Shown here in pieces: positions 1 to 64,000 of a DNA stretch of 64,000 nucleotides; positions within the stretch are counted from its first letter, which is position 1, and each line of letters opens with the position of its first letter. The translations under genes and the position numbers were made by a program. Location: the NCBI GenBank assembly GCA_013416795.1, contig RQSC01000026.1:322159-386158 (forward strand), written 5' to 3'. The DNA comes from Prasinococcaceae sp. CCMP 1430 (lineage: Eukaryota > Prasinodermophyta > Palmophyllophyceae > Prasinococcales > Prasinococcaceae). Below the pieces are notes generated by a model that saw only the letters and a list, made by a program, of their open reading frames with translations, was not told where the DNA came from and did not search any database.

Positions 1-113
1 CGTCCCACACCTCGTACTCCGTGCCACTCATGAGCTTCCGAGGGCGGTACACGCGCGTCTTTTTCCCTGCTTTCCCCTACAGTACGTGACCTCGCCCCTC
101 CCCCCCGCGGAGA

Positions 114-131
114 GTTAGGGGTAGGGTTTAT
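114..131 (+). promoter_or_regulatory. telo-box element upstream of first gene
   Basis: The stretch contains TAGGGGTAGGGTTTATT, an inverted AAACCCTA telo-box, about 45 nt upstream of the first plausible ATG at 173. In green plants this motif sits near transcription starts of growth-related genes. The same motif precedes several other plus-strand genes in this window. Its role here is inferred from position only. Confidence 0.45.
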
Positions 132-172
132 TAAAATCGCGGTGCGAGTGCATTTTGACGTGACGGGTCTGG

Positions 173-881
173 ATGGACGTACGCCGGTCGTCGGGCGACG
201 CTCTATCCACTGGAAAATCAAAATCAAAACGCGGTGCTGGCGCTTCCTTTGGGGGGGGGGGGGGCATCGCCGTGCGCCGCCCCATCGGCGCGGCCGTCGG
301 CGCGCTGCCGCTCGCCGCGCACGTGCTCGCGCCGGGCGCTCTGTCGTACGGCATGCTTTCAGTCCTCCTAGGCGCGGGCTACGGCGTGTATCGCACGGGG
401 CAGCTGGGTCTCTGAGGCTGCGTGCTCAGGGGCAGGTACGTATGCAGCGCGAGCAGCTTGCCCGGCCATTTCTCGCACCGAGACGCGTGCGCGGCGCTGA
501 CGGCAGCAATCGCAGGTGGAACATAGGCGGCCGGGGCGTCGAGGTCCCGAAGAAGTACAAAGACTTTGTTGCGAGCAAGCGTGGCCAGTTCGTGCGGCAA
601 CTGCTGGCGGTGGGCCCCGCGGTCGCGTTCGCAGTGACTTGCATGCTCGCCCACATGAGAGGCGAGCTCACCTACGACGTGGCGATGCAGGTCCTCGTTG
701 TGCAGCTGGTCATGGTGCGATCGCGGCGCGGCCGCGCCCTTGCGCGCGCTCACGCGCTCGCGCCGGCGCTCTCGTGGCGCGCGTGCGCGCGACGTGGCTG
801 CTGACGAAACGCCGCGGCGCGCGCGTCCATGTGGCCGTCGATCAGGTCGTGCTCGCGGTCGTCATCTCATATAATAGCTGA
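173..881 (+). CDS. small predicted membrane protein, three-exon model
   Basis: I do not recognise this protein. The model joins 173-387, 516-714 and 846-881 (450 nt, 149 residues). Introns of 128 and 131 nt have GT starts (GTATCG, GTGCGA) and CAG ends, and phases agree across both junctions. The first exon could alternatively be a free 80-residue reading frame closing at 415. The predicted product has a basic N-terminus, a Gly run encoded by a 13-14 nt poly-G tract (indel-prone, so this end may contain an error), and hydrophobic segments around LLAVGPAVAFAVTCMLAHM and QVLVVQLVMVVLAVVI. A short basic loop (VEVPKKYKDFVASKRG) separates them, so a multi-pass membrane location is likely. The first donor is weak; transcripts would settle it. 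Confidence 0.4.
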
Positions 882-1290
882 GCCGCAGCGAGCGATGCCA
901 GCGACGCGCCATGCCGCCGCAGCGAGCACATGACGGCACCGGGCCGCAGCGGGCAAACACTCATGCCCGAGGACGGCAGCCAGACAACGCGCGCGCTCCC
1001 GCGCAGCGCACGTCCACCGACGGCGGGGGCGCGCGCGGCTCGCAGCAGGCGCGCCACCGCGCACTATAATCTGCTGGTTTCGCGTCGACGCTCCGGGCGC
1101 CGGCTGCCCACGGCCGCTTCCGTGCGGTGGACATTTCGAGGGTGTGTACAGTACAATCAAGTAGTACTAGACAGAGTTATGAGCACCACAGCGTGAATGT
1201 TGGGTGTGGGCATGGGCGTGCGCGGGGTGTGCGCGAGGCTCCGCCCAGCCGTGCCTCGCGCGAGCTGCAAAACTGGATGGGAGCACGCGC
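882..1290. other. intergenic, 3' region of the AGPase gene
   Basis: No coding sequence is supported here. At 1143-1170 there is a TAC-rich cluster (GTACAGTAC, AGTAGTAC) which, read on the minus strand, lies about 120-150 nt downstream of the AGPase stop codon. This matches the TGTAC-type 3'-end signal seen after other genes in the window. Confidence 0.5.
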
Positions 1291-2690
1291 TTAGATGACG
1301 GTGCCGTCGGGGATCGTCGAGCCCTTGATGATGGTGATGATGCCCGACTTGATCCAGTAGCCCGCCGCCTCGTTCTCCGCCTCCTGCACGTTCTCCTTGT
1401 TGATGATCTGGACGTTCTTGCCGATGCGCGCGTTCTTGTCGATGATGCAGTTCTGCACCACGGAGCCCTCGCCGATGCCGATGGGCACGTCGCCCTCCGC
1501 GAGCAGCTTGGCGGCCTCGGCCTCCGTCTCGTAGTAGTCGGCGCCCATGAGCAGGCAATCCTTGACGGTCACGTTCTCGTTGATGACCGAGCGCAGCCCC
1601 ACGACCGAGTGCTCGACGTTGGCGCCCTCCTTGATGAGGCAGCCGTCGCCGATCACGCTCTGCGAGACGGCCGAGTTCATGATCTTCGAGGGCGGCAGGT
1701 AGCGGCTCTGCGTGTAGATGGGCGCCGAGCGGTCGAAGAACGAGAACTTCGGGTCGGGGTCGGTGAGCGCCAGGTTGGAGTCGTAGAACGCCTTGATGGT
1801 GCCGATGTCCTCCCAGTAGCCGTCGAAGAGGTAGGCCTGCACCTTCATGCCCAGGTCCTTGGCGCCCGGGATGACCTCGCTGCCGAAGTCCATGGCCGTG
1901 GGGAAGTGCTCCTTGAGCAGGCTGAGCAGCGCGTCGCGCTTGAAGACGTAGATGCCCATGGAGGCGATGTACGGGAACTCCTTCGCGCGCTCCGCGTCGA
2001 GGCCCAGGACGGTGGTGTCCACCGCCATCGCCTTGAGGGCGTCGCCCTTGGGCTTCTCCGCGAAGTCGATGATGCGGCCGGTGTCGTCGATCTTCATGAG
2101 GCCGAAGGCCTCGGCGCGCTCCTCGTCCATGGGGAGCGCCGACACGGTGATGTCCGCGCTGGCCTCGCGGTGCGCGGCGACGAAGGCGCCGTAGTCCATG
2201 CGGTAGAGGTGGTCGCCCGCGAGGATGAGGTACTCCTCGCACTTGGCCTCCTCGAAGAGCCAGATGTACTGGCGCACGGCGTCGGCGGTGCCCTGGAACC
2301 AGTCGGGGTTGGTGGGGCTCTGCTGCGCGGCGAGCACCTCGACGAAGCCGTCCTGGAAGGAGCCGCCGCGGTTGTACGCGCGCGACAGGTGGCGGTTGAG
2401 CGACGCCGAGTTGTACTGCGTGAGGCAGTACACGCGGCGCACCTCCGAGTTGATGCAGTTCGACACCGGGATGTCGATGAGGCGGTAGTTGGCGCCGAGC
2501 GGCACGGCGGGCTTCGCGCGCTTCTTGGTGAGCGGGTAGAGGCGCGAGCCCGCGCCGCCGCCCAGGATGATGCCCAGCACCGACGAGTTGGCCGGCGGCG
2601 CGAGGCACACGGGCGCGGCCTCCGTCTCGGTCGCGAGCGCGTTCACCTTGCCGGCCTTGCCCGCCTGCGCGCGCGGCGCGGCGCGCACCG
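1291..2690 (-). CDS. APS1: ADP-glucose pyrophosphorylase small subunit (5' end missing)
   Basis: Glucose-1-phosphate adenylyltransferase makes ADP-glucose from ATP and glucose-1-phosphate, the committed step of plastid starch synthesis. It works as a heterotetramer; this is the small, catalytic subunit type. Visible motifs are [20 protein letters not shown] (nucleotide binding), [38 protein letters not shown] and the C-terminal left-handed beta-helix with [18 protein letters not shown]. The match to plant small subunits is close from residue about 40 to the C-terminal IPDGTVI. A Cys at 2605-2607 aligns with the small-subunit Cys that forms the thioredoxin-sensitive inter-subunit disulfide in plants. 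The residues before it ([17 protein letters not shown]) look like the end of a transit peptide. No ATG is present: the frame runs into the single N at 2691 and then satellite DNA, so the start lies in missing sequence. Confidence 0.95.
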
Positions 2691-2691
2691 N
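2691..2691. other. single N, probable scaffold join
   Basis: One ambiguous base separates AGPase coding sequence from the first repeat of the 146-bp satellite. The abrupt change, with the transit peptide cut off, suggests a gap of unknown size and not a true sequence junction. Confidence 0.6.
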
Positions 2692-3920
2692 AATAGCCAC
2701 GGGAGACTCATCCCGAGGCGTGTGGTTTGATGAACGCGCGCGCGCGCGGTCTCACACCGGCCGCAGGTTGGCGCCCGGCATGCGCTCCGATGGCATCACC
2801 ATGCAGGTTGGCGCTCGACATTCGCTCTGATGGCAATAATAGCCACGGGAGACTCATCCCGAGGCGTGTGGTTTGATGAACGCGCGCGCGCGCGGTCTCA
2901 CACCGGCCGCAGGTTGGCGCCCGGCATGCGCTCCGATGGCATCACCATGCAGGTTGGCGCTCGACATTCGCTCTGATGGCAATAATAGCCACGGGAGACT
3001 CATCCCGAGGCGTGTGGTTTGATGAACGCGCGCGCGCGCGGTCTCACACCGGCCGCAGGTTGGCGCCCGGCATGCGCTCCGATGGCATCACCATGCAGGT
3101 TGGCGCTCGACATTCGCTCTGATGGCAATAATAGCCACGGGAGACTCATCCCGAGGCGTGTGGTTTGATGAACGCGCGCGCGCGCGGTCTCACACCGGCC
3201 GCAGGTTGGCGCCCGGCATGCGCTCCGATGGCATCACCATGCAGGTTGGCGCTCGACATTCGCTCTGATGGCAATAATAGCCACGGGAGACTCATCCCGA
3301 GGCGTGTGGTTTGATGAACGCGCGCGCGCGCGGTCTCACACCGGCCGCAGGTTGGCGCCCGGCATGCGCTCCGATGGCATCACCATGCAGGTTGGCGCTC
3401 GACATTCGCTCTGATGGCAATAATAGCCACGGGAGACTCATCCCGAGGCGTGTGGTTTGATGAACGCGCGCGCGCGCGGTCTCACACCGGCCGCAGGTTG
3501 GCGCCCGGCATGCGCTCCGATGGCATCACCATGCAGGTTGGCGCTCGACATTCGCTCTGATGGCAATAATAGCCACGGGAGACTCATCCCGAGGCGTGTG
3601 GTTTGATGAACGCGCGCGCGCGCGGTCTCACACCGGCCGCAGGTTGGCGCCCGGCATGCGCTCCGATGGCATCACCATGCAGGTTGGCGCTCGACATTCG
3701 CTCTGATGGCAATAATAGCCACGGGAGACTCATCCCGAGGCGTGTGGTTTGATGAACGCGCGCGCGCCCGGCGCGTCCGCGCGGACTCACACCGGCCGCA
3801 GGTTGGCGCCCCGCATTATTCGCTCCGAGGGCATCACCATGCAGGTTGGCGCTCGACATTCGCTCTGATGGCAATAATAACCACGGGAGACTCATCCCGT
3901 GGTTTGATGAACGCGCCCGC
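2692..3920. repeat. 146-bp tandem satellite, 8 units plus a partial
   Basis: Units begin AATAGCCACGGGAGACTC at 2692, 2838, 2984, 3130, 3276, 3422, 3568 and 3714, an exact 146-bp period. The first seven units look identical by eye. The eighth is 162 bp, with an insertion and changes after GCGCGCGCCC, and a ninth partial starts near 3876. Each unit holds an alternating CG tract and two related sub-blocks (GCAGGTTGGCGC... and ...ATGCAGGTTGGCGCTC). Identity inside and divergence only at the right edge fit recent homogenisation. Copy number is probably underestimated because the left edge is an N. There are no spacers, so this is not a CRISPR array. Confidence 0.95.
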
Positions 3921-4492
3921 GCCCGGCGCGTTTCCGTTCCCGTTCCGTTCCAACACCGCGCGCATCGGCGCGCGCCGTCGTTTCCGAAAGCATTCGCGTG
4001 GGTGTCTGAATTACGTCCTCTGCGTCCAAATTACGCTCACCGTCGAATTGCGTCACGTATGTGTATGTACTCGAGATGCGCACGGGGCATCGCATCATCC
4101 TTGGCTGCAGATCCTTCGAGACATCTTCTGAAGAAGAGGCCCGTGACTCGGAGGCATGTGTGCGCGGATGCTCCCCGCGCGGTGGCCGCTGCGGAGTGCG
4201 CCGCGCGTCGCAGGGACGGGAAACCGACGCCCGGCTCGCGACGGTGCAGCGGGCGAGGCTGCACGCGAGGCCGCACGCGCGCGTGGTGTGCGCACGGGCG
4301 CGCGCGCCGTGGCGGAGGGTGCCCAGTGGCAACCGTTATTACTGTACATCAACCGGTGTTCGTTACAGTACAGAAGCAAGAGATACAAGGCCCTGGAGGC
4401 TCGTTCGGCCGGTCGCACTCTAGCGGGGGCTCGTCCGCAGGACGCACGCCCCCGTGGTAGTGTGTGTGTGTGTATATTGAGTGTGTGTGTGC
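3921..4492. other. intergenic, 3' region of the lipase gene
   Basis: I see no supportable gene. A TGTAC cluster at 4337-4376 (ACTGTACATC and TTACAGTACAG) lies about 120-155 nt downstream, on the minus strand, of the proposed lipase stop at 4493. A short GT microsatellite occupies 4458-4491. Confidence 0.5.
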
Positions 4493-7400
4493 TTAGGCGT
4501 CCGCGGCGGGAGCCGGGCTCTCGTCGGTGGGGACGCTGGGTCGGCGCCGCAGCCGCACGAGCCGTCTGCCGCCCCTGTCCCCGCCCCCGCCCTCGCCACT
4601 GCCGTCGGCCGCGCCCACGCGCACCCCCATGTATCGCCTGGCGAGCCACTTGGCGGTGTACCTGGTGCGATCCGATGGCTTGGCGCGCCCCAGAGTGGTG
4701 GCCGCCGCCTCCGCCGCGCGCGCCGACGCGCGCGGTCTGCGGGCGGCCGCTCTGCGCCATGGCAGGCCTTCCCACCCTCTACCGACCCTCCGGCACGCCG
4801 GTCAGAAAGGGGGAAGGATGAAGGGGGGCAGAGGCGGGAGAGATGTGAGGGTCGGGGCTCGGTCGCCCCACGCGCGCGCGGCGCGCGCGCTGTGGCCGCT
4901 GGCCCGCGCCGCACCCCCCACCCCACCCCACCCCACCCCACCTCCCGTGCAGGAGGAGTGAGCGCCTGCCGGCGGTCACTCCGCAAGCGACGACAGCCAC
5001 CCAACGCAGATCAGATATCTCGGGCCGAATTTCGCGCTTTCGCTTTCGCGCGACGCGAATTCGGAACCCGTTCGGACGCCCTCTCGCACGGCGTCGCGCG
5101 GCGATCGGGGCGCCGCCGCGGCACCCCTCCCCCCCCCCCGCTGCCTCCCCCGAGGGGGGCGGCGCCCGCCCGCCCGAGGCGATCGTCCACGGCGCGGCGC
5201 CGCGCACGCGCCTGCGGGGGGCGCCGCCCTCCCCGTGCAGCACGACGCGGCCCTCCCGCCGCTCGCGCAGACTCTTCTGCAGCACGATGCTCAGGGCGCG
5301 CGTGTAGTTGTCGGGGTTGTGATGGCGCGAGATGTGGCCCTCCGGGCCATAGGCTCCCGCGTCGGCGAGGATGTCCAGCGGGTGCGGCGAGTTGAGGAAC
5401 GCGCGCTCGGCGGCCGACACCGCGCTGGCGACGCCCACGGACGACATGCTGCACGACAAGCCCACCGGCAGCGCGGGCGTGGACTCGGCGGGCGCGAGCG
5501 GTGGCAGCGGCGGCGGCGCGTCTCCCTCGTCGCCGGCGGGCGCGTCGGCGTCCTCGATGCGCTTCTGCGCGGCCCCTTGCCCCCTCCTCCTGCCGTCCCC
5601 CGCCTCGACATCCACGGCCAGGCCGCTGGCATTCCGCGCTGGGCCCACGATGGTTGTCGGCGGCGTCCAGCGGCCGGCCTTGCCCGCGCGCTCGCCGGCG
5701 TTGGCGAGCTGGTGGACCGACGAGCCCGGGGTGGACAGCATGTGCAGTCCCATCCCCTCCGGGAGCAGCGGGTGCTGCGTGGTCATCTTCAGTGGCGGCT
5801 GCAGCAGGTACATGCGCCCGATGGGCGCGAACAGCATGCTGTGGCACGCCAGGCACTCGTGGGTGCCGAACTTGTCGTTGACGTTGGCCAGCATGCGCGT
5901 CACGGCGTCCGGGTAGTAGCAGGCGAGCGCCCGCGGCACGATGTCCCTGTGCATCATCACCGAGCGGAACATGCTCGCCGGCAGGCTCCCCGTGCGCCCC
6001 ATGAGCCCGTTGTGCGCGCCGCATATCGCTTGCGGCGAGCCCATGGTGTACACGGGGGCGAGGTGGTCGCGCGTGACCCTGCCCTCCTCGCGCTTGTGCA
6101 GGATGAGCGCGAGGAGCACCGCGATGGCCCCGCCCAGCGAGTGGCCCGTGAAGCCCACCCTCGGGGGCAGCGGCCTGCCGTCCTTGCCCACCTTGGGTGG
6201 GCTGTTCAAGTGCTCCAGCACGGTGGGCCTGACGATGTCGTACATCTCCATCGCGCTCTCGTAGAAGCCGCGGTGCGCGCTCACGTCCAGGCAGCCCTCG
6301 AAGGGCACGGGGTCGAAGCTCATGTTCGTCTTCCAGTGCGCGAGCGTCTGCGACCCCTGGATGACGATGTAGCGCACGTTGGTGTCCTCCTCGTCTGCGG
6401 CGAACCACTCCACGGGCTGGGGCGCCTCCTCCTGCTGCTCCTTGATGGCCTTCGCGAAGAACTTGGCGATGGTGCGCTCCATGGCGGACGCGCTCTCGCT
6501 GGGCTGTTTCGTGTCGCGCGCCGTGTCCGTCGGCTCTCCGGAGCGCGCCCCCTTGCGCCTTCGCATCGCCAGCGCGCCGTCGGCCGCGTTCGCCCTCACC
6601 GACGTCTTGCCCCAGCTGGCGCGCGCGCTGACGTAGCCGAACGAATCCGTGGCCATCAGCTCCTCCTTGCGCCTCTCGATCTCGCGCTCCTCCTTGGCCT
6701 TCTTCAGGGCCGCCGCTGCGGCGGTCGCGTGTTTCTTCTCCAGCGAGTGCGCGACGAGCTTCAGCCCGTACATCCTGCGCATGCTCTCGGGTCGCCTGGT
6801 GATGTCGGGCAGCTCGTACGTCATGGCGCTCATGGCGGCGCACTTCCGGATCGCGCGCAGCTCCTCGACCCCGACCGTCTCCAGGAACGGCGCCAGCGCC
6901 TCGCGGTCGAACGCCGGGGTCGCAGCATCGCTGTCGCTCTCCTCGCCGTCTGTCTCGCCCCCCAGCACCACCTCCTCGTACATCGTCGTCGCGCCCGACA
7001 GCATGGCAGCCTCGCTGGCGATGCCGCTCGGTCCCTCCTCCCGCGCCTGCCTGCGCCAGTCCCTGGCGTAGTTGAGCACCAGGAAGCGCACTTTGTCGAC
7101 CTCGATGCCCGCGATCGTCTCCGCGCCGGCCTTGGTCACGGCCACGGCGCTGTCGCGCACGACCGTGATGCCGCGCATGAACAGGTCGACGGTCGGCGCG
7201 CTGACGGCGCCGACGCGCTCCTGCGCGGCGCGCAGCACGCCGCCGAGCGTGCCCCCGTCCTCGCTCGAGCTCTCCTCGCTCTCTTCGACGGGGACGGCGG
7301 CCCCTTCTCCGCCCGCGTCGACGTCCGCTGCCGTGTCCACCCCGTCCGCCTCGTCGGGGCTGCCCGCGCCGCGCGTCGGCGTCTCGACCGCGTCGCACCG

Positions 7401-7529
7401 CCCTCGCCTCCCTCGCCTCCCTCGCCACCTCGACCCTCTGCCACGCCCCCTCCCCCCACACCTGCCGCGCCGCTCCGCGCGCCGCGTGTGCCGCCCCCGC
7501 CCGCACACGCGCGCGCGCGCGCGTCCCAA
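4493..7529 (-). CDS. PLIP-type class 3 lipase (plastid phospholipase A1-like)
   Basis: This is an alpha/beta hydrolase of the class 3 lipase family, closest in motif order to plant PLASTID LIPASE (PLIP) proteins, which release fatty acids from plastid phospholipids and feed triacylglycerol. The nucleophile elbow GFTGHSLGGAIA is encoded near 6110-6160. Before it come YIVIQGSQTLAHWKTN and FEGCLDVSAHRGFYE; after it PVYTMGSPQAICG, MMHRDIVPRALACYYPD and FGTHECLAC. The C-terminal FLNSPHPLDILADAG also follows the PLIP pattern. Coding continues to about 5208, where a GTGCGC donor is possible. A separate terminal exon probably lies between about 4770 and 4493, encoding SDRTRYTAKWLARRYMGV and ending TAA; this end is a hypothesis supported by the TGTAC cluster beyond it. 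No in-frame ATG exists upstream of the acidic N-terminal region, and an N lies at 7616, so the start is unresolved. Confidence 0.8.
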
Positions 7530-8741
7530 CTTTTGAGAACTTTACTTTTTTTTCCTTTCGTTTTCTGCTGCGATGCTGCGCGCGCGCGCGCGCGAAAAAA
7601 CGCTCCCGCCGGAACNACAGCCGTTCCGATGGCCGGCGGCGCCGCGCGCGCGCCGCCGTCCGCGAAATTTCGGTTACGAATCAGGGTTCGCGCGCGAGAT
7701 GCCCCCCCCGCCTCGCAACGATTCGCCCGGGAAAAACGCGGCTTCGAATCCGGCTTCGACCCGCGGCGCCCCCCCGGACCGACCCCGCCCCCGCAGCGCG
7801 TACTTCCGAAAGCCCGCGACGCACCAACACCGCGCAATCCTCCATGACGAAACCCCACCCAGAGCGACACACTTTCCCATTTGGGTCGCTCGCAACGCGC
7901 ATCGGCGCGGTTCTTTTGCGCGGTTCAGCGCGGTTTCGACGCGAATTTGCGTCCCGCGGCGTCGCCGACCGACAAACGAAAAAAAAACGCATTCCCATTT
8001 CGCGCGCCGCTGTCCGTGGCTGCGCGCATGGCGCGTGCGAGAGCGGGAGCGGCAGCGGGTTTGGGTCCAGCTCCCGCCCGCGCGCTCGGCAGAGCCTCGG
8101 CAGAGCCTCGGCACAGTCTCGGCCAGCGCCAGCAGGCCGCCTCCCTCCCTCCCTCGCTCGCTCCCTCCCTCCCTCCCTCCCTCGCTCGCTCCCTCCCTCC
8201 CTCGCTCGCTCGCTCGCTCCTTGCCAGCGGGCCTCCGGCCAGCCAGCCAGCCAGCGCGCGCGCTCAGTCCGCGCTCAGTGCCACGTCGCTCCCGGGCCCG
8301 CGTCGCAGCGCGGCCGATGATGCCATGGGCGCGCGCGCGGCCCCGGCAGGGTGCTGGTGCTGGCTGGCCGGCCGGCGCATCCCCCCTGGCAGGCTGGCTG
8401 GCGCCCTGGCGCAGCAGCAGCAGGAGCAGCAGCAGCAGCGGCGGCCCCGACGCGAAGCCCCCCACCCCCCGGGGGGCCAGCGAGCTGAGCTGGCGCCGCG
8501 CCAGCGCGTCAGCGCGCGAGCGCGAGCGAAGCGCGCGGACCCTCTCTTTCGGTCTGGGGTATAGAACCCTAATTCCAGTAATTCGTATTTTGGGTCGGAG
8601 AGGGGCGCTCCGAAAAGCGCGCCACGGCCCGCACAGCGCGCGCTGCGCTGCGCTGCGCGCCACGGGGCGCGCGCGCGCGCGCGCGTGCGCGCGCGGGTGG
8701 CAGGGCCCCTTCCAGCGCCTCCCACTCCCCTCCGCGCCGCG
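7530..8741. other. divergent intergenic region between lipase and DGAT2
   Basis: About 1.2 kb separates the two head-to-head lipid genes. It contains T-rich sequence next to the lipase side (7541-7565), a single N at 7616, CG-rich low-complexity DNA, a CTCC/CTCG tract, a short CAG tract near 8412-8440 and an ACCCTAATTCC telo-box-like element at 8566-8577. Missing lipase 5' exons may lie near the N. No complete gene is supported. Confidence 0.5.
8141..8222. repeat. CTCC/CTCG microsatellite
   Basis: A run of CTCC and CTCG tetranucleotides, about 80 nt long, lies in the shared upstream region of the lipase and DGAT2 genes. On the minus strand it is a GGGA/GGGAGC purine tract. Confidence 0.85.
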
Positions 8742-9758
8742 ATGGCCGGCGCCGAGCCCGACGCGACGGGGCTGGTGCCCCCCGCCGCGACGGGCGTCAG
8801 GCGAGTGCTGCTGCTGGGTGTGTGGCTGGGCCTGGTGCATCTCAACGTCGGTGTCCTCGTGGTGCTCTTCCTCGCCCTGCGCCCGCTGTACGCGACCCTC
8901 GCGCTCGCCGCCTGGATCGCGACTGGTTTTTTGCCAGTCGCAGAGACGCGCGCGGCCGACGGCGGCTGGTTCGCCGCCGAGATCGTCCGCACAGCGGAGG
9001 CGTACCACAACATGAGCGTCGTCTTCGACGACAAGGCCGCGCTCGAGGCAGCGGCGAGCAAAGCTCCGGTGGTCTTCGCGTACGCGCCGCACGCGGTCCT
9101 GCCAAACTGCGTCGCCGCGTTCGCCTACGACGGGCCCGTGAGGCGGGCGCTCCATCATCTGCCCACCATCAAGGACATGCGCGTGCTCGCTTCCTCCTGC
9201 TTCATGTGGCTGCCGGTGCTTCATCACGTGTGGACGTGGATGGGGGGGGCGCCTGTGAGTCGAAAGAAGATTCGCGAGCATCTATCCGCGGGGCGCTCCG
9301 TCGTCCTCACACCCGGCGGCGTCGCGGAGACGCTGCTGCTCGACCGCCAAGACGAGGTGCTCTTTCTCAAGAAGAGGTTCGGTTTTGTCAGACTCGCGGC
9401 AGAGCAGGGCGCGTACATCGTCCCGGTGTTCGCCTTCGGCCAACGCGACGTGTACTCGTGGTACATCCCCTTCCAGCACACAAAAATTCTGCACGCGGTG
9501 TCGCATTTCTTGCACGTCGTGCCTTGTCTGTACTGGGGACTGCTTGGCACACCCATTCCGGTGCCGAAGTCTGTGACGATCGTGGTAGGCACGCCCATAC
9601 CCACGAGCGACGTGGGACGTGCTACGGGCGCCAGCAGGTACCCCGACAGAGGCGACGTGAGGCGAAAGCTGGCCGAGGTCGTGGCGGGGATGGAGGCGCT
9701 CTACCAAAAATACGCCGCGGCTTGCGGGCAGGGGCACGTAGCGTTGCGCATATGCTAA
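8742..9758 (+). CDS. DGAT2: diacylglycerol O-acyltransferase type 2
   Basis: Acyl-CoA:diacylglycerol acyltransferase 2 catalyses the last step of triacylglycerol synthesis in the ER. The 338-residue product starts MAGAEPDATG and has an N-terminal hydrophobic pair (LLLGVWLGLVHLNVGVLVV... and ATLALAAWIATGF) as in the family. Family blocks visible are VVFAYAPHAVLPN (position of the HPHG motif), LTPGGVAETLL, KKRFGFVRLAAEQGAYIVPV and FAFGQRDVYSW. The usual HPHG reads APHA here, keeping the central His. Length is normal and no intron is needed. It lies head-to-head with the PLIP-like lipase and ends 30 nt from the convergent L-arabinokinase gene. A telo-box-like element lies 165 nt upstream. Confidence 0.9.
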   Translation: MAGAEPDATGLVPPAATGVRRVLLLGVWLGLVHLNVGVLVVLFLALRPLYATLALAAWIATGFLPVAETRAADGGWFAAEIVRTAEAYHNMSVVFDDKAALEAAASKAPVVFAYAPHAVLPNCVAAFAYDGPVRRALHHLPTIKDMRVLASSCFMWLPVLHHVWTWMGGAPVSRKKIREHLSAGRSVVLTPGGVAETLLLDRQDEVLFLKKRFGFVRLAAEQGAYIVPVFAFGQRDVYSWYIPFQHTKILHAVSHFLHVVPCLYWGLLGTPIPVPKSVTIVVGTPIPTSDVGRATGASRYPDRGDVRRKLAEVVAGMEALYQKYAAACGQGHVALRIC

Positions 9759-9788
9759 GTGGTCACTTCAAGTGATCGAGGAGCCGTC

Positions 9789-12700
9789 TCAGGCTGGCCC
9801 GGCTGAAAGTAACAATCGTTTCCCGCCGCCGTCCGAGCTCTCCTTCTTGCGCAGGACCTTGAGCGTGCCGAAGGCCGCCGCGCCTTCGGAGGAACCTGAA
9901 AATACGTACGGCTTGTGACCAGTCTCGCTCGCGTACCTCTCGACGATGCGAGAGAGTGCGGCCTCGCCCGCCACGCCAGCGCGGCCGAGCACGCACACCG
10001 TGCCGCCGCTTCCGCCGCCAGTGATCTTGGCGCCATGTAACGCGCCACCGCCACTCTCGGCCTCCTCGCGCACCAGCTCGACCAGGCGATCGGTCCCCGT
10101 GCTACCGAGGCCGCACGCGCCGTAGCTCTCGTGACTTTGGAACATAAGCTCACCTAGCACCTCGAGCTGCTCATCGCTGTCCTCCGCGCAGAGCACCTGC
10201 GCGAACGCGCGAACGCGGAAGTGCTCGCGCACAGGATGTGCCGTGGGCGCTCGCACGGCGTACGTAGTGGCTCGGTCGATTGTCGTCACGGAGTCGCCAT
10301 GGCCGTCGGGGCACACCCGCAGGAAGTCTTCGCCGCTCATCGTCTCGGGTAGCCTCCCCTCGTACACCTTCTCGAAGTCATGCACGCGAAGCTCCGCCAG
10401 GTGGCGGATGGGCTTGAGCGCGGCCTTGGCCGCACCGTGCATGTCGCCCTCCGCATCCGCACTGGAGCGCTCCACCTCTGCGCGCCGCGCATTGATGAGC
10501 GCCTTGCCCATGAAAGCACCCACGCGCACCGACCCGTAGTCCGAGCCACCGACCGAGTGTCTGATGCCTGAATCGATGCCCCAAAGGGCGACGTGTGAGG
10601 GCACGTGCAGCTCGGGCTGCAACAAATCTGGCTGGCACAACATGCGCATGAGCGAGCCGTCCATGCCACAGGCCGAGGCCATCTGGTCCATGAGACCGCA
10701 TGGTGCACCGACCACGAGGTTTTCGACTTTTTGGCACAGCACTGCAAGCTCCTTGCGGTCGAGCTCTAAGCCGTGCGCCCCGGCCAGCGCGCTCATTGCC
10801 GCCACCTCCACCGATGCGCTGCTGCTCACACCCTTGCCCTCCGGCACCTCCGAGTGCACCAAGATCGCCATGCCGTCCTCGAAGCGCACGCCCTTTTCGC
10901 GCATGAGCACGACCACCGCGCCCACCACATATGCTGCCCACCGGCGGCTGGTGTCCTGCTCGAAGTACGCGCGCGCGCGCTCGTACGATAGCACCTCCCC
11001 TGACGCATCGAAGAGGTCACGCAGGTCCATGTCAAAGGTGGGCGCGCGGTTCCCGGCGTCGGCGCCGGTGCTCACCAGGCGGATGGAGGCGACACCGTGC
11101 GCGCTGATGGCAGCCACGCCTGCGTCACCGCTCGCATCTGAGCAGTTGCGCCGCAGTTCGTTGTGCCTGTGGCGCGTGTGCTGCCAGAGCCTCTGCTTGC
11201 CCACAGGCTGCCTCTGGAGGGCCACCACGCACGCCTGCGCGATGGGCATTTGCAGCACAAGCGACCCCGAGTAGTCGGCAATGCCGCCCATGACATCGAG
11301 TCTGCCTGGGGCGCGCGACACGGTAATAGGTGAGTCCCAATCAAAGAGCGCGCCCGCCGCACGCCACTCCGGCAGCGAGCGCGGCGAGATTTCTGCCTGT
11401 GGCTCAGAGAGGCGCGCAAGCAGCGACAAGAAGCTGGACACGTCCGAGTCTGCATGCAGCATGGCGTCGCCATCAAGCACCGAAAAATGCGCGTCCATGG
11501 TGGGCTCGGCATCGGCGAGGCTGCTCGGGGCGGCGTGTGTCTGCTCGCCCCCGCTGTCTGCCGGCCAGCGCCTGGCGGCCTTCCGGTAGAGATCGCCATA
11601 CCACTCGGGCACGTCGAACGTGCGCTGGTGCGCCCGCTGCAGCTGGTAGCCAAAAACTATCGTGTCCCTGAGCCGCACACGCGTGGCGCGTTCGGGCGGT
11701 GCCGATGCGATCAGCGGCGCTTCGGTGTTGCCAGCGGCGACCGCTTCGACGGCGTCGGCCACCATCTCAGCGCCGTTGAGCGCGCCTTTGTACTGCACGC
11801 GCAAGCGCAGCGCGGCCTCGAGGTAAGGCGCCCACCGACCTGCAAAAAAGTCGCGGCGTGGCATCTCCACGCTGGCACCGTTCACCTCGAGCAATTTTCT
11901 AAGGAAGGGCTCCTCGTTGAAGAAATCGCGCCGCACAAACACCATGGGAATGCCGTGCGCGAGCGCCTCCGAGGTGGTGCCGTACCCAATTTTGCCTAGC
12001 ATTGCGTCGCATGCGTTGAGAATGTCAGGGATGTACGCGTCCTCTGAAGATGGGCGGAAGAAGCGCGGCGGCAGCTGGCTTTCACCATTGAGAGGCAGCA
12101 TCGTGCACACCACACACTTCCAGCCCGGGGGCAGGAACTCCTCGAGCAGCTGCCAGCTGGCATCCTGCCCGCCGAAGTTGAACAGCAGCAGGCGCTCGCC
12201 CTCGCGAATGCCGAGCTCGGCTCGCACATCTGCACGGGCGCGCCGTGCGCGGCGGACCACGAGCGGGACATCGATCACCTGGCGAAAGGCCGGCATGGGC
12301 GTGAAGCCCGGCAGCCTGAGAAGCATTGCACAACTGGCGTAGTCCTCCGCAATCTGCCACACGATGTGCCTGGACTCCTTGCCCGCGGCCACCATGAAGT
12401 CCGCGTAGATGAAGTCCCACGAAAAGTTCGTCACGCACACACATGGGACGCGAGCGCGCGCGGCCGCCGCGCACGCGACAGGTACGCAATCGACAAGCAC
12501 ACAGTCCGCCATCGCTGCGCGCAGCCACGCGGCCTCGGCGGCGACGATTGCCTCGCGCCCATCGACGGCCGTCTCCTTGTAACGTTGCAGCGAACCCACG
12601 CGGTCTACAGTGATGGCGTCGAGCTGCACCGCCCCACAGTCGAGCGCCGCGCGCCGCACCGAGATGCGCTTTGCGGTGTCGGCGCCCGCATCGCGAGAAA

Positions 12701-13048
12701 ACACGGCCGGCGGTGCCGCGCTCACGACATGCACTGTGTCGCCGCGCTCGGCCAGCACGCGGCACACTGCGAGCACGCACGGGTGCAGTGGGGTGGGGCG
12801 GTGGTTGTTTTTGCAGCGTGGGCTGTCAGCGGGCGAGGCTCAAGCTCTGCTCCCTAGGTGTGGGCCCACGCGCCCGCAGGTTCGCTCGCGAGGTCGAGTC
12901 AGCTTGCCAGACGGCACAGCACGCGCGCCTGCGGCCGCGCACCTTCGGCCACGCGCGTCGCGTGGCCAAGCCCGTGCCCCGTCACGTAGTACGCCCACGC
13001 GAACGTCCGCCCCGCCGGCTGGCCGCCGCCGCCCGCGCCCGCGGCCAT
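9789..13048 (-). CDS. ARA1: L-arabinokinase (glycosyltransferase-like + GHMP kinase fusion)
   Basis: L-arabinokinase phosphorylates free L-arabinose to arabinose-1-phosphate for nucleotide-sugar salvage, in the cytosol. Exon 1 is 12943-13048 (MAAGAGGGGQ... to YYVTGHGLGHATRVAE). A 176-nt intron (12767-12942, GTGCGC...CGCAG) follows, then exon 2 is 12766-9789. The joined frame gives 1027 residues, close to the plant enzyme. The N-terminal third is the glycosyltransferase-like domain (VCVTNFSWDFIYADF, DAMLGKIGYGTTSEALAHG). The C-terminal half is a GHMP kinase: APGRLDVMGGIADYSGSLVL (galactokinase signature replaced by the arabinokinase form), VPEGKGVSSSASVEVAAM (phosphate loop), GAPCGLMDQMASACG, GIDSGIRHSVGG and AKITGGGSGGTVCVLG. 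The domain fusion is typical of the plant lineage. It is convergent with DGAT2. Confidence 0.95.
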
Positions 13049-13685
13049 CGCACGCGCCGCGCGCGCCGCGCGCGCGTGAGAGCGACCAGACGCTAGGAGT
13101 CAATGAGAGCGGTGCGGCGATGCCGGTCGGGGTTGGGGGAGGGGGGGGGGGAGGAGCGTGCGCCGCGCGTGGGGGCAGCTGCCGAGCCCGCACCGCGCGT
13201 CGCGGTGTGGCGCCCCGCGCAACGCGCGCTGACATGTCACGCACACACACGCCAACGCCTCCCGGCACGCGAAAGACTCGAGGTTTTGGCCATGAACTGC
13301 TTCGTAACTTTAGGTATGTGTATCAGGGTTCAGTGTTGATCTACATTTACGTGCATCCATCGTTCACATGTCCACTATCGAAATGCACCACAACGAATCT
13401 GATGTGTTCCCCAAACGCAACGGGGTTAGCGCACCGAAATCGTGCGCGAGGCATGGCAGCCCAAGCGGCGCGAGGTAGCAGTGCGCGCGCGGCGCGCGCG
13501 TGCGGACCCCGCGGCCTGGCGCGGCGCGGGTGGTCTGCCGCGGCAGGGGGGAGGGGGCTTGAGTCTCAAAGGGGCGCTGCGCGTGCAGCCCGGCGCGCGC
13601 CACGCCGCGGCGCTCAGCACGCCGCCGCGCGTGCACGTGCACGCGCGCGCTCCGCGCCCGCGCGCACCCATACGGCGCGTGGCCG
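13049..13685. other. divergent intergenic region
   Basis: About 640 nt between the divergently transcribed L-arabinokinase gene and the acidic protein at 13686. A less GC-rich patch at 13300-13440 stands out from the CG-rich flanks and is the likeliest promoter core. A poly-G tract of 10 nt occurs near 13141. No gene is supported. Confidence 0.45.
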
Positions 13686-15583
13686 ATGGCGCGGCCAGGC
13701 ACTGTCGACTACGCGCGCTTCGCCAACGTCGACGCGAGCAGCGATGAGGAGGACACTAGCGCGGCCGTGCAGTCGGCGCGGCGCTACGGGCAAGGAGGTC
13801 TCGACTTGGACGACCCTCTGGTACAGAAGCTGCTTGGCGACGGCACAGGCGGCCTCGAGAGCGCCAAACCGGGCGCATTCGACGGCCTCGCGCGCGAGGA
13901 GCTGCGTCGCGGAATTGAGCTCAGCGCAGGCAGCGGCGATGTGCTCGGTGAGGCCAATTTCAGCAGACTCCTGGCTCGGGACATTCTCGGAGAGCCGCAC
14001 ACGAAGACCGGTGCCGAGGCTGCCGAGTGCGCGGAGGCGCGCGACGCGTACGCCACAGCTCTGCGCAAGTTCGAGCAGCTCGGTGCGCCAACCAAACGCT
14101 TTATCTTCGAGTGGCATGAGACGAACATTGAGTATGCGAGCGCGCTGCGGCGCTGCAATGAGCATCACGCGGCCATATCGACGCTTAATCGCACGCGGAA
14201 CTATGCCGTGGGCGAGGTGGCCGCGGCCGAACGCGACGTGTCCCGGCGCACGCCGGCTGCAGGGGAGGGGCCGGCAGATGGCGTCGGCGCGGCGTCTGCC
14301 GGCTCTTTGAGCGCCTCGTTGTTGCTGCTCGCGCAGGCGCAGCTCGGGCAGGGCGACGCGCATCTGGCGATGCAGGACCTCGGCGAAGCACGACGATGCT
14401 ATGACGGATGCATAGACGCTGCGACAGAGCTGAGCGGCACTACAGGAGGAACGGCCGCCGGCGCCGCTGGCATTATATCCGCTGCTAAAGAGTCGCTCGC
14501 CGAGGTCACAGAAGGTGAGATGCTCAATCGGCACGCGCCCTATCTGCAGGGGCTCTCAGAGGGCGAGCGAGCAGCCTTTGAGAGCAAGTACTTGGAACAC
14601 ATTCAAGCGGAGGCGGAGCGTGCACAGGTCATGGTGATTGCCGGAGAAGTCGACGATGACGATGATGGGCTCGACTATACCGTGCGTGATGTGGGTCCCA
14701 AGGCGATGGGCCCCGCCGCCGAGTCCAAGCGTTCGTTCCTGAAGGAGGTCGAGGCACTCGGACCAACGAAGCTCTTAAGTATGATGCGCAAGAGCGGGCA
14801 GGGAGCCAGTCCCGAGATGGCGCGAGCTGTACATCAAGCGCGCGCAATGGCGCATAGACTGCGTTCCAAAGGCCGCGACGAGGATGCACGCGCTCTTGAG
14901 AAGGAGTTTACCGTCGAGGTAAGCGCGCTACGCCATGCGCGCGTGCCTTTACAGGCGACGCGCGCGGATGTGTGTGGGGCGAATGCGCGTGAGTGCATAT
15001 GCACACGCTGATCCTCCATTTCCTCCCTCCCGTCATTCTGTCGAAAACGATTGCACGTACGCCCGCCCTTCTCCAGAAGGATGGCGACATCGCGTCTATT
15101 CAGTCTGCCGAGGGTGGAAACAACATAAAAGGAAAGGGAAAGGGAAAGGGAACGGGCGAGGCGAGCAGTGCGGCGAAGCATGCATGGCACGAATCTATCG
15201 TGGCGGATGTAGACACAAGTTCGGATGAGGAAGGTGGCAGCAGCGCGGGCGGCAGCGGTGTGCCCAGAACTTGGGAGGAGGCGCGCAAGCGCATGCTGTA
15301 TGACGAGATGAAGGGGGAGGTGGTCGACGGGGGTGCTGTGATGCGCGCGCGTTCCCCTGAGCGCGCATCCAGCCCGTTGCGCGAGCCCGCTGCGCGTACG
15401 TTCACCACGAGCGGCAATGGCACCGTCGAGGACGACGAGAGCGACGCGGACGATGACATCATGTCATGGGTAGGCGGGGGCGATGGCGGCAGTGGTCGCC
15501 CACATGGCAGGGCGCGTGCACCGCGCTCTCTGCTCAGCGAGGAGGACGGCGTCATGGAACTCGGCGCTGATGAGGTGTTCTGA
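13686..15583 (+). CDS. unidentified acidic helical protein, two exons
   Basis: I do not recognise this family. Exons are 13686-14918 and 15077-15583, joined in frame across a 158-nt intron (GTAAGC...CTCCAG), giving 579 residues. The N-terminus VDYARFANVDASSDEED carries an acidic casein-kinase-2-like patch, and a similar patch (ADVDTSSDEEGG) appears in exon 2; VDY followed by an SDEE patch also resembles the start of Cdc37, but no other Cdc37 feature is seen. Residues about 110-330 are predicted helical (FEQLGAPTKRFIFEWHETN, ASLLLLAQAQLGQGDAHLAM), compatible with TPR-like helices. The C-terminus ends with an acidic segment (DDESDADDDIMSWVGG). A short KGKGKGKG run opens exon 2. A soluble nucleo-cytoplasmic scaffold is possible but unproven. 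Confidence 0.7.
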
Positions 15584-15930
15584 GTTCGCACCCTGCGCAC
15601 TTGCGCCACCGCATCGCCGGTATCGAAAGTAGAACTCTTCATCAGAATGCAAGCGACTGAAAAAAGAAAAAAGTAGGTCAAAATGCACGCAGCGTTCAAA
15701 AGAGCTGTTGAAAGGGGGCGATCTCGCGGCTGCGGCGCTGCCAGAGCGCGCGCGCGCGGCGGGCGCGCGCCGCGCCGCGGGGTGGGGGGTGCGGAGTGGT
15801 GCGGAGGCGGAGTTGTAGCGGGACGGTCTGCCTCCGCGTTCGAGGACGCGGGGGTGAAGAGGAGTGAGTGTGCGCGGGCGGGCGGTAGCGTGCGCGCGCG
15901 CGCGCTCGCGGCGGCGGCGGCGGCGGCAGC
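15584..15930. other. intergenic region before the golgin gene
   Basis: About 350 nt with an A-rich patch at 15660-15680 and a GGC-repeat run immediately before the golgin ATG. No gene or clear motif is seen. Confidence 0.4.
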
Positions 15931-18900
15931 ATGTGGAACAACATCGCGGGTGCGCTCGGAAGCGCCGCGACGATTGCGGCCGAGAAGGCGTCCGAGTATG
16001 CGGCTGTAGCCGCCCCGCCGCCCACGCAGCCGCCTCAGAAGCAGCAGCAGCAGGAGCCGCAGCAGCAGCCACACATCCACTCCGCGGCGCTCTCGGCCAC
16101 GGTCACGCCCCCGAATGCTGTTGCGGCTCCGGTCCCGCAGACCAGTGCTGCACCCGCTGGGTCTGACGAAGAGGACGACTGGTTGGATGAGCCGGTCGAG
16201 GATGTCATGGCATCGCAGCCACCACCGCCGCCGATGAGCAAGCCGCCTCCTGTAGGCCCGCCGCTGCCCGGTCCGGCCGGGCCGGCGCCGACACCCTACC
16301 AGCAGCTGAAACAGGCACAGCAGGCGCATGCCGCGTCCGATCGAGCACCCAACGGGAATGGTCATGCTCCTGCTGCCACCGGCGCCGCGGACGCGGCTCG
16401 CGTTGAGGCGCTACAGGATGAGCTGTCCGCTGCCGCTGCCGCGCACGAGAAACATACGGCCGAATTACAGGCGCACTATGCTGCGCAGATGGAGCGGCTC
16501 ATTGAGCAGCAATCTGCGGAGGCCGAGGCGGCCGAGGCGGCAGCTCAGACTGCGTCCCTCCTGCGCCAGCAGCTGCATGATGCCGAGATGAGGGAGAAGG
16601 AGCTCGAAGCGCGTTCTTCTCAAGCGGAGAGCGAAGCCAAAGAGCTCGGCGCGCGGGCAGAGACGCTTGAACATCAGGTGGCGCGCCTCGTCGAAGAGAT
16701 GAACAGCGCAGGTGGCAACACGAATGAGCAGCAGCAGGCCGCGTCGGCGGACGCGGCACAGCTGGAGGCGCTGCGTGTGGAGGCCGACGAGGCGCGCCGG
16801 CGGGCGGAAGTTGCCGTAGAGCAGGTCCAGGAAGTGCAGGAAAGCGTGCAGGAGCAGATTACATTTCTACGCGATGAGCTCACTGATGCGTCGGAGCGAG
16901 AATCCGCGCTCCGAGAAGAGCTGCAAGCGTGCAAGAGTGGGGCCATCGCGAGCTCCGAGTCGGCAGAGGCAGCGGCGCGGTCTGAAGCGCGGGCAGTCGA
17001 GGCGGAAGAGGCCCTGCAGCTCACACAACAGCAAAACGACCAGCTTCGCGAGGCTGTGCGCGCTGCTGTGGAGGCCGAGGACGGTGCCAAGCGAGCTGCG
17101 GCTGACGCCGACGAGCGTGCCCGAGCTGCCACAGAGGCGATGGCCGCCGCCGAGGAGCGTGCCAAGGCGGCTGTGGGGTCTGCAGCGATTGCACCTGCTG
17201 CTACCCCCAGCCCCGATGATGCTGCCGCGGCCATTGAGGCTGCTGCGCAGCTAGTCTCCGTCCAGGCCGAACTTGAGGCGGCCCGGGCTGAAGCCCTCGA
17301 AGCTGCCCAGACTTCGCAGGAGATGATCACCTTTTTGCGCGAGCAGCTGCAGGAGGCGTCTGAAAGGGAGACAGCATCTCAGGCATCCCAGACCGCCGCA
17401 GAGGTTGCGCTGGCGGAGGTGAACGAGCGGCTGGGCGGCGCTGAGACCGCCGCCGCCGACGCGCAGGAAGAAATGACCGCGTTGCGTGGCCAGGTGAGTG
17501 CACTTCACGAGCAGCTGCGCGCCGCGGCAGAACGTGAGGACGTCGCCGCAGAGGGTGTGGAGGCAGCCAGTCACGCGCAGGAGCATGCGCTGAAGGAGAT
17601 TGAAGGTCTCCGAGCGCAGGTGGCGAGCCTGCAGCAGCAGCTCGTTGCTGCGCAGGAGAGCATCGCAGAGAGCGATGCCCTTGCGACGGCAGCGGGCGAG
17701 AGCACAGCCGGGCGTGATATTGAAGTCGCTGCACTCACCGCTGCTCGGGCGGAGGCTGAAAGTATTGCTGCAGAGGCCGACCGCAGAGCGCAAGGTCTCG
17801 CGACGGACCTCGAAGCGGTCAGGCAGGAGCTCGAGCAGGTGCGCATGGCTGCTGAAGAGCAAGCACGGAAGGAGGCGGTGCAGCAACGCGAACGCGCTGC
17901 AGAGATCGGCGGCGCGAGCACGGGGCATGACAGCGCCCGAGTGGCTGAGCTCACGACGCAGCTGCAGGCGGCGGAATCGGAACGGGAGCGACTTGAGGCG
18001 GATCTTGAAACCCTGAAGGCGCAACTCATCGAAGTTTACGATCAGGAGGGCGAGCGCGCGGAGGCTGATGCCGCCGAGGTTGCCGCTCTCACAGAGTCTG
18101 TCGCTGCGGCCGAGGAGCGCGCAAAGGCGGCTGAGGCCCGCGCGACGGAGGCCGAGGTGCTCGCGTCGGCCGCGCAGGCCGGAGCGGGAGCGGCAGCCAC
18201 GGCAGCTGCGATGGGCAAGTTCTCGGGAGAGCGTGCAGAGATGCAAGCTGAGGTCGATGAGGCCAGGAGGGCGATGGCTGCAGCTGAGCGCCGTGCAGAT
18301 GCCGCCGAGGAGGAGGTCAATGGCCTCCAAGTCGCCCTTGGCGCGCTCACAGCCCAGAATGACGCTGGTGCTGCGGCCGTGGACGAGGCACGACTGGCTG
18401 TTCGCCGCTCGAAAGATCTCGAGCGTGAGATCGAGACCTTGCGGGCGTCGCAGGCTGCCCTCGAGCGCGACGCGGCGGAGTTTCAGCGCTCGATAGGCGC
18501 GGCCGGCGAGCGCCTGATGAAGGCGGAGAGAGACCGCGATGAGGCTCGGCGCGAGTGGGTGCGCACGTCTGCCGCGCTCGAACGTGCCGCAGCGCAGCTT
18601 TCGCGCGAAGCTTCGGGTGGCGGCGAGCACCTCGATCGGCGCATTGCCGGCAAGCTCCTGCTGACGTTCTTCGAACGAGGGCAGTCCGCAGCGGATCTCG
18701 ATATCATGTGCCGGGTGCTCGCCGTGCCGGAGGATGCTCGGTTGGCCATGCAGCGCGAGCGAGCAGCGCGAGAGCCGAGCGTCGTGCGCGCCGCCGCGAG
18801 CGTTGCAACGATGCCATTCAAGGCGCCGCTGGCGGTCGGTGGACTGGCGCTGACGGCGCTGGGCAACGTTGCCGCGATGACCGGCATGGTCGCGGACAAG

Positions 18901-19101
18901 TCCCCGCAGGAGCTGGGCCAGGAGGCACTCGAGTTGCAGAAGCGCGGCGAGCTCGTGGAGGCCTTCGTCAACTTCCTGGAGACTGCCGCCGAGGACGGTA
19001 GCGCCGATGCGCGGGGTGGCGGCGCAGCGGCGCTCGAGGCCCCGCCGGCTGCTCACCCGACCCTCCCACCGGCCGCGTGGGTCGACGCCCCGGATCCATA
19101 A
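15931..19101 (+). CDS. GRAB-domain golgin (GMAP-210/Rud3-like)
   Basis: This 1056-residue protein has golgin architecture. The start MWNNIAGALGSAATIAAEKA could form an amphipathic, membrane-curvature-sensing helix. A Pro/Gln-rich low-complexity region follows (residues about 30-140) with an acidic SDEEDDWLDEP patch, then about 750 residues of Ala/Glu-rich coiled coil. Near residues 898-943 the sequence LDRRIAGKLLLTFFERG...LDIMCRVLAV fits the GRAB (GRIP-related Arf-binding) domain, which in GMAP-210 and Rud3 binds ARF1 at the cis-Golgi. A hydrophobic stretch (FKAPLAVGGLALTALGNVAAM) follows the GRAB domain, unusual for this family. Predicted role: tethering vesicles at the Golgi. No intron is needed, and the start ATG is the first in frame. 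Confidence 0.75.
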   Translation: MWNNIAGALGSAATIAAEKASEYAAVAAPPPTQPPQKQQQQEPQQQPHIHSAALSATVTPPNAVAAPVPQTSAAPAGSDEEDDWLDEPVEDVMASQPPPPPMSKPPPVGPPLPGPAGPAPTPYQQLKQAQQAHAASDRAPNGNGHAPAATGAADAARVEALQDELSAAAAAHEKHTAELQAHYAAQMERLIEQQSAEAEAAEAAAQTASLLRQQLHDAEMREKELEARSSQAESEAKELGARAETLEHQVARLVEEMNSAGGNTNEQQQAASADAAQLEALRVEADEARRRAEVAVEQVQEVQESVQEQITFLRDELTDASERESALREELQACKSGAIASSESAEAAARSEARAVEAEEALQLTQQQNDQLREAVRAAVEAEDGAKRAAADADERARAATEAMAAAEERAKAAVGSAAIAPAATPSPDDAAAAIEAAAQLVSVQAELEAARAEALEAAQTSQEMITFLREQLQEASERETASQASQTAAEVALAEVNERLGGAETAAADAQEEMTALRGQVSALHEQLRAAAEREDVAAEGVEAASHAQEHALKEIEGLRAQVASLQQQLVAAQESIAESDALATAAGESTAGRDIEVAALTAARAEAESIAAEADRRAQGLATDLEAVRQELEQVRMAAEEQARKEAVQQRERAAEIGGASTGHDSARVAELTTQLQAAESERERLEADLETLKAQLIEVYDQEGERAEADAAEVAALTESVAAAEERAKAAEARATEAEVLASAAQAGAGAAATAAAMGKFSGERAEMQAEVDEARRAMAAAERRADAAEEEVNGLQVALGALTAQNDAGAAAVDEARLAVRRSKDLEREIETLRASQAALERDAAEFQRSIGAAGERLMKAERDRDEARREWVRTSAALERAAAQLSREASGGGEHLDRRIAGKLLLTFFERGQSAADLDIMCRVLAVPEDARLAMQRERAAREPSVVRAAASVATMPFKAPLAVGGLALTALGNVAAMTGMVADKSPQELGQEALELQKRGELVEAFVNFLETAAEDGSADARGGGAAALEAPPAAHPTLPPAAWVDAPDP

Positions 19102-19343
19102 TCAACGACCGTTCAAAACCATATGCAGTCCAGTACCGTGTTCCTGCCCCATTTTTTGAAAATGTTGCGCAGCGCAAGCACGGGCGGCAGGACGTGGCAC
19201 ACGGGGCGCGCGGCTCGGCGCGGCGCCCGCGGGCGCCGTGGCGCGCGCGCGAGGCGCGCGCCGCCGTCCCAGCCGGCGCCCAGCACCGGCCGCTGGAGCG
19301 CGCTCCGCTGGAGCAGCTCCAGCAGGTGCAGACGGCGAGGCCG

Positions 19344-19880
19344 ATGGAAGTTGGCGTCCAGCGGCGTAACCCCTTCGCGCGCGCCGATGTGCGCTGCGCT
19401 GAAAGCCGCGTCGGTCCGACGTCAGGCGCCAGCCGCATTGCTGAGGGCGGCAATGGAGGCGACCGCGCACCGAGTCTTTCTCTCGCTCGCGTTGCAGCCG
19501 TGCGCCCCATTGGTCCACGCCGCACACTCCCGCTGCTGAACGCTGGTGTTCCGAAGTCGAGCAAGGGCAAAGAAAAGAGCCGGAAATCGCCTTCCGTGCG
19601 CGGATCGGCAACGCTGGGCATGGCCGCGCCATCTGCTGCGGAGCTACGCAAGCGCGGGCCGCGACGGGTACGCAAGCGCGAGCACGACAACCTGTACCAA
19701 CACTATCTCGACTGCGATCCGTCCATGGACGCGTCCACAGTCTTCGGCGCAGGAGACGGCGGCGCGGCATTCGGCCTGGGCGAGAGCTGCGGCGCCCGGG
19801 ACGATGCCACAAGTGTCGCCAAGTCTGCTGGCGCGGGCGATGATCTGCGGTGGGAGCTGATGGGCGCGAAGACGTTGTGA
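19344..19880 (+). CDS. small basic/acidic protein of unknown function
   Basis: I do not recognise it. The frame from ATG 19344 encodes 178 residues; the same frame is open further upstream, so the start is uncertain and an upstream exon is possible. The C-terminal half looks genuinely coding: SSKGKEKSRKSPSVRGSA, then ELRKRGPRRVRKREHDNLYQ, YLDCDPSMDASTVFGAG and a Gly/Asp-rich tail. The Lys/Arg cluster could be a nuclear localisation signal. A TGTAC-type 3' motif (AAGTACAGTACC) occurs 50-75 nt after the stop, and the gene is convergent with the OSB gene. Confidence 0.45.
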   Translation: MEVGVQRRNPFARADVRCAESRVGPTSGASRIAEGGNGGDRAPSLSLARVAAVRPIGPRRTLPLLNAGVPKSSKGKEKSRKSPSVRGSATLGMAAPSAAELRKRGPRRVRKREHDNLYQHYLDCDPSMDASTVFGAGDGGAAFGLGESCGARDDATSVAKSAGAGDDLRWELMGAKTL

Positions 19881-20039
19881 TGCGCGCGGGTCGCATCGCC
19901 CGGTAGCCACGTCTGCTTTTGTGTATATGTAGTCTACAAGTACAGTACCAAAGACTCTTTATTTGACTGTGGCTCTCGATGCAAAGATCATCTCCAGCGT
20001 GTGTGCAACTCTAAGAGGGTGCTTGGAGCTTTCCAAGTT

Positions 20040-21590
20040 TCAGAACGGAATGTCTTCTCCAGCGTCGTCGAAGTCACCGACGGGGTAGCCCCCGTCGCCG
20101 CTGTTGTAGCCGTAGTCGGACCCCATACCACCGCCCGCACCACCACCATAGCCCATGTCCGCACCGCTGCTGACTCCCTGGCCAGCGTTGCTGGGCGCAA
20201 AGTTGCCGGCGGCAACGCCCATGCCGGCGAATGCACCCGCGGCAGCGCCGGCAGGCATTGCGGGCTGCGCATCATACGGCGATGCGGGCGCGCGCGCGCC
20301 AGCGCCCGCACCACCATTGGCAGGAAGCGACGCAACACGCGCAGCGAGCTCTTCGGGCACCGAAGAGAGCCACAGCGCATCGCCATTCTCCTTGTGCTTG
20401 AAGTCGGGCGCCTTGGGGTTGCGCTTGCCCTCACGGTTGTCCCACCATGCGGATGGGCTATCCAGCAGGCTCTCCCACTTGGCCACGTCTGCGGGATTTG
20501 GCGCACGCCTTGCGCCGCCCGCGCCGCCTGCGGCGCCCATTGCCGGTGGCGGTAGCTCAGCCACGCGCGCGGCAATGCTGGGCGGCGCCGAGTTGAGCCA
20601 CAGCGCGTCGCCGCTCTCCTTGTGCTTGAAGTCGGGCGCCTTCGGATTGCGCTTGCCCTCGCGGTTGTCCCACCACGCCGACGGGTCGGCGAGCAGGCTG
20701 TCCCACATGGCCTGCTGCGCGAGCGGCACCGCGGATCCGCCTGCACCGCCCACCGGTGCGGGGGCCGCACTCGCGCCGGCGCTCGCGGCAGGCCTGGCGC
20801 CCATGCCCGCGCCCATGCCCGCACCCGCGCCCGGGCCCTGTGCCTGTTGCGCCGCGCCTGGCGCAGGTGGCGGTGGCAGCGTAGACGCCACACGCTCTAT
20901 GATGGCTTCGCTTGGAGGATACGCGCCGCCGAGCCACAGCGCATCGCCGCTGTCCTTGTGGACGAAGTCGGGCGCCTTGTCGCTCCTCTTCGTGAGACGG
21001 TTGTCCCAGAAGCTACTGTAGTCGGCGAAGAGCATCTCCCAGAGCTCGGCCTTCTTCACAGGTGCGCCAGATCGCGACACGCCACCGGCCGGGCTGAAGT
21101 CTTCCGAGCCCAGGCTCGCGGCACGGCCAAGCTCGCTCGCCACCACCTTGAACGCGCGGCGCTTTGGGCCATCCGGGTTCATTTTGTCCTCGGGCCAAAC
21201 GTCGACCTTGAGCCTGCCACGGATGGCGATGGCGTCTCCTGCGGACATATGCTCCGCGCACTGCTGCGCGACGGCGTCCCACATCTCTACGTTGTAGAAG
21301 TCGCGCCCCCGCCCAGCCCGCACCGAGATGCTCAGGTTCGCCACGAGCTTGCGCTGTCCCTGAAAGTCGAGCTCCTTCAGCGCCACGCCGCGCTCGGTGA
21401 TCTCTCCGATGAGGGCGACCGAGTTGGCGCGCTCGGGTGCGAACTCGACGAGCTCGGGCTCCGGCGTGGTGAGCGGCCCTCGGGAAGCTGCGCCGCCGGC
21501 AAAGTCGTGCTCGTCGCCCGCGCCCGTCGCCCAGTCACCCGCAACGGCGGCGGCCGCCACGCCGCGCGCGCCCGCGCTCGCCAGCCCCAC
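20040..21590 (-). CDS. organellar ssDNA-binding protein (OSB type, three PDF motifs, SSB-like tail)
   Basis: The protein combines an SSB-type OB fold (residues about 55-155: ANSVALIGEIT, GRDFYNVEMWD, GDAIAIRGRLKVDVW) with three PDF motifs (about 183-220, 295-332 and 371-408) of the form WxxLxxxPSxWWDNR...PDFKHK...LWL. In plants the PDF motif defines OSB proteins, which bind single-stranded organellar DNA and suppress illegitimate recombination. Motifs 2 and 3 are nearly identical and must be a recent duplication; the first is divergent (YSSFWDNR). A Gly/Met/Ala-rich linker follows, and the protein ends GDFDDAGEDIPF, the acidic tail of bacterial SSB that docks repair proteins. The frame begins at a non-ATG codon next to a GTGAGT, so the transit peptide is probably on an upstream exon not located here. 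Convergent with the gene ending at 19880. Confidence 0.85.
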   Translation of the reverse strand: MGLASAGARGVAAAAVAGDWATGAGDEHDFAGGAASRGPLTTPEPELVEFAPERANSVALIGEITERGVALKELDFQGQRKLVANLSISVRAGRGRDFYNVEMWDAVAQQCAEHMSAGDAIAIRGRLKVDVWPEDKMNPDGPKRRAFKVVASELGRAASLGSEDFSPAGGVSRSGAPVKKAELWEMLFADYSSFWDNRLTKRSDKAPDFVHKDSGDALWLGGAYPPSEAIIERVASTLPPPPAPGAAQQAQGPGAGAGMGAGMGARPAASAGASAAPAPVGGAGGSAVPLAQQAMWDSLLADPSAWWDNREGKRNPKAPDFKHKESGDALWLNSAPPSIAARVAELPPPAMGAAGGAGGARRAPNPADVAKWESLLDSPSAWWDNREGKRNPKAPDFKHKENGDALWLSSVPEELAARVASLPANGGAGAGARAPASPYDAQPAMPAGAAAGAFAGMGVAAGNFAPSNAGQGVSSGADMGYGGGAGGGMGSDYGYNSGDGGYPVGDFDDAGEDIPF

Positions 21591-23058
21591 TCACCCCGGT
21601 CTACTCAGCACGCTTCGCCATCGAATCCGGGTCCTCCCATGAATTCCCGGTCATACGGTCCTCATACCGGGGAATGACGTGCAACCCCGGGTCTGACGCG
21701 GCTGCCACAAAAGATGAAACGCGCTTCCGCGTGGAGACGCGATGGCTCGATCGATGGATCTTCCCAGGGCTGATCCGCCGCGCGTCGTCGCGATTCGCGG
21801 CGCGCGCCCCCCCGGTTTTCGGATCCGCGCCCCACCGCGTCGCGCGCACGGGCCGCGCGCGCGCGCGCGCGGGCGCGCGAGGGTTTGGGATGGATTCCGG
21901 GGTCCGATTGGAAGGCGCCGTTGGGGGGCTGCGTCCTCCGAACTCGAGGTTTGTTTGTTTGGCTGTGCAGGCGGTGCTTGTTGTGTGCGTGTACGGGTGT
22001 GCGTGCCACCGCGCGCGCCAAGCCCCGCCGTCCAGCGTTCAAACATGGCCGCGTCGGCCAGCTGGCGCGTGGCCGGGTCGGCAACGCTGGTGCCCACCAG
22101 ATAGGCGATGTCGGTTGCGCCACTGCCAATCCCCAGCGTTTGCCAGTCGACCACCCAACACTGCGCCCTGTCTGGTGCAAAGAGGAGGTTGTCGATGCGA
22201 AAATCGCCATGGGTCAGCGTGCGCGCCGCGGGTCGACGTTCGAGATAGGCTTCCAGCCGGTCGACGATGCTGTGACCCAGGTCGAGCACCTCTGCGGAGA
22301 GACTGCCGGCATAGCGGTCACGAAAGCCGGCATATAATGTCGGGAACATTGCCCGGACCATCGGCCGGGTGTCACGCTGGAGCCAGTCGATCCGGTCAAG
22401 CTCCGGCGAATTCCACAGGGCGGCGTGCAAGGCGACCGCCTCATCCACTGCGGCGGCGATGCTTGTTGCATCCGCCCCGGCCTCCGCCGAGCCCCCCCCG
22501 CCCTCACCCCGCCGCCGCCCGCACGCTGTCGCACGACGACGGCGGGAAACAACAACAACAAAAACGACCCGCAAGCGGCAAAAATAATGACCGCCCTCAC
22601 AAAAAAAAAAGACGCGCCGAACCCCGCATTTGATAGGTGTTTTGTTTTTGGCGGGGGCGAGCGCGGGCCGCGCGCGAGGCGCGCGCTGCCCGCGATTCTT
22701 CCAACTCGGAGAGCGGGGGGAGAGAGGGAACAGTCCGAAAGCAGAAAAAGAAAAATGCGCGATTAGACCGTAGGATCCATTTGGAGAGCCTGTTCGTTGA
22801 TCGAATTCTGGCGCGTAGACCGGGATGAGGACGCCCAGACCAGGGTCAGATGCGCGCGCGCGAGGTTCCCCGAACTCCACGCGGCCGTTGAATTTCGGAG
22901 CGCGCCCGACCGCGAGGCGCGGCGCGTGGGTGCCCCGAGCCCCGCGGCCGGCAGGACGCCACAACGCGCAGCGCACCGTCCCACCCGTGGGGCGGGGGCG
23001 GGGGTTGGGGTGAGGGAGGGGTGGGTGGGCTGGGAGTGGGGGTCTCGGTGGGCAAGTG
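21591..23058. other. long gene-poor region containing a bacterial-like fragment
   Basis: About 1.5 kb between the OSB and ankyrin genes. It includes CG-dinucleotide runs (21860-21880), A-rich patches (22550-22600 and 22745), and at 22020-22490 the phosphotransferase fragment listed separately. Outside that fragment I see no coding signal apart from the missing OSB 5' exon that may lie here. Confidence 0.5.
22020..22490 (-). pseudogene. truncated bacterial-type phosphotransferase (APH-like kinase) fragment
   Basis: About 150 consecutive codons match the C-lobe of the aminoglycoside-phosphotransferase-like kinase superfamily in its bacterial form. The catalytic loop THGDFRIDNLLF (HGDxxxxN) and metal-binding VVDWQTLGIGSGATDIAYL are intact, preceded by the helical stretch SIAAAVDEAVALHAALW and PMVRAMFPTLYAGFRDRY. 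There is no N-lobe (no ATP-binding Lys region), no start codon and no C-terminal helical end. The frame simply continues into CG-rich host-like sequence on both sides. Base composition inside is visibly less extreme than the flanks. Either an old or recent horizontal transfer that decayed, or a chimeric assembly insert. Superfamily assignment is firm; substrate cannot be inferred. Confidence 0.75.
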
Positions 23059-25551
23059 ATGCCGCTGGGAGGCACGGGGGCGAACGTCTCGGAGGGCTAT
23101 CTGAGCGCAGGCGAGGACGTGTACAGCGCCGCGCCGAGCCATCTGAGCAACTTGGGCGGCGACGGCAGCGACAGCGACTTTCGCGCGCCCTCGACGAGCT
23201 CGCCGGTCCAGCGCACGCCATCACGCACCGAGCTCTCTACGAGCGCCGACGAGGCGACCTCGGTGCGTCGCAATAATGGCAACCGCAGCAGCGCTGCTTG
23301 GGAGACGCCCGACTCGCAATTGGTGGCTGCGGCTGTCGCCGAGGCGATCGATGGGCTCGCCATTGACGACGGCGATGGTGCCAGTAAGCAGCAGCGTGCG
23401 GGAGGCGAGAGTGGTGGAGAGCGTTGGGACTCTGTCGACGAGGGCGGAGGGGCGAGCGAGGGCTCGGACTCGGACTTCCACGGCGGGATGGCCACGGCAC
23501 CTCCTTCCCGAACTGTGTCGAAAGGGTCGAGCGAGCAGGACGAAGCCAATTGGCAGGCGGCAGTTCAGGAGGCGCTTGCCAGCGTCGACTCGGAATTCCG
23601 CGGCGGGGTGGCCACTGCGCCTCCTTCCCGAACTGTGTGGAATGGGCAGGGCGAGCAGGACGAAGCAAATTGGCAGTCGGGAGATCAGGAGGCGCTCGCC
23701 AGCGTCGAGGGGGTGTCAAATCGGCACGAAAGTGATACGGTGAATGGCGGCGCGGGGGGGCATGATGGCGCCACGCAGACGCGCTTCGCGAGCGGCGTCA
23801 CTCCTGGTACGTTTGAACCGCAGGAGTTCGCGCCGGTGGTGCCCACAGGTAAGCCCGTGCAGCCGCTGGAGCTGAGCATCGATGTCGACGTTACCAGCCT
23901 GGGGCATACTCACCGTGAGGCAGAATCGTCGAAGGCAAATGAGGCAGCTGGCGAGCATCGTGGAGTGCGCGAAGGGGGCGATGCCTCGGATAATGACGCT
24001 GGGGGAGCCCGAGATTCTCCCAGCATGGTGGCGTACTTGGCGAATGCAGTCGCCAGCGCTGCAAAGGGCTCGGCCCAGGCTGTCACGAAGTCGCGCGAGG
24101 GCTGGGGCCAAGCCGCTTCCGAAAACAGAGTATCGCGCTTCGGACAATCTGCCTCGCGCACGGATGCCGCGGCGGACCCGTCAGTGGCTACGCGGCTGAC
24201 GCGCAAGGAGCTCTTCATTTCCGATGACAGCGACGGGGACGAATCGGCTCAACGCCCCAGTGCGTCCCAGCATAATTCTCCTCGACACCGCCTGGCAGGT
24301 GGTAGGGCGAGGTCTCTGCGCGGACGGCTGCTTGCGGGGAGCGATGGGGAAGTGCACAGGCCACGACTACTCGAGTATGAAGCACACGCGCGCCCCAGCG
24401 CGGACACATTCGGCGGCCACACGGCGCATTTGGGCGGGCAGACCGAGCACCCCAATCCCGAGAGGGTTGCGCGAGAGCGTCGACGCACGCTTCGCAGGAA
24501 CGCAAGGGAACGCTATCACGAGCGCCTTCGCTCAGGCAGCTTTGTCGGGGACGAGTCTTCGCCGAACGGTGGTGGTGGCTCGCACAGCCGCACGCGCCGG
24601 TCACGCCGTGCGCAATCTGAGCCTGACTTCGTTGCTAGCGAGCCAAGATACGACGTCCACCCTGGCGAATTGCAGGCGAGGCAAGCGTCAGACTCGGTGC
24701 TCACTGCCGCAGACAGTACTGCACTGGCAAGCATGCAGGCACAGGCGAACCTGCGCATCCAAGCGCAGATGCAAGCGCAAGCACAGATGCAGGCGGCTGT
24801 GCAGGCACAGGCGCAGCTGCGCGCGCAGGCGCAGATGCAGGCGCAGATGCAGGCGACTGCCCAAGCGCACGCCCAGGCGCAGATACAGGCGCAGATGCTG
24901 CAGCAGATGCAGCAACAGCAGATGATGGCAGGAATGGTGCCCACTGCCGGCTCCTTTGGCGCAGGATCCCCGATAATGTCAGGCATGTCATCGCCCACAA
25001 CGTTGCCGATGATGGCCGGGGGTGCCTTTTCGGGTGTGGCGCCCTCGCCGCTAAGCATGGTAGGGGTACCTTCGCCTATGGCAGGCATGCTGCAGATGGA
25101 AGAGAACATGGGCGTGCCATCGCAGCAGCAGCAGCAGCAAAGCAGGATGAGCGAGCAGGACCGAAGGCGTGGCTCTCGGCGGCAGAACTCGCGCTCGTCG
25201 GACGCAGAGGCGGAAAGCGACCTGAAATTGGCATTGAGTGCCGTGCGACACGGGCGAGTTGAGGACGTCGACAAGTTGCTCGGTAGCGGGCTCGACGCCA
25301 ACGCTGCGAACGAGAGCGGCACAACACTGCTCAGCGTAGCGTGCCAGAATGGCCACAAGCGCATCGCCAAGAGGCTATTGCGCGCTGGCGCGGACATCAA
25401 CGCGGGAAACCACCGCGGGCAGACTGCGTTGCACTACTCGTTTGCGTTCGGGCATTTTGAGCTCAGCGACTACCTCATCTCCAAGGGAGCGGACGACCAG
25501 GCCATGAACGAGTATGGACTTTCGCCGTATGAGGGCCTCGTTCCTCCATGA
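23059..25551 (+). CDS. ankyrin-repeat protein with long disordered N-terminus
   Basis: The 830-residue product starts MPLGGTGANVSEGYLSAGED. Residues 1-550 are Ser/Asp/Gly-rich and probably disordered, with a short internal tandem duplication. A Gln/Met/Ala-rich segment follows (QMQAQAQMQAAVQAQAQLRA and onwards, ending QQQQQQ), reminiscent of activation or condensate-forming domains. The C-terminal 115 residues form about three ankyrin repeats: ESDLKLALSAVRHGRVEDVD, GTTLLSVACQNGHKRIAKRL and QTALHYSFAFGHFELSDYLI, ending SKGADDQAMNEYGLSPYEGL. This ankyrin variant, with ISKGADD and a final YEGL, is common in algal and protist proteins. A protein-interaction role is likely; partner unknown. The stop lies about 85 nt from the convergent RELCH-like gene. 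Confidence 0.8.
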   Translation: MPLGGTGANVSEGYLSAGEDVYSAAPSHLSNLGGDGSDSDFRAPSTSSPVQRTPSRTELSTSADEATSVRRNNGNRSSAAWETPDSQLVAAAVAEAIDGLAIDDGDGASKQQRAGGESGGERWDSVDEGGGASEGSDSDFHGGMATAPPSRTVSKGSSEQDEANWQAAVQEALASVDSEFRGGVATAPPSRTVWNGQGEQDEANWQSGDQEALASVEGVSNRHESDTVNGGAGGHDGATQTRFASGVTPGTFEPQEFAPVVPTGKPVQPLELSIDVDVTSLGHTHREAESSKANEAAGEHRGVREGGDASDNDAGGARDSPSMVAYLANAVASAAKGSAQAVTKSREGWGQAASENRVSRFGQSASRTDAAADPSVATRLTRKELFISDDSDGDESAQRPSASQHNSPRHRLAGGRARSLRGRLLAGSDGEVHRPRLLEYEAHARPSADTFGGHTAHLGGQTEHPNPERVARERRRTLRRNARERYHERLRSGSFVGDESSPNGGGGSHSRTRRSRRAQSEPDFVASEPRYDVHPGELQARQASDSVLTAADSTALASMQAQANLRIQAQMQAQAQMQAAVQAQAQLRAQAQMQAQMQATAQAHAQAQIQAQMLQQMQQQQMMAGMVPTAGSFGAGSPIMSGMSSPTTLPMMAGGAFSGVAPSPLSMVGVPSPMAGMLQMEENMGVPSQQQQQQSRMSEQDRRRGSRRQNSRSSDAEAESDLKLALSAVRHGRVEDVDKLLGSGLDANAANESGTTLLSVACQNGHKRIAKRLLRAGADINAGNHRGQTALHYSFAFGHFELSDYLISKGADDQAMNEYGLSPYEGLVPP
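23462..23710 (+). repeat. in-frame ~120-bp tandem duplication
   Basis: Two adjacent copies, beginning near 23467 and 23587, encode versions of the same 40-residue block (GGMATAPPSRTV...EQDEANWQ...QEALASV). They are about 85 % identical at DNA level by eye, with the reading frame kept. Confidence 0.85.
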
Positions 25552-25635
25552 GTACTCACTCACTCAGTGGAAGTAAGAAACGTATTATCCTGCGATTTGT
25601 CTGCTCGGCTGCGCGGCGCGCTGTCAGGTCACGAG

Positions 25636-27712
25636 CTACTTGCGCTGCCTCCTCTCTTCGAGCTTGGCTGCCACTTTGGCGCGCATCCGCTCTCTGAAAG
25701 TGAGCGAGCCATCCTCGCCCGGCTCTTTGATCGATGGCTGCAGTCGTGCGGCGTCGCCCCCCTCGCCACCTTCCTGCGCCACTTCTTTCTGCTGGCCCCG
25801 CTTGCTACGCGCCCATTGCCCGAAGCGTTCAAAGCGCGTTGGGTTCGCGGGCGTGTTTGGCTTCCTACCGGGGGTGCCTGCTGCTGCAGCATCGTGAGAG
25901 CGCGGCCTACTCGCGGTCTCACCGAGCATGGTGGCTAGGTCGACAACCGGAGGTTCGTCCTCTTCGCTGTGGCTAGCATCGACATGTTTGATGGTCGGAG
26001 CAGACGCGGGCACGACGTTGTCCTCACCGGCAGGCTCGTGCAGCTGTGGGGATCTGGGTTCGGGCACGTCCTCATCACTGCCAAGGAGTGTAGACACATC
26101 GACCATCGGAGGTTCATCCGACTCTTCGGCAACATCGGTCGCGCTCGCACCAACATCGATGTCTGTGTCCTGGACAGATCCCGACGGCGCTGTTTCTGGT
26201 GACCTCATCGCTCCCTCGTTCTCGGCATTGCTCCCGGCCTCGGCCTCCGTCCTTTTGCGGTCCTCCTCGGCCTTCGCCGCGGCCTCGGCCTCCGCCCTCT
26301 TGCGTTCCTCCTCGGCCTTCGCCGCGGCCTCGGCCTCCGCCCTCTTGCGTTCCTCCTCGGCCTTCGCTGCGGCCTCGGCCTCCGCCCTCTTGCGTTCCTC
26401 CTCGGCCTTCGCCGCGGCCTCGGCCTCCGCCCTCTTGCGTTCCTCCTCGGCCTTCGCTGCGGCCTCGGCCTCCGCCCTCTTGCGTTCCTCCTCGGCCTTC
26501 GCCGCGGCCTTGGCCTCGGCTGCTTTAGCGACAGCTGTAGCCGCTTTCTCGGCAGCGCGCGCAGCCGCAGCTTCCACTCGCGACGCCTCCAAAGCCTGCT
26601 CAAGCTCGACTCTGCGGGCGTCCGCGTCTTCGGCTCGCTTGGCATTCGCCAGCGCCGTGGCCTCGGCCTCGGCTGCACGAGCTTCCGCCTCGGCTGCACG
26701 AGCTTCCGCCACAGCGGCCGCATCTATAGCTGCGTCGGCAGCGCCCTCTGCAGATTGCTTGGCGTCTAAGGCCTCCGATGCGGTCGCGTTGGCCGCCGCC
26801 ACGGCTGCTTCGAGCTCCTCGCGGATGCCCCCACCTGTGTATGCACGGAGGAACGCCAGCAGGGGCTCGCCGAGGCGCGCGTCACCGGCGAAGTCGTCCG
26901 CACCCGCGCTCGGAAGATGAGCACTCGCCTCTTCCTCAAACGTCACGGCGGTTTGGCGCAGCCCACGGGCGAGAAGATGTGTGCGGACAGCGGCGTTCAG
27001 CCGGCGAGACTCAGCTGGAGACGGCGCCGCTGCGAGCGCATCCGCCTTGGCAGGTGCGCCTGAATCGCCCTGCACGTTGCCATCTGCTCCGGCGGTGGAC
27101 TGGCCGTCAGCTGCACCGACCTCCGTACGAGCGCCGCCATCCATCGTCTCCGCGCTGTTTGCGGCCTGCAACAGTTCGCGCGCCTCGGCGAGGTCCTCTC
27201 GCGCGATCCTGAGCTCGTACTCGAGCTTGGCAGCCCTCTTGGCAGCTTCGCTAGACTTGGCTGCAGCAGCGGCCTCTTCGTCGATCGAGGTCTGCGCAGC
27301 CGCTAGCTCGGCATGAGAGAACGTGTCTGGGTGCGCGAAGAAGGCCTCCAGCGATGTGGCGGCGCTCGCCTCTTCCTCGTCGAGCACTGGGCAAAGGCGT
27401 GAGAGGCACGAGAGAGCATGCGGCGTCAGCGCGCATGCGTCGGCGTGGGCACGAGAACGCGCAGCGCCCTCTCCATAACAACCACCCTCTCTGGCGCGTG
27501 CGTACGCTCACACAGGCTGCATCGCTCCCTCAATAGCCCTCACCTGTCCCCACCGCGCCGCTGCGCCCCGCCTTGAGCTCGCTCAGTAGCTCGAGCGCGC
27601 TCAGGTGGAAGCCGCGCCGCAGCAGCGCGGCGCACGCCGCCAGCAGCTCGCCGCTCGCCGCGCCGCCCGTCGGTGTCGGCGCGGCCGCCGCCGCGCCGCC
27701 CCCCGACGCCAT
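25636..27712 (-). CDS. LisH protein resembling the N-terminus of RELCH
   Basis: Exon 1 is 27544-27712 and exon 2 is 25636-27386, joined across a 157-nt intron (GTGAGG...TGCCCAG), giving 639 residues. The N-terminus (LLAACAALLRRGFHLSALEL, then LEAFFAHPDTFSH) and a downstream LisH-like helix pair (RRLNAAVRTHLLARGLRQTA, VTFEEEA) follow the order seen in RELCH/KIAA1468, a Rab11-linked protein of recycling endosomes and cholesterol transfer. The HEAT repeats that make up the rest of RELCH are absent. Instead there are six 15-residue KAEEERKRAEAEAAA repeats forming a charged helix, and two acidic motifs with shared wording (DEPPMVDVSTLLG, DEPPVVDLATMLG). It ends in a basic tail (RAKVAAKLEERRQRK). 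Function inferred only from the N-terminus. Confidence 0.7.
26240..26515 (-). repeat. 45-bp coding minisatellite (six units)
   Basis: Six consecutive 45-bp units encode KAEEERKRAEAEAAA with the last unit diverged (EEDRKRTEAEAGS). On the plus strand the units alternate TTCGCCGCG and TTCGCTGCG variants, which suggests expansion by a two-unit (90-bp) duplication. Confidence 0.85.
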
Positions 27713-28010
27713 CACCACCCCGAGCGGCGATCAGGGGGTGCGCGCCCGCCTCCTGCCTCCGGTGGCGAAGGAGGCGAAGGGGGGCGGGTGGGGGGGTTAC
27801 GGCCGCCGGGCGCGCGCACGCGCTGTGGCGCATGCGCTCTCGCTCTCGGTCTCACAGCTCCGTCGCGCGCGGCGAGGCCTGGGCACGGAATAGTTGTTTC
27901 GTTGAGATTACCATTTTTCTACCGCATCGCTCTCCGCACCACCCCACCCCGCATGCGCGCGTCGCCCTTGCGGGAGCCCAGGAATCCGTGACCGTGCACC
28001 TGGACCTGGG

Positions 28011-30914
28011 CTACTCAAAGCCAGCGACCGGATCCTGGAGGATCTGCACCAGGCCCTGCAGCTGCATCTTCTCCGCCTCCATGGTTGCAAGCGAACGCTT
28101 GAGGCGACCTACCTCGTCCTGCGCCCGCTCCACCTCCGCCTTGCGTCCAGCTGCGATGTGCTTGAGCTTGGAGGCCTTCTCGGTGGCTGCCTCGAGGGCG
28201 GCAGCCTGCTCAGCGGCCTCCTCGTTGGCTGTCTTCAGGCGCTCGCTCACCAGCGCGACGTTGAAGTCCTTGGTACTCATTTCCTCAGTCAAGGCAGCCA
28301 CGCGGGAACGCAGCTCCTCGGCGGCGCCCTGCGCTGCGTCGCGCTCCATCGCACACGCGGTGGCCTGCTCGGCGGCGGCTGCAGCTGCCGCGCGCGCATC
28401 CTGCGCCTCGGCGGTTGCATGTGCAGCCTGCGCACGCATCTGGTCATGCGCATTTCGCAGGACCTCCGCTGCGTCGCGCTCGCTTGAGGCGAGCGCACGA
28501 GCAGCAGTGGCGCGCCCGTCCGCACGCCGCACCTCCTCCTCGAGCGCCGCGAGCGCGCGGTCTGCCGCAGCAAGCTTTTCGCGCATGCTGCTCGCCTCGT
28601 CAGCAGCAACGCGGCGATCGGCGGACGCCTCTTCCGCCGCGGCGCGCCTGTCCTCGTGCATCCCCTCGAGTTGCGCCTTCGCGGCGTCCAGCTCACGCTG
28701 GCGCTCAGCAACGGTCCCCTCGAGCGCATCGACGCGAGTCTGAAGCCGTCCGGCCAGCGCCTCGGCGTCGGTGGCGCGTTTGTTCGAGTCGAACGTGATG
28801 GTCTCGGCGTCCTTCGCAGACGCCTCCGCCTTCGCCGCGCGCTCCATCCATGTTGCGCGCTCCGTGTCCGCGTCGGCACGCGCACGCGAGGCCGCCTCAG
28901 CCTCCTTGACTGCCTTGTCCGCGCGCGCGCTCGACTCGGTCACCTCAACGCTGGCTGCCGCAGCGCGCTCGGCTGTCTCCACCAAAGCCCTCTCTTTGGC
29001 TGCGAGCGCCGCAGACACCTCGTGGAGCCTTGCTGCAATTCGCTCCACCTCATCCCGAGCGTTGGCCTCCGCCGCGCGACTGGCTTCTGCCTGCGCACGC
29101 GAGGCGGCCACCACTGCATTAAGCTCGCGTTCCTTCGACTGCGACGCCGCTGCCGTCGTCTCGAGCGAGTCCACAGCGTACTCGGTCGCCTCGCGCAGTC
29201 TCGCAGTCTCTGAGCGAGCGACCGATGCCTCATGCTCGGCTGCCTCGATGCGGCGCTCCGCAGCCTTGAGCGCCGATTCCGTGCGCTGCACAGCGACATC
29301 GCGTTCGGCGCGGATCGCCTCGGCTTCCTCGCGCGCACTCTCTGCATCCGCGCGGGCGGCCTCGACGGCTTGTTCTAAGGAAGCTGCGCGCTCGCTCTCG
29401 AGCTGGCTAGCCAGCTGCGTTGCCACCTTGAGCGCCGTCTGCGCCTCAGCAGCCTCAGCAAGAGCGCTTCGTTTGTCTTCCTCCGCCGCTGCGAGCGCCT
29501 CGACCTTAGAACGCTCGGCTTCAGCGACGCGAGCTGAGGCTGCTTTGAGGGCAGCGCGCACCTCCTCCGCCGCGTTCGCGAGCTCCTTTCGCTTGGCCTC
29601 TTCGCAAGAGGCCTTTGCCTCCGCGGCAGCATTGGCGACTGCCTTCGACATGTCACGCCGCGCGTCTGCCGCTGCCGTCTCCAGCGATGCGATATACTCG
29701 CGATCTCGGTCAGCGGCTGCTGCCGCTGCTGCGGCCGCTGCTGACTCCGCCGCAAGCCTCGCAGCCTTTTCTTGTTCGAGCTCAAGCCCGACGCGCGCTA
29801 GCTCGGCGTTGGCCGACTCGACTGCTGCGCGCGCCTCAGTCGCCGCGCGCTCAGCCGCCTCGTTGCGCGCCTCTGCGTCGGCGAGGGCGACCTCCTTGTC
29901 GGTCGTGAGCAGCGATTTAGCACGTTCGGCGCCCACACGCTCGGCCGCTAGCCGTGCAGTCTCGGCGGCCAGAGTCTGCTGCTGGTGGATGAGCTGCCGC
30001 TTGGCTTCGTGCAGGCGCGCTTGCTCCGCCGCAAGCTCGACGCTCGCGGCAGCCGGCACGCGCGGCAGGTTGCCGTCCTTGGGTGCGACACCCACAGTCG
30101 CCAGAGCGCTGCTCGCACTGCGCGTAGCTGCAGAGCCCGTGCTGGTCATCGCGACTGCGGGCGCTTCCGCCGGGGGCAGGAGCGCCTTCTGCAGCCCGAG
30201 GGGCAGCTCCTCGTCTGCGACACGCACTTGCTCCGCGATGCGCGACTCGATGGTGTTCATGCGCTCGCGGTTGTGCGTCCTGCGGGCGACGTCAATGGCA
30301 TGCCGACGCAGGGACTCGGCGTCGGCAGCGGGAGAGTGCGGCAGTGCCGAGCGGCGCAAGTCTTCCATCCACTGTTTCGCTCGGTGGACGCTCCCATGCG
30401 AATTGCGGCTGCTCGCCAGTTCCACACGCAGGCGACCGACCTCGCCCTCGAGCCTTCGAGCGGTCTCGGAGCCAGCGCGGCGCTCTTCCTCGATCGCGCG
30501 CTGCGCATACGCTCGCAGTGTGGACGCCTCCCCTGAGAATGCCGCACGCTCCGCCGCTAACGCACGCTCGGCTTGCGCCGCGCGCGCCTCCAGCGTTGTG
30601 CGGGAGGTCTGTGGGTCAGGCACGGCAGCTGAGGTCGGCGTGCGTGGCAAGGGTCTAGGGGTCCGCAGTGCCGCGCGCAGCTCGCCGACGCGGTCGTTGA
30701 TGGAGGTCACGTCGTCCGCGAGCGAGTGCGCATGGTGCTGCAGCTCGACGACGCGCCGCACTGGCGTCCACGCCGCCGCGCTGCTCACTGCGGCGGCGGA
30801 GGTGGCAGCGGAAGCCGCGGCCGAGTGCGACGGTCTCAGCGGCGATTCGTACAACGACGGGCTTGCGAAGCTGATTCGCCGCCCCTGTGCGCCCGCCGAT
30901 GGAGGGCTCGCCAT
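28011..30914 (-). CDS. long coiled-coil protein of unknown function
   Basis: I do not recognise a specific family. The first ATG in frame gives 967 residues starting MASPPSAGAQGRRISFASPS. The first 100 residues are Ser/Pro/Ala-rich and include RRISFASPSLYESPLRPS, a possible phosphorylation or docking segment, and TPRPLPRTP. From about residue 110 to the end the protein is almost continuous Ala/Glu/Arg-rich heptad sequence with only a few breaks (one around EELPLGLQKALLPPAEAPAV). It ends LQGLVQILQDPVAGFE. No motor, GRIP, GRAB or SF-assemblin signature is visible. A cytoskeletal, basal-body or tethering role is possible. The start lies opposite a CG-rich, A-tract-containing region shared with the SET gene. 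Confidence 0.75.
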   Translation of the reverse strand: MASPPSAGAQGRRISFASPSLYESPLRPSHSAAASAATSAAAVSSAAAWTPVRRVVELQHHAHSLADDVTSINDRVGELRAALRTPRPLPRTPTSAAVPDPQTSRTTLEARAAQAERALAAERAAFSGEASTLRAYAQRAIEEERRAGSETARRLEGEVGRLRVELASSRNSHGSVHRAKQWMEDLRRSALPHSPAADAESLRRHAIDVARRTHNRERMNTIESRIAEQVRVADEELPLGLQKALLPPAEAPAVAMTSTGSAATRSASSALATVGVAPKDGNLPRVPAAASVELAAEQARLHEAKRQLIHQQQTLAAETARLAAERVGAERAKSLLTTDKEVALADAEARNEAAERAATEARAAVESANAELARVGLELEQEKAARLAAESAAAAAAAAAADRDREYIASLETAAADARRDMSKAVANAAAEAKASCEEAKRKELANAAEEVRAALKAASARVAEAERSKVEALAAAEEDKRSALAEAAEAQTALKVATQLASQLESERAASLEQAVEAARADAESAREEAEAIRAERDVAVQRTESALKAAERRIEAAEHEASVARSETARLREATEYAVDSLETTAAASQSKERELNAVVAASRAQAEASRAAEANARDEVERIAARLHEVSAALAAKERALVETAERAAAASVEVTESSARADKAVKEAEAASRARADADTERATWMERAAKAEASAKDAETITFDSNKRATDAEALAGRLQTRVDALEGTVAERQRELDAAKAQLEGMHEDRRAAAEEASADRRVAADEASSMREKLAAADRALAALEEEVRRADGRATAARALASSERDAAEVLRNAHDQMRAQAAHATAEAQDARAAAAAAAEQATACAMERDAAQGAAEELRSRVAALTEEMSTKDFNVALVSERLKTANEEAAEQAAALEAATEKASKLKHIAAGRKAEVERAQDEVGRLKRSLATMEAEKMQLQGLVQILQDPVAGFE

Positions 30915-31599
30915 CGCGCCGGCCCCCACCTTGCGGAGCTGACGCACCGGGCGACGAAAACGCCTCGCGTCGCCGGGCAGCCGCGCCGCGCCGCGCCGCT
31001 GCCGCCTGCTGCGCCGTCGCCGTCGCCATGGCGCCCTTCGACACTCCCGCCCACCTCAGGCGAGCCTGCCCCATGCCCCGAAAACGGCGCGAAACGCGCG
31101 CGCGAAAAAAATAAAAAAACTTTTTTTTGCGAGGAAGGGGTGGCCTTCCAACAGCTTCGATCGCATCCGTTGCACCGAGGGCGCACCCAAAATTAAAAAA
31201 AAAAAACTCCCGCCCGACCGACCGCGCGCGCTCGCGCGCGCGTGCGCGCGCGCGCCCGCGAAACGCGGGATTTAGGGTCGAGAATGTTTTAGGGTTTGTA
31301 AGGCATATCGCGCGGGGTGGGGCGCCGCGGGGCGTCTGGGATCGTCTTGTAGGGTTTACAAAGTAGTGTATTTTGAATGTATTTTCTTTGTAATATTTGG
31401 GGTTCGGTGCGTCACCGCCGTTTCGTGCGCCCGGGCGGGTGCGGGAGGTGCGGGGGTGCCGCCCGCGGAGCGCCGGCCCGCGGAAAGGGGGGCGCCAGCG
31501 GGCGCGGGTGATGCGGGCGACGCGTGCGCGCCGGGGACCGACCCGCGGGCAACGTGGAAGGTCGCGGCATGGGAGGTGGCGCCGGGGCACAAGTACGCG
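30915..31599. promoter_or_regulatory. divergent intergenic region with three telo-box elements
   Basis: This region separates the coiled-coil gene (-) from the SET gene (+). It holds A-runs (31105-31131, 31193-31207), a CG-alternating tract (31226-31262) and three TAGGG elements: TTTAGGGTCG at 31271, TTTTAGGGTTTG at 31288 and TGTAGGGTTTACA at 31348. The last resembles the plant telo-box most closely. The piece 31480-31599 has an open frame continuous with the SET gene's first exon and may be coding if an upstream exon exists. Confidence 0.5.
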
Positions 31600-34500
31600 A
31601 TGATGGACCGCCTCTGGACCGCCGCAGAGCTGCACTCGAAGGTCAAGGTGCGTGGGCGCGCCGTGGGCGCTCGGGCACGCACCACCGTGCGCCGGGCGGA
31701 ACTGATCGGCGCCACCTGGCAGGCGAGCAGCGCTGACTCGTGCACAGTCTGGCAAGCTCCTTGACGAGCACCAGGTGCGCGCCAATCCGATCAAGGCGTC
31801 AGAGTGTGGTGTTGGGAGCATAATGCTCGCCGGACTCACGAGCGTACGAGCTGCGCGCGGCGACTGGGTGGAGGTGGGGGAGCTCATCGCAGAGCTGAAG
31901 GCGCTGTGCCGCAAGGGCGCTAACTCCGCAGGTGTGACGTCGGCCGCCAAGGCTGCAGCGGCAGGGGGCGCGGTGGACACAGACCACCACCAGAGTGAGC
32001 GAGAGAAACAACAGCACTTACGCCCGAAAGTTGCGCATGGGCAAGGCAGGGACGAAACGACCTCGCAGGCTTCGCAGCTGCCCAGCGTCGTGCCGGCGCC
32101 CGTATCAGCGCCCGCAGCGAGGCAGGTCGCTACGCCATCTGGCCCGGAATCGACGAGCGAGCGAAGCAAGCAGGCGGCGCCTGCGCAGCCGGCGCCGACA
32201 ATACTTGCGGTGGCGACTTCAAAACTGCCTGCCCCGCCGCCTCCGCCAACATCCGCGGCCTCAAAGCTTCCGGAGCCGCCGCAGCCCCCGCCTACTTCAG
32301 GTATTCGGGAGGCGCCGGTGCAGCAACAGCCAAAGCAGCCACTGCAGCATCAAACACGCGAATATTGGGGACGCGACCAACGGGACGCGAGCCAGTCGTA
32401 CGCATGGGTGCCGCCACGCGGGGACGATGCACGCCGCAATGCCCATTTCGGGGATCGGGGTGAGCGGGAACGAGAAAGTGCGCAACGACCCACCGATGGG
32501 GGCTGGCAGGGAGGTGACTCCCTGCGCGGGCGAGCGCGTGAGCACGCAAGTATCGAGGACTACGCAGATCGCCGTCCGCTTGCGCATTTGCACGTGCGGC
32601 CACCCACTTATGGACCTCCGCCCGCAGGTGATCACGCCCGTCATGAGGCTGCTGAGTATGGCCGGCCTCACGAGCGCCCGCCGCTCTACGCGAGAAATTT
32701 TGGACGCCAGCATGCTCACCACCAATCCGAGGCACGGAGGCCTGCACATGGTGACCCTGCGTACCGTCCCGAAACTTATAATCATGAGGCGGCGCGCTAT
32801 CGACATCACGCTCAAGCTCGCATTGGCAGGCCTGGTTCGAGTCGAGGGCGCTATGAAGACAGGTACGACTCGGGGGCTCCACACCACGTCGCGCCCGCGC
32901 GTGGGCCGCACGAGCTCGAGGAGCTGAGTGGCGGCCACCCACGCTGGGCGCACGAGCGGGCGCCCCCTCGTGCGCACGATGGTCAGGAGCACGCATGCGC
33001 TGGCGGGCGTGGACGAGAGCATGCGGCGCCCGCTCATGGCAGTCAGTCGGACCGAGGGCGTCCTGAAGTGGGTGATAGGTACGGCCAAGAGTTGGGATCG
33101 TATCACATCGGCAGCAGGCATGCAGTTGGCAAACGTGAACGCGACTGGGATCACGTTCGTATCGACGAGCAGACGCGGGCGCGAGCCCCTCCAGCTAAGA
33201 GACCCGCTGGCGAGCCTTCGAGCGCGCAACCGCCTGGCGTGGTGGACAATCGACAGCACATCCCAGGTCCGGCGCCCGCGCCCGCGCCGCTCGGCGAGCG
33301 GGTGAAACACGTGGAAACCAATGTTAGCAAGCAGGGAATGTACGGCGCGCTACCGGCGATTCCGAACATACAGCGGACAGAGAAGAGCTTCACGCTTGAG
33401 CACTGGCGCGTCGGAGACAAGCCCGAACATTCAAGCATGTCGGTCGTTGGCATTTGCGCGCTACTTGCAGAGGGTGCTGCGCCCTTCCATGGCAGCACGC
33501 CAGTTGCTCCACTCGCCACGTGCGACTCGCGCTTCGCCGCGAAGGTTTTTGCCGACGGATCGAACGTCGCGGCGCTGCTGCAACACGCGGAGAAGCTTGC
33601 AAAGCTACTCGACGAGGCGGACGCCTCCATTTTTCCGACACCCGGGGCGACAGACAAGACTCGTGGCGACCAGCGGCAGGTGATGCACAAGCGAGGGAGC
33701 GAGGCATGCTCAGAAGGCCCAAAAACGGACGCCACTGACGTGCCAACACAAACGCGTGGCGTCAGTCAAGAGCGAGGCGAGGCGCAGCAATCTGACGATG
33801 AGACTGTTCTCGAGATCGTCGATGCAACTTCAGCAGAGGAAGATATACACACGGATGCTTCCGACACGCCGGTTACAGCAGACACGGTCGAGTCGGCCGC
33901 GGCCGCGTGCTTGGACGCACTGTCTGACACGGCGCTGAAGGAACTGACGTACAAACAGATCCAACCACTCGTGCTCGCTCACCTCGGTGGAAAGTGTGAT
34001 CGTGCCAAGCTCAGACCTTTCAAAAGTGTGGTGAAGAATGCGATGATGCGTGCGTACAACGACCGCGTTGCCGTGCTTGATGACGTAGACCATGAGGAAG
34101 AAGCGCAGGCTGAGACAGAAGCGGAGACGGAGGTAGATATGGAGGAGCTCCGGAATAGTGGCTCCGAGGTGAAGCTTTCGGAGGCAACCAAGAAACAAAG
34201 GTCCTCGAGGGAGGTATCGGTGGCTGACCCTTCCCACACCATCGTGCCAACGCCTGTGCCCGTAGCACCCAGTGGCAATTGGAGCTGCATGATGTGCACG
34301 TTGGAGAACGATGCCGGGAGCAGGAAGTGCTTTGCCTGCGGCGCGCGGCGGCCGCGTTTTGTTGCGCCAACAGGCGTGGCAGCGCCTGATGTCCAAACTG
34401 GCCCGCGCGCGCGCACGCCCCAACAACCGGGCCAAGGGGCACACAAGGTCAAAGACAAGCCGAGCAAAAGCGTGAGCAAGATCTCGAAGGGTACGAGTGC

Positions 34501-36283
34501 TCGCGCAGGGTCGCGCAAGGGGGCTGCAAAAACCGGGAAGGGGGCCGCTCCTTCAAAGGCCACAGCCGAAAGCAAGGGTGTGACCGCTGCGAAGACTTCG
34601 ATGGTGCCGTTGAGCGAGGTGGTTTGGGATCTGGCGCCTCCTACGTTGCCCGTCGAAGACGACGCCGAGGTGTCAAGAGCTGCCAAACGTGGGAAGGGGC
34701 CCGCTCCTGCGAAGTCCACATCCAAACTGAGGGGCAAAGCCTCTGCAAAGACTTCATCGGCGCCGCTGTGCGACGTCGTTTGGGATCTGGCGCCTCCTGC
34801 GTTGCCTGTCGAAGACGAGGGCGCTGGCAACGACGGCCACGCGCGTGGCGGGAGCGGAAGGAGCAACGACTACGGCGGCGCTGGCGGCGATGCCGACGGT
34901 GACCAGGGTGTGTCAGATTCCTCTGACGAGGAGCTGTCCGAGTTCAAACGCGCGATGCAGCGTGACATTCCGCGGGGCTGGTGGCGCAACTTCGAGAGTG
35001 CGGAGGCGATGAGCAGCTACGTGCGCGGCTTGTTGGGCGAGGACAGATGGCACGTGAGCGCAAAGACGGGCCCCAAGGGCAATCCGACATTCGTGTGCAA
35101 GCACACGATCGGCTGCCACGTTTTCACGTCGCTCACTGAGGCGCTCTATGTCAACCATGTACACGTCAAAAGAGTATCGCGCGCTTGGGAGGGGCGGCAT
35201 GTTCTGGTATACTGGTCCAACGATGACAAGTGGTACGCTGGATGGCTCACGAATCTCGAGGGCACAGTGGCGACCTTCGAGTATGCGGATGGCGATGTTG
35301 AGGAGAATATGAATCTCCTCGAGCAGACCTTCGTATGGCAGTCTGATTCGCTGGGCAATCCCGAAGAACTCGCCGAAGTGACACCCGAGCTGCAGGCGAT
35401 CCTGCGAGATGAGCGCGTGAGGGATCGCAAATTGCGGCGCGAGGAGCGCCGGCGCCGGCGCGCGGGCGCTGACGTCGCGCAGGTAGCCGACGAAATCAGG
35501 GCGGCGGCGGTCGTGGCCGAAGACGATGCGGCGCCTTCCTCTCCGCCTGGCTGTGCGCGGTTGATGCCGCTGCGCTGGCGCAACGTGGCCACCACGCGAC
35601 GGGTGCCTGATGGCGCGCCGCCCTCCTACCCTCCGCAGAGCAACACCGCGGCGGACTCGCAGCGCCAGGCACGGAGGCGAGAGCTGAAGGGTCTGTCCGA
35701 CCCGCGGTTCAAGGCCAAGGTAACGCACGCCGCGGTGGCGTCGTCGCGCGAAGCGCGCGCGTCGATGCGCGCCACGCAGGGCCTGCTTGCCGCCAACGGG
35801 GAGTGGGGTGAGGGACTCGCGAGCGAGCTCGCCATCAACCTCGGCCGCCGAGAGAAGTATCTGCTCCTTCGTCGCTCGCCCATTCACGACTTCGGAGTGG
35901 TTGCCGGCGAGTTCATCGCCGCGAACGAATTCGTCGTCGAGTATGTGGGCGAGACCGTGGGTAAGGTGGTGTCCAACCTGCGCGAGCGGGCGTACGAACT
36001 CTCGGGCCTGGGTTCGTTCTACCTCTTCGGCGTGGACACTGACTACGTCATCGATGCTACGCGTGTGGGCACCATAGCGCGCTACATCAATCACTCGTGC
36101 GAGCCGAATTGCGTCAGCCGGATCGTGCGTTCGGATGGCACCTGCAAGGTTGCGCTGTACGCCAAGAGCGACATCAACCCCGGCGAAGAGCTCTGCTACG
36201 ACTACAAACTCAACTACGAGGAGGGGGAGGACCGCATCCCTTGCATGTGCGGCGCGAAAACGTGCAGGGGCTGGCTCAACTGA
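31600..36283 (+). CDS. SET1/trithorax-type histone H3K4 methyltransferase
   Basis: Predicted lysine methyltransferase. The model joins 31600-31647 and 31748-36283 across a 100-nt intron (GTGCGT...GCACAG), 1527 residues; the N-terminus could extend upstream. The C-terminal SET domain (residues about 1384-1514) begins KYLLLRRSPIHDFGVVAGEF, has the cofactor/catalytic signatures RYINHSCEPNC and GEELCYDYKL, and ends in a post-SET CxCxxxxC cluster (CMCGAKTCRGWLN), the SET1/trithorax arrangement. Upstream are a RanBP2-type zinc finger (WSCMMCTLENDAG...CFACG, about 857-889), a helical module (LKELTYKQIQPLVLAHLGGK) and a Tudor-like segment (HVLVYWSNDDKWYAGWL, about 1164-1212) that could read chromatin. 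The first 500 residues are His/Arg/Pro-rich and disordered, and the WDLAPP..LPVED linker is duplicated. Family certain; exact complex inferred. Confidence 0.85.
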
Positions 36284-36479
36284 GGGGCGTGATAATACTG
36301 TACTGTACACTCACAAGGCGGTGCCAGGCGCGCACGCCGCTCGGCGACGTCCGTCGCGCCCCTCCTGGCGAGCGCGTCCAAACGGTGCTGCACAACGCCC
36401 CACTTTTCGCGCACGGGTGTTCTGCGAGCGCGCTGACCACACCGCGCGCGGGGCGCGACTCGAGGCCAGGGGAGGGGAA

Positions 36480-37229
36480 ATGGCCGATGGCGCACTTAGA
36501 GTGACGCTCGCCGGCGCGGCGCCGCTCGCACTGCTGCACGGCGCGCTGCCGTCGCATTGGCTGCCCTTTGCCGCCGTCGCGCGGGCGCAGCGGTGGCCTC
36601 TGCGCCGCGCGCTCGGTGTGACAGCAATCGGCGCTGCCGCACACGTCGCCGCGACCGCCGCGCTCGGCGCCGCCGCCGCGGTCTTCGCTGGCGCGGCGCT
36701 CGGCGAGGAGTTCGTCACGCGGTTGGCTTCGCTCACGCTCATTGCGCTCGGCGGACGCTACCTTTATGCCCACGCGCGCGCCAAGCCGAGCGACAAGCGC
36801 GCATGCTGTGCCGGACATTCGCATGGTGGCGCGCACTCACATTCACTCCTACCGCTCGACGAGAAGGCTGGCAATGAGAGCGCGCAGGTGGACGACTGGT
36901 CGGCGATGCTCGGCGTGGTGGCTGTGCCAGCGCTCTCCCCGTGCGCGACCACTCTGCCGGTCTTTTTTGCAGCAGCCGAGTCTGGCCCACTCGCTGTTGC
37001 CGCGCTTACATTGATGATGTTCGCTGGCGCTGCAGCGGCGATGTGCGGCCTGGTGGGCGCGACTCTCGTGGGCATTAGCACCGTTCGCACGCGCTGGATC
37101 GAAAGGAACGACAGGCTCGTCGTCGGCGCGTGCCTGCTAATCATCGGCATCGCCATGTTGCTGCTGCCTCACGACCACGGCCACGACCACGGCCACCACC
37201 ACCATGACGACCACGACCAAGCGCGCTGA
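36480..37229 (+). CDS. NicO/RcnA-like nickel-cobalt transporter, His-rich tail
   Basis: A 249-residue multi-pass membrane protein starting MADGALRVTLAGAAPLALLH. The first segment, LLHGALPSHWLPFAAVARAQ, follows the H-x(n)-HW pattern of bacterial NicO/UreH-like nickel-cobalt transporters, and LRRALGVTAIGAAAHVAATA continues it. A central cytosolic loop is metal-binding in character (CCAGHSHGGAHSHS). After it, VPALSPCATTLPVFFAAAES matches the second family repeat. The C-terminus is a poly-His/Asp tail (HDHGHDHGHHHHDDHDQ). About six transmembrane helices are predicted. It starts only 197 nt after the SET gene stop. Metal specificity and direction are inferred; similarity is to bacterial-type members, so an organelle-derived or transferred origin is possible. 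Confidence 0.65.
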   Translation: MADGALRVTLAGAAPLALLHGALPSHWLPFAAVARAQRWPLRRALGVTAIGAAAHVAATAALGAAAAVFAGAALGEEFVTRLASLTLIALGGRYLYAHARAKPSDKRACCAGHSHGGAHSHSLLPLDEKAGNESAQVDDWSAMLGVVAVPALSPCATTLPVFFAAAESGPLAVAALTLMMFAGAAAAMCGLVGATLVGISTVRTRWIERNDRLVVGACLLIIGIAMLLLPHDHGHDHGHHHHDDHDQAR

Positions 37230-37744
37230 GAAGCTCCGCGGGCCGCGCCGTCGGAAGGTCGCGCTGTACAACCACCGTATCATAGCTGTATTACCCCCTC
37301 TTACCGTCTCGCGGCGTAGGGTGCTCGCTAGCAGACGAGGCGCGAGAGCGCGTGTGCATGGGTCGGCGTGGGCGTGTGCGCAGACCATGCCGTGCTCTGC
37401 ACCTTTTTGCATACGCCCATCTGTGGAAACCCTTTCCCGAGATCATGAGTAGAATGCGTGCAATTTGTGCAGATGCGTCTGTACCGTAATAATCATCTTA
37501 CTGTACTGTAAACCTTAACTTAACTCGTTCCCCCGCCAAACGGGCGCGCGCGCGTCCTCGCTGGCCGGCGCAGCGCGCCCTCGAGGCCTGCCTCCAGCAC
37601 TGCGCCAGACAGCGAGCGTCGAGGTGACCTCGGCGGCGCGGCGTGCCCCGGCGCGCGCGCGCGCGTCACACGCGCACCTGCGGACCTCGCGCCGCCGGTC
37701 TCATCCTCTCAGACTTGTCCGCCCCCACCTCCGCCCCCCCTTCC
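37230..37744. other. intergenic region with TGTAC-rich 3' signals
   Basis: About 515 nt. Clusters GCTGTACAACC (37262) and CTGTACCGTAATAATC...TACTGTACTGTAAACC (37478-37515) fit the putative 3'-end signal of the upstream gene. The AT-richer stretch 37440-37525 is notable against the CG-rich background and may also include the promoter of the next gene. No coding sequence is supported. Confidence 0.5.
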
Positions 37745-38821
37745 ATGTTCGCTGTGGCGGGCAGGTGGGCGGGCACCAGGCGGTCCGTGATGGCGCGACG
37801 CGTGCTCGCGCTCGCGTTCGGGCTCGCGGCCGTTGCCGCGCACGTGACCGCGCGCGCCGCTGCAGAAGGCAGAAGCGACGGCGGAGCGGACGGCTGGACG
37901 CCGCCGGCGCTCAACAACGCGACGGTACTCGCAGCGCTGCGCCGGCCAGTGCTCACGCCACCTGCAGAGGTCGATCCGAGTGATCCCTACCAGCGCGATT
38001 GGCCCACAGATGCGCTACACACGCCCGCTGGCACCGTTTGCGGCGTGCGTATCGCGCGCGGTTGCGCAACGTACGAGCTGCGCACGTTCGCCGGGGCAGC
38101 CGGAGCGGGCGATGCAGAGGCTGCGGGCTTCCACGTCACGCACGCGGGAAGATGCGGCACATGCTCTTCACTTGAGGACCTCGCGGCGTACATTGAGTAT
38201 CACGACATGACAACGCCTGTGCGCGCGTGTGCCATCCAAGATATCGCAGGGGAAATGGCGGCGGGCATCGACTGCCTGCGTGAGCTTGGTATGACGCTTG
38301 CGTGCGCGCACACGTGGCGCGCCAACTCACGCAACACGCGCGAGAACTGCCTCGACGTGTGCATGCAGGCCCTTCTTGAGCAATGGCCCAACAACAACCC
38401 CGACGGTTCACTCAACGCCTGCCTGCAATGCGACGAGGATGAGAGCGGCCCGATCTTCAAGGTAGAAGCTGGTCGCACGCGCCGCGGCTCGGGGCTCGCA
38501 TCCGCCATCGAGCGTACCGCAACCGAAATGGCGAGGCTGCGGCACGGGTATTGGGAGGAGTGCGACCCAGGCCGGCTCTTCGGCGATGGCGATGACGCTA
38601 AGGGCGGGGCCAAGAAGGAGAAGAGCAAGACGGAGAAGAGCAAGAGGGAGAAGAGCAAGAAGGGGAAGAAGAAGAAGAAGTCAAAGAAGTCGAAGAAGCT
38701 GAGCAAGAAGCAGGTGAAGAAGCTGTGCAAGAGGGCCAAGTCCAAGAAGGCGTGCAAGGCGGGCGACGCCAGGAAGCACTGCGCCTTCAGCAAGCGGAAG
38801 GGCTGCGAGCCCACCAAGTAG
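37745..38821 (+). CDS. secreted Cys-rich protein with Lys-rich C-terminus
   Basis: No function is known to me. From ATG 37745 (alternative ATG 37790, MARRVLALAF) the product has a clear signal peptide (RRVLALAFGLAAVAAHVTARAAA). The mature part contains a Cys-rich domain with ordered blocks: CGVRIARGCATYEL, HAGRCGTCSSLEDLAAYIEY, CAIQDIAGEMAAGIDCLREL, CAHTWRANSRNTRENCLDVC, LNACLQCDEDESGPIFKVEA and GRTRRGSGLASAIERTATEM. The even Cys spacing implies disulfides. A Lys/Ser/Glu-rich tether (KKEKSKTEKSKREKSKKGKK) then leads to a small four-Cys module (LCKRAKSKKACKAGD, HCAFSKRKGCEPTK). A wall- or matrix-associated extracellular protein is a reasonable guess. Confidence 0.7.
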   Translation: MFAVAGRWAGTRRSVMARRVLALAFGLAAVAAHVTARAAAEGRSDGGADGWTPPALNNATVLAALRRPVLTPPAEVDPSDPYQRDWPTDALHTPAGTVCGVRIARGCATYELRTFAGAAGAGDAEAAGFHVTHAGRCGTCSSLEDLAAYIEYHDMTTPVRACAIQDIAGEMAAGIDCLRELGMTLACAHTWRANSRNTRENCLDVCMQALLEQWPNNNPDGSLNACLQCDEDESGPIFKVEAGRTRRGSGLASAIERTATEMARLRHGYWEECDPGRLFGDGDDAKGGAKKEKSKTEKSKREKSKKGKKKKKSKKSKKLSKKQVKKLCKRAKSKKACKAGDARKHCAFSKRKGCEPTK

Positions 38822-38979
38822 CCGCACGATCCGTTCGCGGATGCGAGGGCGCTGCGCACGCACGTCACAGAAGAACACACGCACCCTCGTCCGCCCGGTG
38901 GCGCTGTGGTGTCGCTGTCGCTGTCGTCGTACGCGCGTACGTTGCGTCTGTCGCTCGGCCTAGGGGCTGGGCGTCGGGC

Positions 38980-39016
38980 GTCAGTTTAGGGTTGTAATAT
39001 TAGGGTTAATATTGAG
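38980..39016 (+). promoter_or_regulatory. double telo-box element at GNAT-like gene start
   Basis: CAGTTTAGGGTTGTAATA and TATTAGGGTTAATATTGA stand in tandem, ending only a few nt before the ATG at 39020. The spacing between the two TAGGGTT cores is 15 nt. Such closeness to the start codon implies a very short leader, or a downstream ATG (39224) as the real start. Confidence 0.5.
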
Positions 39017-39019
39017 GAG

Positions 39020-40704
39020 ATGCGTACGGACACAGTACCTCAGAGAGTTCCCCGCGGGCCGCTGAGCGCACGAGCGCACGAGCTCAGCGAGGTGCGCGCT
39101 CCCTTCTCGCGCGCCACAGGTGCGCGCACGCGCGCGGCGACGGCCGCCGCCGCCGCCAAAGGCGCCCTGCTCCCTGCACGCGGCGCCCGGAGAGGGCGGT
39201 GCCCTGCGCCGCGGGGCCGCGGCATGCGCGCGCGCCTCAGGGCGGGCGCGGCCGATCCGAGCCGCAGCGTCATCGAGCGCGCAGCCGAGGAGGCGGTGCT
39301 GCGCTTCCAGCTGGACTGCGACCGCGATACGGACAGCAGTGACGGCGAGGGCGCCGGCAGAGCGGGGCTGGGCGCGTGTCAGTCGGGCGCTGGGTTGAGC
39401 CAACGTGTGGAAGAGGCCGCCCGAGCGCATGGGTCGTCGGAGGCTCCCGCCTCTGGCACGGTGGCGAGCGTGGCGTCGCCTCCGCGGCGCTGGCCGAGCA
39501 GGCGCCTCGCAGGGGCGGGCTTTGCTGCATCTGCCTCCAAGGACTCGTACGTCGACCGCCTCGTCGCGCGCGAGATCGAGCAGGCGCGGGCGAGCGCCGA
39601 CGAGTCTGCCCGCAGCGCCACGAGGCTGCGTGCACGGGCCGACCAGCTGCGGCGCGAGGCTGCGCAGCTCGTCGTCGGCTCGCATGGCCGAGAGCGCGCC
39701 TGCAAGGACTCGGCTGCCACCGGTCGGGGCCAAAGGCTGTGCGCGCGACGCATGACCGAACGCGAGCTCGGCGCGGCCTTTGAGTGGATGCGCCTGGACC
39801 AAACCTTACCAGCGGCTAGCGCGGTGCGCTTCTGGGACAAAGCCGCAGAGTCACTCATGGAGCTCTTCGAGGGCGACGCGGCTGCCGCGGCCGCGGCGAA
39901 GAGCAGGGCGGGCGGTGGCTCCGCTCCGTCGCCCCCTCAGCGTTTGTACGGATACTTCAACGCCGATGGCGGCGCCAATGCCGTGCCGCTGGGCTTTGCC
40001 GCGCTCAAGGTCGACGGCGCCTCCGTCGACGTGATGGGGGTGCGAGTCGACGCGCGAGGGGGCGGTGTGGGGCAGGCCATCGTTGAGCATCTGCTTGAGC
40101 TGGCCAACGGGCGTGCGCTGAGGATGCGCGAGGAGCAGGTGCGCGCGCGATGCGTCGCCAAGCGCCTGTTGCTCCAGACAGCAGACTCTTTCTCTGCGCG
40201 CGTGTGAGTTGCTGACGCCTTCGCACACCTCTGGACCCGCCGTAACTGCGTTGCGCGCAGCGTCAACGCAGTCAACACGCAGGCGGCGGCGACGGCGACG
40301 ATGGTGGCAGCGACAGCGATGATGAACGCGCGAGGTTGCGGCACTCACTCGCCGAGCCACCACGCCAGTATGTGCTCGACTCCATCCCGTCGGCGCTGGG
40401 ATTCTGGAAGGTTCGAATTGCCCAGTGGTCGTGCGCGCCACGCCGCAGGCGCGTGGGATGTGAGCGTGCCGCACTTGCGGCGCTGTCCGCGCATGCTAAC
40501 GCGCGTGCTGCGTCCGCGCCCCTCCCGCGTGCGCGCGCGCCATCCCAGGCGATGGGCTTCACCGAGCAGGCGCTCGAGGATGTCGACCCCGAGACGAGAG
40601 TACTCGCCAAGTTCAGCGGCGACACACGGATGATCAAGACGCTTCCATGGGCGGCTGCCGAAGACCGTCGAAGCGCGCGTGAGAATGCCCGACACGCAGC
40701 GTAG
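39020..40704 (+). CDS. GNAT-like acetyltransferase, three exons
   Basis: Exons 39020-40138, 40261-40410 and 40549-40704 join in phase 0 at both introns (122 nt GTGCGC...GCGCAG; 138 nt GTTCGA...CCCAG), giving 474 residues. The C-terminal part carries the acetyl-CoA-binding loop of GNAT enzymes: VMGVRVDARGGGVGQAIVEH (V-x-P/D-x-x-R-G-x-G-x-G type), and after an acidic insert (GGGDGDDGGSDSDDE) the final beta-bulge block ALGFWKAMGFTEQAL. The preceding strand LGFAALKVDGASVDVM fits as well. The first 220 residues are Arg/Ala-rich and disordered, with a charged helix (DRLVAREIEQARASADESAR). Substrate is unknown. The start is uncertain (39224 is an alternative). A TGTAC/TAATACAGTA signal follows the stop. 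Confidence 0.7.
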
Positions 40705-40998
40705 CCGAGGCGAGTGACCAGGGCACTCATAGCGACGTAATACAGTAGCAACGTGAAGACGATCCGATTGCGCGCGTGTGTTGCAGCGCGTGCGTTCTTT
40801 GAGAGTGTTCAAAATTATTTACAGGTACAGGTGTACGTGTACATCACAAGTGTCGGGTGCACGCTGCGTATAGTGGGTCGCATGCCCCTGTGCAGAGGAT
40901 GTCGGGATCGTCGCCACCGCTGGGTGGCGCGTTCATGTAGTGTACAACATTGGCGTGGCTTGGGCGACGCGCGAATCGGCACGCCGCCAGCCCCACCC
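40705..40998. other. convergent intergenic region with TGTAC clusters
   Basis: Between the GNAT-like gene (+) and the LRR gene (-). GTAATACAGTAGC at 40737 follows the plus gene, and TACAGGTACAGGTGTACGTGTACATC at 40822-40847 and GTAGTGTACAACA near 40937 follow the minus gene. No coding sequence is supported. Confidence 0.5.
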
Positions 40999-42560
40999 TC
41001 AGGCGATGGGCCACGGGGGGGCGCATGGTCGCTGCAGCTCGGCGAAAGGGTCCTCGTCGTCGTCATCGGCGTCGACCTCGAACTCCCCCCGCGCGCGCTT
41101 GCGCAGCGGATGGTTGGCGGTAATCACCGCGCGCGAGTGGCACGCCAGCAGGCGGCATGCCACGTGCAAGGTCGCCCAGCGGCGGCGGCACGCCACGCGG
41201 CCGCGGACAGCGCGCTCGACGGCCGGCGGGCCCTGGCATTGCCACAGCCCGCCCGGACCGCGCCTGCTCGAGATGGCCGCTGCGATCACCTTGGCACTGC
41301 TAGCGTTGATGCCGCCACCCGTGCCGAGCGTGAGCGACCGCAGCGTGCATGCGTCGCTCGCGAGGACCTCCGCGAGGCGCCTGGCGCCCGAGTCGCTGAT
41401 GCGGTTGTTGCTGATCTTGAGCTCCCGCAGCGGGCACTCCGCGCCCCGGCGCAGCGCCTCGATGAGCGGGCGGGCGCCCTCGGCGCCGAGGCGGTTGCTG
41501 CAAACGTCCAGCGAGCGCAGTGCGCACGCCCCGCCGGCGAGTGCATCGCCGAGCGCCTCGGCACCCTCCACGCCGATGGCGTTGTTCGCGAGGCTCAGCG
41601 AGCGCAGCGCGGACCTCCCGTCGCGCAGGGCCGCCGCGAGCGCCTCGGCGCCCGCCTCCTCTACGCCGTTGGCGAACAGGTTGAGCTCGTCCAGCACGCA
41701 CCCGGGGGCGCCCAGCGCGCGCGAGAGCGCGCGCGCGCCGCTGCACCCCACGCGGTTGAAGGCCAGGTCGAGCGCCCGCAGGCCGCACTCGCCGCTGCCC
41801 AGGGCCCCCGCGAGCGCGCGCGCTCCGCGCGGCCCAACGTCGTTGTCCTCGAGGATTAGCCCCTCCAGCGAGCAGCGGGCGCTCGCGAGCGCCTCGGCCA
41901 GCGCGCACGCGCCGCCGTCGCCGATGCCGTTCTTGGACACCGTGAGGAAGCGCAGCTTGCACGCGCCGCTGCCCAGCGCGCCGGCGAGGGCGAGCGTGCC
42001 CTCCTCGCCCAGTCCGTTGTTGGCGAGCTTGAGGTAGCGCAGCGAGCACCCGTCGCTGCGCAGCGCCCCGGCGAGGACGCGCGCGCCGGTCGGGGTCAGA
42101 TTGTTGTAGCCGAACACGAACGACTCGAGCTTGCACTCCCCGCTGCCGAGCGTCGCCGCGAGCGCGTGGACGCCGCCCTCGCTGATGTTGTTCTGGTAGA
42201 GGTTGAGCGACCGCAGCGCGCAGCCCTGGCAGCGCAGCGCGTCGGCGAGCACGCACGCCCCGTCCTCGCCCAGCGCGTTGGCGAACAGGCTCAGCGAGCG
42301 CAGCTTGCACTCGCTGCTGCGCAGCGCCTCGCCGACCGCGCGCGCGCCGACGGCGTCGATGTCGTTGCTGCGCAGCGCGAGCACGCGCAGCGCGCTCACG
42401 TCGGTGCGCAGCGCGTCGGCCAGCGCCAGCACCCCGTCGGCGGCCGTCGGCACCCCGAGCTCCTGCCGCAGGTGCCCGCCGTCCAGGTTGAGGCTCGACT
42501 TGGCCTTGACGAGCTGCGCCGCCCTGTCGCGCGCCTTGTGCCTCGCGGCCGCGGCGAGCT
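40999..42560 (-). CDS. leucine-rich-repeat protein, ribonuclease-inhibitor type (5' end unresolved)
   Basis: About eleven consecutive LRRs of 28-30 residues, of the RNI/NLRC3-like class: pattern CxLRxLxLxxNxLGxxGAxALAxAL, for example CSLRYLKLANNGLGEEGTLA and CGLRALDLAFNRVGCSGARA. Such domains form a horseshoe for protein binding. After the repeats is a Cys/Arg-rich stretch and an acidic end (EFEVDADDDDEDPF). No NACHT or kinase domain is present. There is no in-frame ATG; a plausible acceptor (GTCAGCCCAG) precedes 42560, so the first exon must lie to the right, opposite or beyond the QNG1 gene. In mid-repeat the DNA units are about 84-90 bp and highly similar, so copy number may vary between strains. 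Confidence 0.75.
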
Positions 42561-42616
42561 CTGGGCTGACCACTCGCCCGCACCAGCAGCCGCGCCGACG
42601 CCACCCCCCTCTTCCG

Positions 42617-43645
42617 ATGATGGACTGCCCGCTCGCGCTCGTCCGCAGCACCTGCGCGCGCGCCGCCTCCAAGCTGGCCCACCTCGTCGCCGTCGACCCC
42701 TCCCGCTGCGAGCAGCTCGCGCGAGACTTCGTGGACGCCGAGACCGCCTCCTCGCCCGCCAACGACGGCTTGTTCCCCTCCCCACACCACGTCGCCCGTC
42801 AGTGGGCGGCCGACGGCATGCACCTCGTCGACCCCTCAAACCCCGAGCTCACCGCGCGCTGCGTGCTGGTGGTGGACGCGCTCAACTGGTGCTTCTGGCC
42901 GGACGGCGAGCTGGAGTACGAGCACCTCGCGGGTGGCGTCAAGGCGTCCGCCCTCCGCGACCCGTCGCTCGTCTCGCCCGAGCGCCTGGCCACGGCGACC
43001 GGCGCCTACGCGCGCGCCCTGCTCTCCTGGCCGCGCGCGCTGCCCAACGAGGAGGAGCGCGCGCGCCTGCTGCGCGAGCTGGGCGCCGCGCTGCTGGCGC
43101 GCTTCGGCGGGTCGGCCGCCGCGCTCGTGCGCGCATCCGACGGCTCGGCGTCGCGGCTCGTGGCTCTCATCGCGGACGCGCTGCCGGGCTTCCGGGACGC
43201 CGCGGTGGACGGCGAGGGCCGGCAGGTGTTCTTCTACAAGCGCGCGCAGATCGTGGCGGGCGACATGTGGGGGGCGTTCGGCGGGGAGGGCCTCGGCGCG
43301 TTCGGCGACATCGCGCGCATCACGACGTACCCGGACTACCGCGTGCCGCAGAGCCTGCTCGCCGCGGGCGCCATCTCGTACTCGGACGCGCTCATGGCCA
43401 AGGTGCGCGCGGGCGAGGAGGTGCGCGCCGGCAGCGAGGAGGAGATCGCCATCCGCGCGGCGACGGTGGTGGCGGTCGAGGCGGTGCGCGAGGCCGCCTC
43501 GCGGCTGCTGGCGGAGAGGGAGGGCGCCGGCGCGCCGCCGGTGCTGGCGACGCACGTGGACTGGTACCTGTGGAGGTGGGGCGAGGAGCGCCGTGCCGAC
43601 GCGAAGCTGCCGCCCTTCCACCGGTGCCGCACGGTGTTCTACTGA
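42617..43645 (+). CDS. QNG1: queuosine salvage N-glycosylase (DUF2419)
   Basis: Queuosine 5'-phosphate N-glycosylase releases queuine base from queuosine nucleotide so that it can be reinserted into tRNA; eukaryotes depend on salvage. The 342-residue product (MMDCPLALVRSTCARAASKL start, two adjacent ATGs) matches the family end to end: DALNWCFWPDGELEYEHLAG, FYKRAQIVAGDMWGAF, ARITTYPDYRVPQSLLAAGA, ISYSDALMAKVRAGEEV, EIAIRAATVVAVEAV, THVDWYLWRWGEE and the terminal PPFHRCRTVFY. No intron is needed. It is head-to-head with the LRR gene, the two coding regions being separated by under 60 nt. Confidence 0.93.
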   Translation: MMDCPLALVRSTCARAASKLAHLVAVDPSRCEQLARDFVDAETASSPANDGLFPSPHHVARQWAADGMHLVDPSNPELTARCVLVVDALNWCFWPDGELEYEHLAGGVKASALRDPSLVSPERLATATGAYARALLSWPRALPNEEERARLLRELGAALLARFGGSAAALVRASDGSASRLVALIADALPGFRDAAVDGEGRQVFFYKRAQIVAGDMWGAFGGEGLGAFGDIARITTYPDYRVPQSLLAAGAISYSDALMAKVRAGEEVRAGSEEEIAIRAATVVAVEAVREAASRLLAEREGAGAPPVLATHVDWYLWRWGEERRADAKLPPFHRCRTVFY

Positions 43646-43663
43646 CGACGGCAAGCTGGCGCC

Positions 43664-43768
43664 GGTCACGCGTGCGCCGGGTCACGCGTGCGCCGGGTCA
43701 CGCGTGGGCTGGGTCACGCGTGGGCTGGGTCACACAGGCTTCGGTCACACAGGCTTCGGTCACATGGG
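43664..43768. repeat. 16-bp tandem repeat after QNG1
   Basis: GGTCACGCGTGCGCCG, GGTCACGCGTGGGCTG and GGTCACACAGGCTTC variants follow each other six or seven times in the gap between QNG1 (+) and RFC2 (-), overlapping the last codons of RFC2. The pairs of identical neighbours suggest stepwise local duplication. Confidence 0.85.
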
Positions 43769-45134
43769 CGGCAGCGCCCCAGCCGCCGCCTTGCGCTTCA
43801 CCCGCGCCAGCCGCGCGAGCAGGCCGCTCAGCTGCAGCAGCGTGTCGCACCCCTCCGCGACGCGCACGTGGCACGCGCCCACCTCGCGGATGTATTCCAG
43901 CTTGTAGAACTCGGGCATGTCGAAGTTTTTGACTGCCGCGGCGCGCACGGCGCGGCGGCGTCAGCGTCCGGAGGGGGAGGGGGGGGGGGGTTGCGTGCCC
44001 ACGCGCGCCAGCACGCGTGCCCCCCTACGCGCGCCAGCACGCGCGCCCCCCTACGCGCGCCAGCACGCGCGCCCCAGCACACAAACAAGCGCGCAACCCG
44101 GCAGCAGCGCACGCACCCACGCGGAAGAGCGTGCCCACCAGGTCGAGCGCCGAGTACCCCTGCGCCCACAGCGAGTGCAGCGCGTGGAACGCCGTGTCGG
44201 CGTCGCCGTCCATGCACGCCTGCACGCACTTGCGCACGGTGGTCGGGTGCGGCTGGTCGCACACCTTCGCAGCGGTGGTGTTCGCGTTCGCGTCAGCGCG
44301 GCGAGCACGCGCGCGCGCGCCAGGGCACCGCCACACGCCGCGAACAGCGCCAAGCAGGAGCTCGCATGAAAGGGCCTAATCGCTCGCATGAAAGGGCCCA
44401 ATCGCTCGCATGAAAGGCCCTACCTTGTACACGTTCGCCGCGTTGACGAAGCTGAAGCCCGAGTGCGTCGCCTGCACGTTGTTGAGCGCCTGGCGCATGT
44501 CGCCGTCCGCCGAGAAGATGATCGCCTCGAGGCCCTCGTCGACGTGCGGCACGTTCTCCTCCTGCACCACGAACTTGAGGCGCTCGAGCACCTCGGCGTC
44601 CGACAGCTTGGTGAAGCGGATGACGGCGCAGCGCGACTGGATGGGCTCGATGATCTTCGTGCTCAGGTTGCACGCCAGCGCGAAGCGCGTGGTCTGCGAG
44701 TAGATCTCCATGGTGCGCCGCAGCGCCTGCTGCGCGCCCGTCGTCATCGAGTCCGCCTCGTCGAGGATGACGATCTTGTGCCTGCCCGGCGGCAGCGTCA
44801 CCTTCTTCTGCGCGAACATCTTGATCTTGTTGCGCACGACGTCGATGCCGCGGTCGTCGCTCGCGTTGAGCTCGAGCACGGCCTCCTTCGCCGCGCTCCC
44901 CAGCAGCGCGTTCGCCAGGCAGAGCACCGACGTGGTCTTGCCGGTGCCCGGCGGGCCCGCGAAGATCATGTTGGGCATGTTGCCGTCGGCCGCTATTATC
45001 TCCAGCCGCGAGACGGCCTCGGCGTTGCCCACGATGTCGCGCACGAGCGACGGGCGGTACTTCTCCACCCACGGCATGTTGTCGCGCCCGCCCGCCGGCG
45101 CGGCCGCCTTCTGCGGCGCCGACGCCGACGCCAT
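43760..45134 (-). CDS. RFC2: replication factor C subunit 2
   Basis: RFC2 is a small AAA+ subunit of the clamp loader that loads PCNA. Exons 45134-44424, 44264-44117 and 43932-43760 join in frame (introns of 159 and 184 nt, GTAGGG...GCGAAG and GTGCGT...CGGCAG), giving 343 residues, the usual size. Visible motifs: [19 protein letters not shown] (RFC box), [20 protein letters not shown] (Walker A), [10 protein letters not shown] (Walker B, DEAD), [20 protein letters not shown] (sensor 1 and arginine-finger SRC) and [13 protein letters not shown] (sensor 2). The collar domain is [50 protein letters not shown] and [15 protein letters not shown]. Both introns hold short tandem repeats. Confidence 0.95.
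43985..44090. repeat. tandem repeat in RFC2 intron 2
   Basis: Units of about 25 bp (CTACGCGCGCCAGCACGCGCGCC) repeat three to four times inside the second RFC2 intron, between the splice sites at 43933 and 44116. Confidence 0.75.
44362..44420. repeat. 22-bp tandem repeat in RFC2 intron 1
   Basis: GCTCGCATGAAAGGGCCTAATC is repeated almost exactly twice more, close to the intron's 5' splice site. The last copy runs into the donor (on the minus strand the donor GTAGGGCCTTTCAT is part of the repeat), so the splice site itself was copied. Confidence 0.8.
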
Positions 45135-45658
45135 CTCGCGCGCCGGGCCGCGCTCGCGCCCCGGCCGCGGAACGGCAGAGGGCGGACGCGCCCTGCAAAA
45201 ACCGGCCCGACCCAACCACCCCTTCGGCCCGCCCCCACTCCACCCGCGCCTCCCTGCGCGCAGCCCACCGGGCGCGCGCCGCGCGCGGTGTGGCCCCCCT
45301 CTCCCCGCCGGGCGCCGACGCCGACGCCGACGGCGGCGGCAATCGATCGCTCGCCCGCGAAAGCGCCGCGAATGCGAATGCGAATGCGAATGCGCAGGGA
45401 AATACACGGAAAATGGGAAACGGGGATTGGTTGGAAGCAGCGGGCGCCGCCTGAAAGGCACTTGTACGGTAAAACACGAAAGCTTTGATGGAGCACAGCC
45501 TTGATGTAGCCACCTCTTCCAAACCTCGGTTGGCGGCGCGGCGGTGCGCCGAAACGCGCGGAAGGCGCGCGCGAAATCCCGCGTCGTCGGGCGAACGGGG
45601 CGGGGGATCCGGCGTGGGTGCGACGGGGACGAAACGCGCGCGCGCTGCGGCGGCGGGC
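45135..45658. other. upstream region of RFC2, bordered by assembly gap
   Basis: CG-rich sequence upstream of RFC2 (-). A hexanucleotide GCGAATGCGAATGCGAATGC tract lies near 45368-45392. No gene is supported; the sequence is cut by the gap at 45659. Confidence 0.5.
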
Positions 45659-46261
45659 NNNNNNNNNNNNNNNNNNNNNNNNNNNNNNNNNNNNNNNNNN
45701 NNNNNNNNNNNNNNNNNNNNNNNNNNNNNNNNNNNNNNNNNNNNNNNNNNNNNNNNNNNNNNNNNNNNNNNNNNNNNNNNNNNNNNNNNNNNNNNNNNNN
45801 NNNNNNNNNNNNNNNNNNNNNNNNNNNNNNNNNNNNNNNNNNNNNNNNNNNNNNNNNNNNNNNNNNNNNNNNNNNNNNNNNNNNNNNNNNNNNNNNNNNN
45901 NNNNNNNNNNNNNNNNNNNNNNNNNNNNNNNNNNNNNNNNNNNNNNNNNNNNNNNNNNNNNNNNNNNNNNNNNNNNNNNNNNNNNNNNNNNNNNNNNNNN
46001 NNNNNNNNNNNNNNNNNNNNNNNNNNNNNNNNNNNNNNNNNNNNNNNNNNNNNNNNNNNNNNNNNNNNNNNNNNNNNNNNNNNNNNNNNNNNNNNNNNNN
46101 NNNNNNNNNNNNNNNNNNNNNNNNNNNNNNNNNNNNNNNNNNNNNNNNNNNNNNNNNNNNNNNNNNNNNNNNNNNNNNNNNNNNNNNNNNNNNNNNNNNN
46201 NNNNNNNNNNNNNNNNNNNNNNNNNNNNNNNNNNNNNNNNNNNNNNNNNNNNNNNNNNNNN
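45659..46261. other. assembly gap (603 N)
   Basis: 603 consecutive undetermined bases. The 5' part of the EF-hand gene and possibly further CBM20 exons on the other strand are hidden here. Confidence 0.99.
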
Positions 46262-47892
46262 CGCACGTGGCCGCCTGCCGCGGCGCGCTCGCCGGCGCCG
46301 ACGCGGACGGCGACGGCAAGCTGTCGGCCCTCGAGCTGCACGCGGCGTTCGACGCCGACGGCGACGGCGTGGTCACCGCCGAGGAGCTCGCCGCGGCGGC
46401 GCCGCATCAGCTCATCGACGCCGTCGACGCGGACGGCGACGGCGTGCTGTCGGCGGCCGAGCTGCACGCGGCGTTCGACGTCGACGGCGACGGCGTGGTC
46501 ACCGCCGAGGAGCTCGCCGCGCCAAACGCGGCGCTCGCGGACGCCGCGCTGGCGGAAAGGGACTGGCTCGGGCTCGGCCGGGCGCTGCGCGTCGGCCGTG
46601 AATTCCGCTCGATGCTCGCGCGGCGCCTGACGCTCAGCGGCGCCGCCGAGCCCGGCGAGCTGCCGCGCGACACGGTGCGCCAGTTCCTGCGGCGGTACCT
46701 CGCCGAGTGCTCGCTCAGCGACGGCGACGGCGCCGCGCTCACGGACAACGCCTTCGTGGCGCTGCCGCCCCGCTCGGCGCGCGAGTTCGGCGTGCGGCCA
46801 AACGCGCCCGACAGGCCCGGCGACAGCGAGGAGCGCGTGTGGGTCGGGCGCATGTGGCAGCTGCGGGAGCACCTGGCCGCGCGCAAAAGGGCGGAGGCGG
46901 CGGGGAGCGCGGCGGCGGCCGCCACCGAGGCGCCATGTCAGCCACTCACCACGTCGACCTTCCAGACGTCCCCCTCGCCCCAGGTGAGCCTGGGCGCGCG
47001 CTCGACGTCCCAGTTGCCGAGCGCGTCGCACGACCCGACGACGGCGAAGCAGTCGCCGAACTTGATCGTGCGCTGCAGCGCGAGCTCGACGGTCGCGCCG
47101 CCCGCCGCGCGCGGCGCGACGCGTAATGCGCTCGCGCGCAGCTTCTTCACCGGCGTGCCCGCCGCGCTGGGCTCCTACTGGGACGACCTGGGCGCGTACC
47201 CCGGCGGCGGCGCCGGGGGTGACGCGCCGCCCGAGCCCCTCGAGGACCTCGCGGCCTTCCGCGAGGGCGCGAGCGGCAGCCGCGCGCGCGTGGGGCTGGC
47301 CGAGCTGTCCTTCGTGCTGCGCCGCCTGCCGCGGTGGGCGCGGCGCTGCGGCGCGACGCTGCTCGGCGTGGGCGGCGAGGGCGGAATGCTCGCCGCGCAG
47401 CTGGACGACTCGCACATGGGCGAGACGCTGCTGGGCAAGGTCATCGTGGGCTGGCCGTGCGAGGCCGGCGCGTGGGCGGCGCCGGGGCGCGCGGGCATTA
47501 ACGGCTCGCGCGAGCACCCGGTGATGGCCATCATCGGCGCCGAGGACGAGTTCTTCGGGCAGGAGGGGGCGGGCGGGACCCCCATGCACGCGGGCGCCGC
47601 GCTCGCCGCCCATTCGCCGCTCGCGGGGCTCTCCGTGGTGGTGGAGGGCGTCGGGCACGACGTCACGGCCGACGCCGCGTCGGACGAGCTGGTGCGCGAG
47701 CTGCTGCTGACATTTCTGCACAGGCCGCACCGCTGCGCCGCGCTCCCCGAGCTCTGGGCGCACGAGCCCAGGCTGCTCGCGTGCCTCGCGGGCGAGGAGT
47801 TGGCGCAGGGCGCCGACGTGCTCACCGTGCGCGCCAGGCCGAAGGAGGCGGCCAAGGTGGACGCCGCCGAGAAGGCCCGGCTGCTCCTGTGA
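46262..47892 (+). CDS. EF-hand protein with hydrolase-like C-terminus (5' in gap)
   Basis: The sequence emerges from the gap already in frame. Four EF-hand loops follow: DADGDGKLSALE, DADGDGVVTAEE, DADGDGVLSAAE and DVDGDGVVTAEE, all with the canonical D-x-D-G-D-G calcium ligands. A helical segment continues to about 46930 (FRSMLARRLTLSGAAEPGEL, VWVGRMWQLREHLAARKRAE). The frame is formally open through 46938-47142, but that stretch is the antisense of a CBM20 domain, so I suspect an intron there; a GTGAGC donor at 46984 and a CGCGCAG acceptor at 47142 are candidates. The end (47143-47892) resembles an alpha/beta hydrolase: LLGVGGEGGMLAAQL in the nucleophile position (Ser replaced by Gly), VMAIIGAEDEFFG and VEGVGHDVTADAASDEL (Asp and His positions). 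It could instead be two genes. Confidence 0.5.
46950..47150 (-). CDS. CBM20 starch-binding domain exon, antisense inside another gene
   Basis: On the minus strand the frame reads GGATVELALQRTIKFGDCFA, VVGSCDALGNWDVERAP and RLTWGEGDVWKVDV, the N-terminal half of a CBM20 starch-binding domain (the LGxWDxxxAxxLxW core is complete). It ends at a good donor, GTG|GTGAGT, at 46950/46949. The preceding residues (KKLRASALRVAPRAA) look like the end of a plastid transit peptide. No ATG is present upstream, and the second half of CBM20 (the aromatic/Lys strand block) is not visible to the left before the gap, so other exons are missing. CBM20 occurs on starch-metabolising or starch-anchoring plastid proteins. 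Confidence 0.6.
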
Positions 47893-48215
47893 GGACGGGC
47901 CGCGCTGCGCTCGGCTACCCAGCGCGGGAGAGGGGGCTCGCGCGCCGCTCCCCCCTCCCACCACCACCACACCACCACACACACACACACCACACCACAA
48001 GCGTACGGACGGACACATCCATCACACCCAATCCGATCGTTCACGAGACAATGCGTCGCCCCTGCGACGCGCGCAGTAAATTTGTACCAGACGACCAGCA
48101 CACGGGCGCGCGCGCCGAGCGCTCGCTTCGCGGCGGCGGTGCACTGTCGGATGGTACATGCGGGCTCAGGCATTACGGCGAGGGGCGCGGGAGAGCAGCT
48201 CGCTCGCAAATGCTG
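47893..48215. other. convergent intergenic region
   Basis: About 320 nt with a CA/CCA microsatellite (47961-47998) and a TTTGTACCAG element near 48081 on the 3' side of the CNNM gene. No gene is supported. Confidence 0.45.
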
Positions 48216-49673
48216 CTATTTCTCGCCGCTCCCGCCGAGCAGCGGCACCTGCTCGTCAACCAGCGCGGCGCGGGAGTCGGGAGTGGGGAGCGCGGCGGCG
48301 GCGCCGTTCCCCTGCTTGCCCATCCGCCCCCCACGCCACGAGCGCTGGCGCGCGTCCAGCGGAGACGCGAGCTGCGAGCCCGATGGGACCACGGTGACGT
48401 CGAGCAGCCCCGGGTCGCGGTCGCCGCCGCCGGCGCTCGGGTCCTGCAGGGGCGTGCCCGACGGCGTGTTGCCCACGCTGCGCGACGGCCCCCACAGCCG
48501 CCCGCCGCTCTTGGACCTGAGAAGCGCGGCGCCGCGCCCGTGGATGGGCGTCTCGTGTTTGCGCGTCACGTCCACGTACTCGTCGGTCTCGTCGACGATC
48601 TCCTCCAGGAGCAGCTCCTCCAGGACGTCCTCCAAAGTGATGATGCCCAGGACAGCGCCATCCGATGGCGGTGCGCGCGGGGGTGGCGTCTGCGCCTCGG
48701 AACCCGCGCCCGCATTGCCCCCCGCCCTGCCAGCGATCTGTGTGTCGTCGAGGACCAACGCCATGTGCGCGCCGCCGGCCTGGAAGATATTGAGCGCGTC
48801 GTACAGAGGCGTCCTGGCACCCATTCGCGGCAGGGGGCGGACCGCTACAGGCGGAATGTCCCTGGCCGGTCGCTCATCGCCAGGCTCGCGCAGCAGCAGC
48901 ATCTTGACGACCAGCATCGAGCGAAGGGCGGTGCTGTCGCCCGGCTCGTGCAGGGGCACGCGGCTGTGCCCGCGCGCGACGAGGACATCCACCGTGGCCC
49001 TGTCGAGGGGCCGGTCGATGGGCAGAGAGAAGACGTTCGCCAAAGGTGTCATCACGTCGACCACGGTGCGCTCCGACACGTGGAGCGCGCCGCGCATGGC
49101 GCGCGCCTCCTCGGCGTTGAGCGGCCCCATCGAGCCGTCCTGTTGGGTCTCGTGGATGTCCACCAGAGCGCGCAGCTCCCTCTTCTTGTACATGAGGGCC
49201 TCGTGTCCCCCGAGGCACACGTCGAGCAGCTTGGCGAGAGGCCACGCGATGAACGACGACAGGGCCAGCAGGGCGTAGACGAGGGGAGCAGCGTACGCGC
49301 CAACGCTCATTCCATAGCGAGAACAGATCGCCTGCGGGATAATCTCGCCGAAGAGCAGGACCGCGGAGATGGACAGCACGACTGCGGCGACCTTTCCGAC
49401 GAGCTGGTCGAGGACGAGCGGCAGGGCCTCCATGGCAGCGGCGTTCCAGAGCAGCAGCGTCACCAGGAGTAGGTGCGGTCGCTTCACGAGCGGCTCGATG
49501 CGCCGCGCGTGGCGCTGCTCGCGCCGCGTGCCGACGCGCAGCTTGAGCTGCAGGTCGAGCGGCGACACCGACATCAGGCCGAGCGTGAGCCCGGACATGA
49601 GGCCGGCGAACGCCACGATGCCCACGCAGGCCCCCACGAGCTCCCACTGCGTCGGCGACATATCGTCGGCCAT
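48216..49673 (-). CDS. CNNM/CorC-type CBS-domain membrane protein
   Basis: The 485-residue protein starts MADDMSPTQWELVGACVGIV. The DUF21 membrane domain spans residues about 10-180: AGLMSGLTLGLMSVSPLDLQ (the conserved SGL-x-L-G-L motif), HLLLVTLLLWNAAAMEALPL and VLLFGEIIPQAICSRYG (GEIxPQ). A pair of CBS domains follows: MRGALHVSERTVVDVMTPL, FSLPIDRPLD and GHSRVPLHEPG, then LGIITLEDVLEELLLEEIVD (D-V-x-E-E). It is of the plant CBSDUF / animal CNNM type, linked to magnesium or divalent-ion homeostasis in the plasma membrane or vacuole. A long low-complexity linker (GNAGAGSEAQTPPPRAPPSD) interrupts the CBS pair, and the tail is Ser/Gly-rich. Transport is inferred from family. Confidence 0.88.
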   Translation of the reverse strand: MADDMSPTQWELVGACVGIVAFAGLMSGLTLGLMSVSPLDLQLKLRVGTRREQRHARRIEPLVKRPHLLLVTLLLWNAAAMEALPLVLDQLVGKVAAVVLSISAVLLFGEIIPQAICSRYGMSVGAYAAPLVYALLALSSFIAWPLAKLLDVCLGGHEALMYKKRELRALVDIHETQQDGSMGPLNAEEARAMRGALHVSERTVVDVMTPLANVFSLPIDRPLDRATVDVLVARGHSRVPLHEPGDSTALRSMLVVKMLLLREPGDERPARDIPPVAVRPLPRMGARTPLYDALNIFQAGGAHMALVLDDTQIAGRAGGNAGAGSEAQTPPPRAPPSDGAVLGIITLEDVLEELLLEEIVDETDEYVDVTRKHETPIHGRGAALLRSKSGGRLWGPSRSVGNTPSGTPLQDPSAGGGDRDPGLLDVTVVPSGSQLASPLDARQRSWRGGRMGKQGNGAAAALPTPDSRAALVDEQVPLLGGSGEK

Positions 49674-50161
49674 CGCGGGTGGGCGCCGCGCGGCCTCCCG
49701 GGCGAGCGCCCCTGGCGCTCGGGCGCTTCTTCCCCCCACCCCACCCCTTGCCACGCGCCGCGCGCGTTGTGGCACCGCTTCTCCCCCACATACCCCCCCA
49801 CCCCGCCCACCCCACACGCCTCCGCCCAGCGGAGGCGGTGCGCGCGCTGCCTCACCTGCACCGGGTGCGCTCTCTTTTCGAGCGGAATTCGCACGCGCGC
49901 GCGCGCGCGCGGCCTTTTTCCGCGGCGCCCCTTCAATCAAATCCGGATCTGGATGCGCATTCTTCGCGATTCGAACACCCGACGACCGCCCCGTGCCCCG
50001 GCGGGCAATCGGGATCTGGGGGTGGGCTCGGCGGCGGCGCCGCGCCACAGCGCGGGCGGGGCGCGCGCTCGCGGGGCCCGCGACCGACCTCCTCTCCCTC
50101 GCCTCCCCGCAGGCGCGCGCGCGCGCGCGCTTCGGCGCGTCGGGCTGGCCGCGGGATCGCC
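49674..50161. other. divergent intergenic region
   Basis: About 490 nt between the CNNM and AIM24-like starts; both are TATA-less as far as I can see. It is C-rich (CACCCCACCCC tracts) on the CNNM side and has a CG-alternating run at 49893-49911. No telo-box is seen. Confidence 0.45.
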
Positions 50162-51490
50162 ATGGCGCCGCGCTGGGAGGTCGTCGATGCGGCGTCGTTC
50201 GCGTCGGTGCGCGTGGCTCTCCCCGCGGGCGCGCACGTGCACTGCGAGAGCGACGCCGTGGTGACGATGTCGCATGGCGTGGACGTCAAGGCCAACGTGT
50301 CGGGTGGCGTGCTGCAGGGGCTCGCGCGCTCGTTCCTGACTTCGGAGAGCTTCTTCACCACGCAGGTGCGCACACAGCGCACCCCTGGGCGCCAGCGCAG
50401 CCGAGCTGGCGGGGAAGGCGCGGGCGGCCCAATGGGGGGCGCCGCGCGTTCGCCGACGCGCGCCTGACCCGTGCGCCGCCCCTTCCCAACACGCGCGCTC
50501 GCCCAACCCACCCAAACGACGGCATCGTGCGCCAAAGGTGACGGCGCCTGCCGGCAAGCCAGGCGACGTCCTCCTCGCGGCGTCCGACCCCGGCGGCATC
50601 GTGCTGCACCGCCTGCAGCGCGGCGAGGACCTGCTCCTGACGTCGGGCGCATACATGGCCGGCGACGCCTCCGTCGAAGTCACGTCCGAGGTGCAGAGCA
50701 ACATCGGCAACTCGTTGCTCTCTGGCACTGGCTTCTTCCTCATGCGCGCGCGTGGCGCCGGCGTCCTCGCGCTCGCGGCGCACGGTGCGCGCGCGCCAGC
50801 GCATGCGCGACCGCGATCGCGCTGTCGCTCGGCGGTCGCAGCTGTGCGACACCAGCGCGAGTCGCCGCGTCCAGTGTGCCCGGAGGATTTCTGACCCTTG
50901 GTCGCGTGCTCTCGCTTCGTGCACGCGCGCTCGCGGCAGGCTCCGTCCACAAGTACACGCTGGCCGCCGGCGAGCGGCGCTCGGTTGACAACGGCCACCT
51001 GCTCGCGTGGAGCGCGTCCATGCCTTACGAGACGGGCATGGCGACGCGCAGCATGTACCACTCCGTCGCCACAGGCGAGGGACTGATGTGCCACTTCATG
51101 GGACCGGGCACGCTTTACCTGCAGTCGCACAAACCTGACGAGGGCGGCGGCGGGGATGGGGGCAGCAGCACCAACCGTAGGCGCCCCGCGCGCCCCGCGA
51201 CCGGTGCAGAGCGCGCTTTCGGCCTGTGCTTCGTGTGCGTCTTCCTTTCCATATTCGTGAGCGTGTTCGGCTTTGCTGCCTACCAATTCATCATGGAAGG
51301 CGGCGAGTACACCGTCAATGGCCAGCCCCGGCACTTCGAAGGCTACGCTCCGAAGAAGAGTGGCGCGCGCGCGCGCGTGCGCGACAGCCTTGGCGATGGC
51401 TACAGCGGTGGCGGCAGCAAGGGCAACCGGCGGCGGCAGCGCGAGTATCGGTACGACGAGCCCCCCGAGGCACAGCACTGGGAGTTCTGA
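50162..51490 (+). CDS. AIM24/TIGR00266-family protein with C-terminal membrane anchor
   Basis: Exons 50162-50365, 50538-50784 and 50940-51490 join in frame (172- and 155-nt introns, GTGCGC...CCAAAG and GTGCGC...GGCAG), giving 333 residues. The beta-rich AIM24 domain shows FASVRVALPAGAHVHCESDA, LTSESFFTTQVTAPAGKPGD, VLLAASDPGGIVLHRL, SGAYMAGDASVEV and SVDNGHLLAWSASMPYETGM. These are typical of the family, whose yeast member supports the mitochondrial MICOS complex and whose bacterial members are uncharacterised. Unlike most members, this one has a strongly hydrophobic helix near the C-terminus (AFGLCFVCVFLSIFVSVFGF) followed by a basic tail (KKSGARARVRDSLGD). Junctions are strongly supported because they restore conserved blocks. 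Confidence 0.88.
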
Positions 51491-51720
51491 GAGGGGGCGC
51501 CAGCGAGCGCTTGCGGTGGTCCGGCTGCATGCACACACTCCCACGTGAATGCCTTCGATTGTACTACCATGCTACTAGTACTATGCTATCATACTGTCCT
51601 TCGGCGCGCTATGACGCGCACGTGCGCGTGCCATGGCCGGACGACAGCTTGCGAGCGCGGCTCTGTGGCTCGCACGGCCGCTCGCCTTCTAGCTACAGCT
51701 CGGTCTAGCTCCGGCCGCTC
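51491..51720. terminator. TAC-rich 3' region between convergent genes
   Basis: TTGTACTACCATGCTACTAGTACTATGC at 51558-51586, then TCATACTGTCC, lies about 70-110 nt after the AIM24-like stop. It is the densest example of the TGTAC/TAC pattern seen after stops in this window. The function as a polyadenylation signal is inferred. Confidence 0.4.
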
Positions 51721-52302
51721 CTACCCCGCGATCGATTCGTCTGTAGCGGCGTCGGCTGCAGGCTCGGCAGCCGACGGCAGCAGCTGCCTCTTGAGGATGG
51801 CGTCGCGCGCTGCTCCGTGCACGTCGTCATCCCAGGCCGCGAAAGGGAGACCGCCTGCCGCATGCAGCGCCCCCGATGCGAGGCTACCTCGCACACACGC
51901 CGCAGCGCGCACCTCGAAGGCCTCAGGGTCGTCGTGCGCGAGCGAATCGGCGTCGGCATTCCTAACGCTCCCCCTGGCGCCCTCAAGCGAGCACTCCACC
52001 ACTGCTTTGACGCGCTTGAGCACGTCGAGCGCGCTGTGCCGCGAGCCGTCCCACTTGCACCCCGCCGGCAGCGGGTCCACGCGCCCGCTCGTTTCCTCGA
52101 CCTCCGGGTGGAACAGGTCCGACACGAAGCACAGCTCGGGCGCGGAGGCCGGGTAGTCCACGAACGCCAGTGCGAAAGCGAATGCGCCGCCTGCGAGCGG
52201 CCCGGAGCGCACGAATGCCACGCCGTCCCACACGGGCCAGCCCCCAGCGCCGTCGCGACCGCCCGCCCCATCGCCGTCCGGCGCCGCCGCCCCCGCCGGC
52301 CT
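51721..52302 (-). CDS. FTS/AKTIP-like ubiquitin-E2 variant (5' end lost at N)
   Basis: The frame encodes a UBC-fold segment: WPVWDGVAFVRSGPLAGGAF, FALAFVDYPASAPELCFVSD, LFHPEVEETSGRVDPLPAGC and SRHSALDVLKRVKAVVE. The order W-x-G-V-x-F-V-R-x-G-P, then FHP-x-V-x(4)-SG-x-x-D, fits Fused-Toes/AKTIP, an E2-like protein lacking the catalytic Cys that joins Hook and FHIP to link endosomes with dynein. Here the Cys position after HP is replaced by GRVDP, so it should be inactive as an E2. The C-terminal extension is Ala/Asp-rich. No ATG is visible; the frame reaches the N at 52303 (the codon GGN would still be Gly) and meets a stop slightly beyond, so earlier exons are missing or wrongly joined. Confidence 0.65.
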   Translation of the reverse strand, partial: RPAGAAAPDGDGAGGRDGAGGWPVWDGVAFVRSGPLAGGAFAFALAFVDYPASAPELCFVSDLFHPEVEETSGRVDPLPAGCKWDGSRHSALDVLKRVKAVVECSLEGARGSVRNADADSLAHDDPEAFEVRAAACVRGSLASGALHAAGGLPFAAWDDDVHGAARDAILKRQLLPSAAEPAADAATDESIAG

Positions 52303-52426
52303 NCCGAGCGCGATCCGCGCGGCGGCGCGTCACTGCGCGCGCGCGTGCGCGTGGCACACGCCGCGCCCGCGCCGCTGCCGCCGGCTTCCCGGCCTCTGGC
52401 CACAGGCGCGGCGTCTTCTCTCCCCC

Positions 52427-52428
<2 letters not shown>

Positions 52429-52459
<31 letters not shown>
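52429..52459. repeat. (AC)n microsatellite
   Basis: About 15 AC dinucleotides followed by CACC and a C-rich tract, between the FTS-like gene (-) and the kinase-like gene (+). Confidence 0.95.
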
Positions 52460-52530
52460 ACCCCCCGCCCCAAACCCAACCCGCGAGAGCTCTCTCTTAT
52501 CTTTGGCCACCGCAGCGCCCGGCCGCGACG

Positions 52531-53970
52531 ATGCGGGGGTGCGCGGCGCGAGGCGCGCGCGTGAGCTTGAGGGCGCTGACCGCGGCGCGGCGCGCGCCGC
52601 CACGACGCCGGCGGGCGGCGGCGCGGCTCGACACGACGCTGTCGCCGATGGACTTCAAGCTGGAGGGGGTGGTGGGCTCGCTGTCGGTCGAGACTGCTAC
52701 GGAGGTTGCCACGCTGCGCGAGGGCGAGGCGTCCTCGTCTCTGTCCGGGCTGTCGTTTGCACGCAAGACGGAGGTGCGGCGGGAGGACGGCGTCGTCAAG
52801 GTGTACGCGGCGACCTTCGAGGGGCCGCGCGAGGTGGCGCTGGGCAGGAGGTGCTTCGCAATGCTCAAGGAGTACTCGCCCGGCGCGCGCTCCATCGCCG
52901 AAGCAGAGGTAGAGGCATACGGGGCCATGCTTGCTGATGACTGCGAACTGCCCACATTCGACGCGGCCTCGCCCCCTACACTGCGTGAGCCGCCCGTCGA
53001 GCCGCTGCTGGGGTACTTCGAGGCGGTGGGAGTTGACGCGGGCGAGGTGCCCGCAGAGTCCTCGCTCGCGACGAACAGCCTGTGGCTGGTCTATCGAGTC
53101 GGGCTTGGTGGCCTGCGCTGGACAGATCCGCCGCCGACGCTCGCGTGGTGCGCGAGAGACCTCGGCCGTGCGCTGCGCGCGGAGGAGCGGCGGCCGGCGC
53201 GGTCCTGGCCGCTAGGGGGAGGCAAGGTCGACGACGCGGCGGGGCAGGCGGCCGCACGGCTCACCGAGCTCGTGCGCAGCTCGTGCGTCGCGCTGGACTT
53301 CGTGCACAGCAAGGGCGTAGTGCATCGATCGCTGAGCGCCGAGTCGCTGCTTGTGGCCAGCGTCGACCAGGGTGGCGCGCCCCCGCAGCTGCGCGTGTGC
53401 GTCGCCAACTTCGGCTTCGCAGCAGTGCTGCCGGATCCTCGGACGGACGCGGAGTTCGAGGAAGTGCGAACGGTGCTCGGCGAAGATGTCCATGCGCTTG
53501 GCGTCGCGCTGGTCACCGCGGTCGTGCAGGCGCTCATGCTGCCGGCGCCTAGGACCGCCGGCAGCGCGCCGGTGGGCGAGGGTGAGGACGACCCCGACGA
53601 GGATGAGGAGTTTAACGGCGTGCCGGGGACCATCAAGCGGCTGCTTGGCGGTCTCCTCTCGAGCGACATCGGCGCGCTGCGCTCGCATGCCGAGGCGCAG
53701 CCGCGCTGGGAGCGCGCGTGCGCGTGGCTCGAGCAGGACGACGACGCCGGCTGGGAGCTCGTGGAGGCGCTCGCATGCGAGCGCGCGCCCATGCGTGAGG
53801 TGATGCAGAAGCGGCTCGTGCGCGCGCCAGAGCCAAACGAGGCGATGAAGGCCGCCGCGACAGTGAGCGACACCATGCAACAGGGCGTCGACGACGCGAC
53901 GGGGCGGATGAGGCGCTCCTTCATCAACCTCTTCGACGGTTTGGGGAGCAAGTATGACCGAGATGCGTAG
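52531..53970 (+). CDS. kinase-fold protein with lost catalytic residues, probable plastid protein
   Basis: The 479-residue product starts MRGCAARGARVSLRALTAAR, an Arg/Ala/Ser-rich sequence that fits a plastid (or mitochondrial) transit peptide. The rest resembles a protein kinase: VKVYAATFEGPREVALGRRC (strand 3 region), SLWLVYRVGLGGLRW (hinge), VALDFVHSKGVVHRSLSAES (catalytic loop) and RVCVANFGFAAVLPD (metal loop). In the catalytic loop the expected HRD reads HRS, so the proton-accepting Asp is missing, and the DFG motif reads NFG. A Glu/Asp-rich insert (EGEDDPDEDEEFNG) interrupts the C-lobe. It is therefore best described as a pseudokinase. It is convergent with HYDIN, stop codons 100 nt apart. 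Confidence 0.75.
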   Translation: MRGCAARGARVSLRALTAARRAPPRRRRAAARLDTTLSPMDFKLEGVVGSLSVETATEVATLREGEASSSLSGLSFARKTEVRREDGVVKVYAATFEGPREVALGRRCFAMLKEYSPGARSIAEAEVEAYGAMLADDCELPTFDAASPPTLREPPVEPLLGYFEAVGVDAGEVPAESSLATNSLWLVYRVGLGGLRWTDPPPTLAWCARDLGRALRAEERRPARSWPLGGGKVDDAAGQAAARLTELVRSSCVALDFVHSKGVVHRSLSAESLLVASVDQGGAPPQLRVCVANFGFAAVLPDPRTDAEFEEVRTVLGEDVHALGVALVTAVVQALMLPAPRTAGSAPVGEGEDDPDEDEEFNGVPGTIKRLLGGLLSSDIGALRSHAEAQPRWERACAWLEQDDDAGWELVEALACERAPMREVMQKRLVRAPEPNEAMKAAATVSDTMQQGVDDATGRMRRSFINLFDGLGSKYDRDA

Positions 53971-54070
53971 GAGCCCAGCGCATGTGGGTGCTTGCCACGT
54001 GTAGAGTAGACGATGAGTTTTTTTATTAGTTGTCTTGTGTAGTTTGGGCGCGCGCGGGAGCGCGCGCCTA

Positions 54071-57000
54071 TTAAGTGGCGGCGAGGTAGATGACCCACGG
54101 CAGGTCCACCTCGTCGCAGGTGATGGTGAGCTTGCCCTCTTTGGGCTTGCCGTCCATTGGCTTGTACCCGACGGCGATCTCGCTCAGCTTCTTAGGCCCG
54201 ATGCGCTCGGTCGCCGAGCAGCTGAAGGCGGGGTTGTCGAGCTGCAACTTGAAGTCGACCTCCCGCACGAAGGGGTTGCGGAACTGCACCTTACCCGAAC
54301 CCGACACCATGATGGGGCCGATGGGTTTCGGTGCGATGCATCGGCCCGACACGGGCACCACGAAGTCTCCTCCGACGTCCGACGTCACACGCAGCGTGTC
54401 CCGATGGTCGCCCATCGCGCGCGGCTCGAAGGTGATCTCGACCTCCATATCGAGGCCCTCGGCGCCTGCAGGGTGTGCGGTGACCGAGGTGTCCGTCTCG
54501 AAGCTGCTGCCGGCGCCGCCCTCGAACGTGGTCTGGTACTCGCACTTGTCGGGCACAAAGTGCGTGAGAAAGATCGACTGGGTGACGCGCTGGCCCAGCG
54601 GCGCCGAGAGTTCCAGCCCGCGCTCGCGGCCCGGCGGGGTGCCTGCCAGCGCAACCGCGTAGGAGTACGCGCCGAGCTCCTCGCACGCGAGCGTGAGGCT
54701 CGCAGACGACTGGCCCACGAGCAGCGGGCGGAAGGAGACGTCCAGCTCGGCCGAGCCGCCGCCGGGCACTACCAGCGTCGCTGGCACTGTCACCTGCGCG
54801 CTGTCCACGCTGCACGTCATGGTGACGTCGTGGCTCAGCGGGTTCTTCACCACTACCGGTTGCGACGCCGTGACGCGCTGGCGCACGGGGCACTCGAGGG
54901 TGAACGAGCCCTGCAGGTCGGGCGCGGTGGCAGTGACGGCAACGTCGTAGTACAGCCACTCGCCAGTTGCCTCGTTCGTGAACGTGACGCGCGCCCGCGT
55001 GACGCCCTCGGTGTACGCCATAAACTGCAGCTTGCAGTCGCGGCTCGCAAGCGCCGGCACGTCGATGGTCGCTGGCCCCTTGAGCACCGTAGCGGGCTGA
55101 GGATCCTCCTGGTCGATCTTGACCACGAAGCGCTGCGCGGAGTTGAGCCAGTTCGACACCTTGACCACCACGGTGTGCGGTGACTTTGCGGGCACCGACT
55201 CCTCGATGGTCCCAGAGATGTCGGGCTTGCCAGCGTTGCCCACCAAGTCGAACATCAGCGCCGTGCCGTCGGGGATGGGCACGAAGATGGAACCCTCGTG
55301 CGGCTCGTCCTCTTTGGACATCGCCACGGGGCGGTAGGTAATGGGGTAGTCCACCGTCTTCCCAGCAGGCACGTCGAGCACCTCGGGGCCTGACCAAATC
55401 TGATTGGTGAAGGACGGGCGCAGCTGCCAGTTCGCCTTCGACGCGTTCTTGATGGGCACTTTCTTCACCGCCTCGCCACGCACCTTGCACTCGAAGGCCA
55501 CCGTCTCGCCCTCAACGTCCTGCGGCACGCAGCGGCCCGTGAGCGTGAGGTGCTGCGGATCGGCACCCTCGAGGCGGCACGCGACGCGCTCCACGCGGAT
55601 GTCCGGATCGACCGCCGTCGGGTGGAACGCCACCTCGAAGCGCACGTCCTGGCCAGGCGCCAGGAAGCCCTCGCTTGGCGCGATCGAGAAGTTTTTCCCG
55701 AGCATGGCTGTATCCCACGTGAAGCGCGTGCCGACGTCGCCCGCGTTCTCGAGCTGCAGCCGCCACGTCTTGCGGCTGCCCAGCACCACCGCGCCAAAGG
55801 GTACGCTGTCTGCGGCGAGCTTGATCTCGGTGCCCAGCGCTGCTCCCGCGACGGTGAAGAGCGGCCGCGGCTCGCCACCCATGAGCGCGCACACCTCCTC
55901 CGTGAAAGGGCGCGTGCGGCTGGCTGGCTTGAAGCAGAGCTGCAGCGCAGCGGTCTCGCGCGGGCGTAGAGCGAGCTCCGTCCCTGGGCGGACGTCGATG
56001 CCGTGCCTCTCCAGCATGGCCGCGCTCGGCGCGAGGCTGAGTGGCGCGGCTATGCGCGAACGGTTGGTCACGCGCACCTCGCGCGTGGTCGCGGTGCCGA
56101 GGCGGATCGAGCCGAAGTTCACCGACTTCGCCGACGCATCGGCCAGCTCGAGGCGCAGGGGCGTGCCCTCTCCCTTGACGGCGACCTTAAAGGTCATCAG
56201 CCCGTTGACCTCGATGGGCACCACCGTCCTGTATGCCATTTCGTCGCGCGGCAAGAAGCGGATGATGATATCGCGGCTCTCGCCTGGCGAGAGCACGGCG
56301 GGCGCCGCTTCGACCTCGAGGTGGTCGGTGTTTTCGAAGAGCACCTCGTACGAAATGTCGTCGGTGTCCATGTTGGTCGCCGTAACGGTGATCGTGGCGG
56401 GCTCCTGGCCAGCGGTGTGCAGGAACCGCGGGCCGAAGTCCACACTGGTGGTGCTAAGCTGCAGGCGCGGGCGGTGCGCCAGCGCTCGCAGCGCGAGCGG
56501 GTAGCTCTTGCCATTGACGACCTGGCAGACCACGCGGTACCCGTCGAGCTTCTCGACCGAGCTTGGATGGTACGTGAGCTCGCACGTGGTCTTCCCACCC
56601 TTCCCCACTGTGCCGACCATTGGCTCGACGCGCACTGCGTGGTTCTCGCCGCACTTCCAATGGAAGTCGAGACTGAGGTCGCCATGGTTGTACACGGCGA
56701 AGCGCTTGACCACGCGCTCATTGACCATGACGGTGCCAAAGTCGACGACATTGGGGGAGCTCGGCGACAGCTGCAGGCTTCGGTCCTCGAGCTCCATGTG
56801 GAGCTCATCGTTGACAGCGTAGCCCTCGCCCTTGATGTTGAGGCTGAGGCGCGTAGGCTTCTTCTTGACGTTGCACATCACGTTGTAGTTGACGGCCTCC
56901 TGCAGCAGCGGCGAAAACTGGACCGTCACCGGCAGCGCAGAATGGGGCGGCACCACCCCGCTGCTGGGCGTGAATGAGATGACGGGCCGGCTCTCGCCGC

Positions 57001-60000
57001 TGTCGAAGGTGCTCCTGACGAACGAGAAGGCAAAGGGAAGGCGTTCGTCGTTGACGAGGCTCACTACCTCGTGCTGCTTGGCGCCGCACAGCACCCGGTT
57101 GAAGTTGAGCGACGTTCGGTCGAGCGTCACGCGCGGCTCCACGACGCGGCCCACCATGAGAAAGGGCACCGTGATCTCCTGCTCCGGGATTCGGAAATTC
57201 CAGAACTCCTCCCTCAGCACCTCGGTCTCAGGGGTGTACTCGAAGGCCATTTCCGCCGCCTTGCCTGGGGCGATCATGCCGCGGCGGTTCACGCAGCGGA
57301 AGTCCTGGCCGCCCACGCCCACGACCGCAGGCACGTCGCCGGTTGCGGGCAAAGCGGGCTCCCACGTGTACTCGTATGCGACGCTCGTCGGGTTGAGCAC
57401 TCGGAAGCGCCGCGTGTTGCGCACCTTGGTACCCACCGACTCGAACTCCACGGTGCGCGTGTTGGGGTCCAGAGGGCCGACCTTGCCACCGGGGCCGAGC
57501 ATGGCCGGGTTGCGCCGGCCGGCGCTGATGTAGTCCGACTCCGGCAGCTCGAAGTGACACCACGGGCGCGTGGCAGTGCCGCTCAATGAGATGTTGAGCG
57601 GCTCATAGCCAGCTTCCAGGTGCGGGATGTCGCAGGCAAGCACGCGAGTGAAGTCGTCCACCTCCTTCGGTGCGAAACGCACCTTGATCATCTGCTCACG
57701 CCCGGCCTCGATGGTGCCCCTCGAAGGCGTCACCTCGTAAGGCCCATCCGTGTCGACGGCGCCTGTGTCAGGTCGCTTCACGCTGAAGGCGTACGCGAGC
57801 GCAGCGCGGCTCTCGTTTTTGAGCGCGAACGAGTGCACGCGCGCCTGAAACATCACGGTCGTGCGGAACGCCAAAGACGACGTGGCGCATTCGAAGCGGC
57901 TGTTGTCTGCGGTGGCATGCACGCGCAGCACAATCGCCTGGTCTTCGCCGTCCACCACAGTGTGCCCGGGCTCGGCCTCGACCTCGATCACCTTTTCCGT
58001 CTTGCTGTCGCCGCCCTCGGTCTCCACGTAGCTGACCGACGTCATGCGGCTGTCCCATGCCGAGGCGTCGGACACCAATTCGATGCGCTTCAGCCCCAGC
58101 GCGGCCTCAAGCGCCACGTGCTCGGCAGGCTCGGTGGGCGAGAACGTGACCATGACGTCCTTGCTTCCGTGTGCGTGCAGGTGACCGTAGGCGGGCTCGA
58201 AGGTGAAGCCCACCAGCTCGCTCCAGTCAAAGCGGAAATTCTTTTCCGTGTGGTTGACCAGGGTGAAGGCGAGCTGCGTGCTGCCGCCCACTGGCCCGTC
58301 GGCGAAGTGTAGCTCGTCGTCGAAACCGCCCGGCAGGCCTGAGAAGGTGACGTCCTCCATGTAGCCCTCGCCCTTGAGCGCGATTGCATGCGAATCGAAG
58401 CGATTCTGATGAACAGCCACGGAGAGCACATGCTCTGACGCGACCCTCTCGCCTGGCGCAAATGATACCTGCAGGGTGTGGGATTGCTTGGGCTCGAGCG
58501 TGAGCGAGCCGCCGGCAAGCGCGCCGCCAACGATCGAGAACACTTCCGACTGTTCCATCTTGCACGACACGGTGGCGGGCACGATGCCGTTGTTGAGCAG
58601 CGTCACGGGCATGGTGTGCGTCTTGCCGAGCAGCAGACGCGGGAACTCGAGCAATGGCGCGCCCTCTTCGGTGTGTGCGCTGGGCGCCTCAAGGATGACG
58701 TGCGGCAGAGTGCCCTCGCCGCGGACCTCACACGCAAACGAGCTCGTCCTGGGGTCGCCCCCGTTGTCAACCGTCGCCTCAAATGTAGCGGCGTACGCCG
58801 CGATGGCCTTCGGCGCGAAGTAGACGGTCACGTATCGGTGCTCGTGCGGGGGCAGGTCGCACTTTGAGGGCTGCACCTCCATGGGAAACTCGGAGCCTTC
58901 GGGCATGCCGGCCTTGGGCGTGAGCGTAAAGTTGACCGTGCACGGCACCTTGTTTTGGTTGGAGATCTTGAAATTGGCTCTGACGCCATCGGTGGCCGCC
59001 TCATCGGTGCCATGCATCTGCGCGATGATGGCACCGAAGTCGAACGCGCGCTCGCGCAGCGCAAACACGCCGCCGCGGTCCGAGTTCAGGGGGTCTAGGT
59101 GCGGCACGATAGCGTGCTCTTCGAAGATGGCGGTGGTGTCTTCAGCGTTGATGCCGGGAATGCACGACTCACCGGCGATCTCGTACGGGATGCCGCCGGG
59201 ATGGTCGCTCGGGTCGCGGTCTGATATCTCAATTCCGACGAGCTCGGCAAAGGTGCGCGCCTTCTCAGCGCGGAACTCGACAGAGATTGTCTGGGACGCC
59301 CCGGGCTCGATGGTGGCATTCGCGGGCGACAGGCTGAAGTTGCCGAGCGCGAGGTCGCCGTCCGCGGTCGGCGTATCCTCGCGGTTGCGCGGAGTCTCCT
59401 GCACCACGTCATCCTCGCCACCGTACGGCCCGAGCCCAACCCTCAAAGGGAACTCGCCATTGTTCGTGACTTCAAACGTGCGCGGCTCCGAGGTTGTGTT
59501 GTAGACGAGCGGACCGAAGTTGATGCCACGAGCGGGCATGATGCTGTACTTGGAAAAGACTGCGCGCAGGTCAACGCGAACAGGCATGCCCTCCTCGCGC
59601 TTGCCCGTCAAGGGCTCGGTGATGGCCAACTGGATATCCGTATTGCGCGCGAGGGTCACCTCTCGCTTCAGGGTATGCATCTTGTTGAAGTGAACCTGCA
59701 CGGTCACTTGACCCTCAGGCGCAACCTCGCCCTCGGCAGGTTCGATGATGAACAGCTCGCGCGCCACCTGGGTCTTGGTCGAGAACTTGAACTCAACAGG
59801 GTACTTTCCGCTGTTTGAGAGCGTGAGCTCCTGTGCCAAGTCGTCCGCGACCTTGACCACGCCAAAGTCGAAGCCGTCCTTATCCTCGGGGTACTTCACA
59901 TCAACTTCGATCTTGTACGCCTCAGCGGACACAGAAATAGCGTTCTCTTGGGCGACCCCGAGCAGGTCGTCCGTGTCGCACACCTCAAGCTTCAGCTCAT

Positions 60001-63000
60001 GCGAAAATTCCTCCTCTTTCTTGCCCTCGAAGGTGACCACCACATTTTCCTGGCAGCGCGCGTCCAGCGTGCCCTCAGTGGCGCTCACGCTGAACTCCTC
60101 TGCGAGGTCATCGCACCCGAGCAGCTTCCACTTCACCGGCAGCAGGCACACGTTCTTGATCTCCAGCGAAAGCGTCTCCATGCGGCCGACCAGCAGGCGC
60201 TCGAAGGCGAGGTCCTCACGCCCGAGCTCCACGAGCGGGCTCGAGCCAGTGCATTGCACTACAAACTCAGCCGGCGCGGGGTTGTGCTCTATGGTGGCCA
60301 GGATCGCATCCTCGGCGAGGCCCACCGTACGAGGGAACGCGTACACGGTGAGGTCTCGCGTCTCGTCGACCTTCAAGTCCATTGAAGGGGGGTCAAAGCC
60401 AAAGACGGGCTCCATATCCTGCACCGCGGCTGGCGCCTGAGCGCGCTCGCTCTCCTCGCCCCCCTCGCCTTCCGCTGCGGCGATGGGCTTTGGCCCCCGC
60501 AGCGAGAAGTCGACGTGCAGGTCAAACAGGCCATTGTTGGTGATGCGGAACTTCTCCATGTTGTCTGGAAACTTGCCCTCCAGCACCTCGTCTTTGGACT
60601 TGCCGGCGAGCAGCGGGCCGAACTCGAACGCGCCGCGGTTGACCACGAATTGGTGGCGAACGTCAGGACTCGCGGGCCGCGCCTTGGTTTTGCGATAGTA
60701 CACGTTCCGGTAGTCCGTCGACACGCTGGGGTGCGCGCACACGCCGCGTAGTGGCGAGGTCATGGCCGCCTCAGCGCCGGCGCCAACCACCTCGAACGCC
60801 AGCACCTCGTCGAAGGAGCCAATCTCGCTCGATGTGAAGTTCGCCTGCAGCGCAATGGAGCCGTTCGCGGGGATGACCCAGCGAGTCTGCTTGGGTGCGT
60901 CCGCAGGTCCGTCGGCGCATTCCTCTGTGCTCGTTTCCTCGGCTTCCACACCCTCCTCGCCTCCCTCTTCGCCTCCACCCTCGGCCTCCTCCTTGGGCTC
61001 CTTGCCAGCCACGAGGGTGAAGTGCATGACGGGCATCCTGGCTACGCGCGCCGGCGGGCGTCGCACCACGTGGCGGATGTACGGCTCGGGCACCTTGGCC
61101 GCCTGCTTCCGGAGGTCCTCTTCTGTGAGGGGCATATGCTCACAGCACTGTTCCATCAGCTCCTCGAGGCCCTTTCCGGTGACGTCGACGGTGCCAAAGC
61201 GGAGCTCGCCGTCAGTGGGGGACCACACCATCATCTCGCTCAGAGCATGGCTGACAACAGCGAATTCCGCCTCCGCCTCCGCCTTGGCCACGGCTGCGGC
61301 GTCCTCGGCGGCTGCCGCATTGGCCTCGTCTTCGAAGGAATCCTCCTGCGCGTCGCTGACCGCCGCATCCACTTCGGCGTCCACCTCGGCGTCGGTCGCG
61401 CCCGACGCTTCGTCGCCTTCATTGCCATCCCCGTTGGACACAGCACTGCCGTCAACCTCAGAAGGCGCGGCCTCTTCGGCAGGCGCGCTTGCGATGAGCT
61501 GCACGACCTTAACAGTCTTCTGGCCGCGCCAAAGCGCCACCTTCGGCTCTGCCTCGGCAGCCTCATCTTGGCTGCCTTTGCTCTCGGCCTCGCTCCTCGA
61601 GAGGCCGAGCGCCTCGACGATGATCCCGGCGACCAAGAGCGCCAGGCGCTTCGCCCGCTCGTGTGGCTCCTCGCCATCATTATCGTCACATGCCAGACTC
61701 TCGCAATCGACACCCGCGAATACCGCGCCACCAGCGCATTCTTCGGTGCCCAGGCGCCAGCTGACGGCCTGCACGAGCACGTCCCGCCCCACGCTCCCCT
61801 CTGCAGGCACGTCGGGCAGCTCGGCCGCCGGTGGCTTCGGGGAAGCACCTGCCTCCGACTGCGCCGCGACGTCCACACCGCCATCCTGGCTGCCTTGCTC
61901 CACGTCAGCGCCTCCTTCGGCGGCTGCAGTCTCCGCTCTCTCTCTCTCTCTCGCCGCCGCACGCAGCGCCTCAAGGCAGCTGTCGACAGTGAGCACCCGC
62001 ACCGAGTATTTTGCCGCGATAGACGACGCCACCTCGACAACTGTGTCGCGGTCATATCCGTACACGATCGCGTTGACCGGGTCGTCAGCCGGAAGCTCGG
62101 GGGAGGCAGGCTGCTCGAGCTCCCCGATGCCATCCGCGGCCTCCTCGGTCGCAGTGGCAGCTGGCTCGTCGCTCTCATCTCCACCGGCGGGCTCCTCAGT
62201 GGCGCCCTCGCCATCGGCCTTCGCCACGCCCTCCTCGCCCTCGCCATCCTCGGCACTGGCCTGTTCTGCAGCAAGCGCGGCAGCCGCAGCCTCCTCAGCA
62301 GCCTTGGCCTCTTCGGCAGCCTTGGCCTCGGCCACTTTCTTCACCGAGTAAGCCTTGGCGATCTCATCCCAGAATGGCTGGCCAGGCTCGCGCGGTGGCA
62401 GGAGCATTTTGCCCTCCTGGTAGCCCTCCATACACCGCAGCATCTCCTCTTCCTCTAGGTACTGCTTGTCGGTGTCCAGGCAATACACCTCGATTGGCAC
62501 GTCCAAGTCATTGCACAGGCGCAACTGCTGCTGGGCCGGCTCGGCGTCCGGGAGGATCGCCCCGATATCCAGCAAGGGCGGGTCGAAGCGCATGCCCAGA
62601 GAGAAGCTGGTGCCGCGGCAGGTGACCGCAACCATGCGCGGATTGTGGCTCACCTTGAATGGCACGCGCTGGAGGTAGCTCTCCCTGCCGGCCACCGGCT
62701 CAAATGCGAACTCCACATTGAGGCGCTCGCCCGGCTGCAGCGTGCCTTTGTTTGGCCTGGCCTGGAAGAAACTCCAGTCATTGGCGCTGTCCATGGGGCG
62801 CTTCACCGTCCACTTGCATGGCACCTCCTTCGGGTTGTGCAGCTGAAGGGTGACCACCTTGCACCGCCCAGCTTGCACCAAGCCAAAGTTGACAGCCTCG
62901 GTCGAGACTGTTAGGTCCGGCACGGTGACGTTGGCACGCAGCGTGACCAGCACCGTCGGGCCGCCACGGATCTCGATGGGCAGCACGCACTCGATCTGAC

Positions 63001-64000
63001 CAATGGGCAGGCTCGCGCCGGTAGTTTGCAGCGTGACCGTCATGTCGACACTCTCGTGGTCGGGCGCGCCGGGCAGGCGGAGCACGGCCTTGGGCTCAAG
63101 CGAGAAGCCGTACGACGCGAGCACGTGCTTCTCGATGTTCAATGTGACGGGGTGGAGCCCGGTGTTTGTCAGGCGGAAGCTGCGTTTCTTGTGCGTCCCC
63201 TTGATGACGTTTCCGAAGTCGAGGGTGTAGCGCGACAGCACCACGCGCTCCCGGGGCGGGTGGCGGATCTTGCGCGTCGCGGGCGGCGCCACGCGGCGGC
63301 CAGACGAGCGGCTAGGCGCAGATGCAAGCGTGCCCGACGACAATCCGCCGCGAACCTCTCGCTGCACCACCGACCTGCGGTCAGGCGCGCGGGCAGCCGC
63401 GCGCTGTTGCTCCTGCTTGAGCAAGAAGGCCTTCATGGCTAACCTATCAGCCTCGGCCTCAACCTCATACTGCGACGGCGTGTACGTGGGCTCCTCCGCC
63501 TCCTCCGCGGCCCCCTCCTCCGACACAAGAATCTCCGCGGGCCCGGCGTCGTCGAGCGAGGGCGACGTGGGCCCCACACGCTGTGGGGACAACGGGCGTA
63601 TGCTGCTGCCTGTCTTTGACTCCCTGTCAACCACGCGCATCGGTGCGGGCACCTGGCGACGCGGGCCACCACCCTGCAGTAGCCGGTGCGCTTCGAGTAG
63701 CATCTCCGAGTACGCATCGTCGACGGTGCGGGCGAGCGAGAGCTCGATGGACGGGTAAATGGCCTCACCCTGCACCGTGACGCAGTGCGGGGCGAAGTGC
63801 GCCACCTCGATATGAAAGGTCTCCTCAATGGCGTCGGGGACGCCCGGATTTATCTGGACGGCTAGCTTGGCCTTTCCGCCAGCTTCGAGGTGGCCCACGC
63901 TAGGGCTCACGTCCACCACCCCCGGGCGAGATAGCGACTTGAGGTTGACCGCCCAGTCGAACGCGACACGGCCGTTATTCGAAAGCACGAGCTCCTTGGT
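54071..64000 (-). CDS. HYDIN: HYDIN homologue, central-pair protein of motile flagella (partial at right edge)
   Basis: A single uninterrupted frame of at least 3309 residues, still open at the window edge. It consists of many repeated beta-sandwich ASH/MSP-like domains, recognised by recurring blocks such as LDFGNVIKGTHKKRSFRLTN, VNFGLVQAGRCKVVTLQLHN, INFGPLVYNTTSEPRTFEVT, VDFGTVMVNERVVKRFAVYN and IRLGTATTREVRVTNRS. HYDIN builds the C2b projection of the axonemal central pair and is needed for motility. Around 61600-62090 lies the HYDIN-specific insert related to adenylate kinase (VNAIVYGYDRD..., then VGRDVLVQAVSWRLGTEECA and GGAVFAGVDCESL). The P-loop GxxxxGKT is not preserved. Acidic Ala/Glu low-complexity segments flank it. 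The stop is TAA at 54071. A frame this long without introns is notable. The ortholog call rests on domain repetition plus the insert. Confidence 0.9.
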   Translation of the reverse strand, partial: TKELVLSNNGRVAFDWAVNLKSLSRPGVVDVSPSVGHLEAGGKAKLAVQINPGVPDAIEETFHIEVAHFAPHCVTVQGEAIYPSIELSLARTVDDAYSEMLLEAHRLLQGGGPRRQVPAPMRVVDRESKTGSSIRPLSPQRVGPTSPSLDDAGPAEILVSEEGAAEEAEEPTYTPSQYEVEAEADRLAMKAFLLKQEQQRAAARAPDRRSVVQREVRGGLSSGTLASAPSRSSGRRVAPPATRKIRHPPRERVVLSRYTLDFGNVIKGTHKKRSFRLTNTGLHPVTLNIEKHVLASYGFSLEPKAVLRLPGAPDHESVDMTVTLQTTGASLPIGQIECVLPIEIRGGPTVLVTLRANVTVPDLTVSTEAVNFGLVQAGRCKVVTLQLHNPKEVPCKWTVKRPMDSANDWSFFQARPNKGTLQPGERLNVEFAFEPVAGRESYLQRVPFKVSHNPRMVAVTCRGTSFSLGMRFDPPLLDIGAILPDAEPAQQQLRLCNDLDVPIEVYCLDTDKQYLEEEEMLRCMEGYQEGKMLLPPREPGQPFWDEIAKAYSVKKVAEAKAAEEAKAAEEAAAAALAAEQASAEDGEGEEGVAKADGEGATEEPAGGDESDEPAATATEEAADGIGELEQPASPELPADDPVNAIVYGYDRDTVVEVASSIAAKYSVRVLTVDSCLEALRAAARERERAETAAAEGGADVEQGSQDGGVDVAAQSEAGASPKPPAAELPDVPAEGSVGRDVLVQAVSWRLGTEECAGGAVFAGVDCESLACDDNDGEEPHERAKRLALLVAGIIVEALGLSRSEAESKGSQDEAAEAEPKVALWRGQKTVKVVQLIASAPAEEAAPSEVDGSAVSNGDGNEGDEASGATDAEVDAEVDAAVSDAQEDSFEDEANAAAAEDAAAVAKAEAEAEFAVVSHALSEMMVWSPTDGELRFGTVDVTGKGLEELMEQCCEHMPLTEEDLRKQAAKVPEPYIRHVVRRPPARVARMPVMHFTLVAGKEPKEEAEGGGEEGGEEGVEAEETSTEECADGPADAPKQTRWVIPANGSIALQANFTSSEIGSFDEVLAFEVVGAGAEAAMTSPLRGVCAHPSVSTDYRNVYYRKTKARPASPDVRHQFVVNRGAFEFGPLLAGKSKDEVLEGKFPDNMEKFRITNNGLFDLHVDFSLRGPKPIAAAEGEGGEESERAQAPAAVQDMEPVFGFDPPSMDLKVDETRDLTVYAFPRTVGLAEDAILATIEHNPAPAEFVVQCTGSSPLVELGREDLAFERLLVGRMETLSLEIKNVCLLPVKWKLLGCDDLAEEFSVSATEGTLDARCQENVVVTFEGKKEEEFSHELKLEVCDTDDLLGVAQENAISVSAEAYKIEVDVKYPEDKDGFDFGVVKVADDLAQELTLSNSGKYPVEFKFSTKTQVARELFIIEPAEGEVAPEGQVTVQVHFNKMHTLKREVTLARNTDIQLAITEPLTGKREEGMPVRVDLRAVFSKYSIMPARGINFGPLVYNTTSEPRTFEVTNNGEFPLRVGLGPYGGEDDVVQETPRNREDTPTADGDLALGNFSLSPANATIEPGASQTISVEFRAEKARTFAELVGIEISDRDPSDHPGGIPYEIAGESCIPGINAEDTTAIFEEHAIVPHLDPLNSDRGGVFALRERAFDFGAIIAQMHGTDEAATDGVRANFKISNQNKVPCTVNFTLTPKAGMPEGSEFPMEVQPSKCDLPPHEHRYVTVYFAPKAIAAYAATFEATVDNGGDPRTSSFACEVRGEGTLPHVILEAPSAHTEEGAPLLEFPRLLLGKTHTMPVTLLNNGIVPATVSCKMEQSEVFSIVGGALAGGSLTLEPKQSHTLQVSFAPGERVASEHVLSVAVHQNRFDSHAIALKGEGYMEDVTFSGLPGGFDDELHFADGPVGGSTQLAFTLVNHTEKNFRFDWSELVGFTFEPAYGHLHAHGSKDVMVTFSPTEPAEHVALEAALGLKRIELVSDASAWDSRMTSVSYVETEGGDSKTEKVIEVEAEPGHTVVDGEDQAIVLRVHATADNSRFECATSSLAFRTTVMFQARVHSFALKNESRAALAYAFSVKRPDTGAVDTDGPYEVTPSRGTIEAGREQMIKVRFAPKEVDDFTRVLACDIPHLEAGYEPLNISLSGTATRPWCHFELPESDYISAGRRNPAMLGPGGKVGPLDPNTRTVEFESVGTKVRNTRRFRVLNPTSVAYEYTWEPALPATGDVPAVVGVGGQDFRCVNRRGMIAPGKAAEMAFEYTPETEVLREEFWNFRIPEQEITVPFLMVGRVVEPRVTLDRTSLNFNRVLCGAKQHEVVSLVNDERLPFAFSFVRSTFDSGESRPVISFTPSSGVVPPHSALPVTVQFSPLLQEAVNYNVMCNVKKKPTRLSLNIKGEGYAVNDELHMELEDRSLQLSPSSPNVVDFGTVMVNERVVKRFAVYNHGDLSLDFHWKCGENHAVRVEPMVGTVGKGGKTTCELTYHPSSVEKLDGYRVVCQVVNGKSYPLALRALAHRPRLQLSTTSVDFGPRFLHTAGQEPATITVTATNMDTDDISYEVLFENTDHLEVEAAPAVLSPGESRDIIIRFLPRDEMAYRTVVPIEVNGLMTFKVAVKGEGTPLRLELADASAKSVNFGSIRLGTATTREVRVTNRSRIAAPLSLAPSAAMLERHGIDVRPGTELALRPRETAALQLCFKPASRTRPFTEEVCALMGGEPRPLFTVAGAALGTEIKLAADSVPFGAVVLGSRKTWRLQLENAGDVGTRFTWDTAMLGKNFSIAPSEGFLAPGQDVRFEVAFHPTAVDPDIRVERVACRLEGADPQHLTLTGRCVPQDVEGETVAFECKVRGEAVKKVPIKNASKANWQLRPSFTNQIWSGPEVLDVPAGKTVDYPITYRPVAMSKEDEPHEGSIFVPIPDGTALMFDLVGNAGKPDISGTIEESVPAKSPHTVVVKVSNWLNSAQRFVVKIDQEDPQPATVLKGPATIDVPALASRDCKLQFMAYTEGVTRARVTFTNEATGEWLYYDVAVTATAPDLQGSFTLECPVRQRVTASQPVVVKNPLSHDVTMTCSVDSAQVTVPATLVVPGGGSAELDVSFRPLLVGQSSASLTLACEELGAYSYAVALAGTPPGRERGLELSAPLGQRVTQSIFLTHFVPDKCEYQTTFEGGAGSSFETDTSVTAHPAGAEGLDMEVEITFEPRAMGDHRDTLRVTSDVGGDFVVPVSGRCIAPKPIGPIMVSGSGKVQFRNPFVREVDFKLQLDNPAFSCSATERIGPKKLSEIAVGYKPMDGKPKEGKLTITCDEVDLPWVIYLAAT

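Follow-up and report, generated by a model that had tools for sequence, protein, structure and literature searches.

A bacterial SSB-type C-terminal tip on an OSB-type protein of an alga, and putative phage relatives of its PDF motif

The window (the whole stretch of 64,000 nucleotides that was analysed; GC content 67.5%) is a portion of contig C72 of a 24.5-Mb eukaryotic genome, and encodes on its minus strand an OSB-type protein whose C-terminus is a bacterial SSB-type tip, GDFDDAGEDIPF. In architecture the protein is an OSB, and in its tail it resembles SSB. The likeliest reading, which we hold to be reasonably probable, is that the protein is an OSB that retained a bacterial SSB-type docking tail; the observations behind it are the architecture, the tip itself, the uniqueness of the tip in the genome, the absence of a further SSB-family exon from the search results, the homology of the PDF motif to a phage ribbon and the recurrence of ribbon plus tip in other proteins. 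Of these results, the one that specialists would least expect is probably the phage link of the PDF motif.

The OSB gene and its features

One uninterrupted frame was read from window position 21590 to 20040 (minus strand; 516 aa plus TGA), containing in N- to C-terminal order an SSB-type OB domain, three PDF motifs (PDF tripeptides at aa 207, 319 and 395), a Gly/Ala linker and the tip. The frame terminates in ...SDYGYNSGDGGYPVGDFDDAGEDIPF followed by TGA (GAAGACATTCCGTTCTGA), with the DIPF codons at 20054-20043 (minus strand) and the stop at 20042-20040. Features were located as follows (window coordinates):

20040..21590, minus strand: main (3') exon of the OSB gene, 516 aa plus TGA (translated frame)
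21129..21428, minus strand: SSB-type OB domain, aa 55-154 (PF00436, phrog_44, tblastn to bacterial and phage SSBs)
20931..21056, minus strand: PDF motif 1, aa 179-220, KKAELWEMLFADYSSFWDNRLTKRSDKAPDFVHKDSGDALWL (sequence)
20595..20711, minus strand: PDF motif 2, aa 294-332, AMWDSLLADPSAWWDNREGKRNPKAPDFKHKESGDALWL (54% identity to the phage L007 protein over 48 aa, E 4e-18)
20367..20480, minus strand: PDF motif 3, aa 371-408, KWESLLDSPSAWWDNREGKRNPKAPDFKHKENGDALWL (65% identity to the phage L007 protein over 40 aa; AF2 pLDDT 88)
20079..20318, minus strand: Gly/Ala-rich linker, aa 425-504, probably disordered (composition)
20043..20078, minus strand: SSB-type C-terminal tip GDFDDAGEDIPF, aa 505-516 (translation and genome word search)
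20040..20042, minus strand: stop codon TGA (sequence)
19958..19963, minus strand: AATAAA, poly(A)-signal-like hexamer 77 nt past the stop (sequence)

Met occurs in the frame for the first time at aa 103, within the OB fold, and since none precedes it at least one 5' exon is expected upstream, any targeting peptide lying outside the frame that was read. AATAAA occurs three times on the minus strand of the whole 64 kb, and the position of the copy that follows the OSB stop fits a genuine 3' end of the gene.

The tip would be a gene-model artefact if the real transcript spliced off the last 36 bases and the DIPF end had arisen by chance. The frame was read from genomic DNA, and GC3, ~0.8 over the PDF region, is down to 0.58 in the last 12 codons, as such a reading would have it; against this stand the frame, unbroken between OB domain and stop, the AATAAA beyond it, and the low chance (~3e-6, given the composition of the protein) that any one end would read DIPF. 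Moreover, a search of both strands of the 24.5-Mb genome found the 15-base DIPF-stop word (GAYATHCCNTTYTRR) a single time, precisely at the OSB stop (the reversed word, searched as a control, was found three times), which indicates that the tip is specific to the OSB gene and that no other exon has such an end. An artefact was accordingly judged highly improbable.

Two further pieces of coding sequence were noted beside the OSB exon. Upstream of it (22041-22479, minus strand) lies a piece of an APH/EcKL-type kinase of ~145 aa (LTHGDFRIDNLLF; PF01636, 2.6e-10), which is single-copy in the genome and looks truncated at both ends. On the plus strand (15889-19101) there is a coiled-coil frame of 1070 aa with a weak tropomyosin match as its only Pfam hit, and its compact C-terminal segment (KLLLTFFERGQSAADLDIMCRVLAVPEDARLAMQ) recalls the GRIP domain of golgins.

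The OB domain and the class of the protein

The SSB model PF00436 matched aa 81-154 of the OSB frame at 26.1 bits (Pfam cut-off 26), and the PHROG family phrog_44 (SSB) matched it at 1.4e-6. When the OB region was searched against plasmids and phages by tblastn, almost all of the matches listed were annotated as SSB, the best among them being an SSB of a Clostridia plasmid (33% identity, E 2e-6) and a cyanobacterial SSB (34%, E 2e-6); the closest, the Crassaminicella SSB from the Clostridia plasmid, itself ends in DDDDDIPF. The bacterial SSB subfamily model TIGR00621 stayed below its cut-off of 53.95 (24.7 and 22.8 bits), and the best NCBIfam model for the OB domain, PRK07459, scored 28 bits, far under its cut-off. 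By its PF00436, phrog_44 and tblastn matches the OB domain is SSB-derived, with a similarity too weak to separate a cyanobacterial from an alphaproteobacterial ancestor.

An SSB-like OB domain followed by three PDF motifs agrees with what is expected of an OSB (one to three C-terminal motifs of ~50 aa). The assembly belongs to the green lineage, as it carries a Whirly gene and, on contig C18, an exon of the RuBisCO small subunit (green-type, judged by eye). The protein has no annealing domain of the ERF, RecT or Rad52 kind, PF00436 being its only Pfam match. Translation, PF00436, phrog_44 and tblastn thus all bear out the original observation of an OSB-type protein with three PDF motifs and a DIPF tail. 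Neither the OSB nor a PDF/ribbon profile retrieved a real relative in a sequence search of the PDB, and Foldseek with the PDF model (AF2, pLDDT 88) gave nothing at E<1 against the PDB and BFVD, so that no fold was assigned.

Searches for other SSB-family exons in the genome (PF00436; TIGR00621 up to E 10) found none, although an SSB gene split by introns could escape such an intron-blind search. The OSB may for this reason be the main organellar SSB-type protein of the alga besides Whirly.

Phage relatives of the PDF motif

The PDF motif is described as confined to the green lineage in two reviews (PMC4166229, PMC6963530), and was likewise taken at the outset as a plant-organelle signature. 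That view does not hold, as the motif was also found in phage proteins and, in the form of a zinc ribbon, in ERF, RecT and Rad52 proteins.

Phage PDF proteins lacking Cys were found by patterns without Cys that were derived from a profile of the algal motifs. Such proteins are encoded on five IMG/VR contigs of uncultured phages (L007-L011), of which four show weak matches to terminase. The one on L007 (4581-5192) aligned with the algal repeats at 44-65% identity over 40-54 aa (best E 4e-18), and its gene lies between a RecB-like exonuclease gene and genes for a DnaB-like helicase and a primase; on L008-L011 the corresponding genes are likewise placed between RecB-like exonuclease and DnaB-like helicase. 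These are the nearest PDF sequences found, the likeness including the helix before the core, and they differ from the algal OSB in having another N-terminal domain and no SSB-type tip. The AF2 model of the L007 protein had a pLDDT of 56.

A DNA pattern for the PDF core plus the following Cys retrieved 75 viral stretches in all, most of which encode a four-Cys ribbon, CPxCGGxMWDNRxxKxNPKAPDFKCKDKxCxGxIW. Comparison of profiles of this ribbon and of the algal PDF motifs gave a probability of 98.9% over 32 columns. Because the ribbons came from a PDF-derived pattern, circularity was controlled for by scoring only those positions left free in the wider pattern, and at these the ribbons resemble the algal repeats much more closely than within-sequence shuffles do (0 of 2000 shuffles reached the score). 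Part of the ribbon set came from a stricter pattern in which N, P and K were fixed too; the ribbon loci that were new in the wider scan likewise read NPKA, NPRA, SPKG and similar. A [GA]..xW element, present in neither pattern, is common to 32 of the 39 distinct downstream stretches. Taken at the level of sequence, the PDF motif is homologous to the phage ribbon module. Neither a ribbon nor a PDF protein was found among cultured phages (INPHARED), and pattern matches on GTDB genome contigs were in no case confirmed by tblastn (A1, A2), the query being short in both scans and this being weak evidence of absence.

Outside the OSB gene, a single PDF motif (FFDNRASKSNERAPDFKQKGTGEALWV) was observed in the algal RFC1 (L006:2176-4500; G000:C67, about 235,200-237,500), between a PIP-box-like N-terminus and the BRCT domain. 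The identity of RFC1 was taken from its BRCT, AAA and RFC1 lid domains (Pfam), and its PDF motif appears to be a nuclear use of the OSB module.

Ribbon and tip in annealing proteins

An acidic [I/L/M/F/T]PF tip was present at 34 of 56 distinct ribbon-protein ends and at none of 1071 other ORFs, a ratio that is indicative, as the comparison ORFs (>=150 aa, same loci) include many non-genic ones and the ribbon proteins are mutually related. In a thinned set the tip was counted by eye in 16 of 30 proteins. The ribbon carriers in that set of 30 span three annealing families (ERF, nine; Rad52, two; RecT, one), with both ERF and Rad52 carriers among the tip-bearing proteins; the RecT carrier, on a Gemmatirosa plasmid, ends in DDDIPF. 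Variants of the tip on annealing proteins with the WDNR-PDFKC ribbon (L029-L103, L104) were DDDIPF, DEIPF, EDLPF and DPDMPF.

The contrast in counts and the spread over three annealing families point to the PDF module with an SSB-like tip as a recurrent prokaryotic design, and suggest that module and tip are used together elsewhere. The algal tip may derive from the SSB ancestor; since a tip of the same kind is found on annealing proteins with the PDF ribbon, it may instead have arrived with the PDF module. A further reading, held at somewhat less than even odds, is that the PDF motif came from a phage recombination/replication cassette, descends in Cys-less form from the WDNR-PDFKC ribbon found in phage annealing proteins, and was joined to an endosymbiont SSB early in green-plant history, in which case the alga would show the original prokaryotic combination of ribbon-type module and SSB-type tip, the tip having possibly come with the module.

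Proposed mode of action and candidate partners

In the proposed working of the protein, the SSB-derived OB domain would provide oligomerisation and possibly a weak ssDNA contact, and the three PDF modules would bind and coat ssDNA in an organelle. The flexible, Gly-rich linker would hold out the acidic tip (EDIPF-COOH), and the terminal Phe, its carboxylate and the acidic residues would dock repair, replication or recombination enzymes that possess an SSB-Ct pocket, as in bacterial SSB. The tip agrees with its bacterial counterparts in being an acidic hydrophobic-Pro-Phe end after a flexible linker.

RecG had been named at the outset among the proteins whose binding to the tip might be tested. 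A RecG is encoded in the algal genome (L014), with a phmmer match of 1.3e-78 to 9wm0_A, which we take to be E. coli RecG (693 aa, residue numbering fits). For E. coli, the tip is reported to be necessary and sufficient for RecG binding, with the linker sequence unimportant; it docks with the Phe in a hydrophobic pocket, the carboxylate at a basic lip and the acidic residues along a basic ridge, RecG contacts it via R467, R474 and R614, and charge reversal of any one of these destabilises the complex (PMC10164576). The algal RecG has P, A and E, respectively, at these positions, the first two being less certain than R614 owing to local gaps. With the pocket arginines replaced, docking of RecG by an E. 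coli-type pocket is unlikely, and RecG was rejected as the partner by this route. Accordingly, of the proposal of an SSB-OSB intermediate or of a lineage that still docks partners by the tip, the OSB architecture with a canonical SSB-type tip stands, and RecG fails the residue test. RecG was the only candidate whose mapped pocket was examined, and the analysis brought up no partner in which such a pocket could be verified. A DNA word search for E. coli recG with an approximate query gave no match. The open frame of the algal RecG (G000:C73:266684-268660, minus strand) also holds an N-terminal DEDDh-type exonuclease domain (PF00929, 5e-21), i.e. it is an exonuclease-RecG fusion.

The result on RecG bears on two other accounts of the tail. 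The tail could be self-regulatory, folding onto the basic PDF/OB surfaces and competing with ssDNA; it would thereby set affinity or exchange and need no partner enzyme of its own. The last 92 aa (425-516) contain nine acidic residues and one basic, the PDF cores carry conserved basic residues (DNR..K.NPKAPDFK), and the one mapped pocket is not conserved, all of which would suit such a role; acidity alone, however, would not require a precise IPF end, and the terminal Phe is needed for docking in E. coli (PMC10164576), and we regard self-regulation as unlikely. Alternatively, the tail could be an evolutionary relic of an SSB or phage-module ancestor that is out of use, with which the loss of the tested pocket and the description of OSB1 as distinct from bacterium-type SSB (PMC8330923) would agree. 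An exact EDIPF end that follows a long linker of low complexity and is found nowhere else in the genome would be hard to retain without selection in an old lineage, and a relic was considered quite improbable.

If the tail is a docking tail, as we prefer, other candidates may be named. Arabidopsis OSB1 restrains mitochondrial recombination and, together with RNase H1, counters R-loops (PMC8330923), which makes recombination and R-loop enzymes natural partner candidates. In the algal genome two RNase H loci were found, and no Rad52 (PF04098). AtOSB2 is stated, in one review (PMC6963530), to show no interaction with organellar PolI, a point that weighs against the docking account.

Comparison with known systems

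The algal OSB may differ from Arabidopsis OSB1-4, members of the plant OSB family, in having an SSB-type tip at its end; passages of reviews on the PDF motif (PMC4166229, PMC6963530) do not mention OSB C-terminal tips. With bacterial SSB (E. coli; PF00436/TIGR00621) it has in common the OB domain, the Gly-rich linker and the acidic DIPF tip, and it differs from it by the three PDF modules between OB domain and linker. The phage ERF, RecT and Rad52 ribbon proteins resemble it in that their ribbon and the PDF core are homologous, that they often end in an acidic [I/L/M/F/T]PF, and that they have a role in ssDNA recombination, but have an annealing domain in place of the OB domain, four Cys where the algal PDF motifs have none, and a single copy of the module. 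Plant mitochondrial SSB1 and SSB2 are bacterial-type SSBs without PDF motifs, with the organellar SSB function that the algal OSB would also have. One review (PMC6963530) describes the C-terminus of SSB1 as acidic, and no gene of the SSB1/SSB2 type was found in the algal genome by the intron-blind searches with PF00436 and TIGR00621.

Significance

In published descriptions, OSB proteins are specific to plants and guard the stability of organelle genomes. A working SSB tip on an OSB, if true, would let one ask whether organellar recombination control began by bacterial-type tip docking, and which partners stayed. Other parts of organelle replication, Twinkle and the RNA polymerase, are phage-derived, a parallel to a possible phage origin of the PDF motif. 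From the phage relatives come both a candidate origin for the motif and a biochemical prediction, namely that PDF would be an ssDNA module derived from the ribbon of annealing proteins and paired with an SSB-mimic tip.
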